A stretch of DNA of 64,000 bases from Candidatus Hydrogenedentota bacterium (GTDB lineage Bacteria; Hydrogenedentota; Hydrogenedentia; Hydrogenedentales; JAEUWI01): the NCBI GenBank assembly GCA_016791475.1, contig JAEUWI010000025.1, forward strand, positions 1 through 64,000, written 5' to 3'. A program made the position numbers and the translations under genes. The notes below the pieces were generated by a model. That model ran no database searches, had not been told where the DNA came from, and was given only the letters and a program-made list of their open reading frames with translations. The number at the start of each line of letters is the position of its first letter. The first letter of the stretch is position 1. Shown here piece by piece: positions 1 to 64,000 of the stretch.

Positions 1-38
1 GTCCTGTGCGATAATAGGCCCCCATGGAGACATCCCCG

Positions 39-665
39 ATGAACGTGCGCTGGCACGACGTAAGCATCCCCATCCACGACGGCACGACGGTGTGGCCCGG
101 CGACGACCCCGTGCGTCTGGTGGCGGCGAGCCGTATCGCGGAGGGTGCGAGCTGCAACACCTCAACGATTACTCTGCCCACGCACACGGGCACCCATTGC
201 GACGCGCCATGGCACTTCGAAGAAGGGGGGCGAAAGTTGCATGAAATAGACCCGGAAGTCTATTTCGGCGAGGCGACGGTCATTCATTTGCCCGATGTGG
301 AGCGGATCGAAGCTGAACACCTCGGCGCCAGCCCCCTGCCCCGCCGTGTGCTCTTCAAGACGAAGAACAGCGACTACCCGGTGAACGGCCCCTTCAATAC
401 CGCCTTTGTGGCCATAGCGCCGGAAGCCGCACGGCGACTGGTGGACGAAGGCGTGCGCCTTGTGGGTATAGACTACCTCTCCATTGCCCCCTACAAGAAC
501 TCCGGCCCAACCCACCACACCTTCCTGGAGAACGACGTGTTTGTGGTGGAGGGGCTCTGCCTGCGCGACGTGCCCGCCGGAACGTATCCATTTGTTGTGC
601 TGCCCATGCCCATTCACAATGCGGATGGCGCTCCCTGCCGGGCCTTTGTGGGCCTGCCTCGATAA
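39..665 (+). CDS. Cyclase / kynurenine formamidase-like metal hydrolase
   Basis: A 208-residue protein of the cyclase (KynB-like) family. These enzymes hydrolyse N-formyl-kynurenine or related amide and lactone substrates using a divalent metal. The diagnostic motif HTGTHCDAPWHF lies near residues 49-60, and the C-terminal part carries the conserved stretch GPTHHTFLENDVFVVEGL, including the late His/Glu region. I place the start at ATG 39 because TGGAGA at 25-30 sits 8 bases upstream; an in-frame ATG at 24 has no ribosome site. The gene ends 11 bases before the HlyD gene and may be co-transcribed with it, but no shared function is evident. The substrate cannot be told from sequence: no other kynurenine-pathway gene is present. 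Confidence 0.85.
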   Translation: MNVRWHDVSIPIHDGTTVWPGDDPVRLVAASRIAEGASCNTSTITLPTHTGTHCDAPWHFEEGGRKLHEIDPEVYFGEATVIHLPDVERIEAEHLGASPLPRRVLFKTKNSDYPVNGPFNTAFVAIAPEAARRLVDEGVRLVGIDYLSIAPYKNSGPTHHTFLENDVFVVEGLCLRDVPAGTYPFVVLPMPIHNADGAPCRAFVGLPR

Positions 666-676
666 GGAAAACTCCC

Positions 677-1807
677 TTGTTTAGAATTCTCTGCCTCGCC
701 GGATTGCCACTGATACTCTTGCTTGCCGGGTGCCCAAACACCGACAACGGGGCGATCCACGTCACGGGTGAGATCGAATCGCGCCACACTACGGCGGGTT
801 CCCGAATCGGGGGACGGGTCATGGCCGTGCTGGCGGAAGAAGGCGACACGGTCGCGAAGGATGCGGTGGTGGTCCAGTTGGACGATGCCGAGGCGAAGGC
901 CCTCGTCGCGGCCGCCGAGGCCCAGCTCGCGAGTCGGGAGGCCCTGCTGGCGAAGCTTGTGGCCGGCGCCACACCGGAGCAACTGCGCCAGGGGGAGGCC
1001 GCCGCCGCGGCAGCAGCCGCCCAACTCGCCATGGCGCTGAAGGGGGCAAGAAATGAAGAAATTCGGGCCGCCGCCGCCGCGCTGGACGCCGCCCAGGCCC
1101 AGCGCGACGTGGCCGTGAAGGAGTTTGACCGCGTCAAGAACCTGCTGAGTCAGGAGGTGGCCTCGCAGCGCCAGTTTGATCAGGCGAAGGCCGCGCTGGA
1201 TGCGGCCGAGGCCCAGTTCAAGGGCGCGAAAGAGCAGCGCGATCTGGTGCTCAGCGGCGCGCGGGTGGAAGAGATCGACATGGCCCGGGCCTCGAATGAC
1301 AAGGCCCAGGCCGCACTGGAGGAACTGAGAATCGGCCCGCGGGTGGAGGATATTGACGCCGCCCGCGCCGCGCGGGAAGCCGCCGCCGCCGACCTGGAGC
1401 GGGCCCGTGTGGGCCTCCGCGAAATGGCTATCGTCTCGCCGCAGAACGGGGTCATCGAGTCCCTCGATGTGCGTCCCGGTGATTTGGTGAAGCCCGGCCC
1501 CGTGGTGCGGATTGTGGATCCGGAAGATCTCGAAGTGACCCTTTTCGTCGGCGCGAAGATGCTCGGCCACCTCCAGCTCCAGCAGGAAATCACCTTTACG
1601 GCGGATGCTTTCGGCGCGGAGACCTTCACGGGCAAGATCAAGCAGATTGCGGCGGAAGGTGAATATACCCCGCGCAACCTCCAGACCGAGGAAGAGCGCG
1701 TGCAGCAGGTCTTTGGCGTGACCGTTGGCCTGGACTCCCACGGGGGCAAACTCCGCCCCGGCATGGCCGTGACCGCGCGCCTGCCCAAGATAAACGGGGC
1801 CAACTGA
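677..1807 (+). CDS. HlyD-family periplasmic adaptor lipoprotein of an ABC exporter
   Basis: A 376-residue membrane-fusion protein. The start is TTG at 677, supported by AAGGAAA at 664-670 with 6 bases of spacing. A lipoprotein signal ends in LLAGC, so the protein is probably lipid-anchored. A biotinyl-lipoyl-like segment (GGRVMAVLAEEGDTV) is followed by a long Ala-rich coiled coil of about residues 70-235 with repeated GAR.EEI-type turns. The second lipoyl half and beta-barrel follow (IVSPQNGVIESLDVRPGDLV). It resembles YbhG/EmrA-type adaptors. Its stop codon overlaps the ATG of the ATPase gene by one base (TGATG), so translation is probably coupled. It should link the inner-membrane exporter to an outer-membrane channel; no TolC homologue is in the window. 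Confidence 0.9.
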   Translation: MFRILCLAGLPLILLLAGCPNTDNGAIHVTGEIESRHTTAGSRIGGRVMAVLAEEGDTVAKDAVVVQLDDAEAKALVAAAEAQLASREALLAKLVAGATPEQLRQGEAAAAAAAAQLAMALKGARNEEIRAAAAALDAAQAQRDVAVKEFDRVKNLLSQEVASQRQFDQAKAALDAAEAQFKGAKEQRDLVLSGARVEEIDMARASNDKAQAALEELRIGPRVEDIDAARAAREAAAADLERARVGLREMAIVSPQNGVIESLDVRPGDLVKPGPVVRIVDPEDLEVTLFVGAKMLGHLQLQQEITFTADAFGAETFTGKIKQIAAEGEYTPRNLQTEEERVQQVFGVTVGLDSHGGKLRPGMAVTARLPKINGAN

Positions 1808-2757
1808 TGGCCAGTGTCATCGAGGTCAAGAATCTCACGCGGCGCTTCGGCGGCATGACGGCTGTGGACAGCGTCAGCATGGAGATCGTGGAGGGCGATA
1901 TCTACGGCTTTCTCGGCCCCAACGGCTCGGGCAAGACCACGCTCATCCGCATGCTCTGCGGCCTGCTCCACCCCACTTCAGGCACGGGGTCGGTGCTGGG
2001 CTACCAGCTTGTGCGCGACAGCGAGGCGATCAAGCGGAGCATCGGCTACATGTCCCAGCAGTTCAGCCTCTACGCTGATCTATCGGTGATGGAGAATCTG
2101 AAATTCTATGCGGGTATCTACGGCATCCCTCGTCGTGAGCGCTCGGATCGCATCGATGAAGTCATCGACATCGTGGGCATTGGCGATTTTCGAAAGCAGC
2201 TTGCGGGCCGGCTCTCGGGCGGCTGGAAGCAGCGCCTCGCCCTGGCCTGCGCCCTGGTGCACAAGCCCCGCCTCATGTTCCTCGATGAGCCCACGGCGGG
2301 CATCGACCCCGTGGCGCGCCGGGACCTGTGGAACCTGCTATTTGACCTGGCGGGCCAGGGCGTGACCTTTTTCGTCACCACGCACTACATGGACGAGGCG
2401 GAGCGCTGCAGCCACCTGGGCTATATTTACTATTCGAAACTAATGGTGCACGGCACACCCGGCGAGCTGAAGGCCCTGCCGGAGGTGACGCCCGAGGGCA
2501 CGGCGCGCTATGAACTGCGCCTCCCCCGCGTTGCCGTGGCCATGCGACGCCTCAATGAAATGCCCTATGTAATGGATGCCACGATTTTCGGCGACGCGCT
2601 TCACGTGCTTGCGGAGAGCGGATCGGGCCCCCATCTGAAACGAGATCTGGAAAAGGACGGATTTCCCTCGGCGGAGGTCCGCGAAATTCCCGCCACACTG
2701 GAAGATGTCTTCGTAACCCTTACGCGGCTGCGGGCGAAGGAGCGCGCCGGTGTTTAA
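1807..2757 (+). CDS. ABC transporter ATP-binding protein (drug/polysaccharide exporter type)
   Basis: A 316-residue ATPase that powers the export complex. Visible motifs are Walker A GPNGSGKTT (about residues 38-46), signature LSGGWKQR, Walker B LMFLDEPTAGID and the H-loop region TTHYMDEAE. A C-terminal domain of about 90 residues follows, as in YbhF/CcmA-type exporters. It sits between the HlyD adaptor and the ABC-2 permease and overlaps both, the standard order for these operons. E. coli YbhF has two nucleotide-binding domains; this one has a single domain, so the functional transporter should use an ATPase dimer. The substrate is unknown. Confidence 0.93.
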   Translation: MASVIEVKNLTRRFGGMTAVDSVSMEIVEGDIYGFLGPNGSGKTTLIRMLCGLLHPTSGTGSVLGYQLVRDSEAIKRSIGYMSQQFSLYADLSVMENLKFYAGIYGIPRRERSDRIDEVIDIVGIGDFRKQLAGRLSGGWKQRLALACALVHKPRLMFLDEPTAGIDPVARRDLWNLLFDLAGQGVTFFVTTHYMDEAERCSHLGYIYYSKLMVHGTPGELKALPEVTPEGTARYELRLPRVAVAMRRLNEMPYVMDATIFGDALHVLAESGSGPHLKRDLEKDGFPSAEVREIPATLEDVFVTLTRLRAKERAGV

Positions 2758-3865
2758 GGGTCTCGTCTCCATCATGTACAAGGAGTCCCGCCACATTTTG
2801 CGAGACCCGCGCACCCTCTTCCTCATGCTGCTGGTGCCCGCGGCCCAGTTGACCGTCTTCGGCTACGCGATCGACATGGATGTGAAGAATATCGCGACGG
2901 TGGTCTACAACCTGGACGGCCGGGCCGAGAGCCGGGCGCTCATAGACAGCTTTACCAATTCGGGCTATTTCACCATCAAGCGCGAAGTGACTTCCGGTGC
3001 CGAAGTGAACCACGCCATCGTCCGGGGCGAGGCCAAGATCGGCCTGATCATCCCCCACGACTACAGCGATCGCCTTTTGACGGGGGAACATACCGAAATT
3101 CAGGTATTGATCGACGGCAGCGACTCCACGGTGGCCATGCAGGCCCTCAACGTGAGCAACGCCATCGCCCTGCGTAAATCCATCGATTTGCTGGCCGATG
3201 TTTCCGGCGGTGCGACGGAACCGCCCATCGCGGCCCAGCCCCGGGTGCTCTTCAACCCCGACATGCGCACGGCGAACTTCATGGTGCCGGGCCTCGTGGG
3301 CATTATTCTCCAGATGATCACCATGCTGCTGACCGCCTTCGCCATCGTGCGGGAAAAGGAGACCGGCACCCTGGAGCAGCTCATGGTGACCCCCGTGTCG
3401 CGGCTGGGATTGATCCTGGGAAAGCTCCTGCCCTACGGCCTGGTGGGCATCATGGAAACCGTGTCGGTGCTGGTGCTCATGCGCTTCCTCTTCCAGGTGC
3501 CCATCGCCGGAAGTGTTTTCCTGCTGGCGGGCTTCACGCTCATTTTTCTCTTCACGGCGCTGGGCCTCGGACTCCTCGTCTCTACCTTTGCGGGCAACCA
3601 GATCCAGGCGCTCCAGTTCTCTTTCTTCATCATTCTGCCTTCGGTGCTCCTGTCGGGATTCATTTTCCCGCAGGACTCCATGCCCCACATCATCTACCTG
3701 ATCGGACAGGCGGTGCCCGCGACGTATTTTATCCAGATCCTGCGGGGTATCATCCTGCGGGATACGGGCTTTGAAGACTTGTGGATGAACGGCGTGATCC
3801 TGGCGTGCATGGGCGTATTTGTGCTCACCCTGGCCACCCTGCGCTTCCGGAAGAACCTGGGGTAA
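2750..3865 (+). CDS. ABC-2 type permease
   Basis: A 371-residue integral membrane protein, the channel subunit of the exporter. One N-terminal membrane segment (LFLMLLVPAAQLTVFGYAI) is followed by an extracytoplasmic domain of about residues 45-165. A cluster of about five segments follows from residue 180, with the ABC-2 signature area around AIVREKETGTLEQLMVTP. The start is GTG 2750, which overlaps the ATPase gene by 8 bases, with AAGGAG about 9 bases upstream; an ATG at 2774 would cut into the conserved N-terminus. Only one permease is encoded, so a homodimer is likely, unlike E. coli YbhS/YbhR. No terminator is visible after the stop. Confidence 0.92.
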   Translation: MFKGLVSIMYKESRHILRDPRTLFLMLLVPAAQLTVFGYAIDMDVKNIATVVYNLDGRAESRALIDSFTNSGYFTIKREVTSGAEVNHAIVRGEAKIGLIIPHDYSDRLLTGEHTEIQVLIDGSDSTVAMQALNVSNAIALRKSIDLLADVSGGATEPPIAAQPRVLFNPDMRTANFMVPGLVGIILQMITMLLTAFAIVREKETGTLEQLMVTPVSRLGLILGKLLPYGLVGIMETVSVLVLMRFLFQVPIAGSVFLLAGFTLIFLFTALGLGLLVSTFAGNQIQALQFSFFIILPSVLLSGFIFPQDSMPHIIYLIGQAVPATYFIQILRGIILRDTGFEDLWMNGVILACMGVFVLTLATLRFRKNLG

Positions 3866-3955
3866 ATCCAAGCATTTGTACCGCTACCTCCGGGACACAA
3901 ACTTTATGAAAATCGTGAACAGCCAGCACTATTTGCTCAACCCATGGAGCATCTC

Positions 3956-4351
3956 ATGCGACCCAGAAAAGTGAAGATCGACCCCGCGCGCCGAGCGCAG
4001 ATTGTGGCCAATGCCCGAAAGCATCAGGCGGAGCGGGCGGGTGGTTATCGCGAACAGGCCCTGAAGCTATTCCCCCATGTCTGCGCCCGTTGTGCCCGTG
4101 AATTCGAAGGGCCGAATCTTCGCGAGTTAACCGTCCACCATAAGGATCACAATCACAATAACAATCCGCCGGACGGCAGCAACTGGGAATTGCTCTGCCT
4201 CTACTGTCACGATGACGAGCATCAGGATGCGGTCCAGCGCGAAGCCGGTACGAGCCCCGGCGCGATCGGGCGCACGGAAGTAACGCTGGGCTTCAATGCC
4301 TTCGAGGGTCTGAAAGGCTTGCTGGGAACGGCGGACGAGGACAAGGACTGA
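3956..4351 (+). CDS. YajD-like HNH nuclease family protein
   Basis: About 131 residues, very close in pattern to the E. coli YajD family: a CARC pair, then LRELTVHHKDHNHNNNP, then GSNWELLCLYCHDDEH. The two CxxC knuckles and the HH...H...H cluster form the usual beta-beta-alpha metal site with a structural zinc. Activity and biological role of YajD proteins are not established, so nuclease function is by family only. I prefer the ATG at 3956 because TGGAG at 3945-3949 is well placed; an in-frame ATG at 3944 adds four residues without a ribosome site. The gene stands alone between the exporter operon and the TetR gene. Confidence 0.88.
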   Translation: MRPRKVKIDPARRAQIVANARKHQAERAGGYREQALKLFPHVCARCAREFEGPNLRELTVHHKDHNHNNNPPDGSNWELLCLYCHDDEHQDAVQREAGTSPGAIGRTEVTLGFNAFEGLKGLLGTADEDKD

Positions 4352-4472
4352 AGCCGTAAGGGATTGAAAGTACAAGGCGGTTGCAGTGTGATTCATTGTC
4401 CAAGGCTCTGCTATCCCATTCTGCCGCATCGGTCGTTTAAGTCCCTTCCGTCCTTTAAGTCTCTTTCTCCGA

Positions 4473-4501
4473 TTGACCGCACCTTTCCCCCGTGCTAAAC
4501 T
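4473..4501 (+). promoter_or_regulatory. Sigma-70-like promoter of the TetR gene
   Basis: TTGACC at 4473-4478 and TAAACT at 4496-4501 are separated by 17 bases. Transcription would begin near 4508, inside the palindrome described next. No experiment supports this; it is a consensus match only. Confidence 0.6.
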
Positions 4502-4503
4502 CC

Positions 4504-4513
4504 GAACACGTTC
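4504..4513. promoter_or_regulatory. Candidate TetR operator
   Basis: GAACACGTTC is a near-perfect inverted repeat (GAAC/GTTC arms) lying just after the -10 box and over the predicted start of transcription. A further GAAC follows at 4515-4518. Autorepression from a palindrome at the promoter is usual for TetR proteins. The assignment to this protein is inference. Confidence 0.4.
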
Positions 4514-4528
4514 AGAACGGAGCACCCC

Positions 4529-5221
4529 ATGAGCACCCCCAAGCCCAAGAAAAGCGAAGTTACCAAGGCCCACATCCTCAATACGGCCCTTGCCCTTTTT
4601 CAGGAGCATGGCTTCGAAAAAACCACCATGCGCATGATTGCAGCCGCTTGCGAACTATCCCTCGGTGCGGCCTACTACCACTTTGAAACCAAGGAAGCGC
4701 TGGTGCTGCACTTCTATGCCCAGACCAGCGCCGAGGCCCGCGAATACAACCAGCAAATCGTGGCCCGTTCTCACGACTTCAAGGAGCGCATGACCGCGCT
4801 GCTCCAGTTCAAGCTGGAGCAGATGACCCCTTTTCGGGAGCTGGCCGCCGTCCTCGCGCGGCAGGCGGCGGACTGGAATCACCCCCTTTCCCCCTTCAGC
4901 GCCCAGTCTACCCCCATGCGCAACGAGGCCATCAGCCTTATTGACGATGTGATTGCCGGAAGCAACCTGAAAGCCTCGGCTGTGCTGCGCCCTCACCTGG
5001 CAAAGATCCTGTGGCTCTACCAGATGGGGATCATCCTCTTCTGGGTAAACGACACCTCGGCGGAGCAAGAGCGCACGAAAAATCTCATCGGGGTCAGTCT
5101 GGGCCTCATCGAGAAATTCATCCGCGCCTCTGCGCTTCCCTTCATGCGCGGGCTGAACCAATCCGCGGTGAAAATCGTGGAACTGGTGGAAAGCAGCGCC
5201 ACCCGCACAACCCCGTCTTGA
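4529..5221 (+). CDS. TetR/AcrR family transcriptional regulator
   Basis: A 230-residue repressor-type protein. The N-terminal helix-turn-helix is clear (about residues 25-60: TMRMIAAACELSLGAAYYHF, then ETKEALV). The C-terminal ligand-binding helices do not reveal the ligand. The start ATG 4529 has CGGAG at 4518-4522 about 7 bases upstream. A promoter and palindrome directly upstream suggest self-regulation. YbhG-type exporter operons in enterobacteria are controlled by a TetR protein (CecR), so control of the exporter at 0.7-3.9 kb is a possible inference, but the HNH gene lies between them. Confidence 0.93.
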   Translation: MSTPKPKKSEVTKAHILNTALALFQEHGFEKTTMRMIAAACELSLGAAYYHFETKEALVLHFYAQTSAEAREYNQQIVARSHDFKERMTALLQFKLEQMTPFRELAAVLARQAADWNHPLSPFSAQSTPMRNEAISLIDDVIAGSNLKASAVLRPHLAKILWLYQMGIILFWVNDTSAEQERTKNLIGVSLGLIEKFIRASALPFMRGLNQSAVKIVELVESSATRTTPS

Positions 5222-5235
5222 CCGCCCGTCGCCCC

Positions 5236-6081
5236 ATGCCGCCCCGACAAGCAACCTCAATCTTCCTGACGGCGGCACGCAAGCGCCGAATCGCAGCGCT
5301 CCACACACCCCTTGAGGACCTCTACGCGCGGTACAACCAGCGCTGCTACGTGGACCCCGATCCGCTGGCACCACTTTACGGCTATTCGGCCCCGCAGGAT
5401 CAGGAAATCATCGGGCTGATCACGGCTTCCCTGGCCTTTGGCAATGTGAAACAGATTCTGAAGAGCATTGAGCTGGTCCTCCACGCGCTGCCAGAGCCCG
5501 CGCAATCACTTCCCGGCCTGTCGAATAGCGAACTGAATCGGCGCCTCGCCGGATTTCGCCACCGTTATGTCACGGGGGTGGAAATGGCCTCGCTGCTGAC
5601 GGGCGCGGGCACCCTTCTCCGGGAACACGGAACCCTCGGCGCAGCCTTTACCGCGATGGATGAGCCCGAATCACCCACGATTCTGCCCGGTCTCACCCGC
5701 TTCGTCCATGCGCTGCGGGACAAAGGACCGCTGGCAAAGAACTATCTGTTGCCCGATCCTGCGCTGGGCAGCGCGTGCAAGCGGTGGTTCATGTATTTGC
5801 GATGGATGGTGCGGTGTGACGCGGTGGATCTAGGCCTCTGGCGTTATCTGGGCGCCCACCGGCTTGTCATTCCCGTGGACACGCACATGCACCGCGTGGC
5901 CCTCGGCCTCGGCCTCACGAAGCGCAACAGCGCCGACCTCAAGACTGCGCTGGAGATCACCCGGGCCTTCCAGGTGGTGTGTCCCGAGGACCCGGTGCGC
6001 TACGACTTTTGTCTGACGCGTCTCGGCATTCGCGACGACGGAGACATGGCTGGGTTTCTTTGCGAGGCGATGAAGAAGTAA
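5236..6081 (+). CDS. TIGR02757 family protein (HhH-GPD-like)
   Basis: A 281-residue protein of the TIGR02757/DUF2400 family, whose function is not established. Recognisable family blocks are YNQRCYVDPDPL near residue 35, DQEIIGLITASLAFGNVKQI near residue 57 and a C-terminal VDTHMHRVALGLGL. That last block resembles the helix-hairpin-helix/catalytic-Asp region of endonuclease III and MutY glycosylases (VDTHV.R....L), so a distant DNA-glycosylase relationship is plausible. No iron-sulfur cysteine loop is seen at the C-terminus. The open frame extends upstream into the TetR gene, but ATG 5236 is the first start after that gene's stop; only 14 bases separate the two, so they may form one transcript. 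Confidence 0.85.
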   Translation: MPPRQATSIFLTAARKRRIAALHTPLEDLYARYNQRCYVDPDPLAPLYGYSAPQDQEIIGLITASLAFGNVKQILKSIELVLHALPEPAQSLPGLSNSELNRRLAGFRHRYVTGVEMASLLTGAGTLLREHGTLGAAFTAMDEPESPTILPGLTRFVHALRDKGPLAKNYLLPDPALGSACKRWFMYLRWMVRCDAVDLGLWRYLGAHRLVIPVDTHMHRVALGLGLTKRNSADLKTALEITRAFQVVCPEDPVRYDFCLTRLGIRDDGDMAGFLCEAMKK

Positions 6082-6098
6082 AGCGCGGGTCGCCGCGC

Positions 6099-7361
6099 TT
6101 ACGCTCCCTCGGCCAGTTTCATTTTCACTTCGCCCGCATGGCGCACGGCGGTCCAGATCACATCGCACACGGCGTCGATCGTGGCTTCGCACATCGCGGT
6201 GCCGGTGGGCAGGCAGAGCACCCGCTCCGACAAACGCTCCGTATGGGGCAGGCGAAGACGCGCCTCGGGGAAGAGGGTCTTGTAGGGCTCCATGCGGTGG
6301 CAGCAGGGATAAAAATAGCGCCGCGCGAGAATATTCTCCGCGTGAAGCACCTTCAGCAGCTCGTCCCGGCTCAAGCCCGCGCTCTCTTCGTCTACTTCGA
6401 CGATCACATACTGGTAATTGCGCTGCTCCAGGGTTTCATCGGTGAGCAGCACGACGCCGGGCAGGTCCGCGAGACGGAGGTCGTAGCGCGCCATGTTGCG
6501 GCGGTTCACTTCAACGAAGGTGTGCATGCACTCCAGCGAGGCCAGCCCCATGGCCGCGCTGGCCTCGGTCATCTTTCCGTTGATTCCCAAATAGACCACG
6601 GAATCCGGGCCATCGAAGCCGAAATTTTTCATCAATCGAAGTCGCCGGGCCAGATCGCCGTCGTTGGTGACAATGGCGCCGCCTTCAAAGGCGTTCAGGA
6701 ACTTCGTCGCGTGGAAACTGTACACCTCGGCATCGCCAAAGCTGCCGATCATTTTTCCTTTGTGCGAGCATCCGAAGGCGTGGGCCGCGTCGTAGAGCAG
6801 CTTCAGATTGTGGCGCTGAGCCACTTCCGCAAGTCCCTCCACATCGCAGGGCTGGCCCCAGAGATGGACACCGATAATGCCGGTGGTTCGCGGGGTAATC
6901 AGCGACTCCACCTTTTTCGGATCGAGGGTGCGCGTGCGGGGATCGATATCACAGAAGACCGGCGTGATTTCCTGCCACTGGAGCGCATGGGCCGTGGCGA
7001 CGAAGGTAAAGGACGGCACGATGACTTCGCCCTTCATCCCCAGCGCGCGGATGGCCAGCTCCAGGGCCACGGTGGCATTGCACGCGGCGATGCAGTGCTT
7101 CACACCGGCGGCTTCCGCGATGCGCGCTTCAAATTCCTGCACAAAGGGGCCGTTGTTGCTGAGCCAGTTTCGATCCAGCATCTCCTCCATCCGCGCCAGA
7201 ATCGCCTTGCGATCACCAATATTCGGGCGCCCGACGTGGAGCGCTTGCTCAAATGCAGGCGGGGCGCCAAACACGGCGAGGGACTCTACTGCGAAGATGG
7301 TTTCTTTGACGGTGGTAGGTGCCACGATGATCTGCCTCGACGTCCGGATGCCACCCCGCAC
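6099..7361 (-). CDS. DegT/DnrJ/EryC1/StrS aminotransferase
   Basis: A 420-residue PLP enzyme of the sugar aminotransferase family. These transaminate keto-sugar nucleotides and supply amino sugars for surface polysaccharides. The PLP-lysine is K220 in FHATKFLNAFEGG, and D191 in LYDAAHAFG should contact the pyridine nitrogen. A typical N-terminal block (GRPNIGDRKAILARMEE, then WLSNNGP) begins near residue 44. The true start is uncertain: position 7361 is a GTG, and other GTG codons lie at residues 13 and 30, so up to 30 residues may be non-coding. It lies at the 3' end of the polysaccharide locus, separated from the flippase by a repeat-filled gap. Confidence 0.92.
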   Translation of the reverse strand: MRGGIRTSRQIIVAPTTVKETIFAVESLAVFGAPPAFEQALHVGRPNIGDRKAILARMEEMLDRNWLSNNGPFVQEFEARIAEAAGVKHCIAACNATVALELAIRALGMKGEVIVPSFTFVATAHALQWQEITPVFCDIDPRTRTLDPKKVESLITPRTTGIIGVHLWGQPCDVEGLAEVAQRHNLKLLYDAAHAFGCSHKGKMIGSFGDAEVYSFHATKFLNAFEGGAIVTNDGDLARRLRLMKNFGFDGPDSVVYLGINGKMTEASAAMGLASLECMHTFVEVNRRNMARYDLRLADLPGVVLLTDETLEQRNYQYVIVEVDEESAGLSRDELLKVLHAENILARRYFYPCCHRMEPYKTLFPEARLRLPHTERLSERVLCLPTGTAMCEATIDAVCDVIWTAVRHAGEVKMKLAEGA

Positions 7362-7424
7362 AACGGGCCAGCGGGGACCAGTGAACTATACCTGCAAGTG
7401 GACCCGAATTTCACGAAGGGGACA

Positions 7425-7501
7425 GGATGAAGGATGAAGGATGAAGGGTGAAGGATGAAGGATGAAGGGTGAAGGATGAAGGGTGAAGGGTGAAGGATGA
7501 T
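7425..7501 (+). repeat. 7-bp tandem repeat GGATGAA/GGGTGAA
   Basis: Eleven consecutive 7-bp units, mixing GGATGAA and GGGTGAA, lie upstream of the DegT gene. A 9-bp array follows after 23 bases. Confidence 0.9.
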
Positions 7502-7524
7502 ACGCGTCGTCAAATCCGCGCCCC

Positions 7525-7578
7525 CATAAGACCCATAAGACCCATAAGACCCATAAGACCCATAAGACCCATAAGACC
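7525..7578 (+). repeat. 9-bp tandem repeat CATAAGACC, 6 copies (array A)
   Basis: Six exact head-to-tail copies of CATAAGACC. The same unit recurs at 20582-20776 and 50809-50907, and related units occur at 36783-36858 and 61131-61175. Confidence 0.95.
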
Positions 7579-7579
7579 C

Positions 7580-7613
7580 ATTCATAATTCATGATTCATA
7601 ATTCATAATTCAC
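7580..7613. repeat. 7-bp tandem repeat ATTCATA/G covering the flippase stop codon
   Basis: Four full units (ATTCATA or ATTCATG) and a partial fifth. The last codons and the TGA stop (7596-7598, minus strand) of the flippase gene lie inside this array, so the repeat has supplied the C-terminal residues NYEL. Confidence 0.85.
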
Positions 7614-8822
7614 CTTCCCCCAGCGCCACACGTGCAGCACAAAAAGCAGGCCCTGCTCCACGAACTTCATCGCGACCAACCCAGTCAGCCCGGCCCCGTA
7701 CCACGCTGGCACCGCGAGCGCAAGGCTGGCCACGCGCGAGATGAGCGTGGGCACCATAATCCCGCCGCGATCACCCACAGCGCGGAAGTAGACATTGAAG
7801 GTCAGATTCGCCGGCGTCACGATCAACACCAGGGAACAAAGCTGCACCAGGGCCATGGACTCGGGAAACTTCGGGAAGAAAAACTGGATGATGAGGCTGC
7901 TGAGTACAAAGGAGGCCGCCGCCGTTGCCATACCGCCCAGGAGCAGATACAGCAGTTTTCGCCAGGTGAGCTTCATTGTTCCGTTGGCGAAGCGCGCAGT
8001 AAACACGGCGAATGCCGGGATGAGCACCGAACGCAGCTTCGTGTAGGGCAGCAGGCCGAGATAGAGAATCTCCAACTGCCGCTCCGAACCGAGGCTGCCC
8101 ACGAGCACCTTGTCAAAATGGTTTTCCACCATGACCACACCACTCACCAGCGTCACAAAGGTGGCAAAGGAAAAGAGGTCGGGGTCATTGCGCCGATCCG
8201 TGATGGCGCCCGCGCAATGAAAACAGATGAAGCCCGCGAGCAGCACGTGGGAACCAAAATAGGCCGCGATGGCCGCCCACGCATCGTCGGGACGCCAAAG
8301 GGCCGCGAGAATAACGGCAATAACTCGACCGGTGAACAGGAGGGTGGTCCAGGCGCTCTCCCGCGCGAACTGCTGCTTGCCGTTGAGGTAGGCGGTGTAG
8401 TTCAGCAGGGGCCGGTAGAGCGGAAAAAAGAGGGCGCACAGGGCCACGCTGATTGCCGTCTCCCGATTGCCCGTCACGCCCCAGTTCCACGCGGCCAGCC
8501 CCGCCAGCAGGACGGCCCCGCTGAAGGACACTAGCGCCGCGCGCCGAGTTCCCACGATGAAAGAATAGTCATAGCCGCGCGCCACGGATCGGGAAAGGCT
8601 GTCGCCGATACCCATGTAGGAAAAGACCGCGAACAGCTCCATGAGCGAGATGGCGTAGATATAGCCCCCGAAGAGATTGCCTCCGGTAAAATTGGCAAGA
8701 TACCATGTAAGCACGACGCTCGAAACAAGCTGCGCGCCGGTTTGCATCAATTTCCACGGCGCGCCGCTCACGAAAAAGCGCACATCCCCGTGGGACCAGA
8801 TGCGGCTAAGCCTCGCGCGCAT
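7596..8822 (-). CDS. Wzx-like polysaccharide flippase (MATE/MOP superfamily)
   Basis: A 408-residue polytopic membrane protein with about 10-12 hydrophobic segments spread over its length. It resembles oligosaccharide flippases, which move lipid-linked repeat units across the inner membrane. The N-terminal block (GAPWKLMQTGAQLVSSVVLTW) and the following YLANFTGGNLFGGYIYAISL are typical of the family. It overlaps the downstream glycosyltransferase gene order (8806-8822) by 17 bases, so the two are translated together. Its C-terminus is encoded by a short tandem repeat. No Wzy-type polymerase is obvious nearby; the large GT-C proteins at 15.9-20.5 kb might do related work. Confidence 0.82.
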   Translation of the reverse strand: MRARLSRIWSHGDVRFFVSGAPWKLMQTGAQLVSSVVLTWYLANFTGGNLFGGYIYAISLMELFAVFSYMGIGDSLSRSVARGYDYSFIVGTRRAALVSFSGAVLLAGLAAWNWGVTGNRETAISVALCALFFPLYRPLLNYTAYLNGKQQFARESAWTTLLFTGRVIAVILAALWRPDDAWAAIAAYFGSHVLLAGFICFHCAGAITDRRNDPDLFSFATFVTLVSGVVMVENHFDKVLVGSLGSERQLEILYLGLLPYTKLRSVLIPAFAVFTARFANGTMKLTWRKLLYLLLGGMATAAASFVLSSLIIQFFFPKFPESMALVQLCSLVLIVTPANLTFNVYFRAVGDRGGIMVPTLISRVASLALAVPAWYGAGLTGLVAMKFVEQGLLFVLHVWRWGKVNYEL

Positions 8823-9645
8823 GACGTTGACTCCCGAGGCGCTGCTTCAGCCCCTTGAATGATGCGGGAACGAGCAGGCGCAACATGTCGGGCACCAGGT
8901 GCATGAGCTCATGCCACGGACGCCGGTGCAGGCGGTGATATTTCCATCGGATCGCCAGGCTGCAGCGCAACTGGGGCTTCCAGCGCGCGTAGGAAATGGC
9001 AGAGAACTCGTGGGTACTTCGCTGGCAGAGGGGCTCGGGCAAATTATGGCCGCGGGTGCACTCGAGCAGGCGGAAGTAAAGATCGTAGTCCTGAGCGTAG
9101 GGGAACGCGGGATCATAACCGCCGCACGCGCGCAGGCAATCGAGGCGCACCACGATTGTTGAATGAATAAAGGGGCAGAAGCGCGGGAGTGCACTCGCAA
9201 TGGCGTCGTGCTCAACGGGTTTCCGCTTCACCACGACGGCGCCGGTCTGGCGGTTGGTGTCCTCGCTCCAGCACCCGATCAGGCCTGTATCCGGATGCGC
9301 CGCGCAATACGCGAGCTGTCGCGCCAGCTTTGCGGGATGCCAGGTATCCCCCGCGTCAATGCGGGCAAGCCAAAGGCCCCGTGCTTCGTCCACACCCCGC
9401 TTCAGCGCGCGGGTCAGCCCTGCATTGGCCTCCAGCGTGATAAATCGCACGCGCGGGTCCCGCGCGGCAAACTCACGGATTATGTCACCCGTTTCATCAG
9501 TTGACCCGTCATCCACTACGATGCATTCCCAATCCGCCATGGACTGAGCAAGCACGCTATCCAGCGTGGCGGACAGCGTCGTAGCGGCGTTGCGGGCCCC
9601 GATGACGATGGAGACCGTGGGCGATGTGGTGAAATCAGGGGACAT
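8806..9645 (-). CDS. Family 2 glycosyltransferase
   Basis: A 279-residue GT-A fold transferase. The N-terminal VSIVIGARN strand, VVDDGSTDE nucleotide-sugar loop and ARIDAGD (the DxD-like metal site, usually ADD) are all visible, followed by the acceptor-binding region with YAQDYDLYFRLLE. No membrane anchor is seen, so it acts at the cytoplasmic face. It is the first gene of a pair with the flippase, and the 80-base gap upstream separates it from the GT4 gene. Donor and acceptor sugars cannot be assigned. Confidence 0.9.
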   Translation of the reverse strand: MSPDFTTSPTVSIVIGARNAATTLSATLDSVLAQSMADWECIVVDDGSTDETGDIIREFAARDPRVRFITLEANAGLTRALKRGVDEARGLWLARIDAGDTWHPAKLARQLAYCAAHPDTGLIGCWSEDTNRQTGAVVVKRKPVEHDAIASALPRFCPFIHSTIVVRLDCLRACGGYDPAFPYAQDYDLYFRLLECTRGHNLPEPLCQRSTHEFSAISYARWKPQLRCSLAIRWKYHRLHRRPWHELMHLVPDMLRLLVPASFKGLKQRLGSQRHAREA

Positions 9646-9725
9646 GGTTGGCTCAAGGTGGCGGCTTCGGCGCGTATTCTACGGCGCGCGGGTGGGCAAA
9701 ACAATTTGCCGCATGGGACTGTTGC

Positions 9726-10937
9726 TTAATGCAGGCTGATTCGCGCGGACCAATTGCGGACCCAGCGGCTGTTACGAATCTGCCGCCAGAGGCGACCGGT
9801 CGCGCCGGGTGGATGGTGGGCATCGTGGATGAAGTCCTCGGTCATGCGCCGCTCTTCCGCCGCGATCCAGGCCGCAGGCCAGGGCCTGAGCGGGGTGCTT
9901 GGTGACACGCGGTCGATTCGATTGGAGAAATTATTGAAAGCGGTGGCATACAGCTCCGTGGCGTGAAGTGCGGACTGTTCCCAGCGGTAGCCATTGATTA
10001 TCGTGGTCACCGCCGCGCGGGCAATAGACGCGCAGCGCGTCGGATCGCCCATCAGGGTCGCCGTGCACGCTGCAAACGCAGGGGCATCGTCGAAGGGCAG
10101 CAGGAAACCGTTTTCGCCATTTCGGATCGCTTCGGGCACCATCCCTACTTGCGTCGAAAGACAACAGACACCGGAGGCCATGGCCTCCAGCACAGGCACC
10201 GGGCCGCCCTCGATGGTGGAGGTGCACCAGTAGACGTCCATGGCGCGATAGAGGGCCGCGAATTCCGCCTCGCCCACGACAAAGGGCTTCCAGAGACACT
10301 GGACGCCCGAGGAAGACAGGGACGCGATGAATTCCCCCCATCCTGGACCGACTATCAGGACTTGCGGGACGTGGCCCATTCCGAGTAACACCCGCATGCC
10401 TTTCACGAAGGTGTCGGTGCCCTTGCGCCCGCCCGCGTCGCTCGATCGCTTCCCCACGAAGCCTATAGTGAAGCATCCCGGATCCAGACCGAGTGCGGCG
10501 CGTATTGCAGGCTTCTCTTCCACCGCCGGTGGTCGAAAAGTTTCCGCTTGGATGCCATAGGGAACGATGGCAAGTTTCTGCTCGTCCACGCCGGATTCAC
10601 ACAGGCGCCCGTACCACTGGCGAGAAGCGGTCATTACAGCGTCGGCGCGATCAACGCTGCCCATGCTCGAAGCACCCTGCACGTGGTGGATCGTGGTCAC
10701 CGTGGCAATGCGCCCGCAAAACGCGTCGATGGTCTTGTTGGCGTCTTGTGGCGTAAGAAAGTGCGCCAAATCAAAATGCCCGGCGTAACGTTCCAGCCCA
10801 GGCAGCGCGCGGAGCACGGGTCCTGAGCATAGGGTGGCGTCGATGCCGGGTGTATGGGTCGCGATGGCCCGGGCGATAGTGCCGCAAATCCAATAGGGCA
10901 CATCGGGCACGAGCAGCACGCGCAGGGGTTGGTTCAC
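9726..10937 (-). CDS. Family 4 glycosyltransferase
   Basis: A 403-residue GT-B fold transferase. The C-terminal donor domain carries the retaining-enzyme pattern EGGPVPVLEAMASG (E-x7-E), preceded by a VGKRSSDAGGRKGTDTFVKG block that corresponds to the start of the second Rossmann domain. The start is GTG 10937, overlapping the stop of the upstream FkbM-like gene in a GTGA junction. It probably adds a hexose to a growing lipid-linked glycan in the cytoplasm; the sugar is unknown. The extreme C-terminus (about 60 residues, Arg/Trp rich) is not part of the usual fold. Confidence 0.9.
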   Translation of the reverse strand: MNQPLRVLLVPDVPYWICGTIARAIATHTPGIDATLCSGPVLRALPGLERYAGHFDLAHFLTPQDANKTIDAFCGRIATVTTIHHVQGASSMGSVDRADAVMTASRQWYGRLCESGVDEQKLAIVPYGIQAETFRPPAVEEKPAIRAALGLDPGCFTIGFVGKRSSDAGGRKGTDTFVKGMRVLLGMGHVPQVLIVGPGWGEFIASLSSSGVQCLWKPFVVGEAEFAALYRAMDVYWCTSTIEGGPVPVLEAMASGVCCLSTQVGMVPEAIRNGENGFLLPFDDAPAFAACTATLMGDPTRCASIARAAVTTIINGYRWEQSALHATELYATAFNNFSNRIDRVSPSTPLRPWPAAWIAAEERRMTEDFIHDAHHPPGATGRLWRQIRNSRWVRNWSARISLH

Positions 10938-11860
10938 GGTACGCCGCCCTGTGAAACGTCCACATAATTCAAGTCACGAATCAATTCAAACTGGCTTTTC
11001 CAGTCCCGCAGTGGCGTACACCAGTCTCCCGCGCGGCGAACATCTTCCGTGGCGCCATTCCGGTCGCTGAGATTGTCCTGGAACGCGAGCCCCTCCAAGC
11101 TATCTGCAAAGCCGTCTTGAAAGCGGCGGGGGTGAATGAAAAAAGCATTGACGCCATTGGAATCGACCGTGACGAAGCGATAGCCCCGAGAGCCGAGGAG
11201 CGCATGCCAGGCTTCAAGTGAGGCGCCATAATAAAGTCGCGTCGGGTGCGCCGCCATCCGCGAAAAACCGGGATCATAAGGTACGGTGATCGCCCTTTCG
11301 GGGCCGAAGGCGCTGTTGTACTCGACCACGACAATGCCGGGGCTAAAGCCGAGCGACAACACCGCCTCCAGAATATGGTAGTCGATGCCGTCAATATCGA
11401 GTATGAACACATCGGGGTTGCGATAGGGGCAGCGCTTCATCAGCTTCTCGATATTGTCCCGATCCACCAACTCCTGCACGGCGGAGACATTGTGGCAGCG
11501 CAGTTCACGGATCACCCGTTTGCAGCGCGCCGTCAGTCGCGGATTCCCCTCCACCATCACCCCGCCATAACGCCGCGCGAAGGCCAGCCAGGCCGAGCAA
11601 TTCTGCAGACCATCCGCCGAGCCGATTTCCATGAAGAAACGATTTCGCTCCAGCATCCGAGCACAGAGATAATCGATGATGCCATCCTCCCCGTGCTGGC
11701 TGAATCCGGAAAACTCCCACGACAGGGGCCGCGTCGGGTCCACCTCGCGCGCCGCCGCCGTGGCCGCCGCGCGGGCATAGGCGGCCGCCACCCGTGACTG
11801 GCATTCCAGGCGCTCGGGCGTGCGCAGCACGTGGAGGATTTTCTTCATCATCCGATACAT
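10934..11860 (-). CDS. FkbM-like SAM-dependent methyltransferase
   Basis: A 308-residue protein. The nucleotide-binding strand FFMEIGSADG with QNCSAWLAF, then GGVMVEGNP, and the motif VFILDIDGIDYHILEAVL match FkbM-type methyltransferases, which O-methylate sugars or polyketides. The preceding FSQHGEDGIIDYL is often seen in FkbM-like proteins of polysaccharide loci. It sits in the middle of a run of same-strand glycosyltransferase genes and shares a 4-base overlap with the next one, which supports a role in decorating the glycan. The acceptor is not identifiable. Confidence 0.78.
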   Translation of the reverse strand: MYRMMKKILHVLRTPERLECQSRVAAAYARAAATAAAREVDPTRPLSWEFSGFSQHGEDGIIDYLCARMLERNRFFMEIGSADGLQNCSAWLAFARRYGGVMVEGNPRLTARCKRVIRELRCHNVSAVQELVDRDNIEKLMKRCPYRNPDVFILDIDGIDYHILEAVLSLGFSPGIVVVEYNSAFGPERAITVPYDPGFSRMAAHPTRLYYGASLEAWHALLGSRGYRFVTVDSNGVNAFFIHPRRFQDGFADSLEGLAFQDNLSDRNGATEDVRRAGDWCTPLRDWKSQFELIRDLNYVDVSQGGVP

Positions 11861-11878
11861 GGCATCTCTCGCAGATTC

Positions 11879-12964
11879 TCAGACAAGCGAACGGTAAGCC
11901 GCCGCGAACTCGGCCACTGTCTGGTCCAGGGTGAAATCCTTCAGCACGCGGTCCCGCGCGGCCGCGCCCCACTCCAGGCGCTTGTGGGGCGATTCTACAC
12001 AGTCAGCGATGGCCTCGACCAGATGGCGGGTGCCACCACGCTGAAACAAGAGTCCATTTTCTCCGTCCACGATGATCTCCCGCGCGGATGGGAAGTCCGA
12101 CACCAGACAGGGCAGGCCGGTGCCCATGGCCTCCAGCAAGGCCATCGGAAAACCCTCTGCCTCCGATGCCATTACATACCCGTCGAGGGCATGAAGTACG
12201 GGCAGGACATCTTCCCGGAAGCCCGCAAAGTGCACGCGATCCGTCAGGCCATGATCTCCGCACCAGGCTTTCAGCGCGCCTTCCTCCGGCCCGCTTCCCG
12301 CCACGAGCAGGCGCAATTGGGGATACCGTTCGCGACAGGCATGGAGGGCCTCGCACACCCGGCGCTGTCCTTTGTCCAACCTGATGCGGCCCGTCATGCC
12401 CAGCACAAAGTCGTCCGGCCCAATGCCGAAACACGTCCGGGCCTCCGCACGCTCGGCCGCACTCGGCGGGCAAAAGCGCGAGGGGTCAATGCCATTGTAG
12501 ATGATTCGCGTTTGCACCGGCGTGATCACGCTGGCCGCCGCGGCTTTGGAGCAGGCCAGCAGCACATCGCATTTGCGATAGCGGGTGCGCTCCATCCACT
12601 GCTGGCTCAGGCTGCCGCCGCCGCGAATATGGTGAAGGTGCTCCACCAGTCGAGGGGGCCGCGCCCACTCCGAAAAGAGGCACGACGGCGCGCCGTGGGC
12701 ATGGACGATATCCGGCGCTTCGGCGCGAAGCAGCCCGCGCAGTTTCCAGGGGATGCGCGGGTCCCATCGAGAGGCCGCCAGATGGCGCGGTGGAATTCCT
12801 CGCTCCGCAAAAGCTCCCGAAAAGGCCCCCGGCCCATGGAGTACCGCCAGGGTGCAGTCGATGTCCAGATCCGCCAGTCGAGGGAGCACGGAAAGCAGCA
12901 GGGTCTGGACGCCCCCCAATTTCATACTGTCCACCACATGGACCACGCGCAACCGACGCCCCAT
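11879..12964 (-). CDS. Family 4 glycosyltransferase
   Basis: A 361-residue GT-B transferase. The N-terminal RVVHVVDSMKLGGVQTLLL is the classic acceptor-domain start. The mid-protein IYNGIDPSRF and GMTGRIRLDKGQ are the hinge and donor-domain entry, and SEAEGFPMALLEAMGTG is the catalytic E-x7-E block. I place the start at ATG 12964; this overlaps the upstream gene's stop (12966-12968) closely, and the 19 extra residues of the longer frame are proline/arginine-rich and unconserved. It is one of three GT4 enzymes in the cluster. Confidence 0.9.
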   Translation of the reverse strand: MGRRLRVVHVVDSMKLGGVQTLLLSVLPRLADLDIDCTLAVLHGPGAFSGAFAERGIPPRHLAASRWDPRIPWKLRGLLRAEAPDIVHAHGAPSCLFSEWARPPRLVEHLHHIRGGGSLSQQWMERTRYRKCDVLLACSKAAAASVITPVQTRIIYNGIDPSRFCPPSAAERAEARTCFGIGPDDFVLGMTGRIRLDKGQRRVCEALHACRERYPQLRLLVAGSGPEEGALKAWCGDHGLTDRVHFAGFREDVLPVLHALDGYVMASEAEGFPMALLEAMGTGLPCLVSDFPSAREIIVDGENGLLFQRGGTRHLVEAIADCVESPHKRLEWGAAARDRVLKDFTLDQTVAEFAAAYRSLV

Positions 12965-12965
12965 C

Positions 12966-14093
12966 TCAGGCACCCGACCCCGCGGCGGTGCGATAATGGG
13001 CAAGATAGGCCGCGGCAACATCGTTCCAGCCCCGGGCCTCCGCCTTCGCGCGGGAATGTGCGCCGTGGCTGCGGATCAACGCGGGCCGTTGCAGATAGGC
13101 GTTGAGCGCCCGGGCAATATCGGCACCGTCCGGTGCGATGAAATCGCCGTTAAGTCCCGGCTCGATCAGCTCCAGCGCACCACCCGTCCGCGTCTTGAGG
13201 ATGGGCAGGCCCGAGGCCATGGCCTCCAGCACGGTGTTGCTCATCCCTTCATTCAGCGAGGGGAGCACGAAAACATCGTGGGTGCGATAGACCGACGGCA
13301 ATTGCTCGTGGGGGACCGCCCCCAGAAAGCGCACGCGCTCACCCAGTTCCGCCGCACGCGCCGCCAGGGCTTCGCGCTGGTTGCCCTCGCCCACGATGGT
13401 GAGGGTCGCGCGGTCATCGCCCAGTTGCGTCATGGCATCGATGACGTGCTCGATGCCCTTGCGCTGGATCAGACGCGCCACGGTGAGTATCCGCAGTCCG
13501 CCGTTGGTGTCCAGCGGTTCGCCCGGCCGGAAGGTGGTCGTATCCACACCATTGGGGATCACGTCGATGGTCTGGCCCGGCGCGGATTGCAGGGCGAGGT
13601 CGCGCAACCCCTCGGAATTCGCCACCACGACGGCCGCCCTGCGCCACACGTGGGCACTGAGTCTCTTAAATAAAAGCGTGTCCGCGACGCGAAAGCGCGC
13701 ATTGTAAAAGGGCACATCAGAGCCTCGCAGCGAAACGATATAGGGCAGGTTCAGCCGCCAGGCCATGACCCCGCAGGGAATTCCAAAGAAGGCATGGCAC
13801 AGGTCGTATCGGTGCCGCTTTGTCAGTACACGCGCATAGCGGTAAGCCCTCAGGCTGTAGGTCATCAAATCGCGATTTGTCTGGTAGTGGAGACTGCCGC
13901 GTTTGCCGATGTCCACAAAGTGAACGGTCTGACCGGGCGCGATTTGCTCCTGACGGCTCTCGCCCGCAGAGGAGGTGACCAGATCGATTACCAGATCGGC
14001 CTGGCCCGCCATCGCGCCAAGGATATTGCGATTGGCCTGGGCTGCGCCGCCGCCCAGCGGGGGAAACTCGTAGTTGAGCATGAGCACGCGCAC
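12966..14093 (-). CDS. Family 4 glycosyltransferase
   Basis: A 375-residue GT-B transferase. VRVLMLNYEFPPLGGGAAQ marks the N-terminus, IPNGVDTTTF and LTVARLIQRKGIEH the hinge and donor domain, and LPSLNEGMSNTVLEAMASG the catalytic E-x7-E region. The likely start is GTG 14093, five bases after the stop of the upstream GT2 gene, with GGTGGAGA about 9 bases before it; a longer frame from 14168 would run back into that gene. It is coupled on both sides, so the 15.05-10.93 kb block reads as a single operon. Confidence 0.9.
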   Translation of the reverse strand: MRVLMLNYEFPPLGGGAAQANRNILGAMAGQADLVIDLVTSSAGESRQEQIAPGQTVHFVDIGKRGSLHYQTNRDLMTYSLRAYRYARVLTKRHRYDLCHAFFGIPCGVMAWRLNLPYIVSLRGSDVPFYNARFRVADTLLFKRLSAHVWRRAAVVVANSEGLRDLALQSAPGQTIDVIPNGVDTTTFRPGEPLDTNGGLRILTVARLIQRKGIEHVIDAMTQLGDDRATLTIVGEGNQREALAARAAELGERVRFLGAVPHEQLPSVYRTHDVFVLPSLNEGMSNTVLEAMASGLPILKTRTGGALELIEPGLNGDFIAPDGADIARALNAYLQRPALIRSHGAHSRAKAEARGWNDVAAAYLAHYRTAAGSGA

Positions 14094-14097
14094 GGGC

Positions 14098-15054
14098 TCA
14101 GTCTCCACCGATGATTTCACGTACCGTGTAAATAGTCTTGTTCTGACTCTCGTAGTAGGTGCGCACACTCAATTCGCCCAGGAGCCCCATGCCAATGAGC
14201 TGCAGCCCGCCGAGTCCGAACAGAATGCAGATGTACATCCACGCGTTGTCCGTTACGTCTTGTCCGTAGGCGAGTTTTTCCCCGAGTGTTATCGTCCCCG
14301 CGACAAAGCCCATGAAGAGCGCGTAGAGCCCCCACTTGCCAAATACCTGCATGGGCTTGGTCCGGTAGGACATCAGAAATTTGATCGTAATCAAGTCGAG
14401 CACCACGCGAAACGTTCGGTCGATGCCATATTTCGAATGGCCAAAGCTGCGGGGCCGGTGATTCACGGGAATCTCCACCACGCTGGCCCCCGCCCAACTC
14501 GCCAGCACTGGAAGGAATCGGTGCATTTCGCCATAGAGGTGCATGTGCTCCGCCAGGTCGCGGTTGTAGGCTTTCAGGGAGCAACCGTAATCATGAAGCT
14601 TGACGCCCGTAATCCGAGAAATGAGCCAATTGGCCACGAGGCTCGGGAGCCGCCGTGAAAAGAACTCGTCCTGACGCCGGGCACGCCAGCCACTGACCAC
14701 ATCAAAACCCTCCTCCATCTTCTCCAGCAATCGGGGAATGTCCCTGGGGTCATTCTGCAGATCGGCATCCAGCGGCACGATCACCGCGCCCCGCGCGGCA
14801 TCGAAACCCGCCGCCATCGCCGCAGTCTGTCCGAAGTTGCGTCGGAATATAATCGCCCGCACGCCTGCACGGGCGGCCAGGGTGCGGCAAATCTTTGCGG
14901 AGCCGTCGGTGCTTCCATCATCCACGAAGATTACCTCGTAACGCCGACCAGGGAGCAATTCCATGGCTGCGCAGATCTCTCCATAGAGCTGGAGAAGGGA
15001 GTCCTCCTCGTTAAATACCGGTATGACAATGGATACGGCGTAAGGATGGTTCAT
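14098..15054 (-). CDS. Polyprenyl-phosphate glycosyltransferase (GT2, DPM1/GtrB-like)
   Basis: A 318-residue enzyme with a cytoplasmic GT-A domain and two C-terminal membrane segments (about residues 235-255 and 268-290). VSIVIPVFNEEDSL, FVDDGSTDGS, the DADLQNDP metal site and the FRRNFGQTAAMAAGF block define the family, which transfers a sugar from a nucleotide to undecaprenyl phosphate. That product feeds GT-C enzymes working outside the membrane, and two such proteins are encoded just beyond at 15.9-20.5 kb. The start is ATG 15054; the open frame continues upstream without a conserved sequence. Confidence 0.92.
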   Translation of the reverse strand: MNHPYAVSIVIPVFNEEDSLLQLYGEICAAMELLPGRRYEVIFVDDGSTDGSAKICRTLAARAGVRAIIFRRNFGQTAAMAAGFDAARGAVIVPLDADLQNDPRDIPRLLEKMEEGFDVVSGWRARRQDEFFSRRLPSLVANWLISRITGVKLHDYGCSLKAYNRDLAEHMHLYGEMHRFLPVLASWAGASVVEIPVNHRPRSFGHSKYGIDRTFRVVLDLITIKFLMSYRTKPMQVFGKWGLYALFMGFVAGTITLGEKLAYGQDVTDNAWMYICILFGLGGLQLIGMGLLGELSVRTYYESQNKTIYTVREIIGGD

Positions 15055-15187
15055 CGGGCACCTGTTGGAAACCGCAGCGGGCGCGGCGGGGGGCGGCGCA
15101 TCATACCCAAGGGGCCCCGGCCTGTTCAATGCGCCCGCAGTTCCGGAGCGATTGCGCCCGTGGAAGCGCCGTCGCCCGGCCTCCCTT

Positions 15188-15216
15188 TTGCATCCCACGG
15201 CGGGACTTACTATAAT
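15188..15216 (+). promoter_or_regulatory. Sigma-70-like promoter for the plus-strand glycan genes
   Basis: TTGCAT at 15188-15193 and a perfect TATAAT at 15211-15216, 17 bases apart. It lies 45 bases before the ATG at 15262 and about 130 bases from the divergent GT2 start. Confidence 0.72.
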
Positions 15217-15261
15217 GCGCTCTCTCTCCTGAAGCCCTTTCCACCCGAACGCGAGGTATCC

Positions 15262-15894
15262 ATGCATTCCGATACGGACGCTTTGCCCGCCGCCATCGAC
15301 ACGCCGGCAGCCCCCGCTCCAACGCGTCATACCTTTCCGGAGCATACCATCCTCTCGCTGGCGCTCATGCTGCTCTTGTCCTGCGGCGTGCTCTATGGCA
15401 TGAATTGGGCCTATAAGGAAGACGTTAAAGTCGTACAGCAGTGGGACTTCTCCGCCCTGGCTGGTGAAGGCCCCTGGACCTTTCCAAAGGCGGATCAGTC
15501 CCGGACCGAATCAGGCATGGTCTATACCGCCGCGCAGACGGGTCCGGGCCCCGCGCTTACCCTCAATTTTGACGCCGCAACGGTGCGCAACATCCGCGTC
15601 ACCATGGCCGTGAGCAGGGTGGAAGATGGCATGCCCATCCCCTATGCGCTGGAGTGGTACTGGGCAAGTCCCGACGACGTGGCGGCGGCCGGCGAAGGCT
15701 GGCCCTTTTCGACGGATCGAGGCACGCCTTTTGTGCAGCCCGACCGCCACAAGGAAGAGGAGCGCCTCGTGCGCATTCACGAGCACCCACGATGGCGGGG
15801 GCCGATTGCGAAGGCCTTTCTCAGTGTGAAGCTTCCGAACAGCGCCATCGGCCCCTTCAGGGTGGAAACGAAGAAAATAGAGTTTCTGGAGTAA
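15262..15894 (+). CDS. Single-pass membrane protein of unknown function
   Basis: A 210-residue protein I do not recognise. A short cytoplasmic Pro/Ala/Thr-rich N-terminus is followed by one membrane segment (about residues 32-50, LSLALMLLLSCGVLYGMNW) and then an extracytoplasmic domain of about 155 residues. The pattern TVRNIRVTMAVSRVEDGMPIP and the W-rich strands suggest a beta-sandwich, possibly carbohydrate-binding. The start ATG 15262 has GAGG five bases upstream and a strong promoter. Six bases separate it from the large GT-C gene, so the two are surely co-transcribed and may act together. Confidence 0.75.
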   Translation: MHSDTDALPAAIDTPAAPAPTRHTFPEHTILSLALMLLLSCGVLYGMNWAYKEDVKVVQQWDFSALAGEGPWTFPKADQSRTESGMVYTAAQTGPGPALTLNFDAATVRNIRVTMAVSRVEDGMPIPYALEWYWASPDDVAAAGEGWPFSTDRGTPFVQPDRHKEEERLVRIHEHPRWRGPIAKAFLSVKLPNSAIGPFRVETKKIEFLE

Positions 15895-15900
15895 CGCGCC

Positions 15901-18654
15901 ATGGGCGGATATTGGAACGATAAGCGAATTGCCCGGAGCGCGGCCTGCCTGGTGTTGTTCGCCATCGTGGGCTATGGGGCCTTTCTCCGGATTCATGATC
16001 TCGGTGTGAGCCTGTACGACGATGAACTGTATACGCGCGAGCGCGCCATGCAGTCCATTCCCTTCACACTTGAAACGCGGAGCTATCCGCTTTATTACCT
16101 TCTCGCGAAAGTCAGTCTGGCCTTCGGCGACACGGAAGCCGCCCTGCGCCTTCCCAGTTTCATCGCGGGGCTTCTCACCATCATTCTCGCTTATGGCGTG
16201 GTGCGCCAGGTTCATTCCCGCACGGCGGGACTCGTCGCGGCCGCCATCGTAGCCTTTGCCCCCTTCCACATTTACTACAGCACCTTCGCGCGCTATTACG
16301 CGCTGATGATGTTCTTCGCGCTCCTGGCCCTCTGGTATCTCTATGGCGTGCTGGAACGGGGCCGCCTGCGCGACTGGCTGGGCTACACCCTGGCCGCTTT
16401 CCTCGCTTTGGCCTCTCATGTCTGCTTTGCGCCCGCCCTCGCGATGATGAACATCGTGGCCGCCGTCTATCTCCTGTGCCAGCGTTCCCGGGGCTCCATC
16501 CGCCGTCGCGTGGGTCTCGTGAGTCTGCTGGCCCTGTGTACCTTGGCCGCAAGCAGCCTCCTGATTCAGAAAAATGTGGACCCATCGAAAATCTTCGCGC
16601 TGGCGTCGAAGTCAACAGTGGCCGCTCCGGCGGCGAGCGTTGCGACGGCGGAAGCGCCTCCGGCGCAACCAAACCCCGCAGTTGCACCCGCCGCCAGTCG
16701 CCCCCTGGGCGGCGGACTGGCCTTCACCGATCCCGCCACGGGAAAAACCCGCTATCGCCTCACCTTCTACGATTGCGTCGAGTATCTGAAGACCTATTTC
16801 TGGAATGACACCGACTGGCTCTGGCCCCTCCTGCTGGTGCTTGGGATCTGGGGCTTTGTAGACCTGTGGTATCGCGTGCCCGCCCTGGCCGCGCCCCTCA
16901 CGGGAGGTCTTCTCCTGGGCCCGCTCAGTCTCTTCTTCGTCACCTCCGGGCATTGGTACCACTCGCGCTATCTCTCGTTCACCGCCGTTTTCGCCGTGGT
17001 CCTGGTGGCCTGCGGTGCCTGCGTGCTGCCGCGCTTCGTCGCCCGGCTGCTGACGGTCCCGAGGAGCATTCAACTGTGGCGTCGCACCGCCGCATCCGTC
17101 CCGGAGCGCAATCTATCGCGAACGAACCTGCTCCAGTCGGGGCTGATGCTGGGACTGGCCATTCCGCTGGCTCCCGTACTCAATGAGGCCTACAACACCT
17201 ACCCCGTGGACGGCTACCTCCCCCGGGGGCCGCTCGTGACCAATCGGGCGCCCATCCGCGACTGGAAAAACCTGCACAGCCTCACATCGCAGACCGTGCG
17301 CGATGGCGACTTCTTCCTCTTCATGACCCCGGAGCATGAGCATGGCGCGCCCTACACCCGCTACTACATGAGCCGCTTCCTGCCCTGGCGCGAGGAGGAG
17401 ATGCGCTTTGTGGAGCAATACGGCGCGCCCACCCCGGAACTGCTGCGCGATGTGGCGGCGAAGTATCCCTTCTCCAACCTGTGGTTCATCGGCTACCAGA
17501 ACTACAACGCCCCCGACTTCCAGGACTTCTTCAACGATGCGGGGGCCGAGCAGTATAACTTCGCGTCGGGCAATGTGCCCAAGGGTCTCCGGCTCTTTAT
17601 GCTGGGCGCACCCACGACCAATTACATTCACAATGGCGGCTTCGAAGGCCGGACCAGGGGCGAGCAACCGGAAGGCGTGAGCAAAACGGTGGACGATGTC
17701 TATGCGGGCAGCGTGGCGCTGCAGGTAGCATTGAAGGAGGAGGATGTGGCGGGTAAAGATGCCTGGGAAACCATGTTTCGCACGGCGGTCAGTCCTGCGA
17801 AGTACCGCCTGCGCAACAACGCCTTTGAGGCATGGGCTGGCGGCATGCCGGTGGGCTGGAAGATCCGGGGCGCTTCGGCCCTCTCCATGACGGAAGCGGG
17901 CTTCGAAGATACACGGGGACTGAAATTCGCCGTCGCACCGGAGACAACCATTGTGCAGCAATCGATTGACGTGGGTACGGCGCCGGGGCGTACGCTGGAA
18001 GTGAAGGCCATGGCCCAGAGCAGTTCGCCCGACAATCTTCATCTCGTGCTTCGCTATGCCGGTCCGGGTTTTCAAGAGGAGATTCACGCCGCCCATCCGG
18101 GCACGGGTGCCTGGGCCGAAATAAGACTTGAAGCCCCAATCCCCCCGGAGACCGATCCACGCAGTATAACCGTGGAAGTGTGGCGGTTGGCCGGTGGCGA
18201 TGGAGACGCGCTGCTGGATGACGTACGTCTCAGCGTGTCCGGGGACAACCTCAGCCTCGATCCGTTGAAGCCCTATGTGCTTTCGTTGGCCACCTCGACG
18301 GAGAACCTCACCCACAAGAGCGGTTCCAACAGGATTCCCGCCGGACGCGTTCGCCTGGCCTGGATCGACCGGGAAGGGAAGGCGGGCGTCACCAATCTGC
18401 TCCACCTGAGCGATGAAGGCACGTGGCGCAAACTCGCGGTAGTGTTCCGGCCGGGTACGGATTTCCCGGCCGACTTGAAAGAGCTTTACCTCGAGGCCGG
18501 TATCGTGGACGGCACGGGAATAGTCCGCTTTGATCAGATCCAGATCGAGGAAGGCACCCGGCCGAGCCCCTTCACCAATACAACACGCCTGCCCCATGAC
18601 GAAACGATCGGCCCTCGTGACCTGTCCGCCCATGCGGTCAAGGTGACCTGGTGA
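15901..18654 (+). CDS. GT-C type membrane glycosyltransferase (GT39/GT83-like) with C-terminal sugar-binding region
   Basis: A 917-residue protein. The first half is polytopic (about 10 segments) and has the early loop motif LYDDELYTRERA, matching the acidic catalytic loop of GT39/GT83 enzymes that use polyprenyl-phosphate sugars outside the membrane. A low-complexity Ala/Pro linker lies near residues 240-270. After about residue 420 the protein is extracytoplasmic; two stretches (near NYIHNGGFEGRTRG and RLRNNAFEAWAGGMPVGW) look like CBM4/9-type beta-sandwich domains. The fusion of transferase and binding modules is unusual. It probably elongates or attaches glycans at the outer face of the inner membrane. 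Confidence 0.78.
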   Translation: MGGYWNDKRIARSAACLVLFAIVGYGAFLRIHDLGVSLYDDELYTRERAMQSIPFTLETRSYPLYYLLAKVSLAFGDTEAALRLPSFIAGLLTIILAYGVVRQVHSRTAGLVAAAIVAFAPFHIYYSTFARYYALMMFFALLALWYLYGVLERGRLRDWLGYTLAAFLALASHVCFAPALAMMNIVAAVYLLCQRSRGSIRRRVGLVSLLALCTLAASSLLIQKNVDPSKIFALASKSTVAAPAASVATAEAPPAQPNPAVAPAASRPLGGGLAFTDPATGKTRYRLTFYDCVEYLKTYFWNDTDWLWPLLLVLGIWGFVDLWYRVPALAAPLTGGLLLGPLSLFFVTSGHWYHSRYLSFTAVFAVVLVACGACVLPRFVARLLTVPRSIQLWRRTAASVPERNLSRTNLLQSGLMLGLAIPLAPVLNEAYNTYPVDGYLPRGPLVTNRAPIRDWKNLHSLTSQTVRDGDFFLFMTPEHEHGAPYTRYYMSRFLPWREEEMRFVEQYGAPTPELLRDVAAKYPFSNLWFIGYQNYNAPDFQDFFNDAGAEQYNFASGNVPKGLRLFMLGAPTTNYIHNGGFEGRTRGEQPEGVSKTVDDVYAGSVALQVALKEEDVAGKDAWETMFRTAVSPAKYRLRNNAFEAWAGGMPVGWKIRGASALSMTEAGFEDTRGLKFAVAPETTIVQQSIDVGTAPGRTLEVKAMAQSSSPDNLHLVLRYAGPGFQEEIHAAHPGTGAWAEIRLEAPIPPETDPRSITVEVWRLAGGDGDALLDDVRLSVSGDNLSLDPLKPYVLSLATSTENLTHKSGSNRIPAGRVRLAWIDREGKAGVTNLLHLSDEGTWRKLAVVFRPGTDFPADLKELYLEAGIVDGTGIVRFDQIQIEEGTRPSPFTNTTRLPHDETIGPRDLSAHAVKVTW

Positions 18655-18769
18655 TGACCTGCGCCCGGCGGGGCGGCGGCTTCGGAGGGCCGGACCGGCA
18701 ACCAAGATCGCGCGAATAACCCAGTTCACCCTCGCCCTGGCGGCGCAACTCCAACGGCCCCGCGCCGCC

Positions 18770-20506
18770 GTGATAGCCGCTCTTCTGGTGGCCCTGCCCA
18801 CCATCGGCGCGGGCTTCTTCTTTGACGATTATCTCCACCTGCTTACCCTTCGCGGCGATGGCTTCGGCGCCACCCCCCTCGATCTCTTCCTCTTCGCCAC
18901 GGGCGATGAGACCGCCATGGCGAAATACATCAACACCGGCCCCTATCCCTGGTACACCTGGCCCGCGTTGAAGCTCCACTTCTTCCGTCCCCTTTCGTCC
19001 GCAACCATGATGCTGGACGTTTACCTTTTCGGTGAGCGCCCCGTCTTTCACCATCTCCACAGCATCCTGTGGTATGGCCTGCTGGTCTGGGCGGTCTTCC
19101 TGATTTACCGGCGCCTCTTTACCCTCCCCGTGGCGGGGCTGTGCATTCTTCTTTATATCGTCGACGAGGGCCACCTGCTCCCCGTGTTGTGGCTTTCAAA
19201 CCGCAATGCCCTCGTTTCCGCCGCACCCGCGCTGCTGGGGCTCGCCGCGCACCTCCGGTGGCGCGAGGAAGGGTGGCGGCCCGGATTGCCCCTGTCGATT
19301 GCCGGCTATGCCACCGGTCTGCTCGGAGGCGAAACCGCCCTCGGGATTTTCGGCTTCGTCGCCGCCTATGAGCTGCTCGGTAGCGGCTCCTGGCGGACGC
19401 GCGCCCGGTGCCTCGCACCCGCCGCGCTGCTGAGTGTGGTCTACATCATCGGCTACAAGCTCGGCGGTTATGGCGCCGAAGGTTCCGGGGTCTATTTCGA
19501 CCCCATCGGCGAGTGGCGTCTCTTCCTTGCTCAAGCCCCCGGCCGAATGCTGGAGCTGGCCGGTGCCCAGTTTTTCAGTCTGCCCGTGGAACTCTCCGTG
19601 TTTCTTCCCGGCGCGGGCCTTCTCATGCCCCTTCTCGCGCTCGCCCTGCTGGTGCTTTTCTCCGCCGCCGCCCAACCCGTCTGGCGCACCCTCGAAATCC
19701 GCACGCGACGGAATCTTTCATGGCTGCTGCTGGGTTCCCTCCTCGCGACCCTGCCCGCCCTCGCCACCTTTCCTTCCGGGCGCCTGCTCACGCTGCCTTC
19801 GCTCGGGGCCTGCGCGCTCCTGGGCGTCTTTCTCGATCCCTGCCTGCGCCGGGCCGCCGCCGTTATCCCAAGGCTCTCCCGCGTGATCGCTCTTGGACTA
19901 GTCATCATCCATGTGGTCCTCGCGCCTCTGGGCTGGTTGGGGGCGAGCGCGATCATTCCCGCCTTTACCCGACTCTCCGAAGACGCCTTCCGCGATGTGG
20001 AATTGGATACTGAAAAGGTGACCGGACAACGCGTTTTCTGCCTTTTCGCCGCCGACCCCTATACTGGTTTTTATCCCGTGGTCATGCGCCGCTACCTGAA
20101 CTACCCGCGTCCGCTCGGCTGGCAAACTCTCAGCATGGCTCCGGCGGATCACGAGGTTACCCGCACGGGTAAGAACTGTTTCGAACTTCGTGTGCTGAAC
20201 GGAGAAATGCTTGCGACACCTTTTGAAAGGCTCATGCGCAGCCATGCCTACCCGTACCAGGCCGGTGACGTGGTGTCGTGCGCTGGTTTCCAGATTCGAA
20301 TCCTGGAGACCGGCGACTGGGGCCCCCGGAAAATCTCCCTGGAGTTCGACAAGGCGCTGGAAGACGATGCATATGCCTTTCTCGCCTGGCAGGAAGGCAA
20401 ACTGAAGGGGTTTCACTGGCCCCCCATCGGAGAGAGCACCCACCTGAAGGTCAGTGAAGGCTATTTCGGGCCCAAATACTTCAAAACACGCCTGAGCGTG
20501 TTATAA
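18770..20506 (+). CDS. Large polytopic membrane protein, probable GT-C glycosyltransferase
   Basis: A 578-residue protein with about 10 membrane segments up to residue 400 and a soluble C-terminal domain of about 170 residues. The loop FFFDDYLHLLTLRGDGFG near residue 16 is placed like the acidic catalytic loop of GT-C enzymes, but no family signature is decisive. The start is uncertain: GTG 18770 is the only usual start codon in the frame after an in-frame stop at 18644, and no ribosome site is evident, so an unusual upstream start is possible. It lies 115 bases after the GT39-like gene in the same direction. Confidence 0.65.
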   Translation: MIAALLVALPTIGAGFFFDDYLHLLTLRGDGFGATPLDLFLFATGDETAMAKYINTGPYPWYTWPALKLHFFRPLSSATMMLDVYLFGERPVFHHLHSILWYGLLVWAVFLIYRRLFTLPVAGLCILLYIVDEGHLLPVLWLSNRNALVSAAPALLGLAAHLRWREEGWRPGLPLSIAGYATGLLGGETALGIFGFVAAYELLGSGSWRTRARCLAPAALLSVVYIIGYKLGGYGAEGSGVYFDPIGEWRLFLAQAPGRMLELAGAQFFSLPVELSVFLPGAGLLMPLLALALLVLFSAAAQPVWRTLEIRTRRNLSWLLLGSLLATLPALATFPSGRLLTLPSLGACALLGVFLDPCLRRAAAVIPRLSRVIALGLVIIHVVLAPLGWLGASAIIPAFTRLSEDAFRDVELDTEKVTGQRVFCLFAADPYTGFYPVVMRRYLNYPRPLGWQTLSMAPADHEVTRTGKNCFELRVLNGEMLATPFERLMRSHAYPYQAGDVVSCAGFQIRILETGDWGPRKISLEFDKALEDDAYAFLAWQEGKLKGFHWPPIGESTHLKVSEGYFGPKYFKTRLSVL

Positions 20507-20815
20507 GATCGGTGCACCGGACTCAGAGTGCGATCTGAGTCTTACGGGGCGGGTTTCGTGTCACCCAATCCCCACCAGTCCCACAAGACCCATAAGACCC
20601 ATAAGACCCATAAGACCCATAAGACCCATAAGACCCATAAGACCCATAAGACCCATACCCATAAGACCCATAAGACCCATAAGACCCATAAGACCCATAA
20701 GACCCATAAGACCCATAAGACCCATAAGACCCATAAGACCCAAAAGACCCATAAGACCCATAAGACCCATAAGAACGCTCTGCATTCCGTGCACCGCACG
20801 TGGAGAAATATAGCT
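20507..20815. other. Gap of 309 bases filled mainly by a 9-bp repeat array
   Basis: There is no gene here. Apart from the array at 20582-20776, the flanks hold no clear promoter. The ribosome site of the DUF1501 gene (GGAG at 20802-20805) is at the end. The frame reads open through the array into the next gene, but the encoded His-Lys-Thr repeat is not credible protein. Confidence 0.8.
20582..20776 (+). repeat. 9-bp tandem repeat CATAAGACC, 21 copies (array B)
   Basis: Eight units (the first CACAAGACC), then one truncated 6-bp unit (CATACC), then 13 more including CAAAAGACC and a final CATAAGAAC. This is the longest array in the window and ends 39 bases before the DUF1501 start codon. Confidence 0.97.
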
Positions 20816-22255
20816 ATGAGCCATCACAAGCCGACCGTCGACGACTTCATCCTGAACCGTCGCGATTTCCTCAAGCGTACGGGTATGGGCTTCGGCGCGA
20901 TGGGTCTGGCCAGCACCCTGCTCGGCGGGAGCACCAATGCCTTCGGCGCGCTGAATCCCACCGCGCCGCGTCAGCCCCATTTCGAGGGCAAGGCCAAACG
21001 CGTGGTGCATATCTTCCACAACGGTGGGCTTTCCCAGGTGGACTCCTTTGACCCGAAACCCTCGCTGACGAAATACGCGGGCCAGAACCTGCCCAACTTG
21101 AACCTGCGCACGGAGCGGCCCACGGGCGCGGCTTTTCCCTCTCCCTTCACTTTCAAAGAGTATGGCGAGAGCCGGATTCCCGTGAGCAGCCTCTTCCCCC
21201 ACATCGCCGAGTGCGTGGACGACATGTGCATCGTGCGCTCCCTGTGCGCCGACGTTCCAAATCATGAGCCGTCCCTGCTGCTCATGAATTGCGGCGACGC
21301 GCGCCAGATCCGGCCCAGTGTGGGCTCGTGGGTCACCTATGGCCTGGGAACGGAAAACCAGAACCTGCCCGGCTTCATCTCCATGTGTCCCAGTGGCTAC
21401 CCGATCCAGGAATCGCAAAACTGGCAGTCGGGTTTCCTCCCCGGCGTGTATCAGGGCACCTACATCGACACGCAGCACACGGAGATGGAAAAGCTCATCG
21501 CCCATATACAGAACAACTATCAATCGAGCAAATCCCAGCGCGATCAGCTCGACCTGCTGAGCGAACTGAACCAACGCCACCTCGCCGCGCGCGACCAGGA
21601 CAGCGAACTGGAAACGCGTCTCCAGAGCTTCGAACTGGCCTATCGCATGCAGCTCGACGCCACGGACGCCTTCGACATTTCCCGCGAGCCGGAAAGCATC
21701 CGCGAAATGTACGGGCCGGGCGTGCACGGGCGTCAATGCCTTATCACGCGGCGGCTGCTGGAGCGGGGTGTGCGCTTCGTCCAGCTCTGGCACGGCGCGG
21801 GCCAGCCCTGGGACAGCCACGATGACATCGAAAAACTTCACGGCAACCTGGCTAAGGAGTGCGACCAGGGCATCGCCGCGCTCCTGAAGGATTTGAAACA
21901 GCGCGGGATGCTGGACGAGACACTGGTGCTCTGCACGGGCGAATTCGGTCGCACACCCACCGTGGAACTGCCCACACCGGGCGCCAATGCGGGTAAAGTG
22001 AATGGCCGCGACCACAATCACTACGGCTTCACGGCCTGGATGGCGGGCGGCGGTGTGAAGGGCGGCCACATCCACGGCGCGACGGATGAATTCGGCTTCC
22101 AGGCGGTGGAAAACCGCGTGCACGTCCACGACCTGCATGCCACCATGCTGCACCTGCTCGGCTTCGACCACGAGCTACTGACCTATCGCTACGCGGGCCG
22201 CGATTTCCGGCTGACGGACGTTCACGGAAACGTGGTGCGGGATATTATCGCGTAG
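20816..22255 (+). CDS. DUF1501 domain protein, TAT-exported (sulfatase-like fold)
   Basis: A 479-residue protein. A twin-arginine signal (NRRDFLKRTGMGFGAMG, residues 14-30) directs folded export. The body has DUF1501 landmarks: HIFHNGGLSQVDSFDPKP, CTGEFGRTPTVELPTPG and GRDHNHYGFTAWMAGGGVKGG. DUF1501 proteins belong to the alkaline-phosphatase/sulfatase superfamily and abound in Planctomycetes and relatives, often paired with a DUF1800 or cytochrome-like DUF1553/1549 protein; no such partner is here, and the substrate is unknown. The start is ATG 20816, because the upstream in-frame sequence is a tandem repeat. A strong terminator follows 21 bases after the stop, so it is monocistronic. Confidence 0.92.
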   Translation: MSHHKPTVDDFILNRRDFLKRTGMGFGAMGLASTLLGGSTNAFGALNPTAPRQPHFEGKAKRVVHIFHNGGLSQVDSFDPKPSLTKYAGQNLPNLNLRTERPTGAAFPSPFTFKEYGESRIPVSSLFPHIAECVDDMCIVRSLCADVPNHEPSLLLMNCGDARQIRPSVGSWVTYGLGTENQNLPGFISMCPSGYPIQESQNWQSGFLPGVYQGTYIDTQHTEMEKLIAHIQNNYQSSKSQRDQLDLLSELNQRHLAARDQDSELETRLQSFELAYRMQLDATDAFDISREPESIREMYGPGVHGRQCLITRRLLERGVRFVQLWHGAGQPWDSHDDIEKLHGNLAKECDQGIAALLKDLKQRGMLDETLVLCTGEFGRTPTVELPTPGANAGKVNGRDHNHYGFTAWMAGGGVKGGHIHGATDEFGFQAVENRVHVHDLHATMLHLLGFDHELLTYRYAGRDFRLTDVHGNVVRDIIA

Positions 22256-22276
22256 GGAACGTTGAACCTCGAACGG

Positions 22277-22310
22277 ACGCCGTGTTGCGGATGCAGCACG
22301 GCGTTTTCTA
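22277..22310 (+). terminator. Rho-independent terminator of the DUF1501 gene
   Basis: Arms at 22277-22288 and 22293-22304 form a 12-bp stem with one G-T pair and the four-base loop GGAT. It is followed at once by TTTCTATTT. Confidence 0.9.
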
Positions 22311-22329
22311 TTTCAGGATAGACCCGCGT

Positions 22330-22362
22330 CGCGCCACGTTTCGACAACGCCGATTCGTGTGC
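22330..22362. repeat. Diverged copy of the 35-bp inverted-repeat arm
   Basis: This resembles the arm at 61983-62017: the first 9 bases differ at one position and the last 18 at two. The middle is two bases shorter. No partner arm is seen here. Confidence 0.6.
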
Positions 22363-22420
22363 CCGTCGCGGGGTAGACCGGGCTATACCGAGAACGTTTC
22401 GGAGCGCGGCAGCCGAGGAG

Positions 22421-22440
22421 CTCGGACATTCCTGTCCGAG
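22421..22440. repeat. Palindrome with GGACA core (copy 1)
   Basis: CTCGGACA and TGTCCGAG form a perfect 8-bp stem around the loop TTCC. Confidence 0.75.
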
Positions 22441-22557
22441 GCAAGACACACGGTAACACTGAAACGGCCCTGCGGACGTGTAGCACCAACTTGAATCTAT
22501 GCAACCCGGAATCATGTAACTCGCCGCGGGACCCTTTGGAATTTGGCGCTTACTTTG

Positions 22558-22579
22558 TCGCGGACAAGAATGTCCGCGA
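22558..22579. repeat. Palindrome with GGACA core (copy 2)
   Basis: TCGCGGACA and TGTCCGCGA form a perfect 9-bp stem around the loop AGAA. Confidence 0.75.
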
Positions 22580-22598
22580 TCCTGTGCCAGGGATTTCA

Positions 22599-22610
22599 GA
22601 CATTCATGTC
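22599..22610. repeat. Short palindrome related to copies 1 and 2
   Basis: GACA and TGTC flank TTCA. Only the inner core of the other two palindromes is kept. Confidence 0.5.
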
Positions 22611-22646
22611 CAAGATCCCTCGTTTCGCGAGCTTGGCACAATCGAT

Positions 22647-25600
22647 TCACCCATTCAGCGCGTGGACAAACAAGGTCTTCGTCCCCACCTCGGCCTTCGC
22701 CAGTTCCACCAGATGCTGGTGATGGGTGAAGTAGATCACCTGGGTTCGCTCGGACAGCCCCGCCAGCACCTCCAGCGCGGCGGCCGCGCGGGCGTCGTCG
22801 AAATTCACCAGAATATCGTCGAGGACAAAAGGAATGGGCGCGTGGCGCTCCAAATGCCGCTCCAGGCTGGCGATGCGCAACGCGAGGTAAAGCTGGTCCG
22901 CCGTACCTTCGCTCATGCCCGCCACTTCGACCAGCGATGCCGTCTCCGCGCGAACACCCAGAAGCACGTGGCGATCCCGATCATCTACGTCGGCGCGAAG
23001 CTCCGCGAAGGATCCCAGCGTCAAGGTACGAAAGATCTCCCCCGCGCGAGCCAGCATGGGCTCTTGATTGGCCGCACGGTAGTGCTCGATGGCACGGCTC
23101 AAAGCGAAGTGGGCGATGCGCAGGCGCGCATACTCTTCGGCGTCTTCCGCGATGCTCGCGATAAGGCCTTGAGCCTCCGCGGCGGCATCGGCGGCCTGAC
23201 TCCCGCCGTTCATCCGGGCAAGTTTGCTCTTGATGTCGCCGATGGACTCCTGCAGGGCGAGGCGTTCATCGTCGAGGTCTTCGATGCGCTCGTCGAGGGT
23301 CTCCAACGTCGGGATAAGCGCATTCGCGTTCTCGGCGTTCACCATGGCGACGACGCCGTCCATTGACTCACCCGGAACGAGAGCGAAGAGGCGCTTGTCG
23401 ATGTCGTGCAGGAGTCCTTCAATACGCTGCCGTTCGGCAGCGCCTTTTTCCGCGTCAGGCAGCGCGGCGGCATCTTCCACGCGCGCCTCGGCGCACAACG
23501 CGGCCAGCTCACCTTCCGCACGGGCCAGAGCCGCATCCGCGGCGCGATGGCGCTCCTCTTCCTCGCGGAGTTGCTTCGTCAGGCGCTTCTGTTCGCCGTC
23601 CGCTTCCCGATTCTGCTTCAGCGCCTGATAGAGGGACCGTACGACGGCGTACTCGTCCCCTTCGGCCTCCAGCCCAACTGCCGAAGCCAAGGCACGGGCC
23701 TCGCGCCGAAACTCGGCGTCGTCCCGCAAGATAAAATCCACGCGCTGCTGAAGCTCCACCGAACTTGCGTGCTTCATCAGTACCTCGTCGATCGCCTCCA
23801 CGATGGCGAGAGCCTCTGCACCGACGGCATCCGGACGGGCGCCGATGACCTGCATCATTGCCGACCAGGCATCGCGCCAGGCATCTTCTTCCTCCCGCGC
23901 GCGGGTGAGGGACGCTTTGGCGGCGGGGCAATCCACGCGCTCAAGTTTATCCAGCGTCTTTTCCAGATGAATGCGCTGTTGGGCGATCTCGCCCTGCCGC
24001 TTCAATTCAATCTCGGCGTGTTCGGTCAGGGCCGCCAGAGACAGCCCGGAGACGCCTTCGAGGCCGCAGTTTTCCAAGGCCTTGCTCAAATCGGCGTAGT
24101 GCTTCGCGATGGTCTCGCGCAGGACACCGGCTGATTTCTCACTCTCGTGCAGTGCGGCAATCTCTCCCTGAATCGCATCAACGGATTTGCGCAACACCGC
24201 CATCTCCGCCGGACTGCGGGGTTCGATACCAGCGGGCGCCCACAGCGTGGACCAGGCGGACTCGAGTCGCTCATGGTGCGCGGAAGCCGCCACCAGAGCA
24301 TCTTCCTGTTGTGTGCATTTCTCTTGAAGCAGGAGCAGCGCGCTTTCCAGTTGTGCGCGCTGCGCAACGCGATCGGCCTCCGTGCGGAGACGATCAGACA
24401 GATCGTCGGCATCCGCCGTCAGGGCCGCAACGGCGTCCGCCAGGTTCTGGACCTCCGGGTGACGCTCGCGGATGTCGTCCACGATAGCGCGTACTTCGGG
24501 GGCGGAGACCTGATTGGGCGGCGTGGCCCTTTCCCAGGCAGCCCGCGCGAAGGCCCAACTTTGCTGACGCTGGCCCCGCGCTCTTTCAAGTGCTTCGAGG
24601 GAAGGTGCGTGAAACTGATGTTGATAGGCGGCGAGGTCAGACTTGGCCCGCTCCCGCTCCGCCACGCTCGCGGCCAACTGTTTCTCCGCCTCAATGACGC
24701 GTCGCGCCGCTTCCCCCAAATCTATTCGAAACTGCTCGATGCTCTCCAACGAGGGAAGGGGCAGGACTTCCAGGGCTTCCATCGCACCTGACCAACAGCC
24801 CAGACGAGCGATGCCCGACCGTATGGACTGAATCAATGCTTCCGTACGCGCTTCACATTCGCGCAGCATGACCTCACTGTCGCCGGCCTTGCGAACGCGC
24901 TTTAGTACTGCTTCGAGAAGCGCCGTGTCGGCGGTTGCGCCCGTACGGGCGTGCTCCGCAATCGTCTGCTCCCGCTGCCGTTCAACATGGTCGAGGGTGG
25001 CAGCGGCGTGGTTCACGGCATCCCGGCAGGACTGGCCGCGCCGGTCCAATTCCACCAGACGCTGCTTCTGGCCCGGCGGCAGGCGCAATTCCTCAGCCTG
25101 GTCCAGCGACCAGTGGGGACGAAGGTGGTGGAGTGTACGTTCCGCCTCATCGCGCAGACGCGCAAGTTCGGGGGCAAGCTTGCGCTCGAGGTCGTTTCGA
25201 GCTTTCTCATTGACCCCGAGCTCCAGATGGAGCTTTTCGATTTCGTCTTCGCGGGCCAGCAACAGCGTATTGACGTTTAGTGGCTCCAACTCCAGCTTCA
25301 AGCGAGCGATGGCATCGCCAGCCTGCGCGAGGATCTCGCGCGCGTTTCGACCAGCGTTTTGCGCGTGAATACGCCGTTCGGAGAAATCCGTGGGCAGCAA
25401 AACCGCCGCCGACACGGGCGCCAGCGCCTCGAGCAACGCCGCCCGCCGGGATACGAGCGGCAGCGCCTCCTGGATGCGTTTCAAGCGCGCCTGCTCGGCG
25501 CGGGCCTCGCCAAGTTGTCCATCAAGCTCCGTGCGGCGCGCCTCGGCGGCCTGCCGTTCACTCTCCAGCGTTTCCCACTCGCGCGAAGACAGTTGCGCCA

Positions 25601-26192
25601 CCTTAACGGCCTTGCGCGTGGTGGCGAGTTGGCCGAGGGCGCTGTTGATGCGCGGCCTGGATGCGCTGGGCTTGAAGAGTTCGCCCGCGTCGCTGTCGAG
25701 CTTGGCCAGGAGCGCGCGGAGCTGGCCCATGCCCGACGCGGCGGAAAAGAGAGCCTGGCCCACATCGCCTTCGCCCTGAACGAGCGCCTGGCCGCCGCGA
25801 ACCAGTTGGTCATGGGTGAGCCCGAAGAGGTTGCGGAAAGCATCCACATCCACCCCGCCAAGATAGGGCGCGAGGACATCGTCGGGCAGGGCTGTTTTTT
25901 CGTCTTCGGCCAGAAGCGTGGCCTTGTTGCCCTTGCGGCGATAGAGCGTGATGCTTTGCTTTTCATTGGCGAGGGTCGCACCGATACGCAACTCCGCCAT
26001 TCGGTGGAGGAAATCGTCCGCCGTGCGAGTCTCGATACCGTAGAGCAATTGGGTGATCGCGCGGAGGGTCGTGCTCTTGCCGGCCTCGTTGGGCCCGTGA
26101 ATGAGATGGAGCCCTTCTTTCCCGCCGGAGAGGTCGAGGCTGCGATCGGTAAAGGCGCCGAAGGCTTTGAGGTGGAGCCGCTGGATTTTCAC
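22647..26192 (-). CDS. YhaN-like AAA ATPase (Rad50/SbcC-type SMC-like protein)
   Basis: An 1181-residue ATPase. The N-terminal half-domain has Walker A GPNEAGKST (residues 33-41) and the YhaN-type start (LHLKAFGAFTDRSLDL). About 850 residues of charged coiled coil follow. The C-terminal half-domain has the signature-like SEGTADQLYLALRIASLE and Walker B PFVLDDILVNFDD. Together with its 4-base-overlapping upstream partner, a YhaO-like nuclease, it should form a Mre11-Rad50-like complex that processes DNA ends. I do not see the zinc-hook CxxC of true Rad50/SbcC near the middle of the coiled coil. Bacillus YhaN/YhaO are the closest family names; the exact role there is not settled. Confidence 0.88.
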   Translation of the reverse strand: MKIQRLHLKAFGAFTDRSLDLSGGKEGLHLIHGPNEAGKSTTLRAITQLLYGIETRTADDFLHRMAELRIGATLANEKQSITLYRRKGNKATLLAEDEKTALPDDVLAPYLGGVDVDAFRNLFGLTHDQLVRGGQALVQGEGDVGQALFSAASGMGQLRALLAKLDSDAGELFKPSASRPRINSALGQLATTRKAVKVAQLSSREWETLESERQAAEARRTELDGQLGEARAEQARLKRIQEALPLVSRRAALLEALAPVSAAVLLPTDFSERRIHAQNAGRNAREILAQAGDAIARLKLELEPLNVNTLLLAREDEIEKLHLELGVNEKARNDLERKLAPELARLRDEAERTLHHLRPHWSLDQAEELRLPPGQKQRLVELDRRGQSCRDAVNHAAATLDHVERQREQTIAEHARTGATADTALLEAVLKRVRKAGDSEVMLRECEARTEALIQSIRSGIARLGCWSGAMEALEVLPLPSLESIEQFRIDLGEAARRVIEAEKQLAASVAERERAKSDLAAYQHQFHAPSLEALERARGQRQQSWAFARAAWERATPPNQVSAPEVRAIVDDIRERHPEVQNLADAVAALTADADDLSDRLRTEADRVAQRAQLESALLLLQEKCTQQEDALVAASAHHERLESAWSTLWAPAGIEPRSPAEMAVLRKSVDAIQGEIAALHESEKSAGVLRETIAKHYADLSKALENCGLEGVSGLSLAALTEHAEIELKRQGEIAQQRIHLEKTLDKLERVDCPAAKASLTRAREEEDAWRDAWSAMMQVIGARPDAVGAEALAIVEAIDEVLMKHASSVELQQRVDFILRDDAEFRREARALASAVGLEAEGDEYAVVRSLYQALKQNREADGEQKRLTKQLREEEERHRAADAALARAEGELAALCAEARVEDAAALPDAEKGAAERQRIEGLLHDIDKRLFALVPGESMDGVVAMVNAENANALIPTLETLDERIEDLDDERLALQESIGDIKSKLARMNGGSQAADAAAEAQGLIASIAEDAEEYARLRIAHFALSRAIEHYRAANQEPMLARAGEIFRTLTLGSFAELRADVDDRDRHVLLGVRAETASLVEVAGMSEGTADQLYLALRIASLERHLERHAPIPFVLDDILVNFDDARAAAALEVLAGLSERTQVIYFTHHQHLVELAKAEVGTKTLFVHALNG

Positions 26193-27454
26193 TCGCCCAT
26201 CTCCAGGCGCTGCCCGACCGCGCGCAGGAGCGCCTCGGATTCATCGAGCCATTCCACGAGCCGCTGGGGCTGGTCGAGGCCGAGGGCGCTTTCGCCTTCC
26301 GCGAGTTCCACGGGCAGTTTTCCATGCAGCGGTTCAAGCAGGGCGGCCAGTTCAGCGAGAGAAGCCTCGTCCGTCTTCATGAAGGCGATCACGTGCGCCA
26401 GTTCCGCGAGGGGCCCCTCGTCGAGGGGCTCGCCGGCGGACTTCGGCACGGTAGTGCGCACTTTCACCTTTTCAATCCATACCTGATCGCCGCCGTGGAT
26501 ATTGGCGATGTTGCGAATCTCACCCAGCAACCGCTTGGGCCGCGCCAGCAGTTCACCGTGGGCCTTGCTGGCGCCGGTGAAGATCGGGCGCACGGCAAGT
26601 AGACGTTCGCCGGCGGTGTCGATTGCTTTCAACAAGGCGTCCTTGAAATCATCCACGCATTCGTCCAGCGTGGCGCAGCGCGATGCGTCCACGGCAATCT
26701 CCGCCCAGCGCACCACATCGAGTTCGCGAAAATCGACCTCGTGATTACCGCTATCATCCACGCTGACCACCAGGCAACCTTTGGGCCCGGTCTCCCGGAT
26801 GTGCCGGCCCTGGATGTTGCCGGGAAACCAGATCGCCGGATCGAAGACACGCACGGCCTCCTGCTTGTGGATGTGGCCCAGGGCCCAGTAGTCGTAGCCC
26901 GGCTTTCTCAAGCCTTCGACGGTGCACGGGGCATAGTTGTCGTGGCCTTCGTAGCCGGTTAGGCTGGTGTGGAGCAGACCGATGTTGTAAACACCCGGCA
27001 CGGCTATTGGGTAGTTGGCGCTCAGGTCCACCGTCACCGCACGGGTGGCAAAGCCCTGGCCGTGAATGGCCACGCCAATGTCTTCCAGGTGCATCGTCGC
27101 CGCCTTCTTCGTGGGGAATCGGTGTATGTTGTCCGGCAGTTGGAGGCTCTTGGTCACGACGCTCTGGGCATCATGATTGCCCGAGATCAGGTAGACCGGG
27201 ATCTTCGCATCGCGCAGGCGCGCCATCTGGCGTGTAAAGAAAAGACCCGTATTGTGATCGAGCCAGTCGCCGTCGTAGACATCGCCCGCAATGAGCACAA
27301 AATCGACTTCCTCTTCCAGCGCAACGTGAACCAGATTTTCCAGCGCGCGGCGGGTGGCGCCGCGCAGGGCTTCTTGCGGCGCGCCTTCATACTGGGCGAG
27401 CCCGCGCAGGGGGCTGTCGAGGTGCAAGTCGGCGGCGTGGATGAATTTAAACAT
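26189..27454 (-). CDS. YhaO-like metallophosphoesterase / Mre11-type DNA exonuclease
   Basis: A 421-residue calcineurin-like nuclease. The metal-site motifs are in order: ADLHLDSPLRG (D8, H10), IAGDVYDGD, SGNHDAQS, LLHTSLTGYEGH and ALGHIHKQE. About 170 C-terminal residues follow, as in YhaO and SbcD-like proteins. It overlaps the following YhaN-like gene by 4 bases (ATGA), which implies a stoichiometric complex. The start is ATG 27454 with GAGAA about 4 bases before it. Recombination or DNA-end repair is the expected role; in this family the nuclease acts together with the ATPase. Confidence 0.9.
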   Translation of the reverse strand: MFKFIHAADLHLDSPLRGLAQYEGAPQEALRGATRRALENLVHVALEEEVDFVLIAGDVYDGDWLDHNTGLFFTRQMARLRDAKIPVYLISGNHDAQSVVTKSLQLPDNIHRFPTKKAATMHLEDIGVAIHGQGFATRAVTVDLSANYPIAVPGVYNIGLLHTSLTGYEGHDNYAPCTVEGLRKPGYDYWALGHIHKQEAVRVFDPAIWFPGNIQGRHIRETGPKGCLVVSVDDSGNHEVDFRELDVVRWAEIAVDASRCATLDECVDDFKDALLKAIDTAGERLLAVRPIFTGASKAHGELLARPKRLLGEIRNIANIHGGDQVWIEKVKVRTTVPKSAGEPLDEGPLAELAHVIAFMKTDEASLAELAALLEPLHGKLPVELAEGESALGLDQPQRLVEWLDESEALLRAVGQRLEMGE

Positions 27455-27573
27455 GGGATTCTCGGGGTTGAGGCATTCGGACGCACTTCAATGTACACGG
27501 TACGGCGGATGGCCGCAAGTGATGAGAGGCCCCGCCTTATCCCCGCCCCCCGGAAGCGCCGCGCCCGAAACCG

Positions 27574-28752
27574 TCAGGCGGCGCCCCCGCCATGAATCGG
27601 GGCCGCGGGGGAAAGGCCGGAAGCGCAGGTGTGAACCGTGTGCACGCAGAGCAGGTAAATGGCCGGCAGGGCCAGGTAATACACGCGAATCTCATCGATA
27701 GCGCCAAAGACGATATAGAGCGGCGTCAGCACCGCCATCATGGCTAGAAACATTCGCTTGACCCAGATCGGCTTCTCCTTCCAGGCGAGAAACACGAGCG
27801 GAATAAAAAGCGCCAGGTTAAGCACGTTGTACGAACGCGGCACGGGGATTAAGAGGGCGAAGTTGTCCGTGAATGTGTAGTAGGTGGAAGGCCGCATGAA
27901 GAAGGCGAGGTTTTCCCACAGATGAAATTCCGCGTGGGTACCGGGATTGTCCGCCAGGGCGGCGCGCACCGATAGCACGGTGATCCCGCCCAGCAGGACG
28001 TGCAACGCCAGGTGAAGGGCGACCTGGCGGCCGGGCATGGTGACGGCATAGAGGGCGAGGAAGTAAATCACGGTGAGTACGCCGGTCTCCTTGTTGAGAC
28101 AGGCCAGTACGAAGCATAAATAGTAGGGAATCCATCGCTTCGCCAGAAGCAGGGCGAGGCAGGCCAGGGCCCAGAAGATCTCGGGTATGTCATAAACGAA
28201 ACCGCAATTGAGAAAGGTCAAGGGCAGGAAGAGAATGGCCACGACGGGAGCGAAGTCGACGAAGAGTTGCGAATAGCCGTAGACCCGGCGGGTGATGTGG
28301 CGCAGGAGCAGCAGGGCGCAGAAGAGATTCGCAAATAGAAAGCACTGCCCAACGATGCGTTCCACCGTGCGCTCGGTGCGCCAGTTGTAGACTTTTCTCA
28401 CTTCGCGAAGCTTGATGGAGAGGGCCGACTCGGGCGCCACCGTCTCGACCGTCTCGATCCGGTTGCGGATTCCGTCGGGCACGACCGCCGAGAGCATGTT
28501 GATAACGGCGGGAGTCAGCACGCGGTAGGCGTAGGGACGTTTGGTCTCGTGATCCATGTAGCGCTGGAAATTGAGCCAGGAGTGTTTGGCGTCGCCAAAG
28601 CCAAACTCTCCCATGAACAGGTGAAGCACGATGGCGGAGGCCAGGATATAGGCGAAAAGAAGGAGGTAGTAATACACGGCGCGACGCGGTTGAAGCATCG
28701 GCCGGGTCCCGCCCAACTCGGCGGATATAACAGGAGGGAGGGAAGGCTCCAT
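27574..28752 (-). CDS. Polytopic membrane protein of unknown function
   Basis: A 392-residue protein with about 8-9 membrane segments. It has the general look of bacterial GT-C or DUF2029-like proteins: a luminal loop after segment 1 (KHSWLNFQRYMDHETKRPYAY), then RVLTPAVINMLSAVVP. The phrase RPYAYRVLTPAV is typical of a group of uncharacterised membrane proteins in which the family function is not known. I place the start at ATG 28752, with AGGGG about 6 bases upstream; the longer frame would add 31 residues. It is divergent from the serine hydrolase gene and stands alone. Confidence 0.75.
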   Translation of the reverse strand: MEPSLPPVISAELGGTRPMLQPRRAVYYYLLLFAYILASAIVLHLFMGEFGFGDAKHSWLNFQRYMDHETKRPYAYRVLTPAVINMLSAVVPDGIRNRIETVETVAPESALSIKLREVRKVYNWRTERTVERIVGQCFLFANLFCALLLLRHITRRVYGYSQLFVDFAPVVAILFLPLTFLNCGFVYDIPEIFWALACLALLLAKRWIPYYLCFVLACLNKETGVLTVIYFLALYAVTMPGRQVALHLALHVLLGGITVLSVRAALADNPGTHAEFHLWENLAFFMRPSTYYTFTDNFALLIPVPRSYNVLNLALFIPLVFLAWKEKPIWVKRMFLAMMAVLTPLYIVFGAIDEIRVYYLALPAIYLLCVHTVHTCASGLSPAAPIHGGGAA

Positions 28753-29074
28753 GGGGTACCCCTGTAAATTGGGTCGGCTCTGACACGAAGATGCCGACGA
28801 ACACACATTGACGCCACCTGACCCGACGCGAAGGACGGCTGCCACCTTAAACGAGGTTTACCCAAGCATACCTGGAGATCCGCACAAGATCAAGCCGATC
28901 CGAAGGAAACAATATGGCCGTGCAACCGCGTCGAGCGCCTTCGGGGCCTTACCCGTGGGATGCTGTTGTTTTCAGTTCGTTGGCTCCGGTAGTCTTGCTG
29001 CGGTGGTGTTCGGGCCGCGCGAAGTGCAATTCGGGGGCGCGCCGCCCGACCGGTCGCGCATTCTGGAGAGTGGT
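28753..29074. other. Divergent intergenic gap of 322 bases
   Basis: This lies between two genes reading apart. I find no repeat, no RNA gene and no convincing promoter in it, although promoters for both neighbours are expected here. Confidence 0.5.
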
Positions 29075-30475
29075 ATGTGGAAGAGTCGGTGGTTCTGGTT
29101 GAAACTCTGCGCGGCGCTGGTGGGAGCGGCTCTGGTCGGGGTACTGGTGCTCGCCGCGACCGTGCTCCCCGTCTTGACGGGCTACAAGGCCAAGGTGCTC
29201 GCCTCGGGCGTGTTTGTGGCGCGCCGCCCCTTCGAATCGGTCATTGAGCAGGATGTGGATTTTCTGGCCCGCAAACTGAACTGGTCCATCGATCAGGAGG
29301 AGCGATCTGTCACGGTCTCCCTTTGGGGCTTTGCCCCGCGCACCGCGCTGGTTCACACAGGACTCGGCGCGACGCTGCTCCCGGAGAATCGCGAAGCGGT
29401 TTCCTTCGATCCCGGTTACACCCTGCACCCCGTTCCCAAGCCCGACCTGGATGCCTATTGGCCGCTGGGAGACGACACCTCGAAACGGGCAATGGCGCCG
29501 GATAAACGCGCCGCCCTGGATGCCGCGGTCGAATGGGCCTTCGCCGATCCCGCGCCGGACGAATCGTGGGGCACGCGGGCGACCATCGTGGCCCAACACG
29601 GCAACATCCTGTCGGAGCGCTACAATCGGGGCTTCGGCATGAGCACGCCGCTCCACGGCTGGTCCATGTCGAAGAGCATCGTGAATGCCCTGGTCGGCAT
29701 CCTCGTTATGGAAGGCAAGCTGGACATTCAGAAAGCGGCGCCGGTGCGGGAGTGGAGCGATTCCGGCGATCCGCGTAGCGCGATTACGGTCCATCAATTG
29801 CTCCAGATGAGCAGCGGCCTGGCCTTTAACGAGTCCTACATGAATCCCTATGGCGATGTGCTGCGCATGCTATTCCGGGAAGGTGACTTCGCCGGCTATG
29901 CGGTGAAGCAGCCCCTGGCGGCGGCGCCCGGAACGGTCTGGTCGTACTCCAGCGGCACAACCAATCTCCTCTGCCGCATCATTCGCCAGCGGGTCGGCGG
30001 AAGCGACGGCGACTATTTCAATTTCCCCCGGACCGCGCTTTTCGGCAAACTGGGCATGACCAGCGCGATCCTCGAACCGGACGCGTCGGGCACCTTCGCC
30101 GGATCATCCTACGCCTATGCCACGGCGCGGGACTGGGCGCGCTTCGGACAATTTTTTTTGCAGGACGGCGTCTGGAACGGGGAGCGACTGCTGCCGGAAG
30201 GGTGGGTCAAGTACTCCACCACCCCGGCGCCCGGCGCACCCCAGGGAAAGTACGGCGCCCATTGGTGGCTCAATACGGGCGAACCGGAGCATCCGGACAA
30301 CCGGACCTTTCCAAGCCTGCCGCCGGACTTGTACTATGCTTCGGGCCATGAAGGGCAGTACGTCGTGATCGTCCCATCGCGAAGCGCCGTCATCGTACGT
30401 CTCGGCGTAACGCGCGGGCGGGATTTTGATCTCGAAACCTTCGTCGGGAAAATACTGGATTCGCTGGAAGAATGA
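29075..30475 (+). CDS. Beta-lactamase family serine hydrolase (class C-like)
   Basis: A 466-residue protein with an N-terminal membrane anchor or signal (about residues 7-32), so it acts outside the cytoplasm. The catalytic SxxK is S197-M-S-K200 and the second element is Y291-S-S in VWSYSSGTTNLL. The third (K/HxG) element is probably GHEGQYVVIVPS near the C-terminus. Such penicillin-binding-like proteins include esterases, D-amino-acid peptidases and true beta-lactamases; none can be chosen. The start is ATG 29075 with GGAGAG 4 bases upstream. It ends 65 bases before the Gfo/Idh/MocA gene. Confidence 0.9.
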   Translation: MWKSRWFWLKLCAALVGAALVGVLVLAATVLPVLTGYKAKVLASGVFVARRPFESVIEQDVDFLARKLNWSIDQEERSVTVSLWGFAPRTALVHTGLGATLLPENREAVSFDPGYTLHPVPKPDLDAYWPLGDDTSKRAMAPDKRAALDAAVEWAFADPAPDESWGTRATIVAQHGNILSERYNRGFGMSTPLHGWSMSKSIVNALVGILVMEGKLDIQKAAPVREWSDSGDPRSAITVHQLLQMSSGLAFNESYMNPYGDVLRMLFREGDFAGYAVKQPLAAAPGTVWSYSSGTTNLLCRIIRQRVGGSDGDYFNFPRTALFGKLGMTSAILEPDASGTFAGSSYAYATARDWARFGQFFLQDGVWNGERLLPEGWVKYSTTPAPGAPQGKYGAHWWLNTGEPEHPDNRTFPSLPPDLYYASGHEGQYVVIVPSRSAVIVRLGVTRGRDFDLETFVGKILDSLEE

Positions 30476-30540
30476 GTCTCTACGTTGTACAGTTGACAGA
30501 CTTCAGACTTCAGCCTACGGCCTTCACTTAAGGAGATCCC

Positions 30541-31854
30541 ATGCTTCACTCTGTTTCACGTCGCAGCTTCATGATGGGCGGTGCGGCCGCATCACTGGGG
30601 CTGGCGACCGCACTGGCCTCGGGCCGTGCGGCGGGCGCAAACGAGCGCGTGCGCCTCGGCTTCATCGGCATCGCGAATCGGGGCAGCCAACTCATCGAAG
30701 CGACCCTCCCCCACGCCGACGCCGATATTGTGGCGCTCTGCGATATTGACGAAAACGCGATCAATCTCTGGAAGGGCAATCCCAAGCTTCCGCTGCAGCC
30801 CCAGATTTACAAGGACCATCGGGAGTTGCTTGCCAGGACGGATATCGACGCGGTGGTTATCGCCACGCCGGATCACTGGCACGCCATTCAGACCATGGAA
30901 GCCTGCGACGCGGGCAAGGACGTGTACATCGAGAAGCCCCTGGCGATGACGGTGTACGAAGGCCGGCGCATGGTGGAGAAGGCGCGGCAGACGAATCGCG
31001 TGGTCCAGGTGGGGCTCCACCGCCGCTCCTCGAAATTGCTGCTGGAACTGCGCGACTTGGTTCGCTCGGGAAAGCTCGGCAAGATCACCATGGGCCGTTC
31101 CTACCGGCTGAGCAACATGTACCCCAACGGCATCGGTAAGATGGCCCCCGGCGACCCGCCGCCCACGCTGGACTGGGACCGCTGGCTCGGGCCCCGGGCC
31201 TTCCGTCAATTCCAGGGCAACATCGCCCCCTACAAGTTCCGCTGGTGGCTGCCCTACAGCTCCCAACTGGGCAACTGGGGCGTCCACTACTTCGACCTCA
31301 TTCGCTGGATGCTTGACGAGGAAGCCCCCGCATCGGTTTCCTCCCATGGGGGGCGCTTCGCCATTGATGATGATCGCACCATTCCCGATACCTTGGAAAC
31401 CATCTTCGAGTTCGCCTCGGGACGCCTGATGCTCTTCGGCCAGTTGGAGGCCAGCGGCGCGCCCATGCTCGACCACGGGGCCGAATTTGAATTGCGGGGC
31501 ACTCAGGGCATCGTCCACGGCCACGCGAGCCGCTGCAAGATCATCGGCGAGAAGGGCGGCCAGTTCCAGGACGCCGCCCTGCGGATGGAGGAGATGGAAT
31601 TGACGACGGACGAGGGCGATCTGACGGAGGCCCACATGCGCAATTTCCTGGACTGCATCAAGAGCCGGGCCATGCCCAACTGCGACGTGGAAGAGGGGCA
31701 CAAGTCGACCATCTTCGCCCATCTGGGCAACATGGCCCTGGCGGCGGAGGCGCGGATCAAATGGGACCCGGCGGGCGAGCGGGTGCTCAGCCCGGAATCG
31801 GCCAATGAAATGCTCCACTACGAGTACCGGGCGCCTTGGAGACTGCCGGAGTAG
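30541..31854 (+). CDS. Gfo/Idh/MocA family oxidoreductase, TAT-exported
   Basis: A 437-residue NAD(P)-dependent sugar dehydrogenase-type protein. A twin-arginine signal is present (SRRSFMMGGAAASLGLA, residues 6-22). The Rossmann motif is LGFIGIANRG, and EKPLAMTV with YIEKPL marks the conserved lysine loop. The second domain includes NWGVHYFDLIRWML. Exported Gfo/Idh/MocA proteins are plentiful in Planctomycetes-like bacteria and are linked to sugar and glycan catabolism. The start ATG 30541 has AAGGAGA 4 bases upstream. The terminator at 31945-31976 lies about 90 bases downstream. Confidence 0.92.
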   Translation: MLHSVSRRSFMMGGAAASLGLATALASGRAAGANERVRLGFIGIANRGSQLIEATLPHADADIVALCDIDENAINLWKGNPKLPLQPQIYKDHRELLARTDIDAVVIATPDHWHAIQTMEACDAGKDVYIEKPLAMTVYEGRRMVEKARQTNRVVQVGLHRRSSKLLLELRDLVRSGKLGKITMGRSYRLSNMYPNGIGKMAPGDPPPTLDWDRWLGPRAFRQFQGNIAPYKFRWWLPYSSQLGNWGVHYFDLIRWMLDEEAPASVSSHGGRFAIDDDRTIPDTLETIFEFASGRLMLFGQLEASGAPMLDHGAEFELRGTQGIVHGHASRCKIIGEKGGQFQDAALRMEEMELTTDEGDLTEAHMRNFLDCIKSRAMPNCDVEEGHKSTIFAHLGNMALAAEARIKWDPAGERVLSPESANEMLHYEYRAPWRLPE

Positions 31855-31901
31855 GCGACGGCGCAGCGCAATGTGAGCGGCTTATTGAAAAAGCGCCAAG
31901 G

Positions 31902-31918
31902 CGTGCCACGCGATTCGG
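31902..31918. repeat. Fragment of the 35-bp inverted-repeat arm
   Basis: Seventeen bases match the first part of the arm at 61983-62017 with one difference; the rest is absent. Confidence 0.4.
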
Positions 31919-31944
31919 AGCTCTCTTGTTCGGCCAAAAATTGC

Positions 31945-31976
31945 AAACCCCGCGAGGCCTGGACCTCGCGGGGTTT
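31945..31976. terminator. Bidirectional terminator between convergent genes
   Basis: A perfect 13-bp stem (31945-31957 with 31964-31976) starts with AAACCCC and ends with GGGGTTT around the loop CCTGGA. T-rich sequence follows in both directions. It serves the Gfo/Idh/MocA gene and the VWA-OmpA gene. Confidence 0.9.
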
Positions 31977-31990
31977 GTGGATACGTGATC

Positions 31991-33037
31991 TTACTTCGCG
32001 ACGGAAAGCTCGACGCGACGGTTCTTCTGGCGACCTTCCCGCGTGCCGTTGTCCGCGGCGGGGGACTCTTCGCCGTAGTACTTCAACTCCAGGCTGCCAT
32101 CGCCCACGCCCTGAGCGCGAAGGGCGGCGGCCACGGCTTCGGCACGGCGCTTGGACAGCGCCATGTTGTAGCCGTTGGAGGCGGTGTAGTCGGTGTGGCC
32201 CTGCACCCGAACGATCATGCCGGGCGTAGCCTTGATGGTGCCGGCCACATTCTTCAGCATGTCGAGGTACTCGCTCTTCACCACGGACTTGTCGGTGTCG
32301 AAGTAGACGATTCCCAGCACATTCCGGCTGCCGTCCGCGGATACCGTTTCCAGCACCGCAAGATCCTGGAAGAAGACTTCGCGGATAAAGGCGTCCATAC
32401 CGGTATCGGTGGCGATGCTGTCCCCGTGGCGGAAGGTGCCGCAGGGGGTGACCGTGGCCAGATCGGCCAGCAACTTGCCGCCCGCCGCATCGTCGTTCAC
32501 CTGGATGGTGTGGATGCAAAGGTTTCCGCCATAGGCCATCTGCACGGCCGTGTCCAGCAGGGGATGAGACGGTGTCTTGCCGTCGGAGATGATGATCAGG
32601 GCCCGATTCGCGGAAGTGCTGAAATACTTCTTGCCCACGTAGTCGATGGCTTCGTTCAGGGGCGTGGAGCCCGTGAGGAAGCGAAGGTCATCGGCGGACC
32701 GCTCCAGCGTCGGGCGGTTCAAGGGCACCATTGGGTGATCGATCCACTGGAAGGTCCACTCGCCGCCGTAGGAAAGCAGACCGGCCTTGTAGGTTCCATC
32801 GGGAAAGGCCTTGACCATGGACTGGGTCAAGGCCTTGGCATAGGCGAAGGAAGTCCCGGGATACATGGAGCCGGAAGCGTCCACGACCACCATCACTTCG
32901 TGAAGGCTGACGTATTCCCCGGGGCCCGGAACGGTAACGGAGGCGGGAACGACGGTCTTGTTCCCCATGGTGGTGCAGCCGGTGAGGGCCGCGCCCAGCG
33001 CAATCAGGGTTACCGCCCACGAATATTTGAGTTGCAT
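31991..33037 (-). CDS. VWA-OmpA fusion lipoprotein
   Basis: A 348-residue outer-envelope lipoprotein. The signal ends in LTGC (Cys 21). A von Willebrand factor A domain spans about residues 45-225 and carries the MIDAS sequence DASGS. The C-terminal OmpA-like domain, about residues 240-348 (IVYFDTDKSVVKSEYL, VRVQGHTDYTASN, LSKRRAEAVAAAL), should bind peptidoglycan. The combination suggests a cell-wall-tethered protein that binds a partner through a metal-dependent site. An excellent promoter (33103-33131) and TAAGGAG before the ATG indicate strong expression. The partner is unknown. Confidence 0.92.
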   Translation of the reverse strand: MQLKYSWAVTLIALGAALTGCTTMGNKTVVPASVTVPGPGEYVSLHEVMVVVDASGSMYPGTSFAYAKALTQSMVKAFPDGTYKAGLLSYGGEWTFQWIDHPMVPLNRPTLERSADDLRFLTGSTPLNEAIDYVGKKYFSTSANRALIIISDGKTPSHPLLDTAVQMAYGGNLCIHTIQVNDDAAGGKLLADLATVTPCGTFRHGDSIATDTGMDAFIREVFFQDLAVLETVSADGSRNVLGIVYFDTDKSVVKSEYLDMLKNVAGTIKATPGMIVRVQGHTDYTASNGYNMALSKRRAEAVAAALRAQGVGDGSLELKYYGEESPAADNGTREGRQKNRRVELSVAK

Positions 33038-33102
33038 GGTTTGCTCCTTAGTTCAACAGACAACGGATGCCGGGTACCCCAGCGGTTTCTCTCGTGACAA
33101 TC

Positions 33103-33131
33103 ATAGTACGGTTCCGCCCGGCGCGTGTCAA
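33103..33131 (-). promoter_or_regulatory. Sigma-70 promoter of the VWA-OmpA gene
   Basis: On the minus strand, TTGACA (33131-33126) and TACTAT (33108-33103) are separated by 17 bases. Transcription should start near 33096, leaving a leader of about 60 bases. Confidence 0.78.
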
Positions 33132-33140
33132 CTGTTTTCC

Positions 33141-33169
33141 CGAGTTCAATCCCTCAAACTTTGAACTCG
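33141..33169 (-). terminator. Hairpin spanning the chemoreceptor stop codon
   Basis: CGAGTTCAA and TTGAACTCG form a perfect 9-bp stem with an 11-base loop that contains the TGA stop. No U-tract follows, so intrinsic termination is uncertain; it may only protect the 3' end. Confidence 0.35.
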
Positions 33170-35679
33170 CTCACCAGCTTCTGGAGTTGCTCCGCCATTA
33201 CCGTCAGCTCCAGCGCCGCGCGGCTGGTCTCCTCGGCGCCCTGGGCCGTCTCTTCCGTGGCGTTCTGGATGCTTGAGACGTTCTCCGTCACCTCGGTCAT
33301 TGCCCCGGCCACGTCGCCCGCGGACGTGCTGATTTCATTGGCGCCCGTGGCGATGCGGGCAATGCTGTGGGAGACTTCATTGGTGCCGGCGACGGCCTGC
33401 TGGATATTCCGGGAGACTTCCATGGCGGCGGTGGCCGCCTCCTGAATGTTGCGCGAAACTTCCGTGGAACCCTGGGCAACCTCGGAGACGCTCCGGGATA
33501 TCTCGTTCGTGGCGTTGGTCTGCTCGTTGACCGAGGTGGCGATATTGGCGGAAATGGTGTTGATCTCCCCGATGACGGCCACAATGTGTTCGATGGCGCT
33601 CAAGGCCTGATCCGTGTTCTGCTGCATCTCGGTGATCTGCTTCTGGATCTCATCCGTCGCGGTCGCGGTTTGCTTCGCAAGCTCCTTGACCTCGTTCGCC
33701 ACGACCGCGAAGCCCCGACCCGCTTCTCCCGCGGACGCGGCCTCGATGGTGGCGTTCAGCGCCAGCAGGTTCGTCTGGGATGCGATATCGGTGATCATCT
33801 CCACGACCTTGTTGATCTCACGGGCGGAACGGCCCAGGGCGTTCATCGTACGCGTGGTGTCTTCCGCGGCGCGGGCCGCGCCGTCGGCCACTTGGGCCGC
33901 CTGGGTCGAGTTGGCCGATACCTCGGTGAGGGAAGCCGACATCTCTTCCACCGCGCTGGCCACGGAATTGACCGATGCGGTCATCTCTTCGGCGGCCGAG
34001 GAGATGGAATCCATCATGGAGGACATTTCCTCGGTGGCGGCCCCCACCGCGTTGAGGTTGGAGGTAATTTCCTCCGTGGCCGCCGCGACAACATTGATGC
34101 TGCCCGTGATTTCCTGCACATTGCCCACCATCCCGTGCACCTTGTCGGACGCGACCGAAGTGGTCTGGTTGGCCGCGTCGGACTGGACCGCCATCACCGT
34201 GGCCTTTTCGAGCATCACTTCGGAAGTTGTGCTCAATTCCGTGGACGCGCTGGCGAGCAGGCCCGCGTTGCGATTGATGCTGTCGATTATACTACGAAGA
34301 TTGGCGGACATGCCGTTCAGCGAGGCCGCCAGCGTGCCCGTTTCGTCCTGGGGCACAGTGGCCAGATCGATGCTCCCCGTCAGGTCCGCGCCGGCAATGG
34401 TCGCCGCGAGCGCGACACATTTGGTTACGCTGCGGACGATGCCCGCGGAAATCACATAGGCGGCCGCCACACCGATTACAAATGCGCCGACCCCCGTGAT
34501 CACCATGAAAACGGTCCACCGACCGGCCGTCCTTTCGACGGCGCCGACTTTCTCCTCCCGGAGGTCCGCCACCGCGGCGAGTATGGCACCCACCGGCTCG
34601 TCCACTTTGCGTATGACGTTTCGCATCTCTTCGACGGATGCGGCCGCCGCCGTATTGCTCGATTCCAATTCGCCGAAGAGGGTCTCGTATTCCGCAAGCT
34701 GGGCCGTCAATTTCTCGCGATACTCGGGAAGTATGGCGGACCGCTCCGCGTCTTCCCGGAGCACAGCCAGCTCTTCCCGCAGTCGCGCGGCCTGCGCCGG
34801 GTCGTCGCTGCGAAGATAGTCGCTTTCCGCCGATTCGATCCGGAAGACATGGACAGCGGCGCGCGGGACCATGATTTCAGTAAGCCCGTCCTCCATGATA
34901 TGGGCAAGCTCCCGGATTTTTTCGTAGTCCGCCTTGGCCTCGGCTGGCTGCGCGGCCTCGCCGGCTCCCGAGACTTCGTGCTTCATATAACTTTCAAAGG
35001 TTGCACGATAGCCCTGAACGGCATCCAACTGAGTCTTTTTCCGGTCCTCCGTGATGGAGCTGGTTTCGACGGCGCGCGCATAGTCGTCCAGCGTCTTCAG
35101 CAGGTTATCCTTGTACTTCGCATCGCTGGTGCGGATGTAATCTTTCTCCCAGCGGCGGAGCAGCAGGTATTGCATGTAGGGCAACTCGCCGTCGAGTTCG
35201 CGAAGCAGCGCGGACCAACTGTCTGAAACGGCATTGATCCGGCCCCGGATACCGCTGGACTCATCCAGACCCATGGCCGTGTAGGTCTGCCCCACGCGCG
35301 TCATGATGGCCTCGTATTCGGCGGCCATGCCCGCCAGACTTTCCGCCAGGCCCGCCTCCGTCTCGAATCCGGCCCCCTTCGCGATGGCCTCGATCTCCCC
35401 CGCCCGCGCCGCGAGATTGCGGGCATTGACGACAGCCGCGTCCGCATATTTGATATCGCTTCGCGCGAGAAAGTCTTTTTCATTCCGGCGCGCTTCGAGC
35501 ATCTGGATATTGACCTCGCGCGCGAGGTCCTGCATCTTGATTTCCGTGGCGATCAGGTCGCTGAAGGCTACGGTCGTGCCGTGTATCACCGACCACGCGA
35601 CCACGACGAGAACAACGACCAGGGTCAGGACGACCCCAAATCCCAGAAACATTTTTGCGCCCAGCTTCCTGATCTTCAT
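33154..35679 (-). CDS. Methyl-accepting chemotaxis protein
   Basis: An 841-residue chemoreceptor. One membrane segment lies at residues 11-32. A large periplasmic, helix-rich sensor follows (about 360 residues). A second segment is near 395-418 and a HAMP domain follows. A long signalling coiled coil has its hairpin tip at [20 protein letters not shown] and then [18 protein letters not shown]. The ligand is not predictable. The sensor is unusually long, possibly two stacked helical bundles. No che genes are in the window, so CheA/CheW must be encoded elsewhere. A promoter is seen at 35753-35781. Confidence 0.95.
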
Positions 35680-35752
35680 AGTCAGTCCCTTCCCGATTGA
35701 TCGTGCCAGATGGTCCCGCTGCCCGGAACCCGATTCGAGAGATGCGACCTTT

Positions 35753-35781
35753 ACTATAATCCAAAGTCCGCGCTGCGTAAA
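35753..35781 (-). promoter_or_regulatory. Candidate promoter of the chemoreceptor gene
   Basis: On the minus strand, TTTACG (35781-35776) and TATAGT (35758-35753) are separated by 17 bases. This leaves a leader of about 65 bases. Confidence 0.45.
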
Positions 35782-35859
35782 CCATGAAATTCAAGAAGCA
35801 AAGGCCGCATACGCCGAAAGGCCCCTCCGGCATAGTCACGGGATTGTAGCGCGCGGGCT

Positions 35860-36726
35860 TTACCAGGCCAGCGCGTTGGGGAAATAGCGGCTGATCAGGT
35901 CTTCGTAGTACGGGCGGAGGGCCGCCACATCCGGCGGGGCGTCGCTCTTGGTGTAGAGGTCGTAGGGATTGAAGGCGCGGACCCATTGAAACAGGGCCTG
36001 ATCATGGTCATTCATCAAGTGATCGTAGGCCCGTTCGCGATGAGCGGCGTAGAAGGAGTGGTAACGGATCATGTAGAGGGCTTCCTCGGGCAAATAATCC
36101 TTCACGACCTGATAGAGGTATTCGTCGTGGCCCCAGCTCAGGTGGACCCGATCCAGACCGCAACCGGGTTCATAGATGCCACATTCGGTGGAGAGCTCGG
36201 CCCGATGGATGTCTGGATTGGCCGCGAAATACTCTGGATAGACCACTTTCTCCGAAAAGGCGCAGCCCACGGGAAAGGTGTCCCCCACCACGGCCCACTG
36301 GGGTTCGCCGTGGAGACAGAGCACCTTACCGAGGTCATGGATGAGGCCGGTGAGGATGAACCAGTCGGGATGGCCGTCCTTTCGTATGCCCTCGGCGGTT
36401 TGCAGGAGGTGCTGGATTTGGGACATCTCCGTGTCGGGATCGGAGTCGTCCACCAGCGTGTTCAGAAACTCCATGGACTCCCAGATGCTGCGCTTGCCGT
36501 GGAGCCCCGGTTTAAATTCGGCCTTTTTTCCAAGGACAAAGTCCAGGGTTTGATGCTCGTGGTTGATGCGATAGAATTCTCGGACCGTGTCGCGCCCAGG
36601 CGCATCGTAGTTGCGGAAGGCCTCTTTCGCCTTGCCATTGGGGTCGTAGTCCGTTTCGGGGTAGCGACGCTTGAGGTCGTCCTCCCAGGCTTCTTCGAGG
36701 GCGAGGTCGTAGGTGCTGTGACTCAT
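35860..36726 (-). CDS. Inositol oxygenase (MIOX family)
   Basis: A 288-residue protein matching the di-iron myo-inositol oxygenase family in length (human 285) and motifs. The expected metal and substrate blocks are [10 protein letters not shown]-like ([16 protein letters not shown]), [13 protein letters not shown] (His-Asp), [32 protein letters not shown] and the C-terminal [15 protein letters not shown] opens myo-inositol to D-glucuronate with O2. Bacterial members exist but are less common than in eukaryotes. The start is ATG 36726 with GGAG 7 bases upstream. No iolG, uxaC or uronate-pathway gene is present in the window. Confidence 0.92.
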
Positions 36727-36782
36727 GGTGCTGCTCCGTAGTTGGCGGTAGTTTACCATGGCTTGGGCGATTGCGGAAAAGG

Positions 36783-36858
36783 TATAGGACGGATTTGACG
36801 GATAGGACGGATTTGAACCGTCGGTCCGATCTATCGGTCCTATCGGTCTTATCGGTCC
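36783..36858. repeat. 9-bp repeats of the GGTCCTATC family, both orientations (array C)
   Basis: The left half reads ATAGGACGG/ATTTGACGG units with an 18-base period. After a short break the right half reads TATCGGTCC, TATCGGTCT and TATCGGTCC. The halves are in opposite orientation, so a hairpin can form. The array lies in the divergent promoter region. Confidence 0.75.
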
Positions 36859-36887
36859 TATGGCGATGGCGCCACCACTACTAACTG

Positions 36888-36916
36888 TTGCATTTCTAAC
36901 AATCGCATGGTAGGAT
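36888..36916 (+). promoter_or_regulatory. Candidate promoter of the MFS-acyltransferase gene
   Basis: TTGCAT (36888-36893) and TAGGAT (36911-36916) are 17 bases apart, about 40 bases before the ATG. Confidence 0.5.
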
Positions 36917-36957
36917 TCCGAGTACGCAACAGCAGTGACGGAAAGGGAAGGAACACA

Positions 36958-38841
36958 ATGCATTCCATGGGACTACTTCGCCAGCGGCGCTTTGCGCCCC
37001 TGTTCTGGATTCAGGCGCTGGGCGCGTTTAACGACAACGTGTTCAAGAACGCGCTGATCATCCTGGTGACCTTCAAGTCCATGGGCATCGCGGGGCTGGA
37101 CCCCTCCTCCACCGTGGCCCTGTGCGGCGGCCTATTCATCCTTCCTTTTTTCCTGTTCTCCGCCGTGGCGGGGCAAATGGCGGACCGCTGGCCAAAGACG
37201 CGAATCATCCCCTGGATCAAGTTTGCCGAGATCCTGATCATGCTCCTGGCCACCGTGGGGCTGTTCACCGAGCACTTGAGCCTTCTGCTGATCGTCTTGT
37301 TTCTCATGGGCGTACACTCCGCCTTCTTCGGTCCGATCAAGTTTGGCATCCTGCCGGAGATCCTGGACGAGGAAAATCTGGTGGGTGGCAACGCCCTGGT
37401 GGAGATGGCGACCTTCCTCGCGATCCTGCTGGGGACGCTGACGGGCGGCATCCTGATCGCCCTGCCGGGCGGCGCGTGGTGGGTGAGCGCCGCGGTGCTG
37501 GTCGTCGCGATCGTAGGCTGGCTCGCCACCTTTCTACTCCTCCCCACACCCGCAAACAATCCGGGCAAGAAGATCAATATCAATCCGCTATCCGCCGCGT
37601 TTCACATCCTCCGGGGCGTCAGCCAGACACGGGGGATCTATCTCCCCATCCTGGGCATTTCGTGGTTCTGGTTTTTCGGGGGCAGTATGTTGACCCTGTT
37701 CCCCGTTTTCTCGAAAGATGTGCTTCAGGGCACGGAGCACCTGGTCACCTTCTTCCTCGCGGTTTTCTCCATCGGTGTGGGAATCGGCTCCATCCTCTGC
37801 GAGCGCCTTTCCAAGGGCCGGCTGGAACTGGGTCTGGTGCCGATTGGCTCCATGGGACTGACGATTTTCGCGCTGGATCTGTTTCTTGCGGGAACGCCCT
37901 CGCTGTCGGGCGAATTTACCCTGCGCGCATTCCTCTCCGACTGGACGGGCCTGCGCATCACCGTGGACATTCTACTCCTCAGTGTCTTTGGCGGCTTCTA
38001 CATCGTGCCGCTGAATACCATGATCCAGCAGCGCTCCGAGGCCGCCCAGCGGGCCTCGGTGATCGCGGGCAACAACATCGTCAACGCCCTGTTCATGGTG
38101 GCCTCGGCCCTGTTGCTGATTGTGTTTCAGGAGGCGGGACTTAACGCGCCTTACATCTTTATGGTGCTCGCGCTGATGAACGCGGCCATCGCGGTGTACA
38201 TCTACCTCCTGATCCCCGAGTTCCTATATCGCCTGTGCTGCTGGATGCTCGCGAACGTGCTCTACCGCCTGCGGATTACCGGCGAGGAACACATCCCCAA
38301 AGAAGGCCCCGCCGTACTGGCAAGCAACCATGTCACCTTTGTGGACTGGATGCTCATCGCCGGGGCCTGTCACCGCCCCGCGCGCTTCGTGATGCACCAC
38401 AGCTTCATGAAGATCCCCGTGGCGAAGTGGTTCTTCAAAGGCGCGCAGGTTATCCCCATCGCGTCGGCGAAGGAATCCCCCGCCGTTTTGAAACAGGCCT
38501 TCGAAGACATTGCCCAGGCGTTGGAGAACGGCGAAGTTGTTTGCATCTTCCCCGAAGGTCAGATCACGCGGGACGGCAACTTCAATGAGTTCAAGGCGGG
38601 CATCGAACGGATCGTGGAACGCAACCCGGCGCCCGTGGTGCCGATCGCGTTGCATGGCCTATGGGGCAGTTGGTTCAGCCGCAAGGAAGGCCGGGCGTTG
38701 AAAGGCAGCCCGCTCCGCTGGCTTCGGGCGAGGGTGGAGCTGAGAATTGGCGCCGTGATCCCGGCGGCGGAGGTGAAGGCGGAGTTGGTAAAGGAGCGGG
38801 TGGCGGAATTGTATGGTGGCGAGATGAAGACCGGCGAGTGA
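36958..38841 (+). CDS. MFS transporter fused to 1-acylglycerol-phosphate acyltransferase (LplT-Aas-like)
   Basis: A 627-residue two-part protein. Residues 1-430 are a 12-segment MFS transporter beginning with the LplT-like [13 protein letters not shown]. Residues 440-627 are a PlsC-type acyltransferase with the SNHVTFVDW (HX4D) site and [11 protein letters not shown] substrate motif. In E. coli, LplT flips lysophospholipids inward and the separate Aas protein re-acylates them with an attached acyl-ACP synthetase domain. Here transport and acylation are one chain and the ligase domain is missing. Phospholipid repair is the likely job. The start ATG 36958 has AAGGAA upstream. Confidence 0.92.
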
Positions 38842-38916
38842 CCTGTAACGTAGTACCGCAAATGCATCTACGGGGTGCTTGCCGGCTCCGGTGGTTTCCG
38901 CAATCCGTAACGCCCC

Positions 38917-39882
38917 TCACATCCCCTTCATCACCAAGCCACCCAACAGCAACACCGCAAGCGGTTCGATCAAGCCGATGAGAATCCGCAGCTTGAACAC
39001 TGCGCTGTCGTAGAGCAGCCCCGAAAGCTTTTCGAAGGCCACGTCCAACTTGCCGGTGTGCTCGCCGGTGTTGATATACATCAGATTCTTCTTCGGGAAG
39101 AACTTCGACTGGGTAAGGGCCTCCTCCAGCGTGAAACCCGCTTGCAGCAGCGGGGCCAGCTTTTCAAAGTCCGACGCGATGCGTTTGGCGCCGGTCACCT
39201 CGCCCGACATCCGCACGGCGTGGTGCAGGGGAAGTCCGGCGCGGGTGAAGACCATCATGGCCCAGGCAAAGCGGGAGAGCAGAATGCTACGCACGATCCC
39301 GGCGATGGGCCAGCAGTGCATGAGGATGGACTCGCGGGTGGTCAGCAAAAGGGTGAGTCGGGCGATGAGGACCACTGCGAGCAGCGCGCCGCCCACGGTG
39401 AGGCCGAAGTTCGACAGAATCCAGAAAAGCTGAACTTCGAAAGGCGCTCTGGCGATCCCTGCCACGTCGGAAAGGAACGCCTCGAGTATGGGAATGCCCA
39501 CGACCATGGCCACGAGCACCGCAGCGGGATAGGCCACCTGCCGGATGACGGCGTTGTACATTGCCCGTAGATCTTCGTAGTACTTCGTAAGCTGGGGCAT
39601 TACAACGGCGAGCCCGCCGGTCTTCTCCGCAACAGAAATCAGCTTCACAAAGACCGGCGAGAGACGCCTGCTATGGAACTCGACCGCCTGAGCAAGGGTC
39701 GCACCCTGCTCGATGGCTTGGCGGAGTTCCCGGGCGATATTCCTGAGCTCCCGGCTACCACCGCTTTCCTCCAGCACCTTGAAGGCGCGCACCAGGGGCA
39801 CACCGCCATCATACAAAGTCGAAAGGGTATGGCAGAGCCGCGCCATGTCTTTGCTGGGGAGTGATGAAGAGATCAGGCCCAC
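38917..39882 (-). CDS. Type II secretion / type IV pilus GspF-PilC-like inner-membrane protein
   Basis: A 321-residue membrane protein with two T2SSF domains (about residues 10-130 and 210-320). The first contains TLSTLYDGGVPLVRAF and KTGGLAVVMPQL; the second contains SRFAWAMMVFTRAGLPLHHAVRMS and TGEHTGKLDVAFEKL. GspF/PilC proteins form the platform that the motor ATPase turns. Usual length is about 400; here the N-terminal extension is missing. No pilin or secretin gene is beside it. PilT at 57.2 kb and an MshEN-domain protein at 44 kb are the nearest related parts. Confidence 0.88.
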   Translation of the reverse strand: MGLISSSLPSKDMARLCHTLSTLYDGGVPLVRAFKVLEESGGSRELRNIARELRQAIEQGATLAQAVEFHSRRLSPVFVKLISVAEKTGGLAVVMPQLTKYYEDLRAMYNAVIRQVAYPAAVLVAMVVGIPILEAFLSDVAGIARAPFEVQLFWILSNFGLTVGGALLAVVLIARLTLLLTTRESILMHCWPIAGIVRSILLSRFAWAMMVFTRAGLPLHHAVRMSGEVTGAKRIASDFEKLAPLLQAGFTLEEALTQSKFFPKKNLMYINTGEHTGKLDVAFEKLSGLLYDSAVFKLRILIGLIEPLAVLLLGGLVMKGM

Positions 39883-39997
39883 GAAGGGTTCCCGCTGAAG
39901 GATGTGCCTACACCCCGTCTGTAACAGTAAATCACGAATGGACTCGTAATTTCACGAACCAAAAAACCACCCCCCCATTTGACCATAGCGAAAGATC

Positions 39998-40166
39998 TTT
40001 CCCATAGATTCACACAGATCTGCACAGATGAAATAGAAAACGTACGCTCTCATCTCGGCGGAAAATCTAGCATGCCACCTACACCTTGCTCAACTGACTT
40101 TCACAACGGGCCGCGCTGGCAACGATTCCTCTTATCTGCGCGAATCTGTGTAGATCTGTGGGAAAA
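39998..40166. repeat. Imperfect inverted repeat, arms of about 36 bases
   Basis: The arms at 39998-40033 and 40131-40166 are about 80% complementary, both built on CACAGATCT/CACAGAT words. Between them lie about 97 bases without a gene. Confidence 0.6.
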
Positions 40167-40206
40167 TCGTTCTCTCCAGGATGAATGAGACCGGAGTTCT
40201 AGCCGC

Positions 40207-40235
40207 TTGCATCTCGTCAGCGTTAGGGTTAGCAT
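40207..40235 (+). promoter_or_regulatory. Candidate promoter of the acetylation genes
   Basis: TTGCAT (40207-40212) and TAGCAT (40230-40235) are 17 bases apart. This is about 105 bases before the GTG start at 40341. Confidence 0.5.
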
Positions 40236-40340
40236 ACAGCACGCTGCGGGAAAACTCCGAGCGCACAACGCGCTATTCCTTTGCGTTCTCTTGCGGCTAA
40301 GTTTCCTTGAGCCCTTGCCCGATAAGGAGAAACACAGACC

Positions 40341-41765
40341 GTGGTATTCAGTTCCATCGTCTTCCTGTTTCTCTTCCTCCCCATCGTGGCCACAGCCTAC
40401 TTCCTTGTTCCCCGAAGCGCGCGCAATGTGCTGCTCCTCGCCGCGAGCCTGTTTTTCTACGCCTGGGGTGAGACCACCTTCGTCTTTGTAATGCTGCTTT
40501 CCATCGCGCTGAACTACGGCTTCGGCCTGTGGATCGGCTGGACGCAAGGTACCGCACGCGCGCGGTTGCCGCTGGTGCTGGCTGTGCTGGTGAACCTGGA
40601 GCTGCTGGCGCTTTACAAATACAGCACCTTCTTCATCGATAATCTGAACGTGGCCATCGGCTGGTTTGGCGGCGCGCCGATCCTGCTGGAAGGACGACAC
40701 CTTCCCGCTGGCATTTCTTTCTTCACCTTTCAGGCCATGTCCTACATCATCGACGTCTACCGGAACGAAGCGCGGCCCCAGAAAAACCCGCTGAACCTCG
40801 CGCTCTATATCGCGCTGTTTCCCCAGCTCATCGCCGGGCCCATTGTGCGCTACCAACAGATCGCGGAAGAGATTCTATCGCGGGAATCGCGGCTAAACGA
40901 CGTGGCCGAGGGCATCAAGCGTTTTATCATCGGCCTGGCGAAGAAGGTGCTGATCGCAAACACGGCGGCGGCGGGCGCGGATCTTGTGTTTGACCTGCCC
41001 GCCCATGAACTGACCACGCCCCTCGCCTGGTTTGGCATTGCCTGCTATACCATACAGATTTACTTCGATTTCTCTGGCTATTCCGACATGGCTATCGGTC
41101 TGGGGCGCATCTTTGGCTTTCACTTTCTGGAGAACTTCCAGTGGCCCTATGCTGCACGATCGATCCAGGATTTCTGGCGGCGCTGGCATATCTCCCTGTC
41201 AAGCTGGTTCCGCGACTATGTGTACATTCCCCTCGGCGGTAATCGGGGCAGTCGCGGGCGCACGGCCTTCAACCTCGTGGCCGTTTTCTTCCTCTGTGGC
41301 CTGTGGCACGGCGCCGCGTGGAACTTCGCCATCTGGGGTCTGTTTCACGGCGCCTTTCTGGTGCTGGAGCGCGGGCGTTTTGGCACGTGGCTGGGCGCAC
41401 GGCCACGCTCTCTGCAACACGGCTATACGCTTCTCGTCGTGATGGCGGGCTGGGTCCTCTTTCGCGTAGAAAGCCTGGCAGAGGCGGGCGTCTTTTTCAG
41501 CGCACTCGCGGGCTTCGCCGAAGGCAGCAGCGCGGTGCGGCCCCTGGCCATGTATTGCACGCCCGATCGCGTGCTGGCGCTCGCCGTGGGGGGCGTAGCG
41601 GCAATGCCGGTGCTTCCGTCCCTGCGCGAGTGGCTGGCGCGGCGGGATCGTGGAAGGGGGTTGGTGGAGTGGGGTTCATTCGCGGGCCATGTGGCCCTGC
41701 TCTATGCCTGCGCGGTGACGCTCTCCGCGCAAACCTACAACCCGTTCATCTATTTCAGGTTTTGA
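40341..41765 (+). CDS. MBOAT family O-acyltransferase (AlgI-like)
   Basis: A 474-residue polytopic membrane protein. The catalytic His is in CGLWHGAAWNFAIWG, and RRWHISLSSWFRDYVYIPLGG is the second family block. AlgI/DltB/PatA-type proteins pass acyl groups across the membrane to an extracytoplasmic acetyltransferase. The start is GTG 40341 with AAGGAGA 10 bases upstream. The gene is followed by an AlgX/AlgJ-like SGNH protein, the expected partner, so together they probably O-acetylate a surface glycan. A repeat element now lies between the two genes. Confidence 0.93.
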   Translation: MVFSSIVFLFLFLPIVATAYFLVPRSARNVLLLAASLFFYAWGETTFVFVMLLSIALNYGFGLWIGWTQGTARARLPLVLAVLVNLELLALYKYSTFFIDNLNVAIGWFGGAPILLEGRHLPAGISFFTFQAMSYIIDVYRNEARPQKNPLNLALYIALFPQLIAGPIVRYQQIAEEILSRESRLNDVAEGIKRFIIGLAKKVLIANTAAAGADLVFDLPAHELTTPLAWFGIACYTIQIYFDFSGYSDMAIGLGRIFGFHFLENFQWPYAARSIQDFWRRWHISLSSWFRDYVYIPLGGNRGSRGRTAFNLVAVFFLCGLWHGAAWNFAIWGLFHGAFLVLERGRFGTWLGARPRSLQHGYTLLVVMAGWVLFRVESLAEAGVFFSALAGFAEGSSAVRPLAMYCTPDRVLALAVGGVAAMPVLPSLREWLARRDRGRGLVEWGSFAGHVALLYACAVTLSAQTYNPFIYFRF

Positions 41766-41833
41766 GATGGGCAACTCGTTCACAATCCGGCAACTGGCAC
41801 CGACGGCTGAGGAGTGCGCTTGCATGGAGAGTT

Positions 41834-41971
41834 TACCCCCCCTGCCCCCCCGTAAGCGGGGGGAACCCTTTCATGCGAGATGGCTTCCACTGTGCCCGAG
41901 CTTTTGGAAACATCCCCGCCGCGCGACTCCCGCATTTGCTCCCCCCCGCTTGCGGGGGGGCAGGGGGGGTA
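41834..41971. repeat. G/C-run inverted-repeat element, copy 1 (138 bp)
   Basis: It starts with TA and C-runs (TACCCCCCC, then TG, CCCCCCCG) and ends with the mirror G-runs (CGGGGGGGG, CA, GGGGGGGTA). Each end also contains a small palindrome (CCCCCGTAAGCGGGGG and CCCCCGCTTGCGGGGG). A second, shorter copy lies at 49851-49944. Confidence 0.85.
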
Positions 41972-42005
41972 TTCTACGCTCGCGTCCAACCTGTGGGGGG
42001 CAAGG

Positions 42006-43163
42006 ATGACGCGCCCTTTCCAAATCGCCCTGGTGGCAATTTTCTTCACCCTGCTCTGGCTGCCGCTGGCGGACAATTTGCTCCATCTGGATCGCAGCCG
42101 GCCTTCCGATGAAAACCGAAGCCTCTCCCCCGCACCCCGCCTCGCATTGACCGAACAAGCCCTGAAAGAATTCCCCCGGAGCTTCGAGGCCTTCTACGAC
42201 GACCGATTCGGATTCCGGAATTTTCTGGTGCGTCAATTCCACACCGTAAACTTCGGCTGGCTCGGCATCGCGGATCCCGAAAAGGTCGTGAAAGGAAAAG
42301 AGGGCTGGCTCTATCTCGGCCGCAAAGTGCTCATTGACGAATCGCGTGGCTTGAACCCGTTGAAGGAAGATGAAGTCCACGCCTGGGCCACGAAAATCGA
42401 CGCCATCCGGCAATGGCAGGAGGCGCGCGGCGGGTCCTTTCTATTTGTGCTTGTACCCGACAAGCAGCGGGTCTTCCCGGAGTATCTGCCGGATTGGTAC
42501 GTGCCCTCGGAGTCGCGGCGCAAAGAGCAATTGCTACAGGCGCTCGCCCCGATGGGCACGCCGGTGCTGGATCTGACGGAGTCGCTTCGCGAGGCGAAGA
42601 AGACGGGTGATGATCCGGTTTGGCTCAAGACCGACACCCACTGGAGCGGTGTGGGTGCGTGGCACGGCTATCGGGCTATCCTGGAGCGGCTGCAACAAGC
42701 GATTCCAGGGCTTCAGCCCCTGGAACGGAGCGCCATCACCCGAACAGGGGAACCCGGACTCGGTGCGGAGGCGTGGCGTTCCACAAGCGATCTGGCGGGG
42801 CTGCTGGGTGTGCGAGATCTGGCGCCGGAGCCCTGGGTGGGGCTGTTGCCCGCCGCGCCGCGTGCCCGCGCATCGCAGGACATTCCCGCACCCACACGCA
42901 ACGTGGGCGGGGTCAATGTGCCCTACGCGACAGCAATTGATGATCCAGGGCTTCCCACGGCGCTGGTCATCGGTGGCTCCTTCCGCTGGGCGCTGGTGCC
43001 CCTGCTTTCGGAGCATTTCCGGCGCGCGCTCTACACCGACTTCCGCTACTGTTTTTTCGATCCAGCCTTGGCCGACGCGGAGCATCCAGACGTCATCCTC
43101 TTCGTACTCACGGAGCAGCAGCTCGTGTGGTTTCCACAACCACCGGCGGAGACAACGTGGTAA
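42006..43163 (+). CDS. AlgX/AlgJ-like SGNH acetyltransferase
   Basis: A 385-residue protein with an N-terminal membrane anchor (FQIALVAIFFTLLWLPLA). The AlgX/AlgJ catalytic pair lies in KTDTHWSGVGAW (Asp-x-His) and the nucleophile Ser in VIGGSFRWAL. The family block KEGWLYLGRKV is near residue 99. These enzymes move acetyl groups onto exopolysaccharide in the periplasm and work with the MBOAT protein encoded just upstream. The start is ATG 42006; the longer frame runs back into the G/C-run element. No alginate biosynthesis genes are nearby, so the acetylated polymer is probably the product of the 6-20 kb locus or another glycan. Confidence 0.88.
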   Translation: MTRPFQIALVAIFFTLLWLPLADNLLHLDRSRPSDENRSLSPAPRLALTEQALKEFPRSFEAFYDDRFGFRNFLVRQFHTVNFGWLGIADPEKVVKGKEGWLYLGRKVLIDESRGLNPLKEDEVHAWATKIDAIRQWQEARGGSFLFVLVPDKQRVFPEYLPDWYVPSESRRKEQLLQALAPMGTPVLDLTESLREAKKTGDDPVWLKTDTHWSGVGAWHGYRAILERLQQAIPGLQPLERSAITRTGEPGLGAEAWRSTSDLAGLLGVRDLAPEPWVGLLPAAPRARASQDIPAPTRNVGGVNVPYATAIDDPGLPTALVIGGSFRWALVPLLSEHFRRALYTDFRYCFFDPALADAEHPDVILFVLTEQQLVWFPQPPAETTW

Positions 43164-43170
43164 AACGAAG

Positions 43171-43204
43171 ACGCCGGACCGGCGCCTGCGCACCAGTCCG
43201 GCGT
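43171..43204. terminator. Hairpin between convergent genes
   Basis: ACGCCGGAC (43171-43179) pairs perfectly with GTCCGGCGT (43196-43204) around a 16-base loop. On the minus strand TCTTCGTTTT follows. It probably ends transcription of the AlgX-like gene and the ClpP gene. Confidence 0.5.
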
Positions 43205-43222
43205 AACGATGGTCTATTCCGA

Positions 43223-43822
43223 TCAGACGACTTCCGTCAGTTTTGTAACGATTTTCGTCACGAGACCGTAGGCCAGCGCCTCGTCCGCATTCATCCAGAA
43301 GTTGCGGTCGCTGTCCTTGGCAATCTTTTCAACGGGCTGGCCGGTTTCGCCGGCGATCAACTGATTGATGCGCTGGCGGATCTTGAGAATCTCCTGCGCC
43401 TCGATGCGGATATCGGAAGCCTGGCCGCCCGCGCCGCCGCTGGGCTGGTGCAGGAGGTAGCGTGTGTTCGGAAGGGAGAAGCGCTTGCCCTTGTCGCCGC
43501 CAAAAAGAATCGGCACCGCGATACTGGCGACCCAGCCCGCGCCGATGGTGTAGACGGGCGACTCGATGCATCGCATGACGTCGTGAATGGCGTAGCCGGA
43601 ATCCACGTGCCCGCCGGGCGAGGTAATGATAACCTTAATCGGGTCGTGGGAGTCGGTGTTCAGGATGATGAGCTGGCCGATGACCTTCTCCGCCAGTTCC
43701 TGGTCCACCGTACCGGAAACGAGAATAGTGCGGGACTTCAGCATTTTCTGCATGATGCCCTCACCACCCTTTTCGTCTTTCTTCTTCGCATCGTCTTCGT
43801 CGTCGTGCCAGATGTCGGTCAT
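43223..43822 (-). CDS. clpP: ClpP-family protease subunit with Asn at the triad Asp position
   Basis: A 199-residue ClpP-like serine peptidase subunit. The nucleophile Ser is in GWVASIAVPI and the triad His is in YLLHQPSGG. By eye, the segment DSDRNFWMNADEA aligns with the usual DTDRDNFMSAEEA, so the third triad residue (Asp) is replaced by Asn. Listeria ClpP1 has the same change and depends on a second ClpP, so this may be a partner subunit rather than a full protease. An acidic/lysine-rich N-terminus (HDDEDDAKKKDEK) replaces the short propeptide. No clpX or second clpP is nearby. Confidence 0.88.
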   Translation of the reverse strand: MTDIWHDDEDDAKKKDEKGGEGIMQKMLKSRTILVSGTVDQELAEKVIGQLIILNTDSHDPIKVIITSPGGHVDSGYAIHDVMRCIESPVYTIGAGWVASIAVPILFGGDKGKRFSLPNTRYLLHQPSGGAGGQASDIRIEAQEILKIRQRINQLIAGETGQPVEKIAKDSDRNFWMNADEALAYGLVTKIVTKLTEVV

Positions 43823-43946
43823 CTCGGGTCCTCGTAGCGGCGTACCATGCCGGGGTGATTGAGTGGATGGGCCGCGATTCGCGCGGGCCGTGGGTATAGC
43901 CCGCTATTGTGTCACGATCCGGCAATTTGGTTCAAGGCGCGGTCGC

Positions 43947-46900
43947 TCAGAAGGCGCCATAGTAATTGTCGATCGCGCCCATGATGTGGGAGGGCGTCCC
44001 CACCACGGGGGTAATCTCCCGCTGGCTTACATCGCGCAATTTCATGATGGCGGACTCGTCCAGGGGGTTGGCCATGGCCACCACCAGACGATCCTCCGTG
44101 ATGCGCAACGGAATGCACACGTGCCACGTGCACAGATCGCGGTGGAGCGCATCAATGGCTTGCTGCTGGATATGAACCTCCATCGGATTGACCACGGGCT
44201 TCTCCAACTGGCACGCGACCGCCTGGGCAATGGCGTCATCCGTAGTGAATTCACGCTCGATGAGAATGGTTCCCAGGAGCTGTGTGGGGTCGTTCTGTTG
44301 CACATCCAGGGCCTCCGCAAGCTGCTCGCGGCTGAGAATGCCCGCTTTGACCAGGATATCGCCCAGGCTGCGGCTTTCGCCGGGCCGGGCAAGCTCCGAC
44401 AGCAGTATTTCCTGCTGTCGGGCCCTTTCCTCCCGCGATTCCAGCGCCTCGACCGCACTTTTTCCGGCCCCGGCCGTTCCCGCAAAAATGCGCTCCCGGC
44501 GCGACTTCTCCGCCTCCAGCTCCTCCGAAAGCTCGTCACGCTCCTGGAGCACCTGGCTCATCTGGGCCAGGGCCTCGCGGATCTCGTCCTGACGGGCCTG
44601 GGTCTCCTCGCTAAGCAGGGTCTTCTCCAATTCCGCCGCCTCCAGAGCGGCTTTCTTCTCATCCAGCTCGGCGGCGATCACGGCAAGATTTTGCTCATGC
44701 TCCGCCGCGCCGGCGCGGGCGGCTTCGGCCTCCGCACGGGCCTCGGAAATGGCTTCCCGCCGGGTGGCCTCCCGGGCGCGCAGCCCTTCTATTTCCGCGG
44801 CGTTGGCCTCGTGCTGCCGGGTCAATTCATCCAGTTGCCCGCTCAGGACGGCATGGGCGCCGACACTTTCCTCCAGCAGGCGCTCGAGCTCCGCGATCCG
44901 GTCCTCGGCGCTCTGGCTGGACTCCTTGAGTACCCCCAACTCGCGGAGCTGCGCCTGGACCACGGCCTCGCTGGCCGTAAGGGCCGCAGTCAACTCGCCG
45001 TCGGGCTCAAGGTCCCGCGCGGCGTCCAGCGAGGCCTCCAGCATCGCCACGCGGTCGCGCGCGATCTGCAGGGACTCTTCGAGTGCCGCGGCCTTCATGA
45101 GCGTTTCCGCGTGGCCCGAAAGGTCGGCTTCCAGCGCGGCAATGCGGCCTTCCCGTTCTTCCGCCTCCCGTTCCCAGGCCTCGCGCCCGGCGGACGCACG
45201 CTCGCGCTCCTCCTGAGCAAGCGCCTGCAGTGCGTCGAATTCCCGCTGCAACGCGGCCAAAGAGCGGCTCGCGGCATCCAGTTCTTCCGCCTGCGCCGCG
45301 ACGAGGGTCGTGAGGCGCTCGGCCTCCTCGGCGGTCTTCGCAAGGGCCATTTTCTCCCCTTCGAGACGCTCTACGGCGGCATAGAGATCGGCCAGGTCAG
45401 CCTCATCGATGCGGCTACCGGTGGCCTCCGCAAGCGCCACGGCCATTTCGTCCCGGGCGGCTTCGGCGGCGGCCAGAGCGGCCCCGACGGCGGCAAGCTG
45501 CTGCTGGCGCTCGGTCAGGGCATCCTGAAGGCGGGATGCCTCGTTGCGGGACTGGGACAGGGCCGTGGCCTGCGCCGCCTCGTAGGTGCGGTGCGTCTCC
45601 ATCTCCACCAGCAGGGTGCGCGCCGTGGTCACCGTCTCTTCTTCACGGCGCTTCATCGTGGCCAGTTCGCTTTCCATGGCGGTCAGCGCGGCTTGAAGTC
45701 CGGCCCGTTCGGCGCTCATCGCCTCCACCTGGGACTGCTCGGACGAGGCGAGTCGGAGCTTGAGGTCTTGGACCTCATCTTCGAGCTCTTCGACCCGCTC
45801 GCGCGCGAATTCAAGTTCGCCGGGTTCTGGCCGCTCATTCAGGTCGTTCATGAGCGACTGCATCGACGACAATTGTTCGCGAAGCGCATTGGCCTCGGCG
45901 GCCATCTCGGATGCCGCTTCGCTGTCGGCCCGAAGACTTTCCAGTGCCCGCTCCAACGTCTCGACCCGATCACTTTGTGCGGCAAGTTCTTCCACCGTCG
46001 GGCGCGTGGAGAGATCCGCGAGTTCCGACTCCAGCGCCGCAATGCGCGACTCAAGCTCGGCGGCACGCTCCGTGCTCGCGGCAAGTTCTTCCACCGTCGG
46101 GCGCGTGGAGAGATCCGCGAGTTCCGACTCAAGCGCCGCAATGCGTGATTCGAGTTCGGCCGCACGCTCCGTGCTCGCGGCATGTTCCTCCGTCGTCGGG
46201 CGCGTGGACAGTTCCGCGAGCTCCGACTCAAGCTCCGCAATGCGCAATTCAAGCTCGGTGGCGCGTTCCGTGCTCGCGGCATGTTCTTCCATCGTGGGGC
46301 GCAAGGAAAGATCCGCGAGTTCCGACTCCAGCGCCGCAATGCGCGATTCGAGTTCGGCTGCACGCTCCGTGCTCGCGGCCAACTCTTCCGCTGTCGGGCG
46401 CGTGGAGAGCCCCGCGAGCTCCGACTCCAGCGCCGCAATGCGCGATTCGAGTTCGGCTGCACGCTCCGTGCTCGCAGCAAGTTCTTCCACCGTCGGGCGC
46501 GTGGAGAGATCCGCGAGCTCCGACTCCAGCGCCGCAATCCGCGATTCAAGCTCGGCTGCACGCTCCGTGCTCGCGGCAAGTTCTTCCACCGTCGGGCGCG
46601 TGGAGAGCCCCGCGAGCTCCGACTCCAGCGCCGCAATGCGCGATTCGAGTTCGGCTGCACGCTCCGTGCTCGCAGCAAGTTCTTCCACCGTCGGGCGCGT
46701 GGAAAGCTCCGCGAGCTCCAGTTCCAACGCTGCGATGCGTTCCGCCACTGCGGATTCCTCGCCATCGGGTGTAGCCGTCTCGGAAGACGCGGAATCGCGC
46801 TGCGCGAGCGCCAACTGGAGAGCGGTCAATTGATCCGCGCTGGGGGCTTCGGCGAGCGCGGCTTCCAGGGATTGAACCTTCTCCTGCAGGGACTGCAAGG

Positions 46901-48029
46901 TCTCTTCTGACGGGCGCTGTTCCAGCACCGCCAGTTGCTCTTTCAGGGCCGCGATGCGCTCTTCGAGCACCGCCACTTCCTGGCGCTCAAGTTCCATCTG
47001 GGTCAACCGCGACTCCAGTGACGCGATGCGCGCTTCCGCTTCCTCGAGGGCCACGCCGCCGACAGCCCCTTCTCCGGGATCGTTGATGTCCCCTTCATGG
47101 GTGGTAAGCTGCACATCTTCCCCGAGAAAGGCCCGGCGCAGGGCTTCCATCTCGCGGGAAAGTGCGCTCAGGGCGCTCACATGTTGCGCTGTTTCCGCGC
47201 GCTGGAGATCAACCGCACTCTGAAGACGCTCTTCGGAAATCTGGAGCCTGGCCGCCTCTTTGCGCAGGAGGTCGGCCTCGCGCGCCAGCTCTTCGTGTTC
47301 CCGTCGCCGACTTTCCAGTTCGGTGTCGCGCTCCGCCAGCGCCGACTCAAGACGCTCAATTTCCCGGCGGTGCTTGACCACCCGCTCCGTTTCGGCGGCG
47401 AGATTGGCCGAGGCGAAATTCTCCTGCTCGAGGCGAAAAGATTCCATTTCAATATTGAGAGCGTGCACCTCGGAACTCAAAATACGATTCTCGTGGCGGA
47501 GCTGCTCCACTTCTTCGAGCAGGGCGGGATCCTGCGCCGCGACGGGGTGTTCCGCCTGTGCGGGTGGGGTGGCGGCGCCCGGTGCAAGAATTTCGAGCAG
47601 TTCGGCAAGCTGGCGATTCGCCGTGGCAAACTGCGACAGCAGCCCGGACTGCGAACCCGTAACCTGGGTGGTCCAGGACTGGACCGCCCCATGGAGCCGC
47701 CCGATGGTGCTCTCAAGTTCGCGAAGCATGCCGTCCCCGGAGGGTGTGCGGGCGGGCGCGGCGGAAGCCACGGTATAGCGCGTCATGGCGCCTGCGGGCA
47801 GTTGCTCCTGCCCCAGGGCCTGTTTCAGGCGATTAAGTTCGTCATTCGCCTGGGCCAGCGCGGCGGTAAGCTGCTGCCGCTCCTGCAGCACGGCCAGCAA
47901 ACGGCTCAATTGCGTGTTCGCCCCGTCGATCTGTCGTGAGAGCCCCTGCTGCGCCGCCCCAACTTCGGCGGTCCAACTGGAAATAGCGCCACGAAGCTGG
48001 GCGAGCAACTCGCTGTTCGGTGTTCCCAT
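43947..48029 (-). CDS. Giant coiled-coil protein with C-terminal GspE/MshE N-terminal domain
   Basis: A 1360-residue, mostly helical protein. About 1200 residues of Glu/Ala/Leu-rich coiled coil come first. Residues about 428-685 are seven full 33-residue repeats and one partial (consensus around TERAAELESRIAALESEL, then a STRPTVEELAA turn). The last 145 residues form an MshEN/T2SSE_N domain (RSLGDILVKAGILSREQLAEAL, then PVVNPMEVHIQQQAIDAL), the fold that binds c-di-GMP in some members. No ATPase domain follows, so this is not a motor. The start is ATG 48029 with AAGGAAC 4 bases upstream; a near-perfect promoter lies at 48073-48101. The role is unknown: a scaffold or length ruler linked to a secretion or pilus machine is an inference. 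Confidence 0.85.
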   Translation of the reverse strand: MGTPNSELLAQLRGAISSWTAEVGAAQQGLSRQIDGANTQLSRLLAVLQERQQLTAALAQANDELNRLKQALGQEQLPAGAMTRYTVASAAPARTPSGDGMLRELESTIGRLHGAVQSWTTQVTGSQSGLLSQFATANRQLAELLEILAPGAATPPAQAEHPVAAQDPALLEEVEQLRHENRILSSEVHALNIEMESFRLEQENFASANLAAETERVVKHRREIERLESALAERDTELESRRREHEELAREADLLRKEAARLQISEERLQSAVDLQRAETAQHVSALSALSREMEALRRAFLGEDVQLTTHEGDINDPGEGAVGGVALEEAEARIASLESRLTQMELERQEVAVLEERIAALKEQLAVLEQRPSEETLQSLQEKVQSLEAALAEAPSADQLTALQLALAQRDSASSETATPDGEESAVAERIAALELELAELSTRPTVEELAASTERAAELESRIAALESELAGLSTRPTVEELAASTERAAELESRIAALESELADLSTRPTVEELAASTERAAELESRIAALESELAGLSTRPTAEELAASTERAAELESRIAALESELADLSLRPTMEEHAASTERATELELRIAELESELAELSTRPTTEEHAASTERAAELESRIAALESELADLSTRPTVEELAASTERAAELESRIAALESELADLSTRPTVEELAAQSDRVETLERALESLRADSEAASEMAAEANALREQLSSMQSLMNDLNERPEPGELEFARERVEELEDEVQDLKLRLASSEQSQVEAMSAERAGLQAALTAMESELATMKRREEETVTTARTLLVEMETHRTYEAAQATALSQSRNEASRLQDALTERQQQLAAVGAALAAAEAARDEMAVALAEATGSRIDEADLADLYAAVERLEGEKMALAKTAEEAERLTTLVAAQAEELDAASRSLAALQREFDALQALAQEERERASAGREAWEREAEEREGRIAALEADLSGHAETLMKAAALEESLQIARDRVAMLEASLDAARDLEPDGELTAALTASEAVVQAQLRELGVLKESSQSAEDRIAELERLLEESVGAHAVLSGQLDELTRQHEANAAEIEGLRAREATRREAISEARAEAEAARAGAAEHEQNLAVIAAELDEKKAALEAAELEKTLLSEETQARQDEIREALAQMSQVLQERDELSEELEAEKSRRERIFAGTAGAGKSAVEALESREERARQQEILLSELARPGESRSLGDILVKAGILSREQLAEALDVQQNDPTQLLGTILIEREFTTDDAIAQAVACQLEKPVVNPMEVHIQQQAIDALHRDLCTWHVCIPLRITEDRLVVAMANPLDESAIMKLRDVSQREITPVVGTPSHIMGAIDNYYGAF
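45975..46745 (-). repeat. 99-bp tandem repeat inside the coiled-coil gene
   Basis: About eight nearly identical 99-bp units encode the 33-residue repeats. The repeat GTCGGGCGCGTGGA recurs at the same 99-base spacing, so copy number may vary by recombination without breaking the frame. Confidence 0.92.
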
Positions 48030-48072
48030 AGGTTCCTTGCCTGATGCACGAATGCACGCATGTTCAGGAGGG

Positions 48073-48101
48073 ATTATAGGGCCCGGCGGGGAACTGATCA
48101 A
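48073..48101 (-). promoter_or_regulatory. Sigma-70 promoter of the coiled-coil gene
   Basis: On the minus strand, TTGATC (48101-48096) and a perfect TATAAT (48078-48073) are separated by 17 bases. Confidence 0.8.
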
Positions 48102-48148
48102 AATAGTCCCGCGAAGCATTGCGATCCGCCGGCCCGGACATCGCCCAC

Positions 48149-48177
48149 TTGAACACCGGGATACTTTTCCCTACCAT
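48149..48177 (+). promoter_or_regulatory. Candidate promoter of the sialate esterase gene
   Basis: TTGAAC (48149-48154) and TACCAT (48172-48177) are 17 bases apart. Transcription near 48184 would exclude a start codon at 48176 and favours 48215. Confidence 0.5.
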
Positions 48178-48214
48178 GCGACCAAACCTTTTTCTTCAAC
48201 GGGAGCACATCGCC

Positions 48215-49759
48215 ATGATGAAAATGACCGCTTACTGCGCCGGGATTATCGCCGCAGGCCTTGCACTCGCCGCCGGGGCCGAAGTTCGCATGCCCGCGCT
48301 TTTTTCCGACAACATGGTCCTGCAGCAGGGCAGCGTCCTGCCCGTGTGGGGCTGGGCCGGGGACGGTGAAGAAATCACCGTCAAATTGCTGGATCAGGAA
48401 GTGACCGCCACGGCCGCCGCAGGCAAATGGAGGGTCCTACTGGAAGCGGTGCCGCCGGGCGGTCCCCACGAGATGATCATCCGGGGCGAAAACGAAATTA
48501 CGATCAAGAACATTCTGGTGGGCGAAAACTGGATCTGCGGCGGCCAGTCCAACATGGCATGGCCGGTGGAAAAGTCTTCGACCTCGGCGGAAGCGATTGC
48601 GGGGGCAAATTTCCCCCAGATTCGTCTGTTTCAGGTGGAGATCGCCGGGGCCGACACCCCCCAGGAGGATGTGAAAGCCCAATGGGTGGAATGCTCGCCC
48701 GAAACGGTGGCGAAGTTTTCCGCGGTGGGCTATTTCTTCGGCCAGGGTCTCCACGGCCACCTGAATACACCGGTGGGCCTCATCCAGTCCTGCCTCGGCG
48801 GCACCAATGCCTCATCCTGGCTGCCCAGGGAGGTACTGGCGGCGACCCCGGAATTTGCCGATATCCTCGCCGAGTATGACAAGGCCCTTGCCGAGTATCC
48901 CGAGAAAAAAGCGGCCTGGGACACCGCCATGGCGGAGCACAAAGCCAAACTGGAGAAGGCGAAGGCGGATGGTGTTGAACTGAGTGCCCAGGAGCTCCGG
49001 GCGCCTGCCGAGCCCATGGGCCCCCAGCACGTGAAGCGGCCTGGCGCCTTGTTCAACGCCATGATCGCGCCGCTCCAGCCCTATGCGGTAAAGGGAGCCA
49101 TCTGGTACCAGGGCGAGGCCAATGCCAAATCCGTGGCCTCGGCGGAGCAGTACAAGTTGCTCTTTCCCGCCGTCATCAACGAATGGCGCAAGGGCTGGGG
49201 ACAACCCCGATTCCCCTTCCTCTTCGTCCAGCTTGCCGCCTATTCGGACAATCCCGCGTGGCCCGTGCTGCGCGACGCCCAGACCGCCGCGCTGGCCCTG
49301 CCCGACACGGCCATGGCGGTAACCATCGACGTGGGCCAGAAAGACGATATCCACCCGACCGACAAAGCCACCGTGGGAAAACGACTGTTGGCGGCGGCGC
49401 GCAATGCGGCCTACAGCGAGGATGTTGAATCCACCGGCCCCCTCTTCCTCGAGCTGGAGAAGCGCGAGGGCCTTGCCATTGTGTACTTCCGAAACGTGTC
49501 CGAAGGTTTGAAAAGCAGCGCCAAGCCGCTCACAGGCTTTGAAGTCGCCGGCGAGGACGGCGTGTTCGTCCCGGCGAACGCCGCCATTGCTGGTCAGACA
49601 GTAATCGTGCGGTCTGAGCGTGTGGCAAAGCCGGTTCACGTGCGCTACGGATGGCAGGCCTTCCCCGACCCGCCCTGCACGCTCTACAACGGCTCGGGAC
49701 TGCCAGCGGTACCCTTCCGAACGGACGAACTGCCGGTGGCGGACGCCGCGCCGAAGTGA
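48215..49759 (+). CDS. Sialate O-acetylesterase-like SGNH hydrolase, secreted
   Basis: A 514-residue exported esterase. A signal peptide (MMKMTAYCAGIIAAGLALAAG) precedes a beta-rich domain (VRMPALFSDNMVLQQ, LPVWGWAGDGEEIT). The SGNH domain then shows NWICGGQSNMAWPV (nucleophile Ser), AIWYQGEANA and DDIHPTDKATVGKRL (Asp-x-x-His). Family members remove O-acetyl groups from sialic acids or plant/algal glycans. A lysine/alanine-rich helical insert (about residues 215-265) is unusual. The gene is alone, with G/C-run repeat sequence after it. Periplasmic glycan scavenging is the likely role. Confidence 0.92.
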   Translation: MMKMTAYCAGIIAAGLALAAGAEVRMPALFSDNMVLQQGSVLPVWGWAGDGEEITVKLLDQEVTATAAAGKWRVLLEAVPPGGPHEMIIRGENEITIKNILVGENWICGGQSNMAWPVEKSSTSAEAIAGANFPQIRLFQVEIAGADTPQEDVKAQWVECSPETVAKFSAVGYFFGQGLHGHLNTPVGLIQSCLGGTNASSWLPREVLAATPEFADILAEYDKALAEYPEKKAAWDTAMAEHKAKLEKAKADGVELSAQELRAPAEPMGPQHVKRPGALFNAMIAPLQPYAVKGAIWYQGEANAKSVASAEQYKLLFPAVINEWRKGWGQPRFPFLFVQLAAYSDNPAWPVLRDAQTAALALPDTAMAVTIDVGQKDDIHPTDKATVGKRLLAAARNAAYSEDVESTGPLFLELEKREGLAIVYFRNVSEGLKSSAKPLTGFEVAGEDGVFVPANAAIAGQTVIVRSERVAKPVHVRYGWQAFPDPPCTLYNGSGLPAVPFRTDELPVADAAPK

Positions 49760-49850
49760 TTGCATGGATAGTCGTTCGGTTTTGACTGATTTGAAAACAT
49801 GCGGGTCAAGGAACCAGAACGCGAAAACGGTATTTTCCCGACCGGGAACA

Positions 49851-49944
49851 TACCCCCCTGCCCCCCCGCAAGCGGGGGGAACCTCGCTCGTAAAAGTGAA
49901 CCGCTTGTAGCCCCCCGCTTGCGGGGGGGGGGGAGGGGGGGGTA
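49851..49944. repeat. G/C-run inverted-repeat element, copy 2 (94 bp)
   Basis: The same terminal pattern as 41834-41971: TACCCCCC, TG, CCCCCCCGCAAGCGGGGGG at the left and CCCCCCGCTTGCGGGG then long G-runs and TA at the right. The middle is shorter and differs. The long G-runs could form a quadruplex. Confidence 0.85.
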
Positions 49945-49953
49945 AAACTCCGA

Positions 49954-50703
49954 CTATTCTGAGTCGCGTGGCGCCGCTGTCCCTGCGCTGTCTGGTACCC
50001 GAACTTCAAAGACGACCTGCCGCTTCGCAAGCCACGCGACGCCTACGAGATCATACAATCCGCGCCACAGCCGGTTGTTGATGCCGTACTTGGAGACCCC
50101 TGAGTGACGGGGATGGTGCAGCACCGGGCACTCCACGATGGAAAAGCCCTGGGCTCGCATGAAGACTGCAAGAAAACGATGGACACCATTGAACGCAACG
50201 AGATGCTGAACACAGTGGCGGCGGAAGCCCTTGCTGCCGCAACCAGAATCCCGAATACCATCGTGCAGCACGGCATTGCGAACCGCATTGGCCACGCGGC
50301 TTGATACACGCCGCACCCACGTGTCGTTGCGATTGGCCCGGTAACCGCAGACGCAGTCAAATTCTTTCAGCAACTCCAGGAAGCGTGGAAAATCGGCCGG
50401 ATCATTTTGCAGGTCGCCGTCGAGGGTCAGGATAAACTCGCCTCTGGCATGGCGCATGCCCGCAACCACCGCCGCGGACTGACCCGAATTGCGAACCAGG
50501 GTCAACGGCCTTACGCGCGGATCCTGAAGCTGCGCCTCAGCCAGCCGGTCGCCGGTCTGGTCGGTACTGCCGTCGTTTACGAGGATGCACTCCAGGTCAT
50601 ATTCGCTCAGGGGCGCAAAGGCGTCGAGGATTTTCTCCGCGAGAGGCGCGACATTATCTTGTTCATTGTATAGAGGTACTACGACGCTGACGAGCGTTTT
50701 CAT
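49954..50703 (-). CDS. Family 2 glycosyltransferase (DPM1-like)
   Basis: A 249-residue GT-A fold enzyme: LVSVVVPLYNEQDNV, ILVNDGSTDQTGD, LTLDGDLQNDPADF (metal site) and HHPRHSGVSKYGINNRLWRG near the C-terminus. It lacks the two C-terminal membrane segments of the related enzyme at 14098-15054. Polyprenyl-phosphate sugar synthesis is likely. ATG 50703 is preferred over GTG 50709, with AGGTGA upstream. It is isolated from the main glycan locus and lies between a G/C-run element and a 9-bp array. Confidence 0.9.
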   Translation of the reverse strand: MKTLVSVVVPLYNEQDNVAPLAEKILDAFAPLSEYDLECILVNDGSTDQTGDRLAEAQLQDPRVRPLTLVRNSGQSAAVVAGMRHARGEFILTLDGDLQNDPADFPRFLELLKEFDCVCGYRANRNDTWVRRVSSRVANAVRNAVLHDGIRDSGCGSKGFRRHCVQHLVAFNGVHRFLAVFMRAQGFSIVECPVLHHPRHSGVSKYGINNRLWRGLYDLVGVAWLAKRQVVFEVRVPDSAGTAAPRDSE

Positions 50704-50808
50704 GGGCACGCTTCACCTGTGGGTGGGAAAGATACTTTGGGGATTTGGGGGGATCGGGGCGATAGTATACCTGATCCAGACCACAAAAGGCGCATTTTAC
50801 CGGCGACC

Positions 50809-50907
50809 CATACGACCCATACGACCCATACGACCCATACGACCCATAAGACCCATAAGACCCATAAGACCCATAAGACCCATAAGTCCCATAAGTCCCA
50901 TAAGTCC
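50809..50907 (+). repeat. 9-bp tandem repeat, 11 copies in three blocks (array D)
   Basis: Four CATACGACC, then four CATAAGACC, then three CATAAGTCC units in exact order. Blocks of the same variant suggest stepwise duplication. The array lies 105 bases upstream of the GT2 start and 75 bases beyond the stop of the CehA-like gene. Confidence 0.96.
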
Positions 50908-50981
50908 CATCATTGTGCCGCAATAGTCGGCACCCGGCTCTGAACGACCCCGCCCGCTTCAGCGCGATCCGCCGTCACCCG

Positions 50982-53474
50982 TCAGTTTCGGGGCGCGGGC
51001 GGTCGATCATCCACCGATTCCGCGATGGCCACATCATAGGCGCGGCGGGCGTAGTCATACGCGGCCACGGCGGCCGCCATATCGTCCTTGCGAATCTGCG
51101 CCTCCTTCATCTTCCAGCACTGATCCACGGCGGCGCGGCACCACTCCGCGCTGCGGCGCGATGCGCGGATGGGCTTGTCGCCCACGAGGGTGTAAATGGG
51201 GTTGGTGTGGGCGGCCGCCGTCACGCGGAGCGCGATCCAGCTTGAGTGGTGCACGGCCTGGGTAAACTTCAATTCGTGCTCCCGGCCGTCCGCTACGATC
51301 TCCTGCTTTTGCACCGCGTAACCGTTCACAATGAGCTCCACCGCCACCTTGCGCGTCCCGGGGATGCGGGCCTTCTCCACGTGCCAGTAGGGACGCCCCA
51401 TAAACCCGCCCTCGGCGATCTTCTTGCCAGCGTCATCCTGCGCCTCGGGCAGCCAGGCGGCCGCCGTGGCCGTCACCGTAACATCCCGCGGTGCCGCCAG
51501 GTGCACCTCGTTCTTATTGGCACCCAACTCATTCCCCTCCACCTTGAAGTTGTAGAGGTGGGCGCGCCCGTCGGAAACATAGTTGGCGCCCTCTTTAATC
51601 TTTTCCACGAAACTGTCGAAATCCAGCTTCTCGCCGAGCCGCGTGTAGCTCCGGGCCATGCCGATACGGTCATCAAAAATGCAGGGGAAATCCGTTTCAC
51701 CGCTGATCGCGGTGCGGAAGCCGCTATTGAGCACGTGGTACCAGATATTCAACTCCATGTGGAGGGGCGTGTCGCCCGCGGAGATGAAATCGACGGCGTC
51801 GTGGGTCGCCGTAACGATGTACTCATTCGCACCGATGCCGTCAAACTTCGCCATGACATAGTTGGGGATTTCCTCGGTGGGTGTTTGGGGAGCCAAGCCC
51901 CAGCCACTGTGGGAATAGCCCACGATACCGCCCTGTTCCTTGCCCCACTTGAGCACGGGAAGGGTCCAGCTCGGCCATTCCTCTATCAGCGTCGTGCCCG
52001 GATAATCATCTTCTTTGAGGCGAAGCAGGCAGAGGTGCCCGGCGTGACTGGAAGGAAACCCTGAAACTTCCACATCGTAACGCATGATGTTTTCCGGGGT
52101 GGAAAGCTTATGGACCTCGCCTTCGAAGAAGGTCTTCTGGTGATACCAGCAGGGCCCCCAGGTAAGCACGCAGGACACATCCAGATCCTCGCCCTGGGCC
52201 TGGCGCAGCATGGCCTCGGGGCGGACCCCCGCTTCGGGGCTCTCATAGTGGCTGCAGCCGCCCGCATGGACATGGTGATCCGCGCTGAAGAAGCCTTTCT
52301 CCTTCATGCTGATCCAGCGCTCCAACTGGAAGGTCTCCGTGTGCTCCTTCACACCTTCGGGCACGGTAATGGTGCGCGAGTGGGCCAGGTACTCTGGACC
52401 GCGCGTCCAAGTGACGTCGTAGGTCCCCGGCGGAAGATACACGTGCTCTCCGTCCGCGCGATACACCTGGGGATGGAAAAAGAAGTCCGGATAGTCGCTC
52501 TCCGTTGTTACCCGACGGGACGGCAGAGGATAAACACCGACCAGAGGCTGGGCCGAAAGGCCCGGGCGGGCCCACGGTTCATTAAGCGCCTTGCTCTGGC
52601 GATAGTCATTGGGCAGGGCCGGCTTCTCCGAAGCATCCACCAGCCGCTGGACGTTGTCCCGGATGATGAAGGACGCCATGGCCGGGCCGCCATCGTGATC
52701 CTTTACTTGAAGCTGGACCTTGACCGAAGGCTTGCAGTCAAAAAACACCGTCACGGCATTGCGGTAGCCCACATCCTGCGAGCCCTGGCCCACATGGAAG
52801 CCCAGCTTGGCCTCCCGGGGACCCACCTCATCGGTGTACACCTGGAGCACCTTGTACTCCACAGGAATCCCCGAAAGCGCGGTCGTCAAGGGGCGGCTCT
52901 CATAAAAACTCAGCTCCAGATAGCGGTTCGCCGCCTCTCCGGGCGAAAGAAGATTCTCCGGCTTCGGCTCCGGTCTTCCCGTGGAAACATGGAGCCTCGG
53001 CTCGGCGTTCGGAGACTCCCATTCGATGGGCGCGCGGGTGCCGGACTCGTTGTGCACTTTGATCAGGAAGCTCTTCCAGCCGCCCTGTTGCAGGTCGGCA
53101 TCCGCCGGACCCCGCATGACTTTCACCCGCGCTTCGGGATTGATATTGACCGCGGCGAGGCAGTAGGGATCAAGTATCGACTGAATCTCTTCGGCCACGG
53201 CGGGTGTGTGCTCTTTCTCCGACAGCGCCTTGAGACGAGCGGAATCGGCCTCACTCAGTCCGCTGCCGAGGTAACGCAGGGCTTCGTCCAGGCGCAGACT
53301 CGCGGCCATGATGGGCTGGACCGGGACGTTCGGGATAATGTCCAGCGTCTCTACCGGCTCTTCGAGCGCCGCGCGAGGTCCCGTGGTCTTGCAGCCAACC
53401 AGCACCAGCACCGAGAAGGCCAGCACCGCCGCCGGACGAACACCGCGACTGAAGTTGTTCAGGTATGAAATCAT
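50982..53474 (-). CDS. CehA/McbA-family metallohydrolase lipoprotein (PHP-like)
   Basis: An 830-residue envelope protein. The likely start ATG 53474 gives a clean lipoprotein signal ending in LVLVGC (Cys 28); a longer frame to 53501 adds an acidic stretch. About 390 residues of beta-sandwich-type sequence precede the metal-binding domain, which begins at FFSADHHVHAGGCSHYE and includes GYSHSGWGLAP and ISGETDFPCIFDD. The family is named from carbaryl hydrolases, but most members have no known substrate. In these bacteria they are often large secreted proteins. A partner is not evident. Confidence 0.85.
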   Translation of the reverse strand: MISYLNNFSRGVRPAAVLAFSVLVLVGCKTTGPRAALEEPVETLDIIPNVPVQPIMAASLRLDEALRYLGSGLSEADSARLKALSEKEHTPAVAEEIQSILDPYCLAAVNINPEARVKVMRGPADADLQQGGWKSFLIKVHNESGTRAPIEWESPNAEPRLHVSTGRPEPKPENLLSPGEAANRYLELSFYESRPLTTALSGIPVEYKVLQVYTDEVGPREAKLGFHVGQGSQDVGYRNAVTVFFDCKPSVKVQLQVKDHDGGPAMASFIIRDNVQRLVDASEKPALPNDYRQSKALNEPWARPGLSAQPLVGVYPLPSRRVTTESDYPDFFFHPQVYRADGEHVYLPPGTYDVTWTRGPEYLAHSRTITVPEGVKEHTETFQLERWISMKEKGFFSADHHVHAGGCSHYESPEAGVRPEAMLRQAQGEDLDVSCVLTWGPCWYHQKTFFEGEVHKLSTPENIMRYDVEVSGFPSSHAGHLCLLRLKEDDYPGTTLIEEWPSWTLPVLKWGKEQGGIVGYSHSGWGLAPQTPTEEIPNYVMAKFDGIGANEYIVTATHDAVDFISAGDTPLHMELNIWYHVLNSGFRTAISGETDFPCIFDDRIGMARSYTRLGEKLDFDSFVEKIKEGANYVSDGRAHLYNFKVEGNELGANKNEVHLAAPRDVTVTATAAAWLPEAQDDAGKKIAEGGFMGRPYWHVEKARIPGTRKVAVELIVNGYAVQKQEIVADGREHELKFTQAVHHSSWIALRVTAAAHTNPIYTLVGDKPIRASRRSAEWCRAAVDQCWKMKEAQIRKDDMAAAVAAYDYARRAYDVAIAESVDDRPPAPRN

Positions 53475-53611
53475 GACAAGATCGCTCTCCACGGGTTCCA
53501 AAAGCCTCGCTGCTTCGCTCCCTGTCCCACAGTATGCCCCGCGGGACGCCCCGGTGCAAGTGAGGCCCCGGCAGCCCGGGAATCAAGTAGCGGCCCCGGA
53601 ACCGGGCTTTT

Positions 53612-53641
53612 TTGCCGGCGCCCTCCGCCGGGGCCTATACT
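53612..53641 (+). promoter_or_regulatory. Candidate promoter of the Pycsar-effector-like gene
   Basis: TTGCCG (53612-53617) and TATACT (53636-53641) are 18 bases apart, about 45 bases before the ATG. Confidence 0.45.
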
Positions 53642-53684
53642 ATGCGCTAACCTTTTCCTAACAGTCAGTGGAGTATACTTCCGA

Positions 53685-54275
53685 ATGAAAGTCGAAAATC
53701 CCGGTTCCTTTCTGGATCACTTTCTACGCCAGACCCGCATTCATCACGTCCAGTTGAGCGGCATGGCGGATGTAAAAGCGAACATGATGTTAACCGTGGC
53801 GTCGGTGGTGTTGACTTTCACCGTGGGTTATCTCGCCGATCCGGCGTTTCAGTGGGCCGCGCTGACCTTGATTGTGTTTTGCTTTGCCTCCATTGTCGCG
53901 GCGATCTACTCCGCCATGCCCCGGGTGCAACTGCCGGCGAAAAACCGCCCCCGCCCGGATACGAAGGACCCCAATTACAACCCCCTCTTTTTTGGTACGT
54001 TCATCCACATGACGCTGGACGAATACAACGATGTGATGGAACAGGCGGTGAACGACCCTTCGGAGGCCGTGGAGCTGATGGTGCGGGAAATCTACACGCT
54101 GGGGTGCTTCCTGGCCTATCGGAAGTACCGCTACCTGCGCTGGGCCTACCTCCTGTTCCTGAGTGGTCTGCTGGTGGCCGGCCTCGTCCAGGGCTTGTGT
54201 GTGACGCTTCAGAATATGGGTATTCAGCCCTGGCAGTTCCACCTGGCGCCCATGTCGTCGACCGTGGGTGGCTGA
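53685..54275 (+). CDS. Pycsar-type (PycTM/DUF5706) membrane effector-like protein
   Basis: A 196-residue protein. The motif MADVKANMMLTVASVVLTF is the ADxKA helix plus first membrane segment of the Pycsar effector (PycTM) family. A second segment follows (LTLIVFCFASIVAAIYSAM). LFFGTFIHMTLDEY and REIYTLGCFLAYRKYRYLRWAY with a third segment are the family's later blocks. In Pycsar anti-phage systems such a protein opens or disrupts the membrane when a cyclic pyrimidine nucleotide made by PycC accumulates. No cyclase gene is beside it, so it is an orphan here or works with a distant partner; a housekeeping role is also possible. Confidence 0.75.
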   Translation: MKVENPGSFLDHFLRQTRIHHVQLSGMADVKANMMLTVASVVLTFTVGYLADPAFQWAALTLIVFCFASIVAAIYSAMPRVQLPAKNRPRPDTKDPNYNPLFFGTFIHMTLDEYNDVMEQAVNDPSEAVELMVREIYTLGCFLAYRKYRYLRWAYLLFLSGLLVAGLVQGLCVTLQNMGIQPWQFHLAPMSSTVGG

Positions 54276-54364
54276 GCGACGTCCAGGGTGAACGCGTTGC
54301 CGCCCCGCTATGACAAAGGTGCCCTTGTTCGCAATTCTCACCTCTGACTCTGGAGACTCATCCC

Positions 54365-57079
54365 GTGACCGATCCCTCGCTTGACCCGATGCTACCGCCC
54401 CGCCCTATCGGAGAATCCTCCGACGAGCCGGAGGCGGCGCGGCTCCACGGGGGAGAAACTACATTGGAATCCCTGGCCGAAACCCGCATTCTCCACGATA
54501 CGGCGGAGGAGAAGGAGGCCGAATCCCCTAGAACGGTGGACATCGGACTGGAGCCAATGCTGCCACCGCGCCCCCCCGTGGAATCCCCCGAGCGGCCCGC
54601 GGTACGACCACAAGTGGCCCCCCCGATTGAACTGGAGCCCCTGGTGCTCCCGCACCGTTCCCGGGAGACTTCGCTGGAGGCGCTGAACGCGGAAAGCGAT
54701 GAGGAGCGGCACCATGGCGACGAAGGCACGAGCTGGCTGGCGCCCTTCCTGCTCATGCTCTGCCTGGCCGCCTTCCACGTAATAGCGAATCTCTGGTGGC
54801 TCCACCAGGACAACCACCCCATCCGCACCGATGAAGAAGGGCACATGCTCTTCGCACGGCAATACCACGAGGTGCTCTTCGTGCGGGACTATCCCGATCC
54901 CGTCCGCCGTCTCATCGCCGTATCCCAGATACGCCCCGGAATCCCCGCGCACCCGCCCCTTTTCCAATTGCTGGGCGCGCTGATGATCGAAATCTTTGGC
55001 TACAGCCCGGATACCATCGCCGCCACGAGCACCGTCATGTTCGTGCTGCTCCTGTTCGGCTGCTATGCCCTCGCGCGAACGTTTCTCCTTCCGTGGCAGA
55101 GCCTCTTCGCGGTCTTTGTCGTGAGCATGACACCCATTGTATTCGCCTCGTCCCGCTTTTTCATGACGGACTTCGGCTCCGCCGTCATCGCGGTCTGGTC
55201 GATCTTCGCGCTGGTGAAGAGCCAGGGTCTCCGGCACCCGGGCTGGGTGCTGCTTTTCGCCGTGCTCAGCGGGCTTGGGATCCTCACGCGCACCGTGACC
55301 TTTGCGTATTTCCTCGTCCCCGCTATCCTGACCGGCCTGGCAGGCATCGCGGCCACGCTCCGCCGCGAGCCCTGGGAGCCCGGATGGGGAACCCTCGCCG
55401 TGAATGTCGCCATGGCCCTCGTGGTGACCGTGGGCATTTTCGCCCCATGGTACTGCGCCAATCTCGAACCCTTCTACGACTATTGGTCCAACAAGGAAAT
55501 CTCGGGCACGCGCGGCCCCCTGACCAACTTCGCACCGCCCCCCCCGGTCAACGCCGCGAATGCGGCGCCGGATGCGCCCCCCACGCTGATGGCCGATCAA
55601 AGCACCTATGCCCGTATCGTCCGGACCGTATCTGAAAAGGCCGCAAACCCGCCGGTGGCCTGGATCCGCTATCCCGTCTACCTGGTCAACGACGGGCTCT
55701 TCGCCGTACTCGCGGGACTGGCGCTGCTTGGGATGCTCATCGCGCCGCTCCGGGCGCAGTTTCGCGCCTTTCCGCTGGCGTGCTTCTATTTCTGGATTCT
55801 GGGCAGTTGGGGCTTCTTCTCCGTCATTATTCGTTCCGCCACCCCGCGCTATGGCCTGCCGGTGGCCCCGGCCCTCGCCCTCTTCGCCGCCCTCGCCATT
55901 CTGGCCCTGCCCGGACGCTGGATACGCATGACGGCCGCGGCGCTCCTGAGTGTCGTGCTGCTGTTTCAATATGCCCTGCTTACCATCCAACCCATGGGGC
56001 CCAAAGCGCGCCTGGACATCCCCGTTACCTTTCCCCAGGACAAGGCCCACTACTTCGCCGATCCAGGCCTGGTCGTATTCAAAGACAACCTCGCCCTGGG
56101 CTTTTCCTACGCGCGCCTGGGCGCGCCGGAGAAGGAAAACTATCAGGAGCGCCTGATCCTGGCCATGCTGAAGCACGAGAAGGAACTCCCCGTGCGTACG
56201 GGGCAGTTCGCCAACTATCAAAAACTGAACGCGCGCGGCCTGGAGTTTTACGAGCGCCACTACTGGCCGGGGGACAACCCCTATCGCCTGCCTTCCCTCG
56301 CCCCGGCGGATGTCCCCGAGCGGCGCCTGACCATGATCCACATGGGCACGGAGCCGGAACAGCTCCTGCCGCGGCTTGGCGAAACGGACTACATCATCTT
56401 TGAGGCCCCCGCGGCAAAGCAGGAAATTGCGACGGGTTATCAGGCCTTCTTCGAGTCGCGGGGCTATTCCTTGATAGAAAGTTTTGACGTGCCCGAATTT
56501 GGCTGGGTACCCGCCGCGCGCTATGGCGTGCTCGCGCGCAAGCTTCAAGGCGATCTGGTGCCCGTCACGGCGGAATCCATCGCCGCCATGGATCTCTACG
56601 ATATTCACGCGCTGAAATACTCCGCGGACTTTCAACGCCTTTCACCGGAACTCCGGGACCTGGCGCAGCGCACCTTCACGAACAAGCTGCAGGCGGTGGC
56701 GACTCCATTCCAGTTGAATGAAGCCGTGACCTTCATGGCGGCCGATACGACCCGCGTCGATACGACAACCTATCGCGTCCGCATGGTGTTCCAGGTGGAC
56801 AAGGCCCTGGATCGAAACTGGCGCATGCTTTTCCACGGTTTTGTGTCACCGGAAAACCTTTCGAAACTGCCCGCCGACAAACAGGCCCAGGGCTATATGG
56901 ACTGGAACTTCGATCCCCAGCCACCCGCGACCGAATGGGTGCCGGGCGACTTTGTCATTCTGACAAACCAGATCGTGGCCGAGCCCCTCCAATGGCAATT
57001 CAAATTCGGACTCTTCCAGGGCGACGTACTCTTTGGCCGGACCGGTCTCTTGAAGGTCATGGATCTCGGGGCGATGTAG
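54365..57079 (+). CDS. GT39-like membrane glycosyltransferase with long cytoplasmic N-terminus
   Basis: A 904-residue protein. About 130 acidic, Pro-rich residues come first and contain a duplicated L.PMLPPRP motif (residues 6-14 and 63-71). Then about 12 membrane segments follow, with the acidic loop RTDEEGHMLFARQYHEV (about residues 155-171), the typical catalytic loop position of GT39/GT83 enzymes. About 360 C-terminal residues are extracytoplasmic and include a beta-rich domain. It probably transfers sugars from a polyprenyl-phosphate donor outside the membrane. The start is GTG 54365. Confidence 0.8.
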   Translation: MTDPSLDPMLPPRPIGESSDEPEAARLHGGETTLESLAETRILHDTAEEKEAESPRTVDIGLEPMLPPRPPVESPERPAVRPQVAPPIELEPLVLPHRSRETSLEALNAESDEERHHGDEGTSWLAPFLLMLCLAAFHVIANLWWLHQDNHPIRTDEEGHMLFARQYHEVLFVRDYPDPVRRLIAVSQIRPGIPAHPPLFQLLGALMIEIFGYSPDTIAATSTVMFVLLLFGCYALARTFLLPWQSLFAVFVVSMTPIVFASSRFFMTDFGSAVIAVWSIFALVKSQGLRHPGWVLLFAVLSGLGILTRTVTFAYFLVPAILTGLAGIAATLRREPWEPGWGTLAVNVAMALVVTVGIFAPWYCANLEPFYDYWSNKEISGTRGPLTNFAPPPPVNAANAAPDAPPTLMADQSTYARIVRTVSEKAANPPVAWIRYPVYLVNDGLFAVLAGLALLGMLIAPLRAQFRAFPLACFYFWILGSWGFFSVIIRSATPRYGLPVAPALALFAALAILALPGRWIRMTAAALLSVVLLFQYALLTIQPMGPKARLDIPVTFPQDKAHYFADPGLVVFKDNLALGFSYARLGAPEKENYQERLILAMLKHEKELPVRTGQFANYQKLNARGLEFYERHYWPGDNPYRLPSLAPADVPERRLTMIHMGTEPEQLLPRLGETDYIIFEAPAAKQEIATGYQAFFESRGYSLIESFDVPEFGWVPAARYGVLARKLQGDLVPVTAESIAAMDLYDIHALKYSADFQRLSPELRDLAQRTFTNKLQAVATPFQLNEAVTFMAADTTRVDTTTYRVRMVFQVDKALDRNWRMLFHGFVSPENLSKLPADKQAQGYMDWNFDPQPPATEWVPGDFVILTNQIVAEPLQWQFKFGLFQGDVLFGRTGLLKVMDLGAM

Positions 57080-57212
57080 CACGAAAGCCGTCCGCGAATG
57101 CAGTCCCCGCAAGTTATCGGGTATGATAGTATTTGTGGTGCGGCACCGGCTTCGTTCGGGCGGCGAGAGATTGCGGAATCATGCGTTCGCGGAAGCGAGG
57201 AGGAGCATAGCT

Positions 57213-58295
57213 ATGGCCATGACAGTGGAACAGTTGATGCAGGACGCCCTGGATAAGAATGCGTCGGATATCCACTTGAAAGAGGGAAATCCGCCCATCC
57301 TGCGCATCGACGGCGAACTGGTGCGCCTGGAGGACCAGCCCGTGCTCACCGAAGAGGACCTCCAGGAGATGCTGACGCAAATTGCGTCGCCCGCCGACAT
57401 CGTGAAGTTCCAGAAGGTCATGGAACTGGACAATTCCTATTTCTATGAAGGAAAAGCCCGATTCCGCATCAACGTCTGCAAGGACGACGGCGACACGCGC
57501 ATCGTCATGCGACTGATCCCCCTCATCATCAAGACCATGGAAGAGTTGAAACTCCCGACCGTGCTGAAAAAGCTCTGCGTGCTGAAGAATGGCCTTGTAC
57601 TCGTCACCGGCCCGACCGGTAGCGGCAAATCCACCACGCTCGCGGCCCTCATTAACGACATCAACACCGAACGGCCCGACCACATCATCACCGTGGAAGA
57701 CCCGGTGGAATTCCTCCACAAGGACAAGCGCGCCATCGTCACCCAGCGCGAAATCGGACACGACACTCTCTCTTTCGCCAACGCGCTGCGCGGCGCGCTG
57801 CGCCAGGATCCCGACGTGATTCTCATCGGCGAAATGCGCGATGCGGAAACGGTGCGCACCGCACTCGCCTCCGCCGAAACGGGCCACCTGGTGTTCTCCA
57901 CCCTCCACACCGTGGACGCCGTGGAAACGCTGAACCGCGTCATTGACTTTTTCGAGCCCCACCAACAGTTGCAGATCCGGAAGCAGCTCGCCTCCGTGCT
58001 GCGCGGCGTGGTTTCCCAGCGCATTCTCCCCCTGGCCACGGGCCACGGACGCTGCGTGGCCGCCGAAGTGCTCCTGGGCACGCGCACGGTGCGTGACTTC
58101 ATCGAAAAGGGCAAATCCTTCAAGGATATCGTACAGTTGATCGAAGAAGGCAACGACCAGTACGGCATGCAGACCTTCGACCAGGCGCTATACGACCTGT
58201 GGAAGGAACAGAAGATTACCGCGGAAGTCGCCCTGCTCAATGCCACCAGCCAGAAGGACCTCAAACTGCGTATGCAGGGCATGTCGGTGAAGTAA
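57213..58295 (+). CDS. pilT: PilT-like type IV pilus retraction ATPase
   Basis: A 360-residue hexameric motor ATPase. The N-terminal block NASDIHLKEGNPPILRIDGEL is typical of PilT. Walker A is GPTGSGKST, the Asp box region is VEDPVEFLH, Walker B is DPDVILIGEMRD, and the His box is FSTLHTVDAVETLNR. The C-terminus has the usual helical PilT end. It retracts pili for twitching and surface contact. The start is ATG 57213 after a strong AGGAGG-type site. No other pilus gene adjoins it; the GspF-like protein lies 17 kb away. It lies 17 bases before the CBM-type secreted protein gene. Confidence 0.93.
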   Translation: MAMTVEQLMQDALDKNASDIHLKEGNPPILRIDGELVRLEDQPVLTEEDLQEMLTQIASPADIVKFQKVMELDNSYFYEGKARFRINVCKDDGDTRIVMRLIPLIIKTMEELKLPTVLKKLCVLKNGLVLVTGPTGSGKSTTLAALINDINTERPDHIITVEDPVEFLHKDKRAIVTQREIGHDTLSFANALRGALRQDPDVILIGEMRDAETVRTALASAETGHLVFSTLHTVDAVETLNRVIDFFEPHQQLQIRKQLASVLRGVVSQRILPLATGHGRCVAAEVLLGTRTVRDFIEKGKSFKDIVQLIEEGNDQYGMQTFDQALYDLWKEQKITAEVALLNATSQKDLKLRMQGMSVK

Positions 58296-58312
58296 GCATG
58301 CGAGGAATCGCT

Positions 58313-59401
58313 ATGGTGTCGGTGAAATGGATGGCCTGCCTTCTCGAAAGAGCCGGCATGGCCTCAAACCAGAGGCTTCAGGAAAGAAGCAGCCTGCCGT
58401 CCCTGCAACCGTGGCGCTCCGTACTCGGTCTTTGCCTCCTCTTTTCCGCGAACGCGCCCGCCGAAAATCTTCTGGCCAATCCCGGCTTCGAGGATCTCGC
58501 GGGGGACAAACCCTCAAGCTGGGACCAATTTGTCCAGCCCATGCCGGGCGCGACGGCGGCACTCTCGGACACGGCCCATGGCGGCGCCTACGCCGTGCAA
58601 CTCCATATTCCCGCGCCCTACGACAAGGACCCGCTGAACAACTGGAGCCAGAACCTCTTCGGTGAGTTTGGCGACAAAACACTTCGGGTCTCCGGCTTCA
58701 TCCGCGTGGAGGAGGCCACGGAAGCCGCAATTCTGGTGCAACTCTGGCGCAAGAGGCCCTGGGGCGTCATCGGCGCGGCCACCACGAGCACCGACATGCC
58801 GGTCTATGGCACCCAGGACTGGCAGGAAGTCTCCATGGACGTTGCCGTGCCGGAGGGCGTGGATTTCGTCACGCTGCGCTGCGTGCTCAAGGGCTCCGGA
58901 ACCGCCTGGTTCGACGATCTCTCCGTCGTGTTGGGGGAGGACGCAAAACCCCAAGAAAAGGCCGAGACACCGGCGAAGTCCGCCGAGCCACTCCAGGTTG
59001 CGACGGACCCGAATGGTGAGGCCGCGGCGGAAAGCGCCACAGACGATTTGGAATCGGCCGACGACGAAGAACTCATGGCCGGGGAGGATGGGGAGCTCGC
59101 CGAACCCGACGGGACCTTCGAGCAGCCGGCCCTGCCCCAGGAAACCGTGCTGCCCCTTGTGAATGAACTGGAAGCCGAAGTGCGGCGGCTGCGCAGCGCC
59201 AATGAGGTGCTCACCGACACGCTTCAGGAAATCCAGAGCGTCAACCAGGAGCTGCTCAAGGAGATGATGGCGGTGCAGGAGGAATTGCAGGAGATGAAGG
59301 CGGGCAAGAATGGCGCGGCCGCCCCCGCCCTGCGGGGCGACAAACCCCGTGTCCCGCCGCTGATTCCGCTCAGCGAGTCCCAGGAGTATGGCGCGCCATG
59401 A
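58313..59401 (+). CDS. Secreted protein with CBM4/9-like domain and C-terminal coiled coil
   Basis: A 362-residue protein. A signal-like hydrophobic segment lies near residues 40-54 (VLGLCLLFSANAPAENLL). A beta-sandwich of the CBM4/9 type follows (NLLANPGFEDL, then VSGFIRVEEATEAAI and GSGTAWFDDLSVVLG). An acidic linker and a C-terminal coiled coil of about 50 residues end the protein. It overlaps the next small gene by 4 bases. The start is ATG 58313 with GAGGA 6 bases upstream. The sugar ligand is unknown. A surface-anchored or envelope-spanning organiser is possible. Confidence 0.75.
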   Translation: MVSVKWMACLLERAGMASNQRLQERSSLPSLQPWRSVLGLCLLFSANAPAENLLANPGFEDLAGDKPSSWDQFVQPMPGATAALSDTAHGGAYAVQLHIPAPYDKDPLNNWSQNLFGEFGDKTLRVSGFIRVEEATEAAILVQLWRKRPWGVIGAATTSTDMPVYGTQDWQEVSMDVAVPEGVDFVTLRCVLKGSGTAWFDDLSVVLGEDAKPQEKAETPAKSAEPLQVATDPNGEAAAESATDDLESADDEELMAGEDGELAEPDGTFEQPALPQETVLPLVNELEAEVRRLRSANEVLTDTLQEIQSVNQELLKEMMAVQEELQEMKAGKNGAAAPALRGDKPRVPPLIPLSESQEYGAP

Positions 59402-59592
59402 CCAGCCAGACGATGATGATCCTGTTGATTTCCCTGTGTGCGGGCGCCTTCGCGGCGGGCAGCACCTGGGTGGGCATCGACGTGTTAACCCTGCTGGGGG
59501 GGCGCCTCGCCGCGCGCCGGGAAAAGAAACGCCTCGAAGCCGAGGCGAAAGCCCTGAAGAAGGCGGAAGAAGCCGCCAATGCCAAGGAATAG
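59398..59592 (+). CDS. Small single-pass membrane protein
   Basis: A 64-residue protein: one membrane segment (about residues 5-24) then a lysine/glutamate/alanine-rich cytoplasmic coiled-coil tail (REKKRLEAEAKALKK). It starts at an ATGA overlap with the preceding gene, which supports it being real. No family is recognised. It may partner the CBM-type protein's coiled coil. Confidence 0.6.
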   Translation: MTSQTMMILLISLCAGAFAAGSTWVGIDVLTLLGGRLAARREKKRLEAEAKALKKAEEAANAKE

Positions 59593-59607
59593 GCCGGAAA
59601 CCTTATA

Positions 59608-59799
59608 ATGCCCGTCCCCCCCGAGCCAGGCCCCAGGCCCTCGATTGCCGTGCACTTCAAGTGCTGCAACGTCTACCTGCGCATCTACCTGAACCGGCTC
59701 GGCACCGCCTACTTCGGCCACTGTCCCCGCTGCACCCGCTCCATCACCATCAAAGTCGGCCCCGGCGGCTCAAAATCGCGATTCTGGACTGCGGAATAG
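59608..59799 (+). CDS. Small cysteine-motif protein
   Basis: A 63-residue protein with two cysteine pairs ([12 protein letters not shown] and GHCPRCTRS), likely a zinc ribbon. It is 15 bases after the previous small gene and shares its strand. No family is recognised; a conserved hypothetical role is all that can be said. Confidence 0.5.
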
Positions 59800-59934
59800 G
59801 GAGAGCGGGCGAAGTTCCTCCCCCAATACTACAGGGCCCGCTCGTCATTGCACCGCTCACGTCGCTCCCCAAGAAATTTCCATTGATCATTTTCCCCGAT
59901 CCGCGCCATAGTATCTGTAGAAGGTGCCGAGACT

Positions 59935-60528
59935 ATGGACGTTCCAGCGCAAAACGACGAGATCGCACTCATGATGCGGGTGCGAGGCGGGGACGAGTGC
60001 GCCTTTGAGACCCTGTTCAACCGCTATCAACGTCCGCTGCTGAATTTCTTCCACGGCCTTTCGCGCAACCCCTGCACCGCGCGGGATCTCGCCCAGGAGA
60101 CTTTCCTGCGGGTCTGGAAGATTCGCAAGCGCTACCGCGCCTCGGGCTCGTTCCCGGCCTATCTCTTTGGCATTGCCCGCATGATATGGCTGGAATCGTG
60201 CCGCCGAGAACAGAAGACATGGCGCCTCGGCGTGCGACAGGACGAGGAACGGTTGCTGGACCTCCCGATGGACGATTCCGCAGGCCCGGCGCGCCAGGCC
60301 GCCCGCTCGGAACTGCACGGCCACCTCTACGCCGCGCTGGATGAATTGCCCGAAGAGCAGCGCATGGTCTTCGTGCTGCGCTCGATCGACGGACTCTCGC
60401 TGGAAGACATCGCCGCCGTACTGGATTGCCCCGTCAATACCGTACGCTCGCGCAAGATACTGGCCGTAAGAAAATTGCGGCACCTCCTGGAAACGATCAT
60501 GGAACCCCGGCACGCCCGGATTTTATAG
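59935..60528 (+). CDS. ECF-type RNA polymerase sigma factor
   Basis: A 197-residue sigma-70 family protein. Region 2 is FNRYQRPLLNFFHGLS with ARDLAQETFLRVWK, and region 4 is LPEEQRMVFVLRSIDGLSLEDIAA with VLDCPVNTVRSR. It directs polymerase to stress or envelope promoters. The start is ATG 59935. A zinc-finger membrane protein, the likely anti-sigma factor, follows 108 bases downstream. Regulated targets cannot be named from sequence. Confidence 0.93.
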   Translation: MDVPAQNDEIALMMRVRGGDECAFETLFNRYQRPLLNFFHGLSRNPCTARDLAQETFLRVWKIRKRYRASGSFPAYLFGIARMIWLESCRREQKTWRLGVRQDEERLLDLPMDDSAGPARQAARSELHGHLYAALDELPEEQRMVFVLRSIDGLSLEDIAAVLDCPVNTVRSRKILAVRKLRHLLETIMEPRHARIL

Positions 60529-60636
60529 CTTACATACCGAGTTCAAAGTTACGCGAAATTGCCCGGTGTCGCCGTTGGTCACACGTGGTCAGGACCCTGA
60601 CACCGGAAGATTTCGCCAGAAGAGGAGCGTACGCTC

Positions 60637-61107
60637 ATGGATTGCCGAAATATACGCCGCGCATTGCCCGGACTCGCCGATGGCGATCTGCGCTCCGCTG
60701 TCGAGAGCGAAGTGCGCGGCCATCTGGCGTGCTGCCCCGAGTGCGCGGCCGAATGGGAATCGACCCGGGAGTTCCTGGCGCTGGGCGGCGAGGCCCTGGC
60801 CTACAAGGGCGCCCCCCTGTACTTCGATGCCCTGCGCGCCCGCATGGCCGCCATCGAACCCCTGGAGGAGGTGCTTCGCTATCAATTGCCAAAACTCCAG
60901 ATTCCCGGTGCGGTGCCCCGCTTCGCCACGGCCATGGTCCTCCTCGCGATCCTCGCAGGGGTTTCCTATGCCTTCCGCCACACCCGCCAGGTCTACAACG
61001 CCGTCCAGTCCCCCTTCGAACGTCAGGAAGCCACCCTGATCGCCGCACTGGACGAGGGCCGCTTCCCCGGCGACCCGGCCCCGGAGGAAAAGCAGGAGCA
61101 GGTGTAG
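60637..61107 (+). CDS. Putative anti-sigma factor, zinc-finger membrane protein
   Basis: A 156-residue protein. The N-terminus has a zf-HC2-like site (a Cys near residue 3, then HLACCPECAAEW near residues 29-40), the usual anti-sigma zinc-binding domain. One membrane segment lies near residues 100-118 (FATAMVLLAILAGVSYAF). Its position directly after the ECF gene supports pairing. It should hold the sigma factor at the membrane until a signal releases it. Confidence 0.78.
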   Translation: MDCRNIRRALPGLADGDLRSAVESEVRGHLACCPECAAEWESTREFLALGGEALAYKGAPLYFDALRARMAAIEPLEEVLRYQLPKLQIPGAVPRFATAMVLLAILAGVSYAFRHTRQVYNAVQSPFERQEATLIAALDEGRFPGDPAPEEKQEQV

Positions 61108-61130
61108 CCCGCCCGTTGAAGGCGGAATCA

Positions 61131-61175
61131 GACCGATCGGACCGATCTGATCAGTCGGATCGGTCCGATCCGTCC
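61131..61175. repeat. 9-bp repeats of the GGTCCGATC family (array E)
   Basis: Five units: GACCGATCG, GACCGATCT, GATCAGTCG, GATCGGTCC, GATCCGTCC. The two halves are roughly inverted, giving a GGACCGATC...GATCGGTCC hairpin. It lies 24 bases after the anti-sigma gene. Confidence 0.75.
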
Positions 61176-61294
61176 AATGAATCGCCCCTTCCTCGCAAGC
61201 CCGATTCGCTCGCCTTTCTCAATTCACCACTCACCATTCCCCTTGCCCGCAAGGGTCCTCCTTGGTAGAATGGCCCTCAACCAAGGACCACCCC

Positions 61295-61936
61295 ATGATT
61301 GAAGATCTCAACAAGAACATCGCAGCCCTGGCGGATACCCGTGCGGGTTGGGTCATCCGGCGCGACGCCGCCGAGCTTCTGGGCGAACTGGCCAAACGCT
61401 CCCTGGCCGCCCTGAAGGCCAACCTCAACGAGCGCGATACCGATGTCCGCAGCGCTGTCGAAAAAGCCCTCGCGAGCGTGGGCGAATCGCCAGAACCCAC
61501 AGAGTCCGCTGCCGACACCGCGCCCGCCACGCCCCCAACGATGAAGGCGCTGGCCCTCGCCTGCGTTAAGAAACCCAAGCGCGCTGTGCGCCGGGAGGGC
61601 ACGGGTTTTGTGGTGCGCTCCGCCATGAAAGAGGGCCGGACCCAGGATGTAACCATTTCGCGAATCACACGGGCGGACGGTCGGGAGCTCATCCGGGTCT
61701 ACACCGAATGCGGACCCGCCGACCCCGAAAGTATCGCGTGGGCCGTGCGCAACAACAACCAGTGCATCTATTGCGCCTTCAATGTGGAAGATCGCGACGG
61801 CGTCGATCACCTCACCATCGTGGCCCACTTCGACCCGAAGCACGTTACGCCCGGCATGGTGCGCGATGCCGTGAAAGAGATGGCCTACTACGGCGACTGG
61901 CTTGAGCAGAAGCTCAGCGGCGGGGATGCCCACTGA
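61295..61936 (+). CDS. Hypothetical protein with HEAT-like N-terminus and YbjN/chaperone-like domain
   Basis: A 213-residue protein. Residues 1-65 look like a short HEAT-type helical repeat (RRDAAELLGELAKRSLAALK). A Pro/Ala/Thr linker follows. The last 130 residues have alternating strands and helices (AWAVRNNNQCIYCAF, HLTIVAHFDPKHVTPGMVRDAV) reminiscent of YbjN or type III secretion chaperone-like domains; this likeness is weak. The start is ATG 61295 with AAGGA 7 bases upstream. No function is assigned. Confidence 0.6.
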   Translation: MIEDLNKNIAALADTRAGWVIRRDAAELLGELAKRSLAALKANLNERDTDVRSAVEKALASVGESPEPTESAADTAPATPPTMKALALACVKKPKRAVRREGTGFVVRSAMKEGRTQDVTISRITRADGRELIRVYTECGPADPESIAWAVRNNNQCIYCAFNVEDRDGVDHLTIVAHFDPKHVTPGMVRDAVKEMAYYGDWLEQKLSGGDAH

Positions 61937-61982
61937 GATCAGGCGCTCACCGGCTCGCTTCGACCGAGATGTGTTTACCAGT

Positions 61983-62167
61983 CGTGCCACGCGATCCGGC
62001 GACGCCGGTTCGTGTGCGCTAAACGGGAGGCATCTTGTGGCGTTTTACTCTCTTGCCCGAGCGATTTGTCCCTGTTCCTCCCCACTTCGCTCGTACAAGT
62101 GCATTTCTTGACTCAAAGCAATCTCACAACAGGCACACGAACCGGCGTTGCCGGATCGCGTGGCACG
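61983..62167. repeat. 35-bp inverted repeat bounding a 185-bp element
   Basis: The arms at 61983-62017 and 62133-62167 are complementary at 34 of 35 positions, with 115 bases between them. No gene is inside. A diverged arm occurs at 22330-22362 and a fragment at 31902-31918. Confidence 0.88.
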
Positions 62168-62216
62168 TTCGAATACCCTTTCTCCGACACTGCAACTCTA
62201 ACGTGTACCGCCGCCT

Positions 62217-62933
62217 TTATTGCTTGTCGGCTTGGTGTGTGACTATGGTCACATTCCGATACGCCACCGGCCCATGATCCCCCTGGAACATCAGGGGCCC
62301 GAGCGGCTTCTCATCCTTGTAGGTCCCCGAGCGCGTGGGACCGCTCACCGACACGTTCTCGTGAATTTGCACGCCATTGAGCAGCACCTTCTCGAAGACG
62401 GCATCGGAGGTCTTCTTGCCGTCCGCATCGAAGCGTGGCGCGCGAAAGGTGATGTCGAAGCTCTGCCACTCTCCCGGCTTCTTCGACGCATTGACCTTCG
62501 GTGCGTGTCCCTCGAAGCCCTTGTCGTTCACCTCATCATGGCGCTGATAAATCCCGCCACAGTCGCTGTACTTCAAGTGCTCCTCACCCCAACTGTCCAT
62601 CACCTGAATCTCGTAGCGCCCCATCAGATACACCCCGGAGTTCGACCCCTTCGGGACCATGAACTCCACATGAACCTCCACATCGCCAAACTCCGCCGCC
62701 GTGTGGAGATCCTCCGTCTTGCCCTTGACACCATTCACCGTCACGGTATTACCCGAGCTCCACACCAGACGCTTCTCGTCGGCCGGATCCACCGAAACCT
62801 CGCCCGCCATCGTCCAATCCCCCAGCGGCGCACGACATTGAGAGAGATCGCCCGGAGCGAAAAGATCGATGGGTTCGGCGAAGGATGCCGAAGCGGAAAG
62901 TATAAGGGCGGGCAGAACCAGTCGGGCAAACAT
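62217..62933 (-). CDS. DUF1080 domain protein (3-keto-disaccharide hydrolase family)
   Basis: A 238-residue exported protein. A signal peptide (MFARLVLPALILSASASFAEP) precedes one DUF1080 lamin-G-like domain, with EVHVEFMVPKGSNSGVYLMG, GRYEIQVMDSWG and GGIYQRHDEVNDKG as family blocks. DUF1080 proteins are common in Planctomycetes and Verrucomicrobia, and some hydrolyse 3-keto-glycosides. Exported Gfo/Idh/MocA proteins could make such 3-keto sugars, and one is encoded at 30.5 kb. The start is ATG 62933; the longer frame is unconserved. Confidence 0.9.
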   Translation of the reverse strand: MFARLVLPALILSASASFAEPIDLFAPGDLSQCRAPLGDWTMAGEVSVDPADEKRLVWSSGNTVTVNGVKGKTEDLHTAAEFGDVEVHVEFMVPKGSNSGVYLMGRYEIQVMDSWGEEHLKYSDCGGIYQRHDEVNDKGFEGHAPKVNASKKPGEWQSFDITFRAPRFDADGKKTSDAVFEKVLLNGVQIHENVSVSGPTRSGTYKDEKPLGPLMFQGDHGPVAYRNVTIVTHQADKQ

Positions 62934-63286
62934 TTCGAAACGTATCCTTTCATAAAAAATTCCACTTCTGTTTTTCGAGAGTCTAACATGGAAGGTCGGA
63001 ACCGGGGGACGGACCCGCGCACAACATTTCCGATGAGCCGAAGAAACCCTGCGCCTGCGCACTATCCACGTCGGAACACAACGCGCCAGGTGCGCGGGCC
63101 TGTCCCAGTGGAGCAACGGAACTCACCCGAACGCTCAACGTCGCACCGCTACATCCCCAGGGACATGTCGGAGATGCGCCGTGGTGGGCCGCCGCCCTTT
63201 GGCTCGTGTAGCACGATTGCCGACACATAGGCCAGCGCAGTGCCCCTCCGCTTCCGACAATGTACCTGCGGCGGTACGGTACGTCC
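62934..63286. other. Gap of 353 bases with no feature seen
   Basis: This lies between the DUF1080 gene start and the TPR gene stop. I find no convincing gene, repeat or terminator in it. Confidence 0.5.
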
Positions 63287-64000
63287 CTACGCGCCCCCCA
63301 TCACCTCCAGCGCCGTAGCGCACTTCTTCACATGCAGATCCTGCACGTCATCCACATTGATGTACGTCATCGGCGGCATATCTTTCGACAACTGCGCCGC
63401 GCCAACTTTCCAGGCTTCCTTCGCTTCGTCCAGCCGGCCCAGCTTCGCATAGCTCTGTCCCTGCCAGTAGCGCAGCTCGGCGTCGGTCAGTACATAGCGC
63501 GCGCCGACCTCCAGAAATTCGGGATAGGTCAAGGCCTCCGAAAAATCCGCCAGGGCTTTCTCATAGTCGCCCGCCGCGAAGTAACCCTTGCCCCGGCCCT
63601 TCAGCGCCGCTTCGAAAACGTCGTGGGGCCGCGTGGAGCCTTCGAAGTTGGTGAACTTGGCGCCCTTCAGCAGGGCGAGGCAATCGTCGTAGCGCTTTTC
63701 GCCCACATAGGCCTCCGCGAGCCAGAGGACGATGTCGAAGCGCGCGGGAAGCGCCTCGGGCATGCCCTCCAGCAGGGCGATGGCCTCCTCCGTCCGCTTT
63801 AGCTCGGCGAGAATCAGCGCGAGGTCGCGGTAATTCAACTGGTCATCGGAGTTCACTGCGATGGCCTTGCGGAAGTGACTTTCCGCGCGGCCCAGGTCTT
63901 TCTTTACCTTCCACGCATCCAGCGCGAGGAGACGCAACGGCACGCTGCTCACGCCCGGTTGCGCCGCCGCCCTTTCCCAATATTCCACAGCCTTCGCGGG
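63287..64000 (-). CDS. TPR-repeat protein, C-terminal part (cut by the window end)
   Basis: At least 237 residues, continuing beyond base 64000. Tetratricopeptide repeats are visible (AESHFRKAIAVNSDDQLNYR, DDCLALLKGAKF, GKGYFAAGDYEKALADFSEAL, YWQGQSYAKLGRLDEAKEAW). The C-terminal stretch resembles the tail of DUF5107-type tetratricopeptide proteins, though the rest of the protein is missing, so this is only a guess. The frame is open to the window edge, so the start is not visible. Confidence 0.82.
   Translation of the reverse strand, partial: PAKAVEYWERAAAQPGVSSVPLRLLALDAWKVKKDLGRAESHFRKAIAVNSDDQLNYRDLALILAELKRTEEAIALLEGMPEALPARFDIVLWLAEAYVGEKRYDDCLALLKGAKFTNFEGSTRPHDVFEAALKGRGKGYFAAGDYEKALADFSEALTYPEFLEVGARYVLTDAELRYWQGQSYAKLGRLDEAKEAWKVGAAQLSKDMPPMTYINVDDVQDLHVKKCATALEVMGGA

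Follow-up and report, generated by a model that had tools for sequence, protein, structure and literature searches.

The gene at positions 43947..48029 on the minus strand of a 64,000-nucleotide stretch of a Candidatus Hydrogenedentota genome (hereafter the window) raises the question of what an MshEN domain might do at the end of a very long coiled-coil protein. An earlier note, made from the sequence alone, had described the product as a 1360-residue coiled coil ending in an MshEN domain but lacking the secretion ATPase that is its usual partner, and had suggested a scaffold, polar organiser or length ruler for a pilus or secretion machine, with a possible nucleotide sensor at one end.

A coiled-coil protein with conserved ends

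The reading frame is real and encodes, in order, an N-terminal helical domain, a long coil and a C-terminal MshEN domain. An in-frame ATG further upstream, at 48119, would add 30 residues to give a protein of 1390 aa, but we place the start at the ATG at 48029 because the N-termini of orthologs (MGTPNSELL, MGTTNSELL, MAAPTATLI) support it. Open reading frames also exist on the opposite strand, for example 43863-46148 (+); it is the minus strand that ortholog conservation backs. As judged from sequence, the 1360-aa protein is more than a mechanical open reading frame, since its ends are conserved in orthologs from the same genus (47-72% identity) and purifying selection acts on its internal repeats (pN/pS of 0.31 between units). 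Against the nearest ortholog, identity is 60.7% and 72.0% at the two ends and 38% in the coil.

The C-terminal 144 residues (43950..44381, minus strand) belong to the MshEN/GSPII family by both sequence profile and predicted fold. They match Pfam MshEN (PF05157) with 55.6 bits, well above the cut-off of 23.1, and the adjoining N-subdomain is matched by NCBIfam NF053729 and TIGR02538; profile matches to PDB entries and a residue-by-residue table complete the assignment. An AlphaFold model of the domain (pLDDT 85) aligns with Vibrio cholerae MshE (5htl) at Z 16.3 over 138 residues, covering both subdomains. Pfam and NCBIfam scans detected no ATPase domain in the protein, of which MshEN is the last domain, and so the C-terminal Walker A-containing ATPase of the GspE/PilB secretion and pilus motors is missing. 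The architecture proposed in the earlier note, including the missing ATPase, was thus borne out by reading frame, profiles and structural model alike. A linker motif, RIFAGTAG (44469..44492, minus strand), joins the coil to MshEN, and takes the form R-x-x-x-G-x-A-G in most orthologs according to the alignment consensus.

At the other end, alignment, a phylum-wide search and an AlphaFold model delimit a conserved domain of approximately 150 aa (47580..48029, minus strand), built from two units of the pattern W-x-x-E-V-x-x-A-Q-x-x-L-x-x-Q-I-x-x-A-x-x-Q-L-x-x-L-L. It is predicted to form two long helices, residues 4-74 and 98-148 (pLDDT 76.5). Profile search found no relative of it in the PDB, and Foldseek returned weak helical matches alone (best E 1.3), which are uninformative. 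No 19-residue window of the protein exceeds a KD value of 1.0, nor of its orthologs approximately 1.5, which shows, at the level of sequence hydropathy, that the 1360-aa protein has no hydrophobic segment of transmembrane strength.

Orthologs were found in 14 of 68 Hydrogenedentota genomes, distributed over six families, and in every full-length one the coil lies between the N-terminal helical domain, with its two W-x-x-E-V units, and a C-terminal MshEN. The architecture is conserved throughout the ortholog clade (support 100/99; 12 rows plus locus L066, which has the same ClpP2 synteny as described below), and the clade has a signature of its own, C-x-W-H-V-C-x-P. The same domain order therefore does occur in other genomes, as the earlier note had asked, and the literature that we searched contained no characterised protein with a coil and a C-terminal MshEN, just as the note had known of none. 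The order of coil and C-terminal MshEN was also sought beyond the phylum. Among the best 80 of 317 matches in genome contigs, those from other named phyla were mostly MshEN-ATPases; MshEN lay near the C-terminus in three exceptions, namely ORFs of 243 aa from a Brocadiia MAG and of 149 aa from an Omnitrophota MAG, and a match in a MAG that bears the title Bordetella. Among the matches listed, the putative coil-MshEN scaffold was found in Hydrogenedentota only. Within the phylum there are also shorter coil-MshEN paralogs (e.g. the L012 pair, L014 and L073), which likewise consist of a coil followed by MshEN and several of which carry one N-terminal W-x-x-E-like unit. They differ from the orthologs in being mostly 300-760 aa long, in falling into separate subclades, in sometimes retaining both arginines of the nucleotide pocket, and in having other neighbours, namely PilZ-YkuD and flagellar genes.

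A coil of variable length

Composition, periodicity and ortholog identity mark out a poorly conserved coil at 44505..47579 (minus strand). Within it, TRF detects a tandem array of 99-bp units at 45979..46719 (minus strand; 7.5 copies, 88% matches in DNA), corresponding at the protein level to eight 33-residue units with a Pro every 33 residues. The modules and their Pro break were thus correctly recognised in the earlier note, but they span approximately 264 residues alone, and the array was not seen in orthologs, so that the tandem expansion was found in this protein only. The proposal that each module comprises three 11-residue turns did not survive a periodicity test: hydrophobic residues are spaced 4-3-4-3, and spectral power is 3.15 at a period of 3.5 as against 0.85 at 3.667. 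The modules are predicted heptad helices reset at Pro every 33 residues, and the coils of orthologs show a strong 3.5-residue heptad signal too. Membership of the SMC/Rad50 family was also considered and rejected because the NCBIfam matches cover the coil alone; they fall far below the cut-offs, and the ATPase head domains are absent.

Orthologs range from 583 to 2019 aa, and lengths of 583, 1161 and 1360 aa occur inside one genus. A fixed molecular ruler, for which length should be conserved, is therefore unlikely. The wider proposal of a length ruler or polar organiser for a pilus or secretion machine does have points in its favour, in that the domain derives from pilus and secretion ATPases, several of which are encoded in this genome with the domain, and a lone GspF-like gene lies in the window at 38917-39882. 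With coil length varying several-fold, however, and no pilus or secretion machine gene linked to the orthologs among the neighbours scanned, we regard this first proposal as very unlikely.

The nucleotide pocket of the MshEN domain

Canonical c-di-GMP-binding MshEN domains have two RLGxx(L/V/I)(L/V/I)xxG...LxxxLxxQ motifs with an Arg at position 1 of each. In the 1360-aa protein both motifs are degenerate (SLGDILVKAG..Q and LLGTILIERE..Q): the two c-di-GMP-stacking arginines are replaced (R9 by Ser, R38 by Leu), as is G47 (by Glu), and the domain falls outside the sequence definition of a c-di-GMP-binding MshEN. None of the 13 clade members has the equivalent of R38, the motif-II Arg, and three keep that of R9; the position just upstream is often Arg or Lys in this clade. 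In the GSPII-A domain of Thermus thermophilus PilF, the motif-II Arg is required for any c-di-GMP binding, and binding is lost completely in constructs where Ser occupies the R38 position (PMC12002112). Motif I, with its Ser, and motif II, with its Leu, both fail even the relaxed motif that Wang et al. used to search genomes, which needs R, K, P or N at position 1.

These replacements, together with the PilF data, weaken the idea of a nucleotide sensor, and canonical c-di-GMP sensing by this cap seems unlikely. The equivalents of L10, G11, L25, L29, Q32, L39, G40, Q61 and D108 are nearly all kept, that of D108 being present in this protein, and the NCBIfam c-di-GMP_motif model scores 49.2 bits against a domain cut-off of 38. 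Since more pocket residues are kept than pure docking would need, weak or altered nucleotide binding is possible. On such grounds one could envisage a rod gated by c-di-GMP, whose pocket still binds a cyclic dinucleotide and thereby switches partner binding. The genome indeed encodes GGDEF-like proteins with MshEN, and one shorter coil-MshEN pair adjoins a PilZ-YkuD gene, with both Arg kept in one partner. Given the loss of the motif-II Arg in every ortholog, we consider this gated rod unlikely.

V. cholerae MshE and T. thermophilus PilF share the two-subdomain fold and the pocket Leu, Gly, Gln and Asp residues, but here the domain is C-terminal rather than N-terminal, lacks the ATPase and has both stacking arginines replaced. 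A C-terminal MshEN outside an ATPase is also found in NfrB, the c-di-GMP-activated glycosyltransferase (NCBIfam NF008411 match), which is a membrane enzyme and not a coil.

Conserved neighbours and a putative tether

The conserved neighbour of the coil gene is a ClpP-type protease subunit. ClpP2 (43223..43822, minus strand; Pfam 221.8 bits), by paralog count the second such subunit of the genome, has Ser-His-Asn at the triad positions and follows the coil gene on the same strand after 124 bp. A new observation here is that 7 of 14 ortholog loci, from five families, have ClpP2 downstream of the coil gene and on its strand, three times directly (55-124 bp) and four times after a polytopic membrane protein of 600-668 aa. 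The rod might thus gather substrates for ClpP2 or position it, perhaps at the membrane protein, and ClpP2 is indeed encoded apart from the ClpX-like gene, which groups with ClpP1 and a Lon-like gene. However, ClpP2 occurs in approximately 60 of 68 Hydrogenedentota genomes, most of them without the coil gene, and at least five genomes that have the coil carry the two genes on different contigs. A pairing of the membrane protein with ClpP2 is also seen in L230, a genome that lacks the coil, and a search run without a positive control detected no copy in the window's own genome. As neighbourhood alone is no proof of interaction, such a Clp-linked role strikes us as unlikely, and the fuller notion of a Hydrogenedentota-specific tethered proteolysis system, made up of the rod with its degenerate cap, the membrane protein and the second ClpP, as a long shot.

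In summary, alignments and structural models show a protein family with a conserved, predicted helical N-terminus and a conserved C-terminal MshEN, joined by a drifting coil and without an ATPase. The reading that we favour, and to which we give roughly an even chance, is that of an elongated cytoplasmic scaffold or tether that docks a protein partner through its degenerate MshEN; it is probably a better account than a sensor or a ruler. The scaffold or organiser role in the earlier note remains plausible as a putative function. The coil would mediate self-association of the rod and the two ends would be its working parts, the N-terminal domain oligomerising or anchoring the protein and MshEN, no longer a canonical c-di-GMP receptor, docking the partner. 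First candidates for that partner would be ClpP2 and the polytopic membrane protein, followed by parts of type IV pili. Docking by such domains is familiar from EpsE-N, which docks EpsL. Another precedent is Xanthomonas citri PilB, where an MshEN fold without the c-di-GMP motif residues binds a PilZ protein (PMC8389850); our model aligns with the PilB-N:PilZ structure (7lkm) at Z 14.2, the likeness being one of fold and missing motif residues, whereas the PilB domain belongs to a pilus ATPase. The combination of a small degenerate signalling domain with an extended coil has a precedent in Myxococcus xanthus FrzS/AglZ (PMC1974792), similar in logic alone: their pseudo-receiver is N-terminal whereas MshEN here is C-terminal, a Pfam scan found no receiver domain in the 1360-aa protein, and we claim no homology.

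Across this uncultured phylum, an input domain of pilus motors has found a second use, capping free-standing coiled-coil proteins. The clade in which the ligand arginines are lost offers a natural test of how MshEN shifts from nucleotide receptor to docking module, and the coil, the membrane protein and the second ClpP make up a conserved gene neighbourhood in a phylum whose cell biology is little known.

The C-terminal MshEN domain and its ligand pocket

The coil-MshEN gene lies at 43947-48029 on the minus strand and encodes 1360 residues from the ATG proposed in the earlier note. A second in-frame ATG upstream, at 48119, would give 1390 residues, and we prefer the shorter form because ortholog N-termini begin there. 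In Pfam the C-terminus scores 55.6 bits against MshEN, where the cut-off is 23.1; two NCBIfam models, one for the c-di-GMP motif domain and one for the N-terminal region of PilB, match at the same place. The AlphaFold model of the domain (12 orthologs; pLDDT 85, pTM 0.73) finds V. cholerae MshE (5htl) as its best Foldseek match (E ~1e-8), with a Z of 16.3 and 2.3 Å over 138 residues. These matches establish the C-terminal domain as a genuine MshEN/GSPII fold. As the earlier note had read it, it is the last element of the protein, with no ATPase after it.

MshEN domains that are c-di-GMP receptors are defined by two 24-residue motifs starting RLG (Wang et al., PMC5013675). In the 1360-residue protein the first residues are Ser (motif I) and Leu (motif II), and G47 of the second motif is replaced by Glu. 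The R38 equivalent is Arg in none of 13 clade members, while R9 is kept in three (three rows of this tally, trimmed at the alignment edge, were completed from ortholog sequences). For PilF GSPII-A, no c-di-GMP binding was seen when a construct had Ser at the position of R38 (PMC12002112). Judging from the sequence, canonical c-di-GMP binding by this domain is unlikely. Even without the Arg, the NCBIfam c-di-GMP model exceeds its cut-off, and automatic annotation would therefore label the domain a receptor. The possible nucleotide sensor of the earlier note is weakened: with both motif-first arginines gone we regard an altered sensor as rather unlikely. In its favour, the equivalents of the other pocket-lining residues (Leu, Gly, Gln and D108) are nearly all kept, and clade members commonly have Arg or Lys in the residue just before the first motif.

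Conserved ends and a variable coil

Full-length orthologs share three parts, namely an N-terminal domain, a coil, and a short linker (G-x-A-G) followed by MshEN, which in this clade carries the signature C-x-W-H-V-C-x-P. The N-terminal domain, of about 150 residues, comprises two units of W-x-x-E-V-x-x-A-Q-x-x-L-x-x-Q-I, is modelled with moderate confidence (pLDDT 76.5) as two long helices, and has no relative in the PDB. Against its nearest ortholog, the 1360-residue protein shows 60.7% identity over its first 150 residues and 72.0% over its last 150, as compared with 38.2% in the coil, where shuffled sequence gives 29.8%. Total length ranges from 583 to 2019 residues, with 583, 1161 and 1360 residues found in a single genus, and the period of the ortholog coils peaks at 3.46-3.52 residues. 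Such conserved ends around a coil drifting in length and sequence suggest that the coil behaves as a spacer; the length ruler or polar organiser of the earlier note we consider very unlikely.

The 33-residue modules broken by Pro were indeed recovered, as an array at 45979-46719 (minus strand) in which a 99-bp unit encoding a single Pro recurs 7.5 times, a copy number that may be imperfect in this metagenome-type assembly of 529 contigs. The three 11-residue turns ascribed to each module were not: hydrophobic residues are spaced 4-3-4-3, and periodicity power is 3.15 at 3.5 versus 0.85 at 3.667, pointing to heptads reset at Pro. Differences among units are mostly synonymous (pN/pS 0.31), which argues for selection keeping them coil-forming. 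A similar motif occurs in single copy at another locus (L055), and the array itself is peculiar to the window genome.

Occurrence and relatives

The relatives belong to Candidatus Hydrogenedentota. In the window's own genome and those of its relatives, 40 in all, the C-terminal domain retrieved one set of matches at 131-218 bits (46-73% identity, mostly long frames), below which scores fall to 113 bits or less. The N-terminal profile gave strong matches (at least 147 bits) in 13 of the 68 Hydrogenedentota genomes; in a fourteenth, G014, the C-terminal part alone is visible, at a contig edge. In a tree of 41 MshEN domains, the orthologs and locus L066 form one clade (support 100/99), nested in a weaker group (80/70) that takes in every shorter coil-MshEN protein and two further sequences on long branches. 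Among the best 80 of 317 matches in a genome-collection scan, Hydrogenedentota held coil plus C-terminal MshEN; matches from other phyla were, with few exceptions, MshEN-ATPases. A 372-residue coil-MshEN-like gene (L123, CAMDLH010000283.1) lies in a MAG titled Bordetella parapertussis; this gene type was otherwise seen here in Hydrogenedentota, and the title is probably wrong.

The window genome (G000) has 21 MshEN matches, whose partners, named by reading the sequences rather than from Pfam, include pilus-type ATPases, four HDOD-like proteins, PAS-GGDEF, FHA-GGDEF, a Ser/Thr kinase and a cyclic-nucleotide-binding-like protein; fusions to HDOD, GGDEF, FHA, Ser/Thr kinase and cyclic-nucleotide-type domains are widespread (L013, L015, L016, L018-L021, L024), the c-di-GMP arginines being lost in them to varying degree. 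In two genomes shorter coil-MshEN paralogs adjoin a PilZ-YkuD gene, and in a third one adjoins flagellar genes. The former are a tandem pair of short genes in each genome (L012, G000:C44; L074, G003:C472) beside PilZ plus L,D-transpeptidase (YkuD) and BrkB genes, one of the pair keeping both c-di-GMP arginines; the latter (L073) encodes 485 residues and adjoins flgE, motA and motB, on the opposite strand, in the region G026:C203, 2425-9938.

Gene neighbourhood and a possible role

Among the neighbours a second ClpP (ClpP2) is the most conserved: 7 of the 14 ortholog genomes, from five families, have it downstream of the coil gene and in the same orientation. It follows directly in G000 (124 bp), G021 (55 bp) and G014 (95 bp). 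In the window it lies at 43223-43822 with Ser-His-Asn at the triad positions, Asn standing in for the expected catalytic Asp. A separate ClpP1 adjoins ClpX-like and Lon-like genes, and ClpP2 is located apart from ClpX. A polytopic membrane protein of no assigned family often precedes ClpP2; in G001, G017, G008 and G013 it has 600-668 residues with many hydrophobic segments and lies between ClpP2 and the coil gene. The G003 contig stops just upstream of this gene, so a coil gene may be missed there. The neighbourhood would favour a scaffold linked to Clp, but nearly all genomes of the phylum have ClpP2 (about 60 of 68, most without the coil gene), and in G002, G005, G007, G015 and G026 it lies on a different contig from the coil gene. 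The association is real but partial and by itself no evidence for interaction, and we judge a Clp-linked scaffold unlikely.

Also in the window are an MBOAT acyltransferase gene followed by one for an AlgX-like SGNH protein (40341-43163), next to ClpP2 and likely an exopolysaccharide acetylation pair (an AlgX-like fragment adjoins the G002 ortholog too); a lone GspF/PilC-like gene (38917-39882; T2SSF, 129 bits), the neighbours scanned holding no further pilus genes; adjacent AAA_27 (SbcC/YhaN-like) and metallophosphoesterase genes (22650-27454), an SbcCD-like pair; and a short repeat translating as (RPI)n (50585-50926) upstream of a glycosyltransferase gene, probably a microsatellite and not a gene.

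The protein has no membrane-spanning segment, its ends are conserved around a variable coil, and its ligand arginines are lost; our preferred reading, to which we give about an even chance, is a cytoplasmic tether or scaffold. Coil self-association would join copies of such a tether, and the MshEN domain may dock a protein, for which there is a precedent in X. citri PilB: its N-domain, devoid of the c-di-GMP residues, binds PilZ (PMC8389850). The architecture recalls FrzS and AglZ, in each of which a coil carries a pseudo-receiver (PMC1974792), a likeness of logic and not of homology. We found no description of a coil with MshEN at its end in the literature searched. The parts are known in kind; what appears to be new is how they are combined, that several families of the phylum conserve this arrangement, and the ClpP2 neighbourhood.
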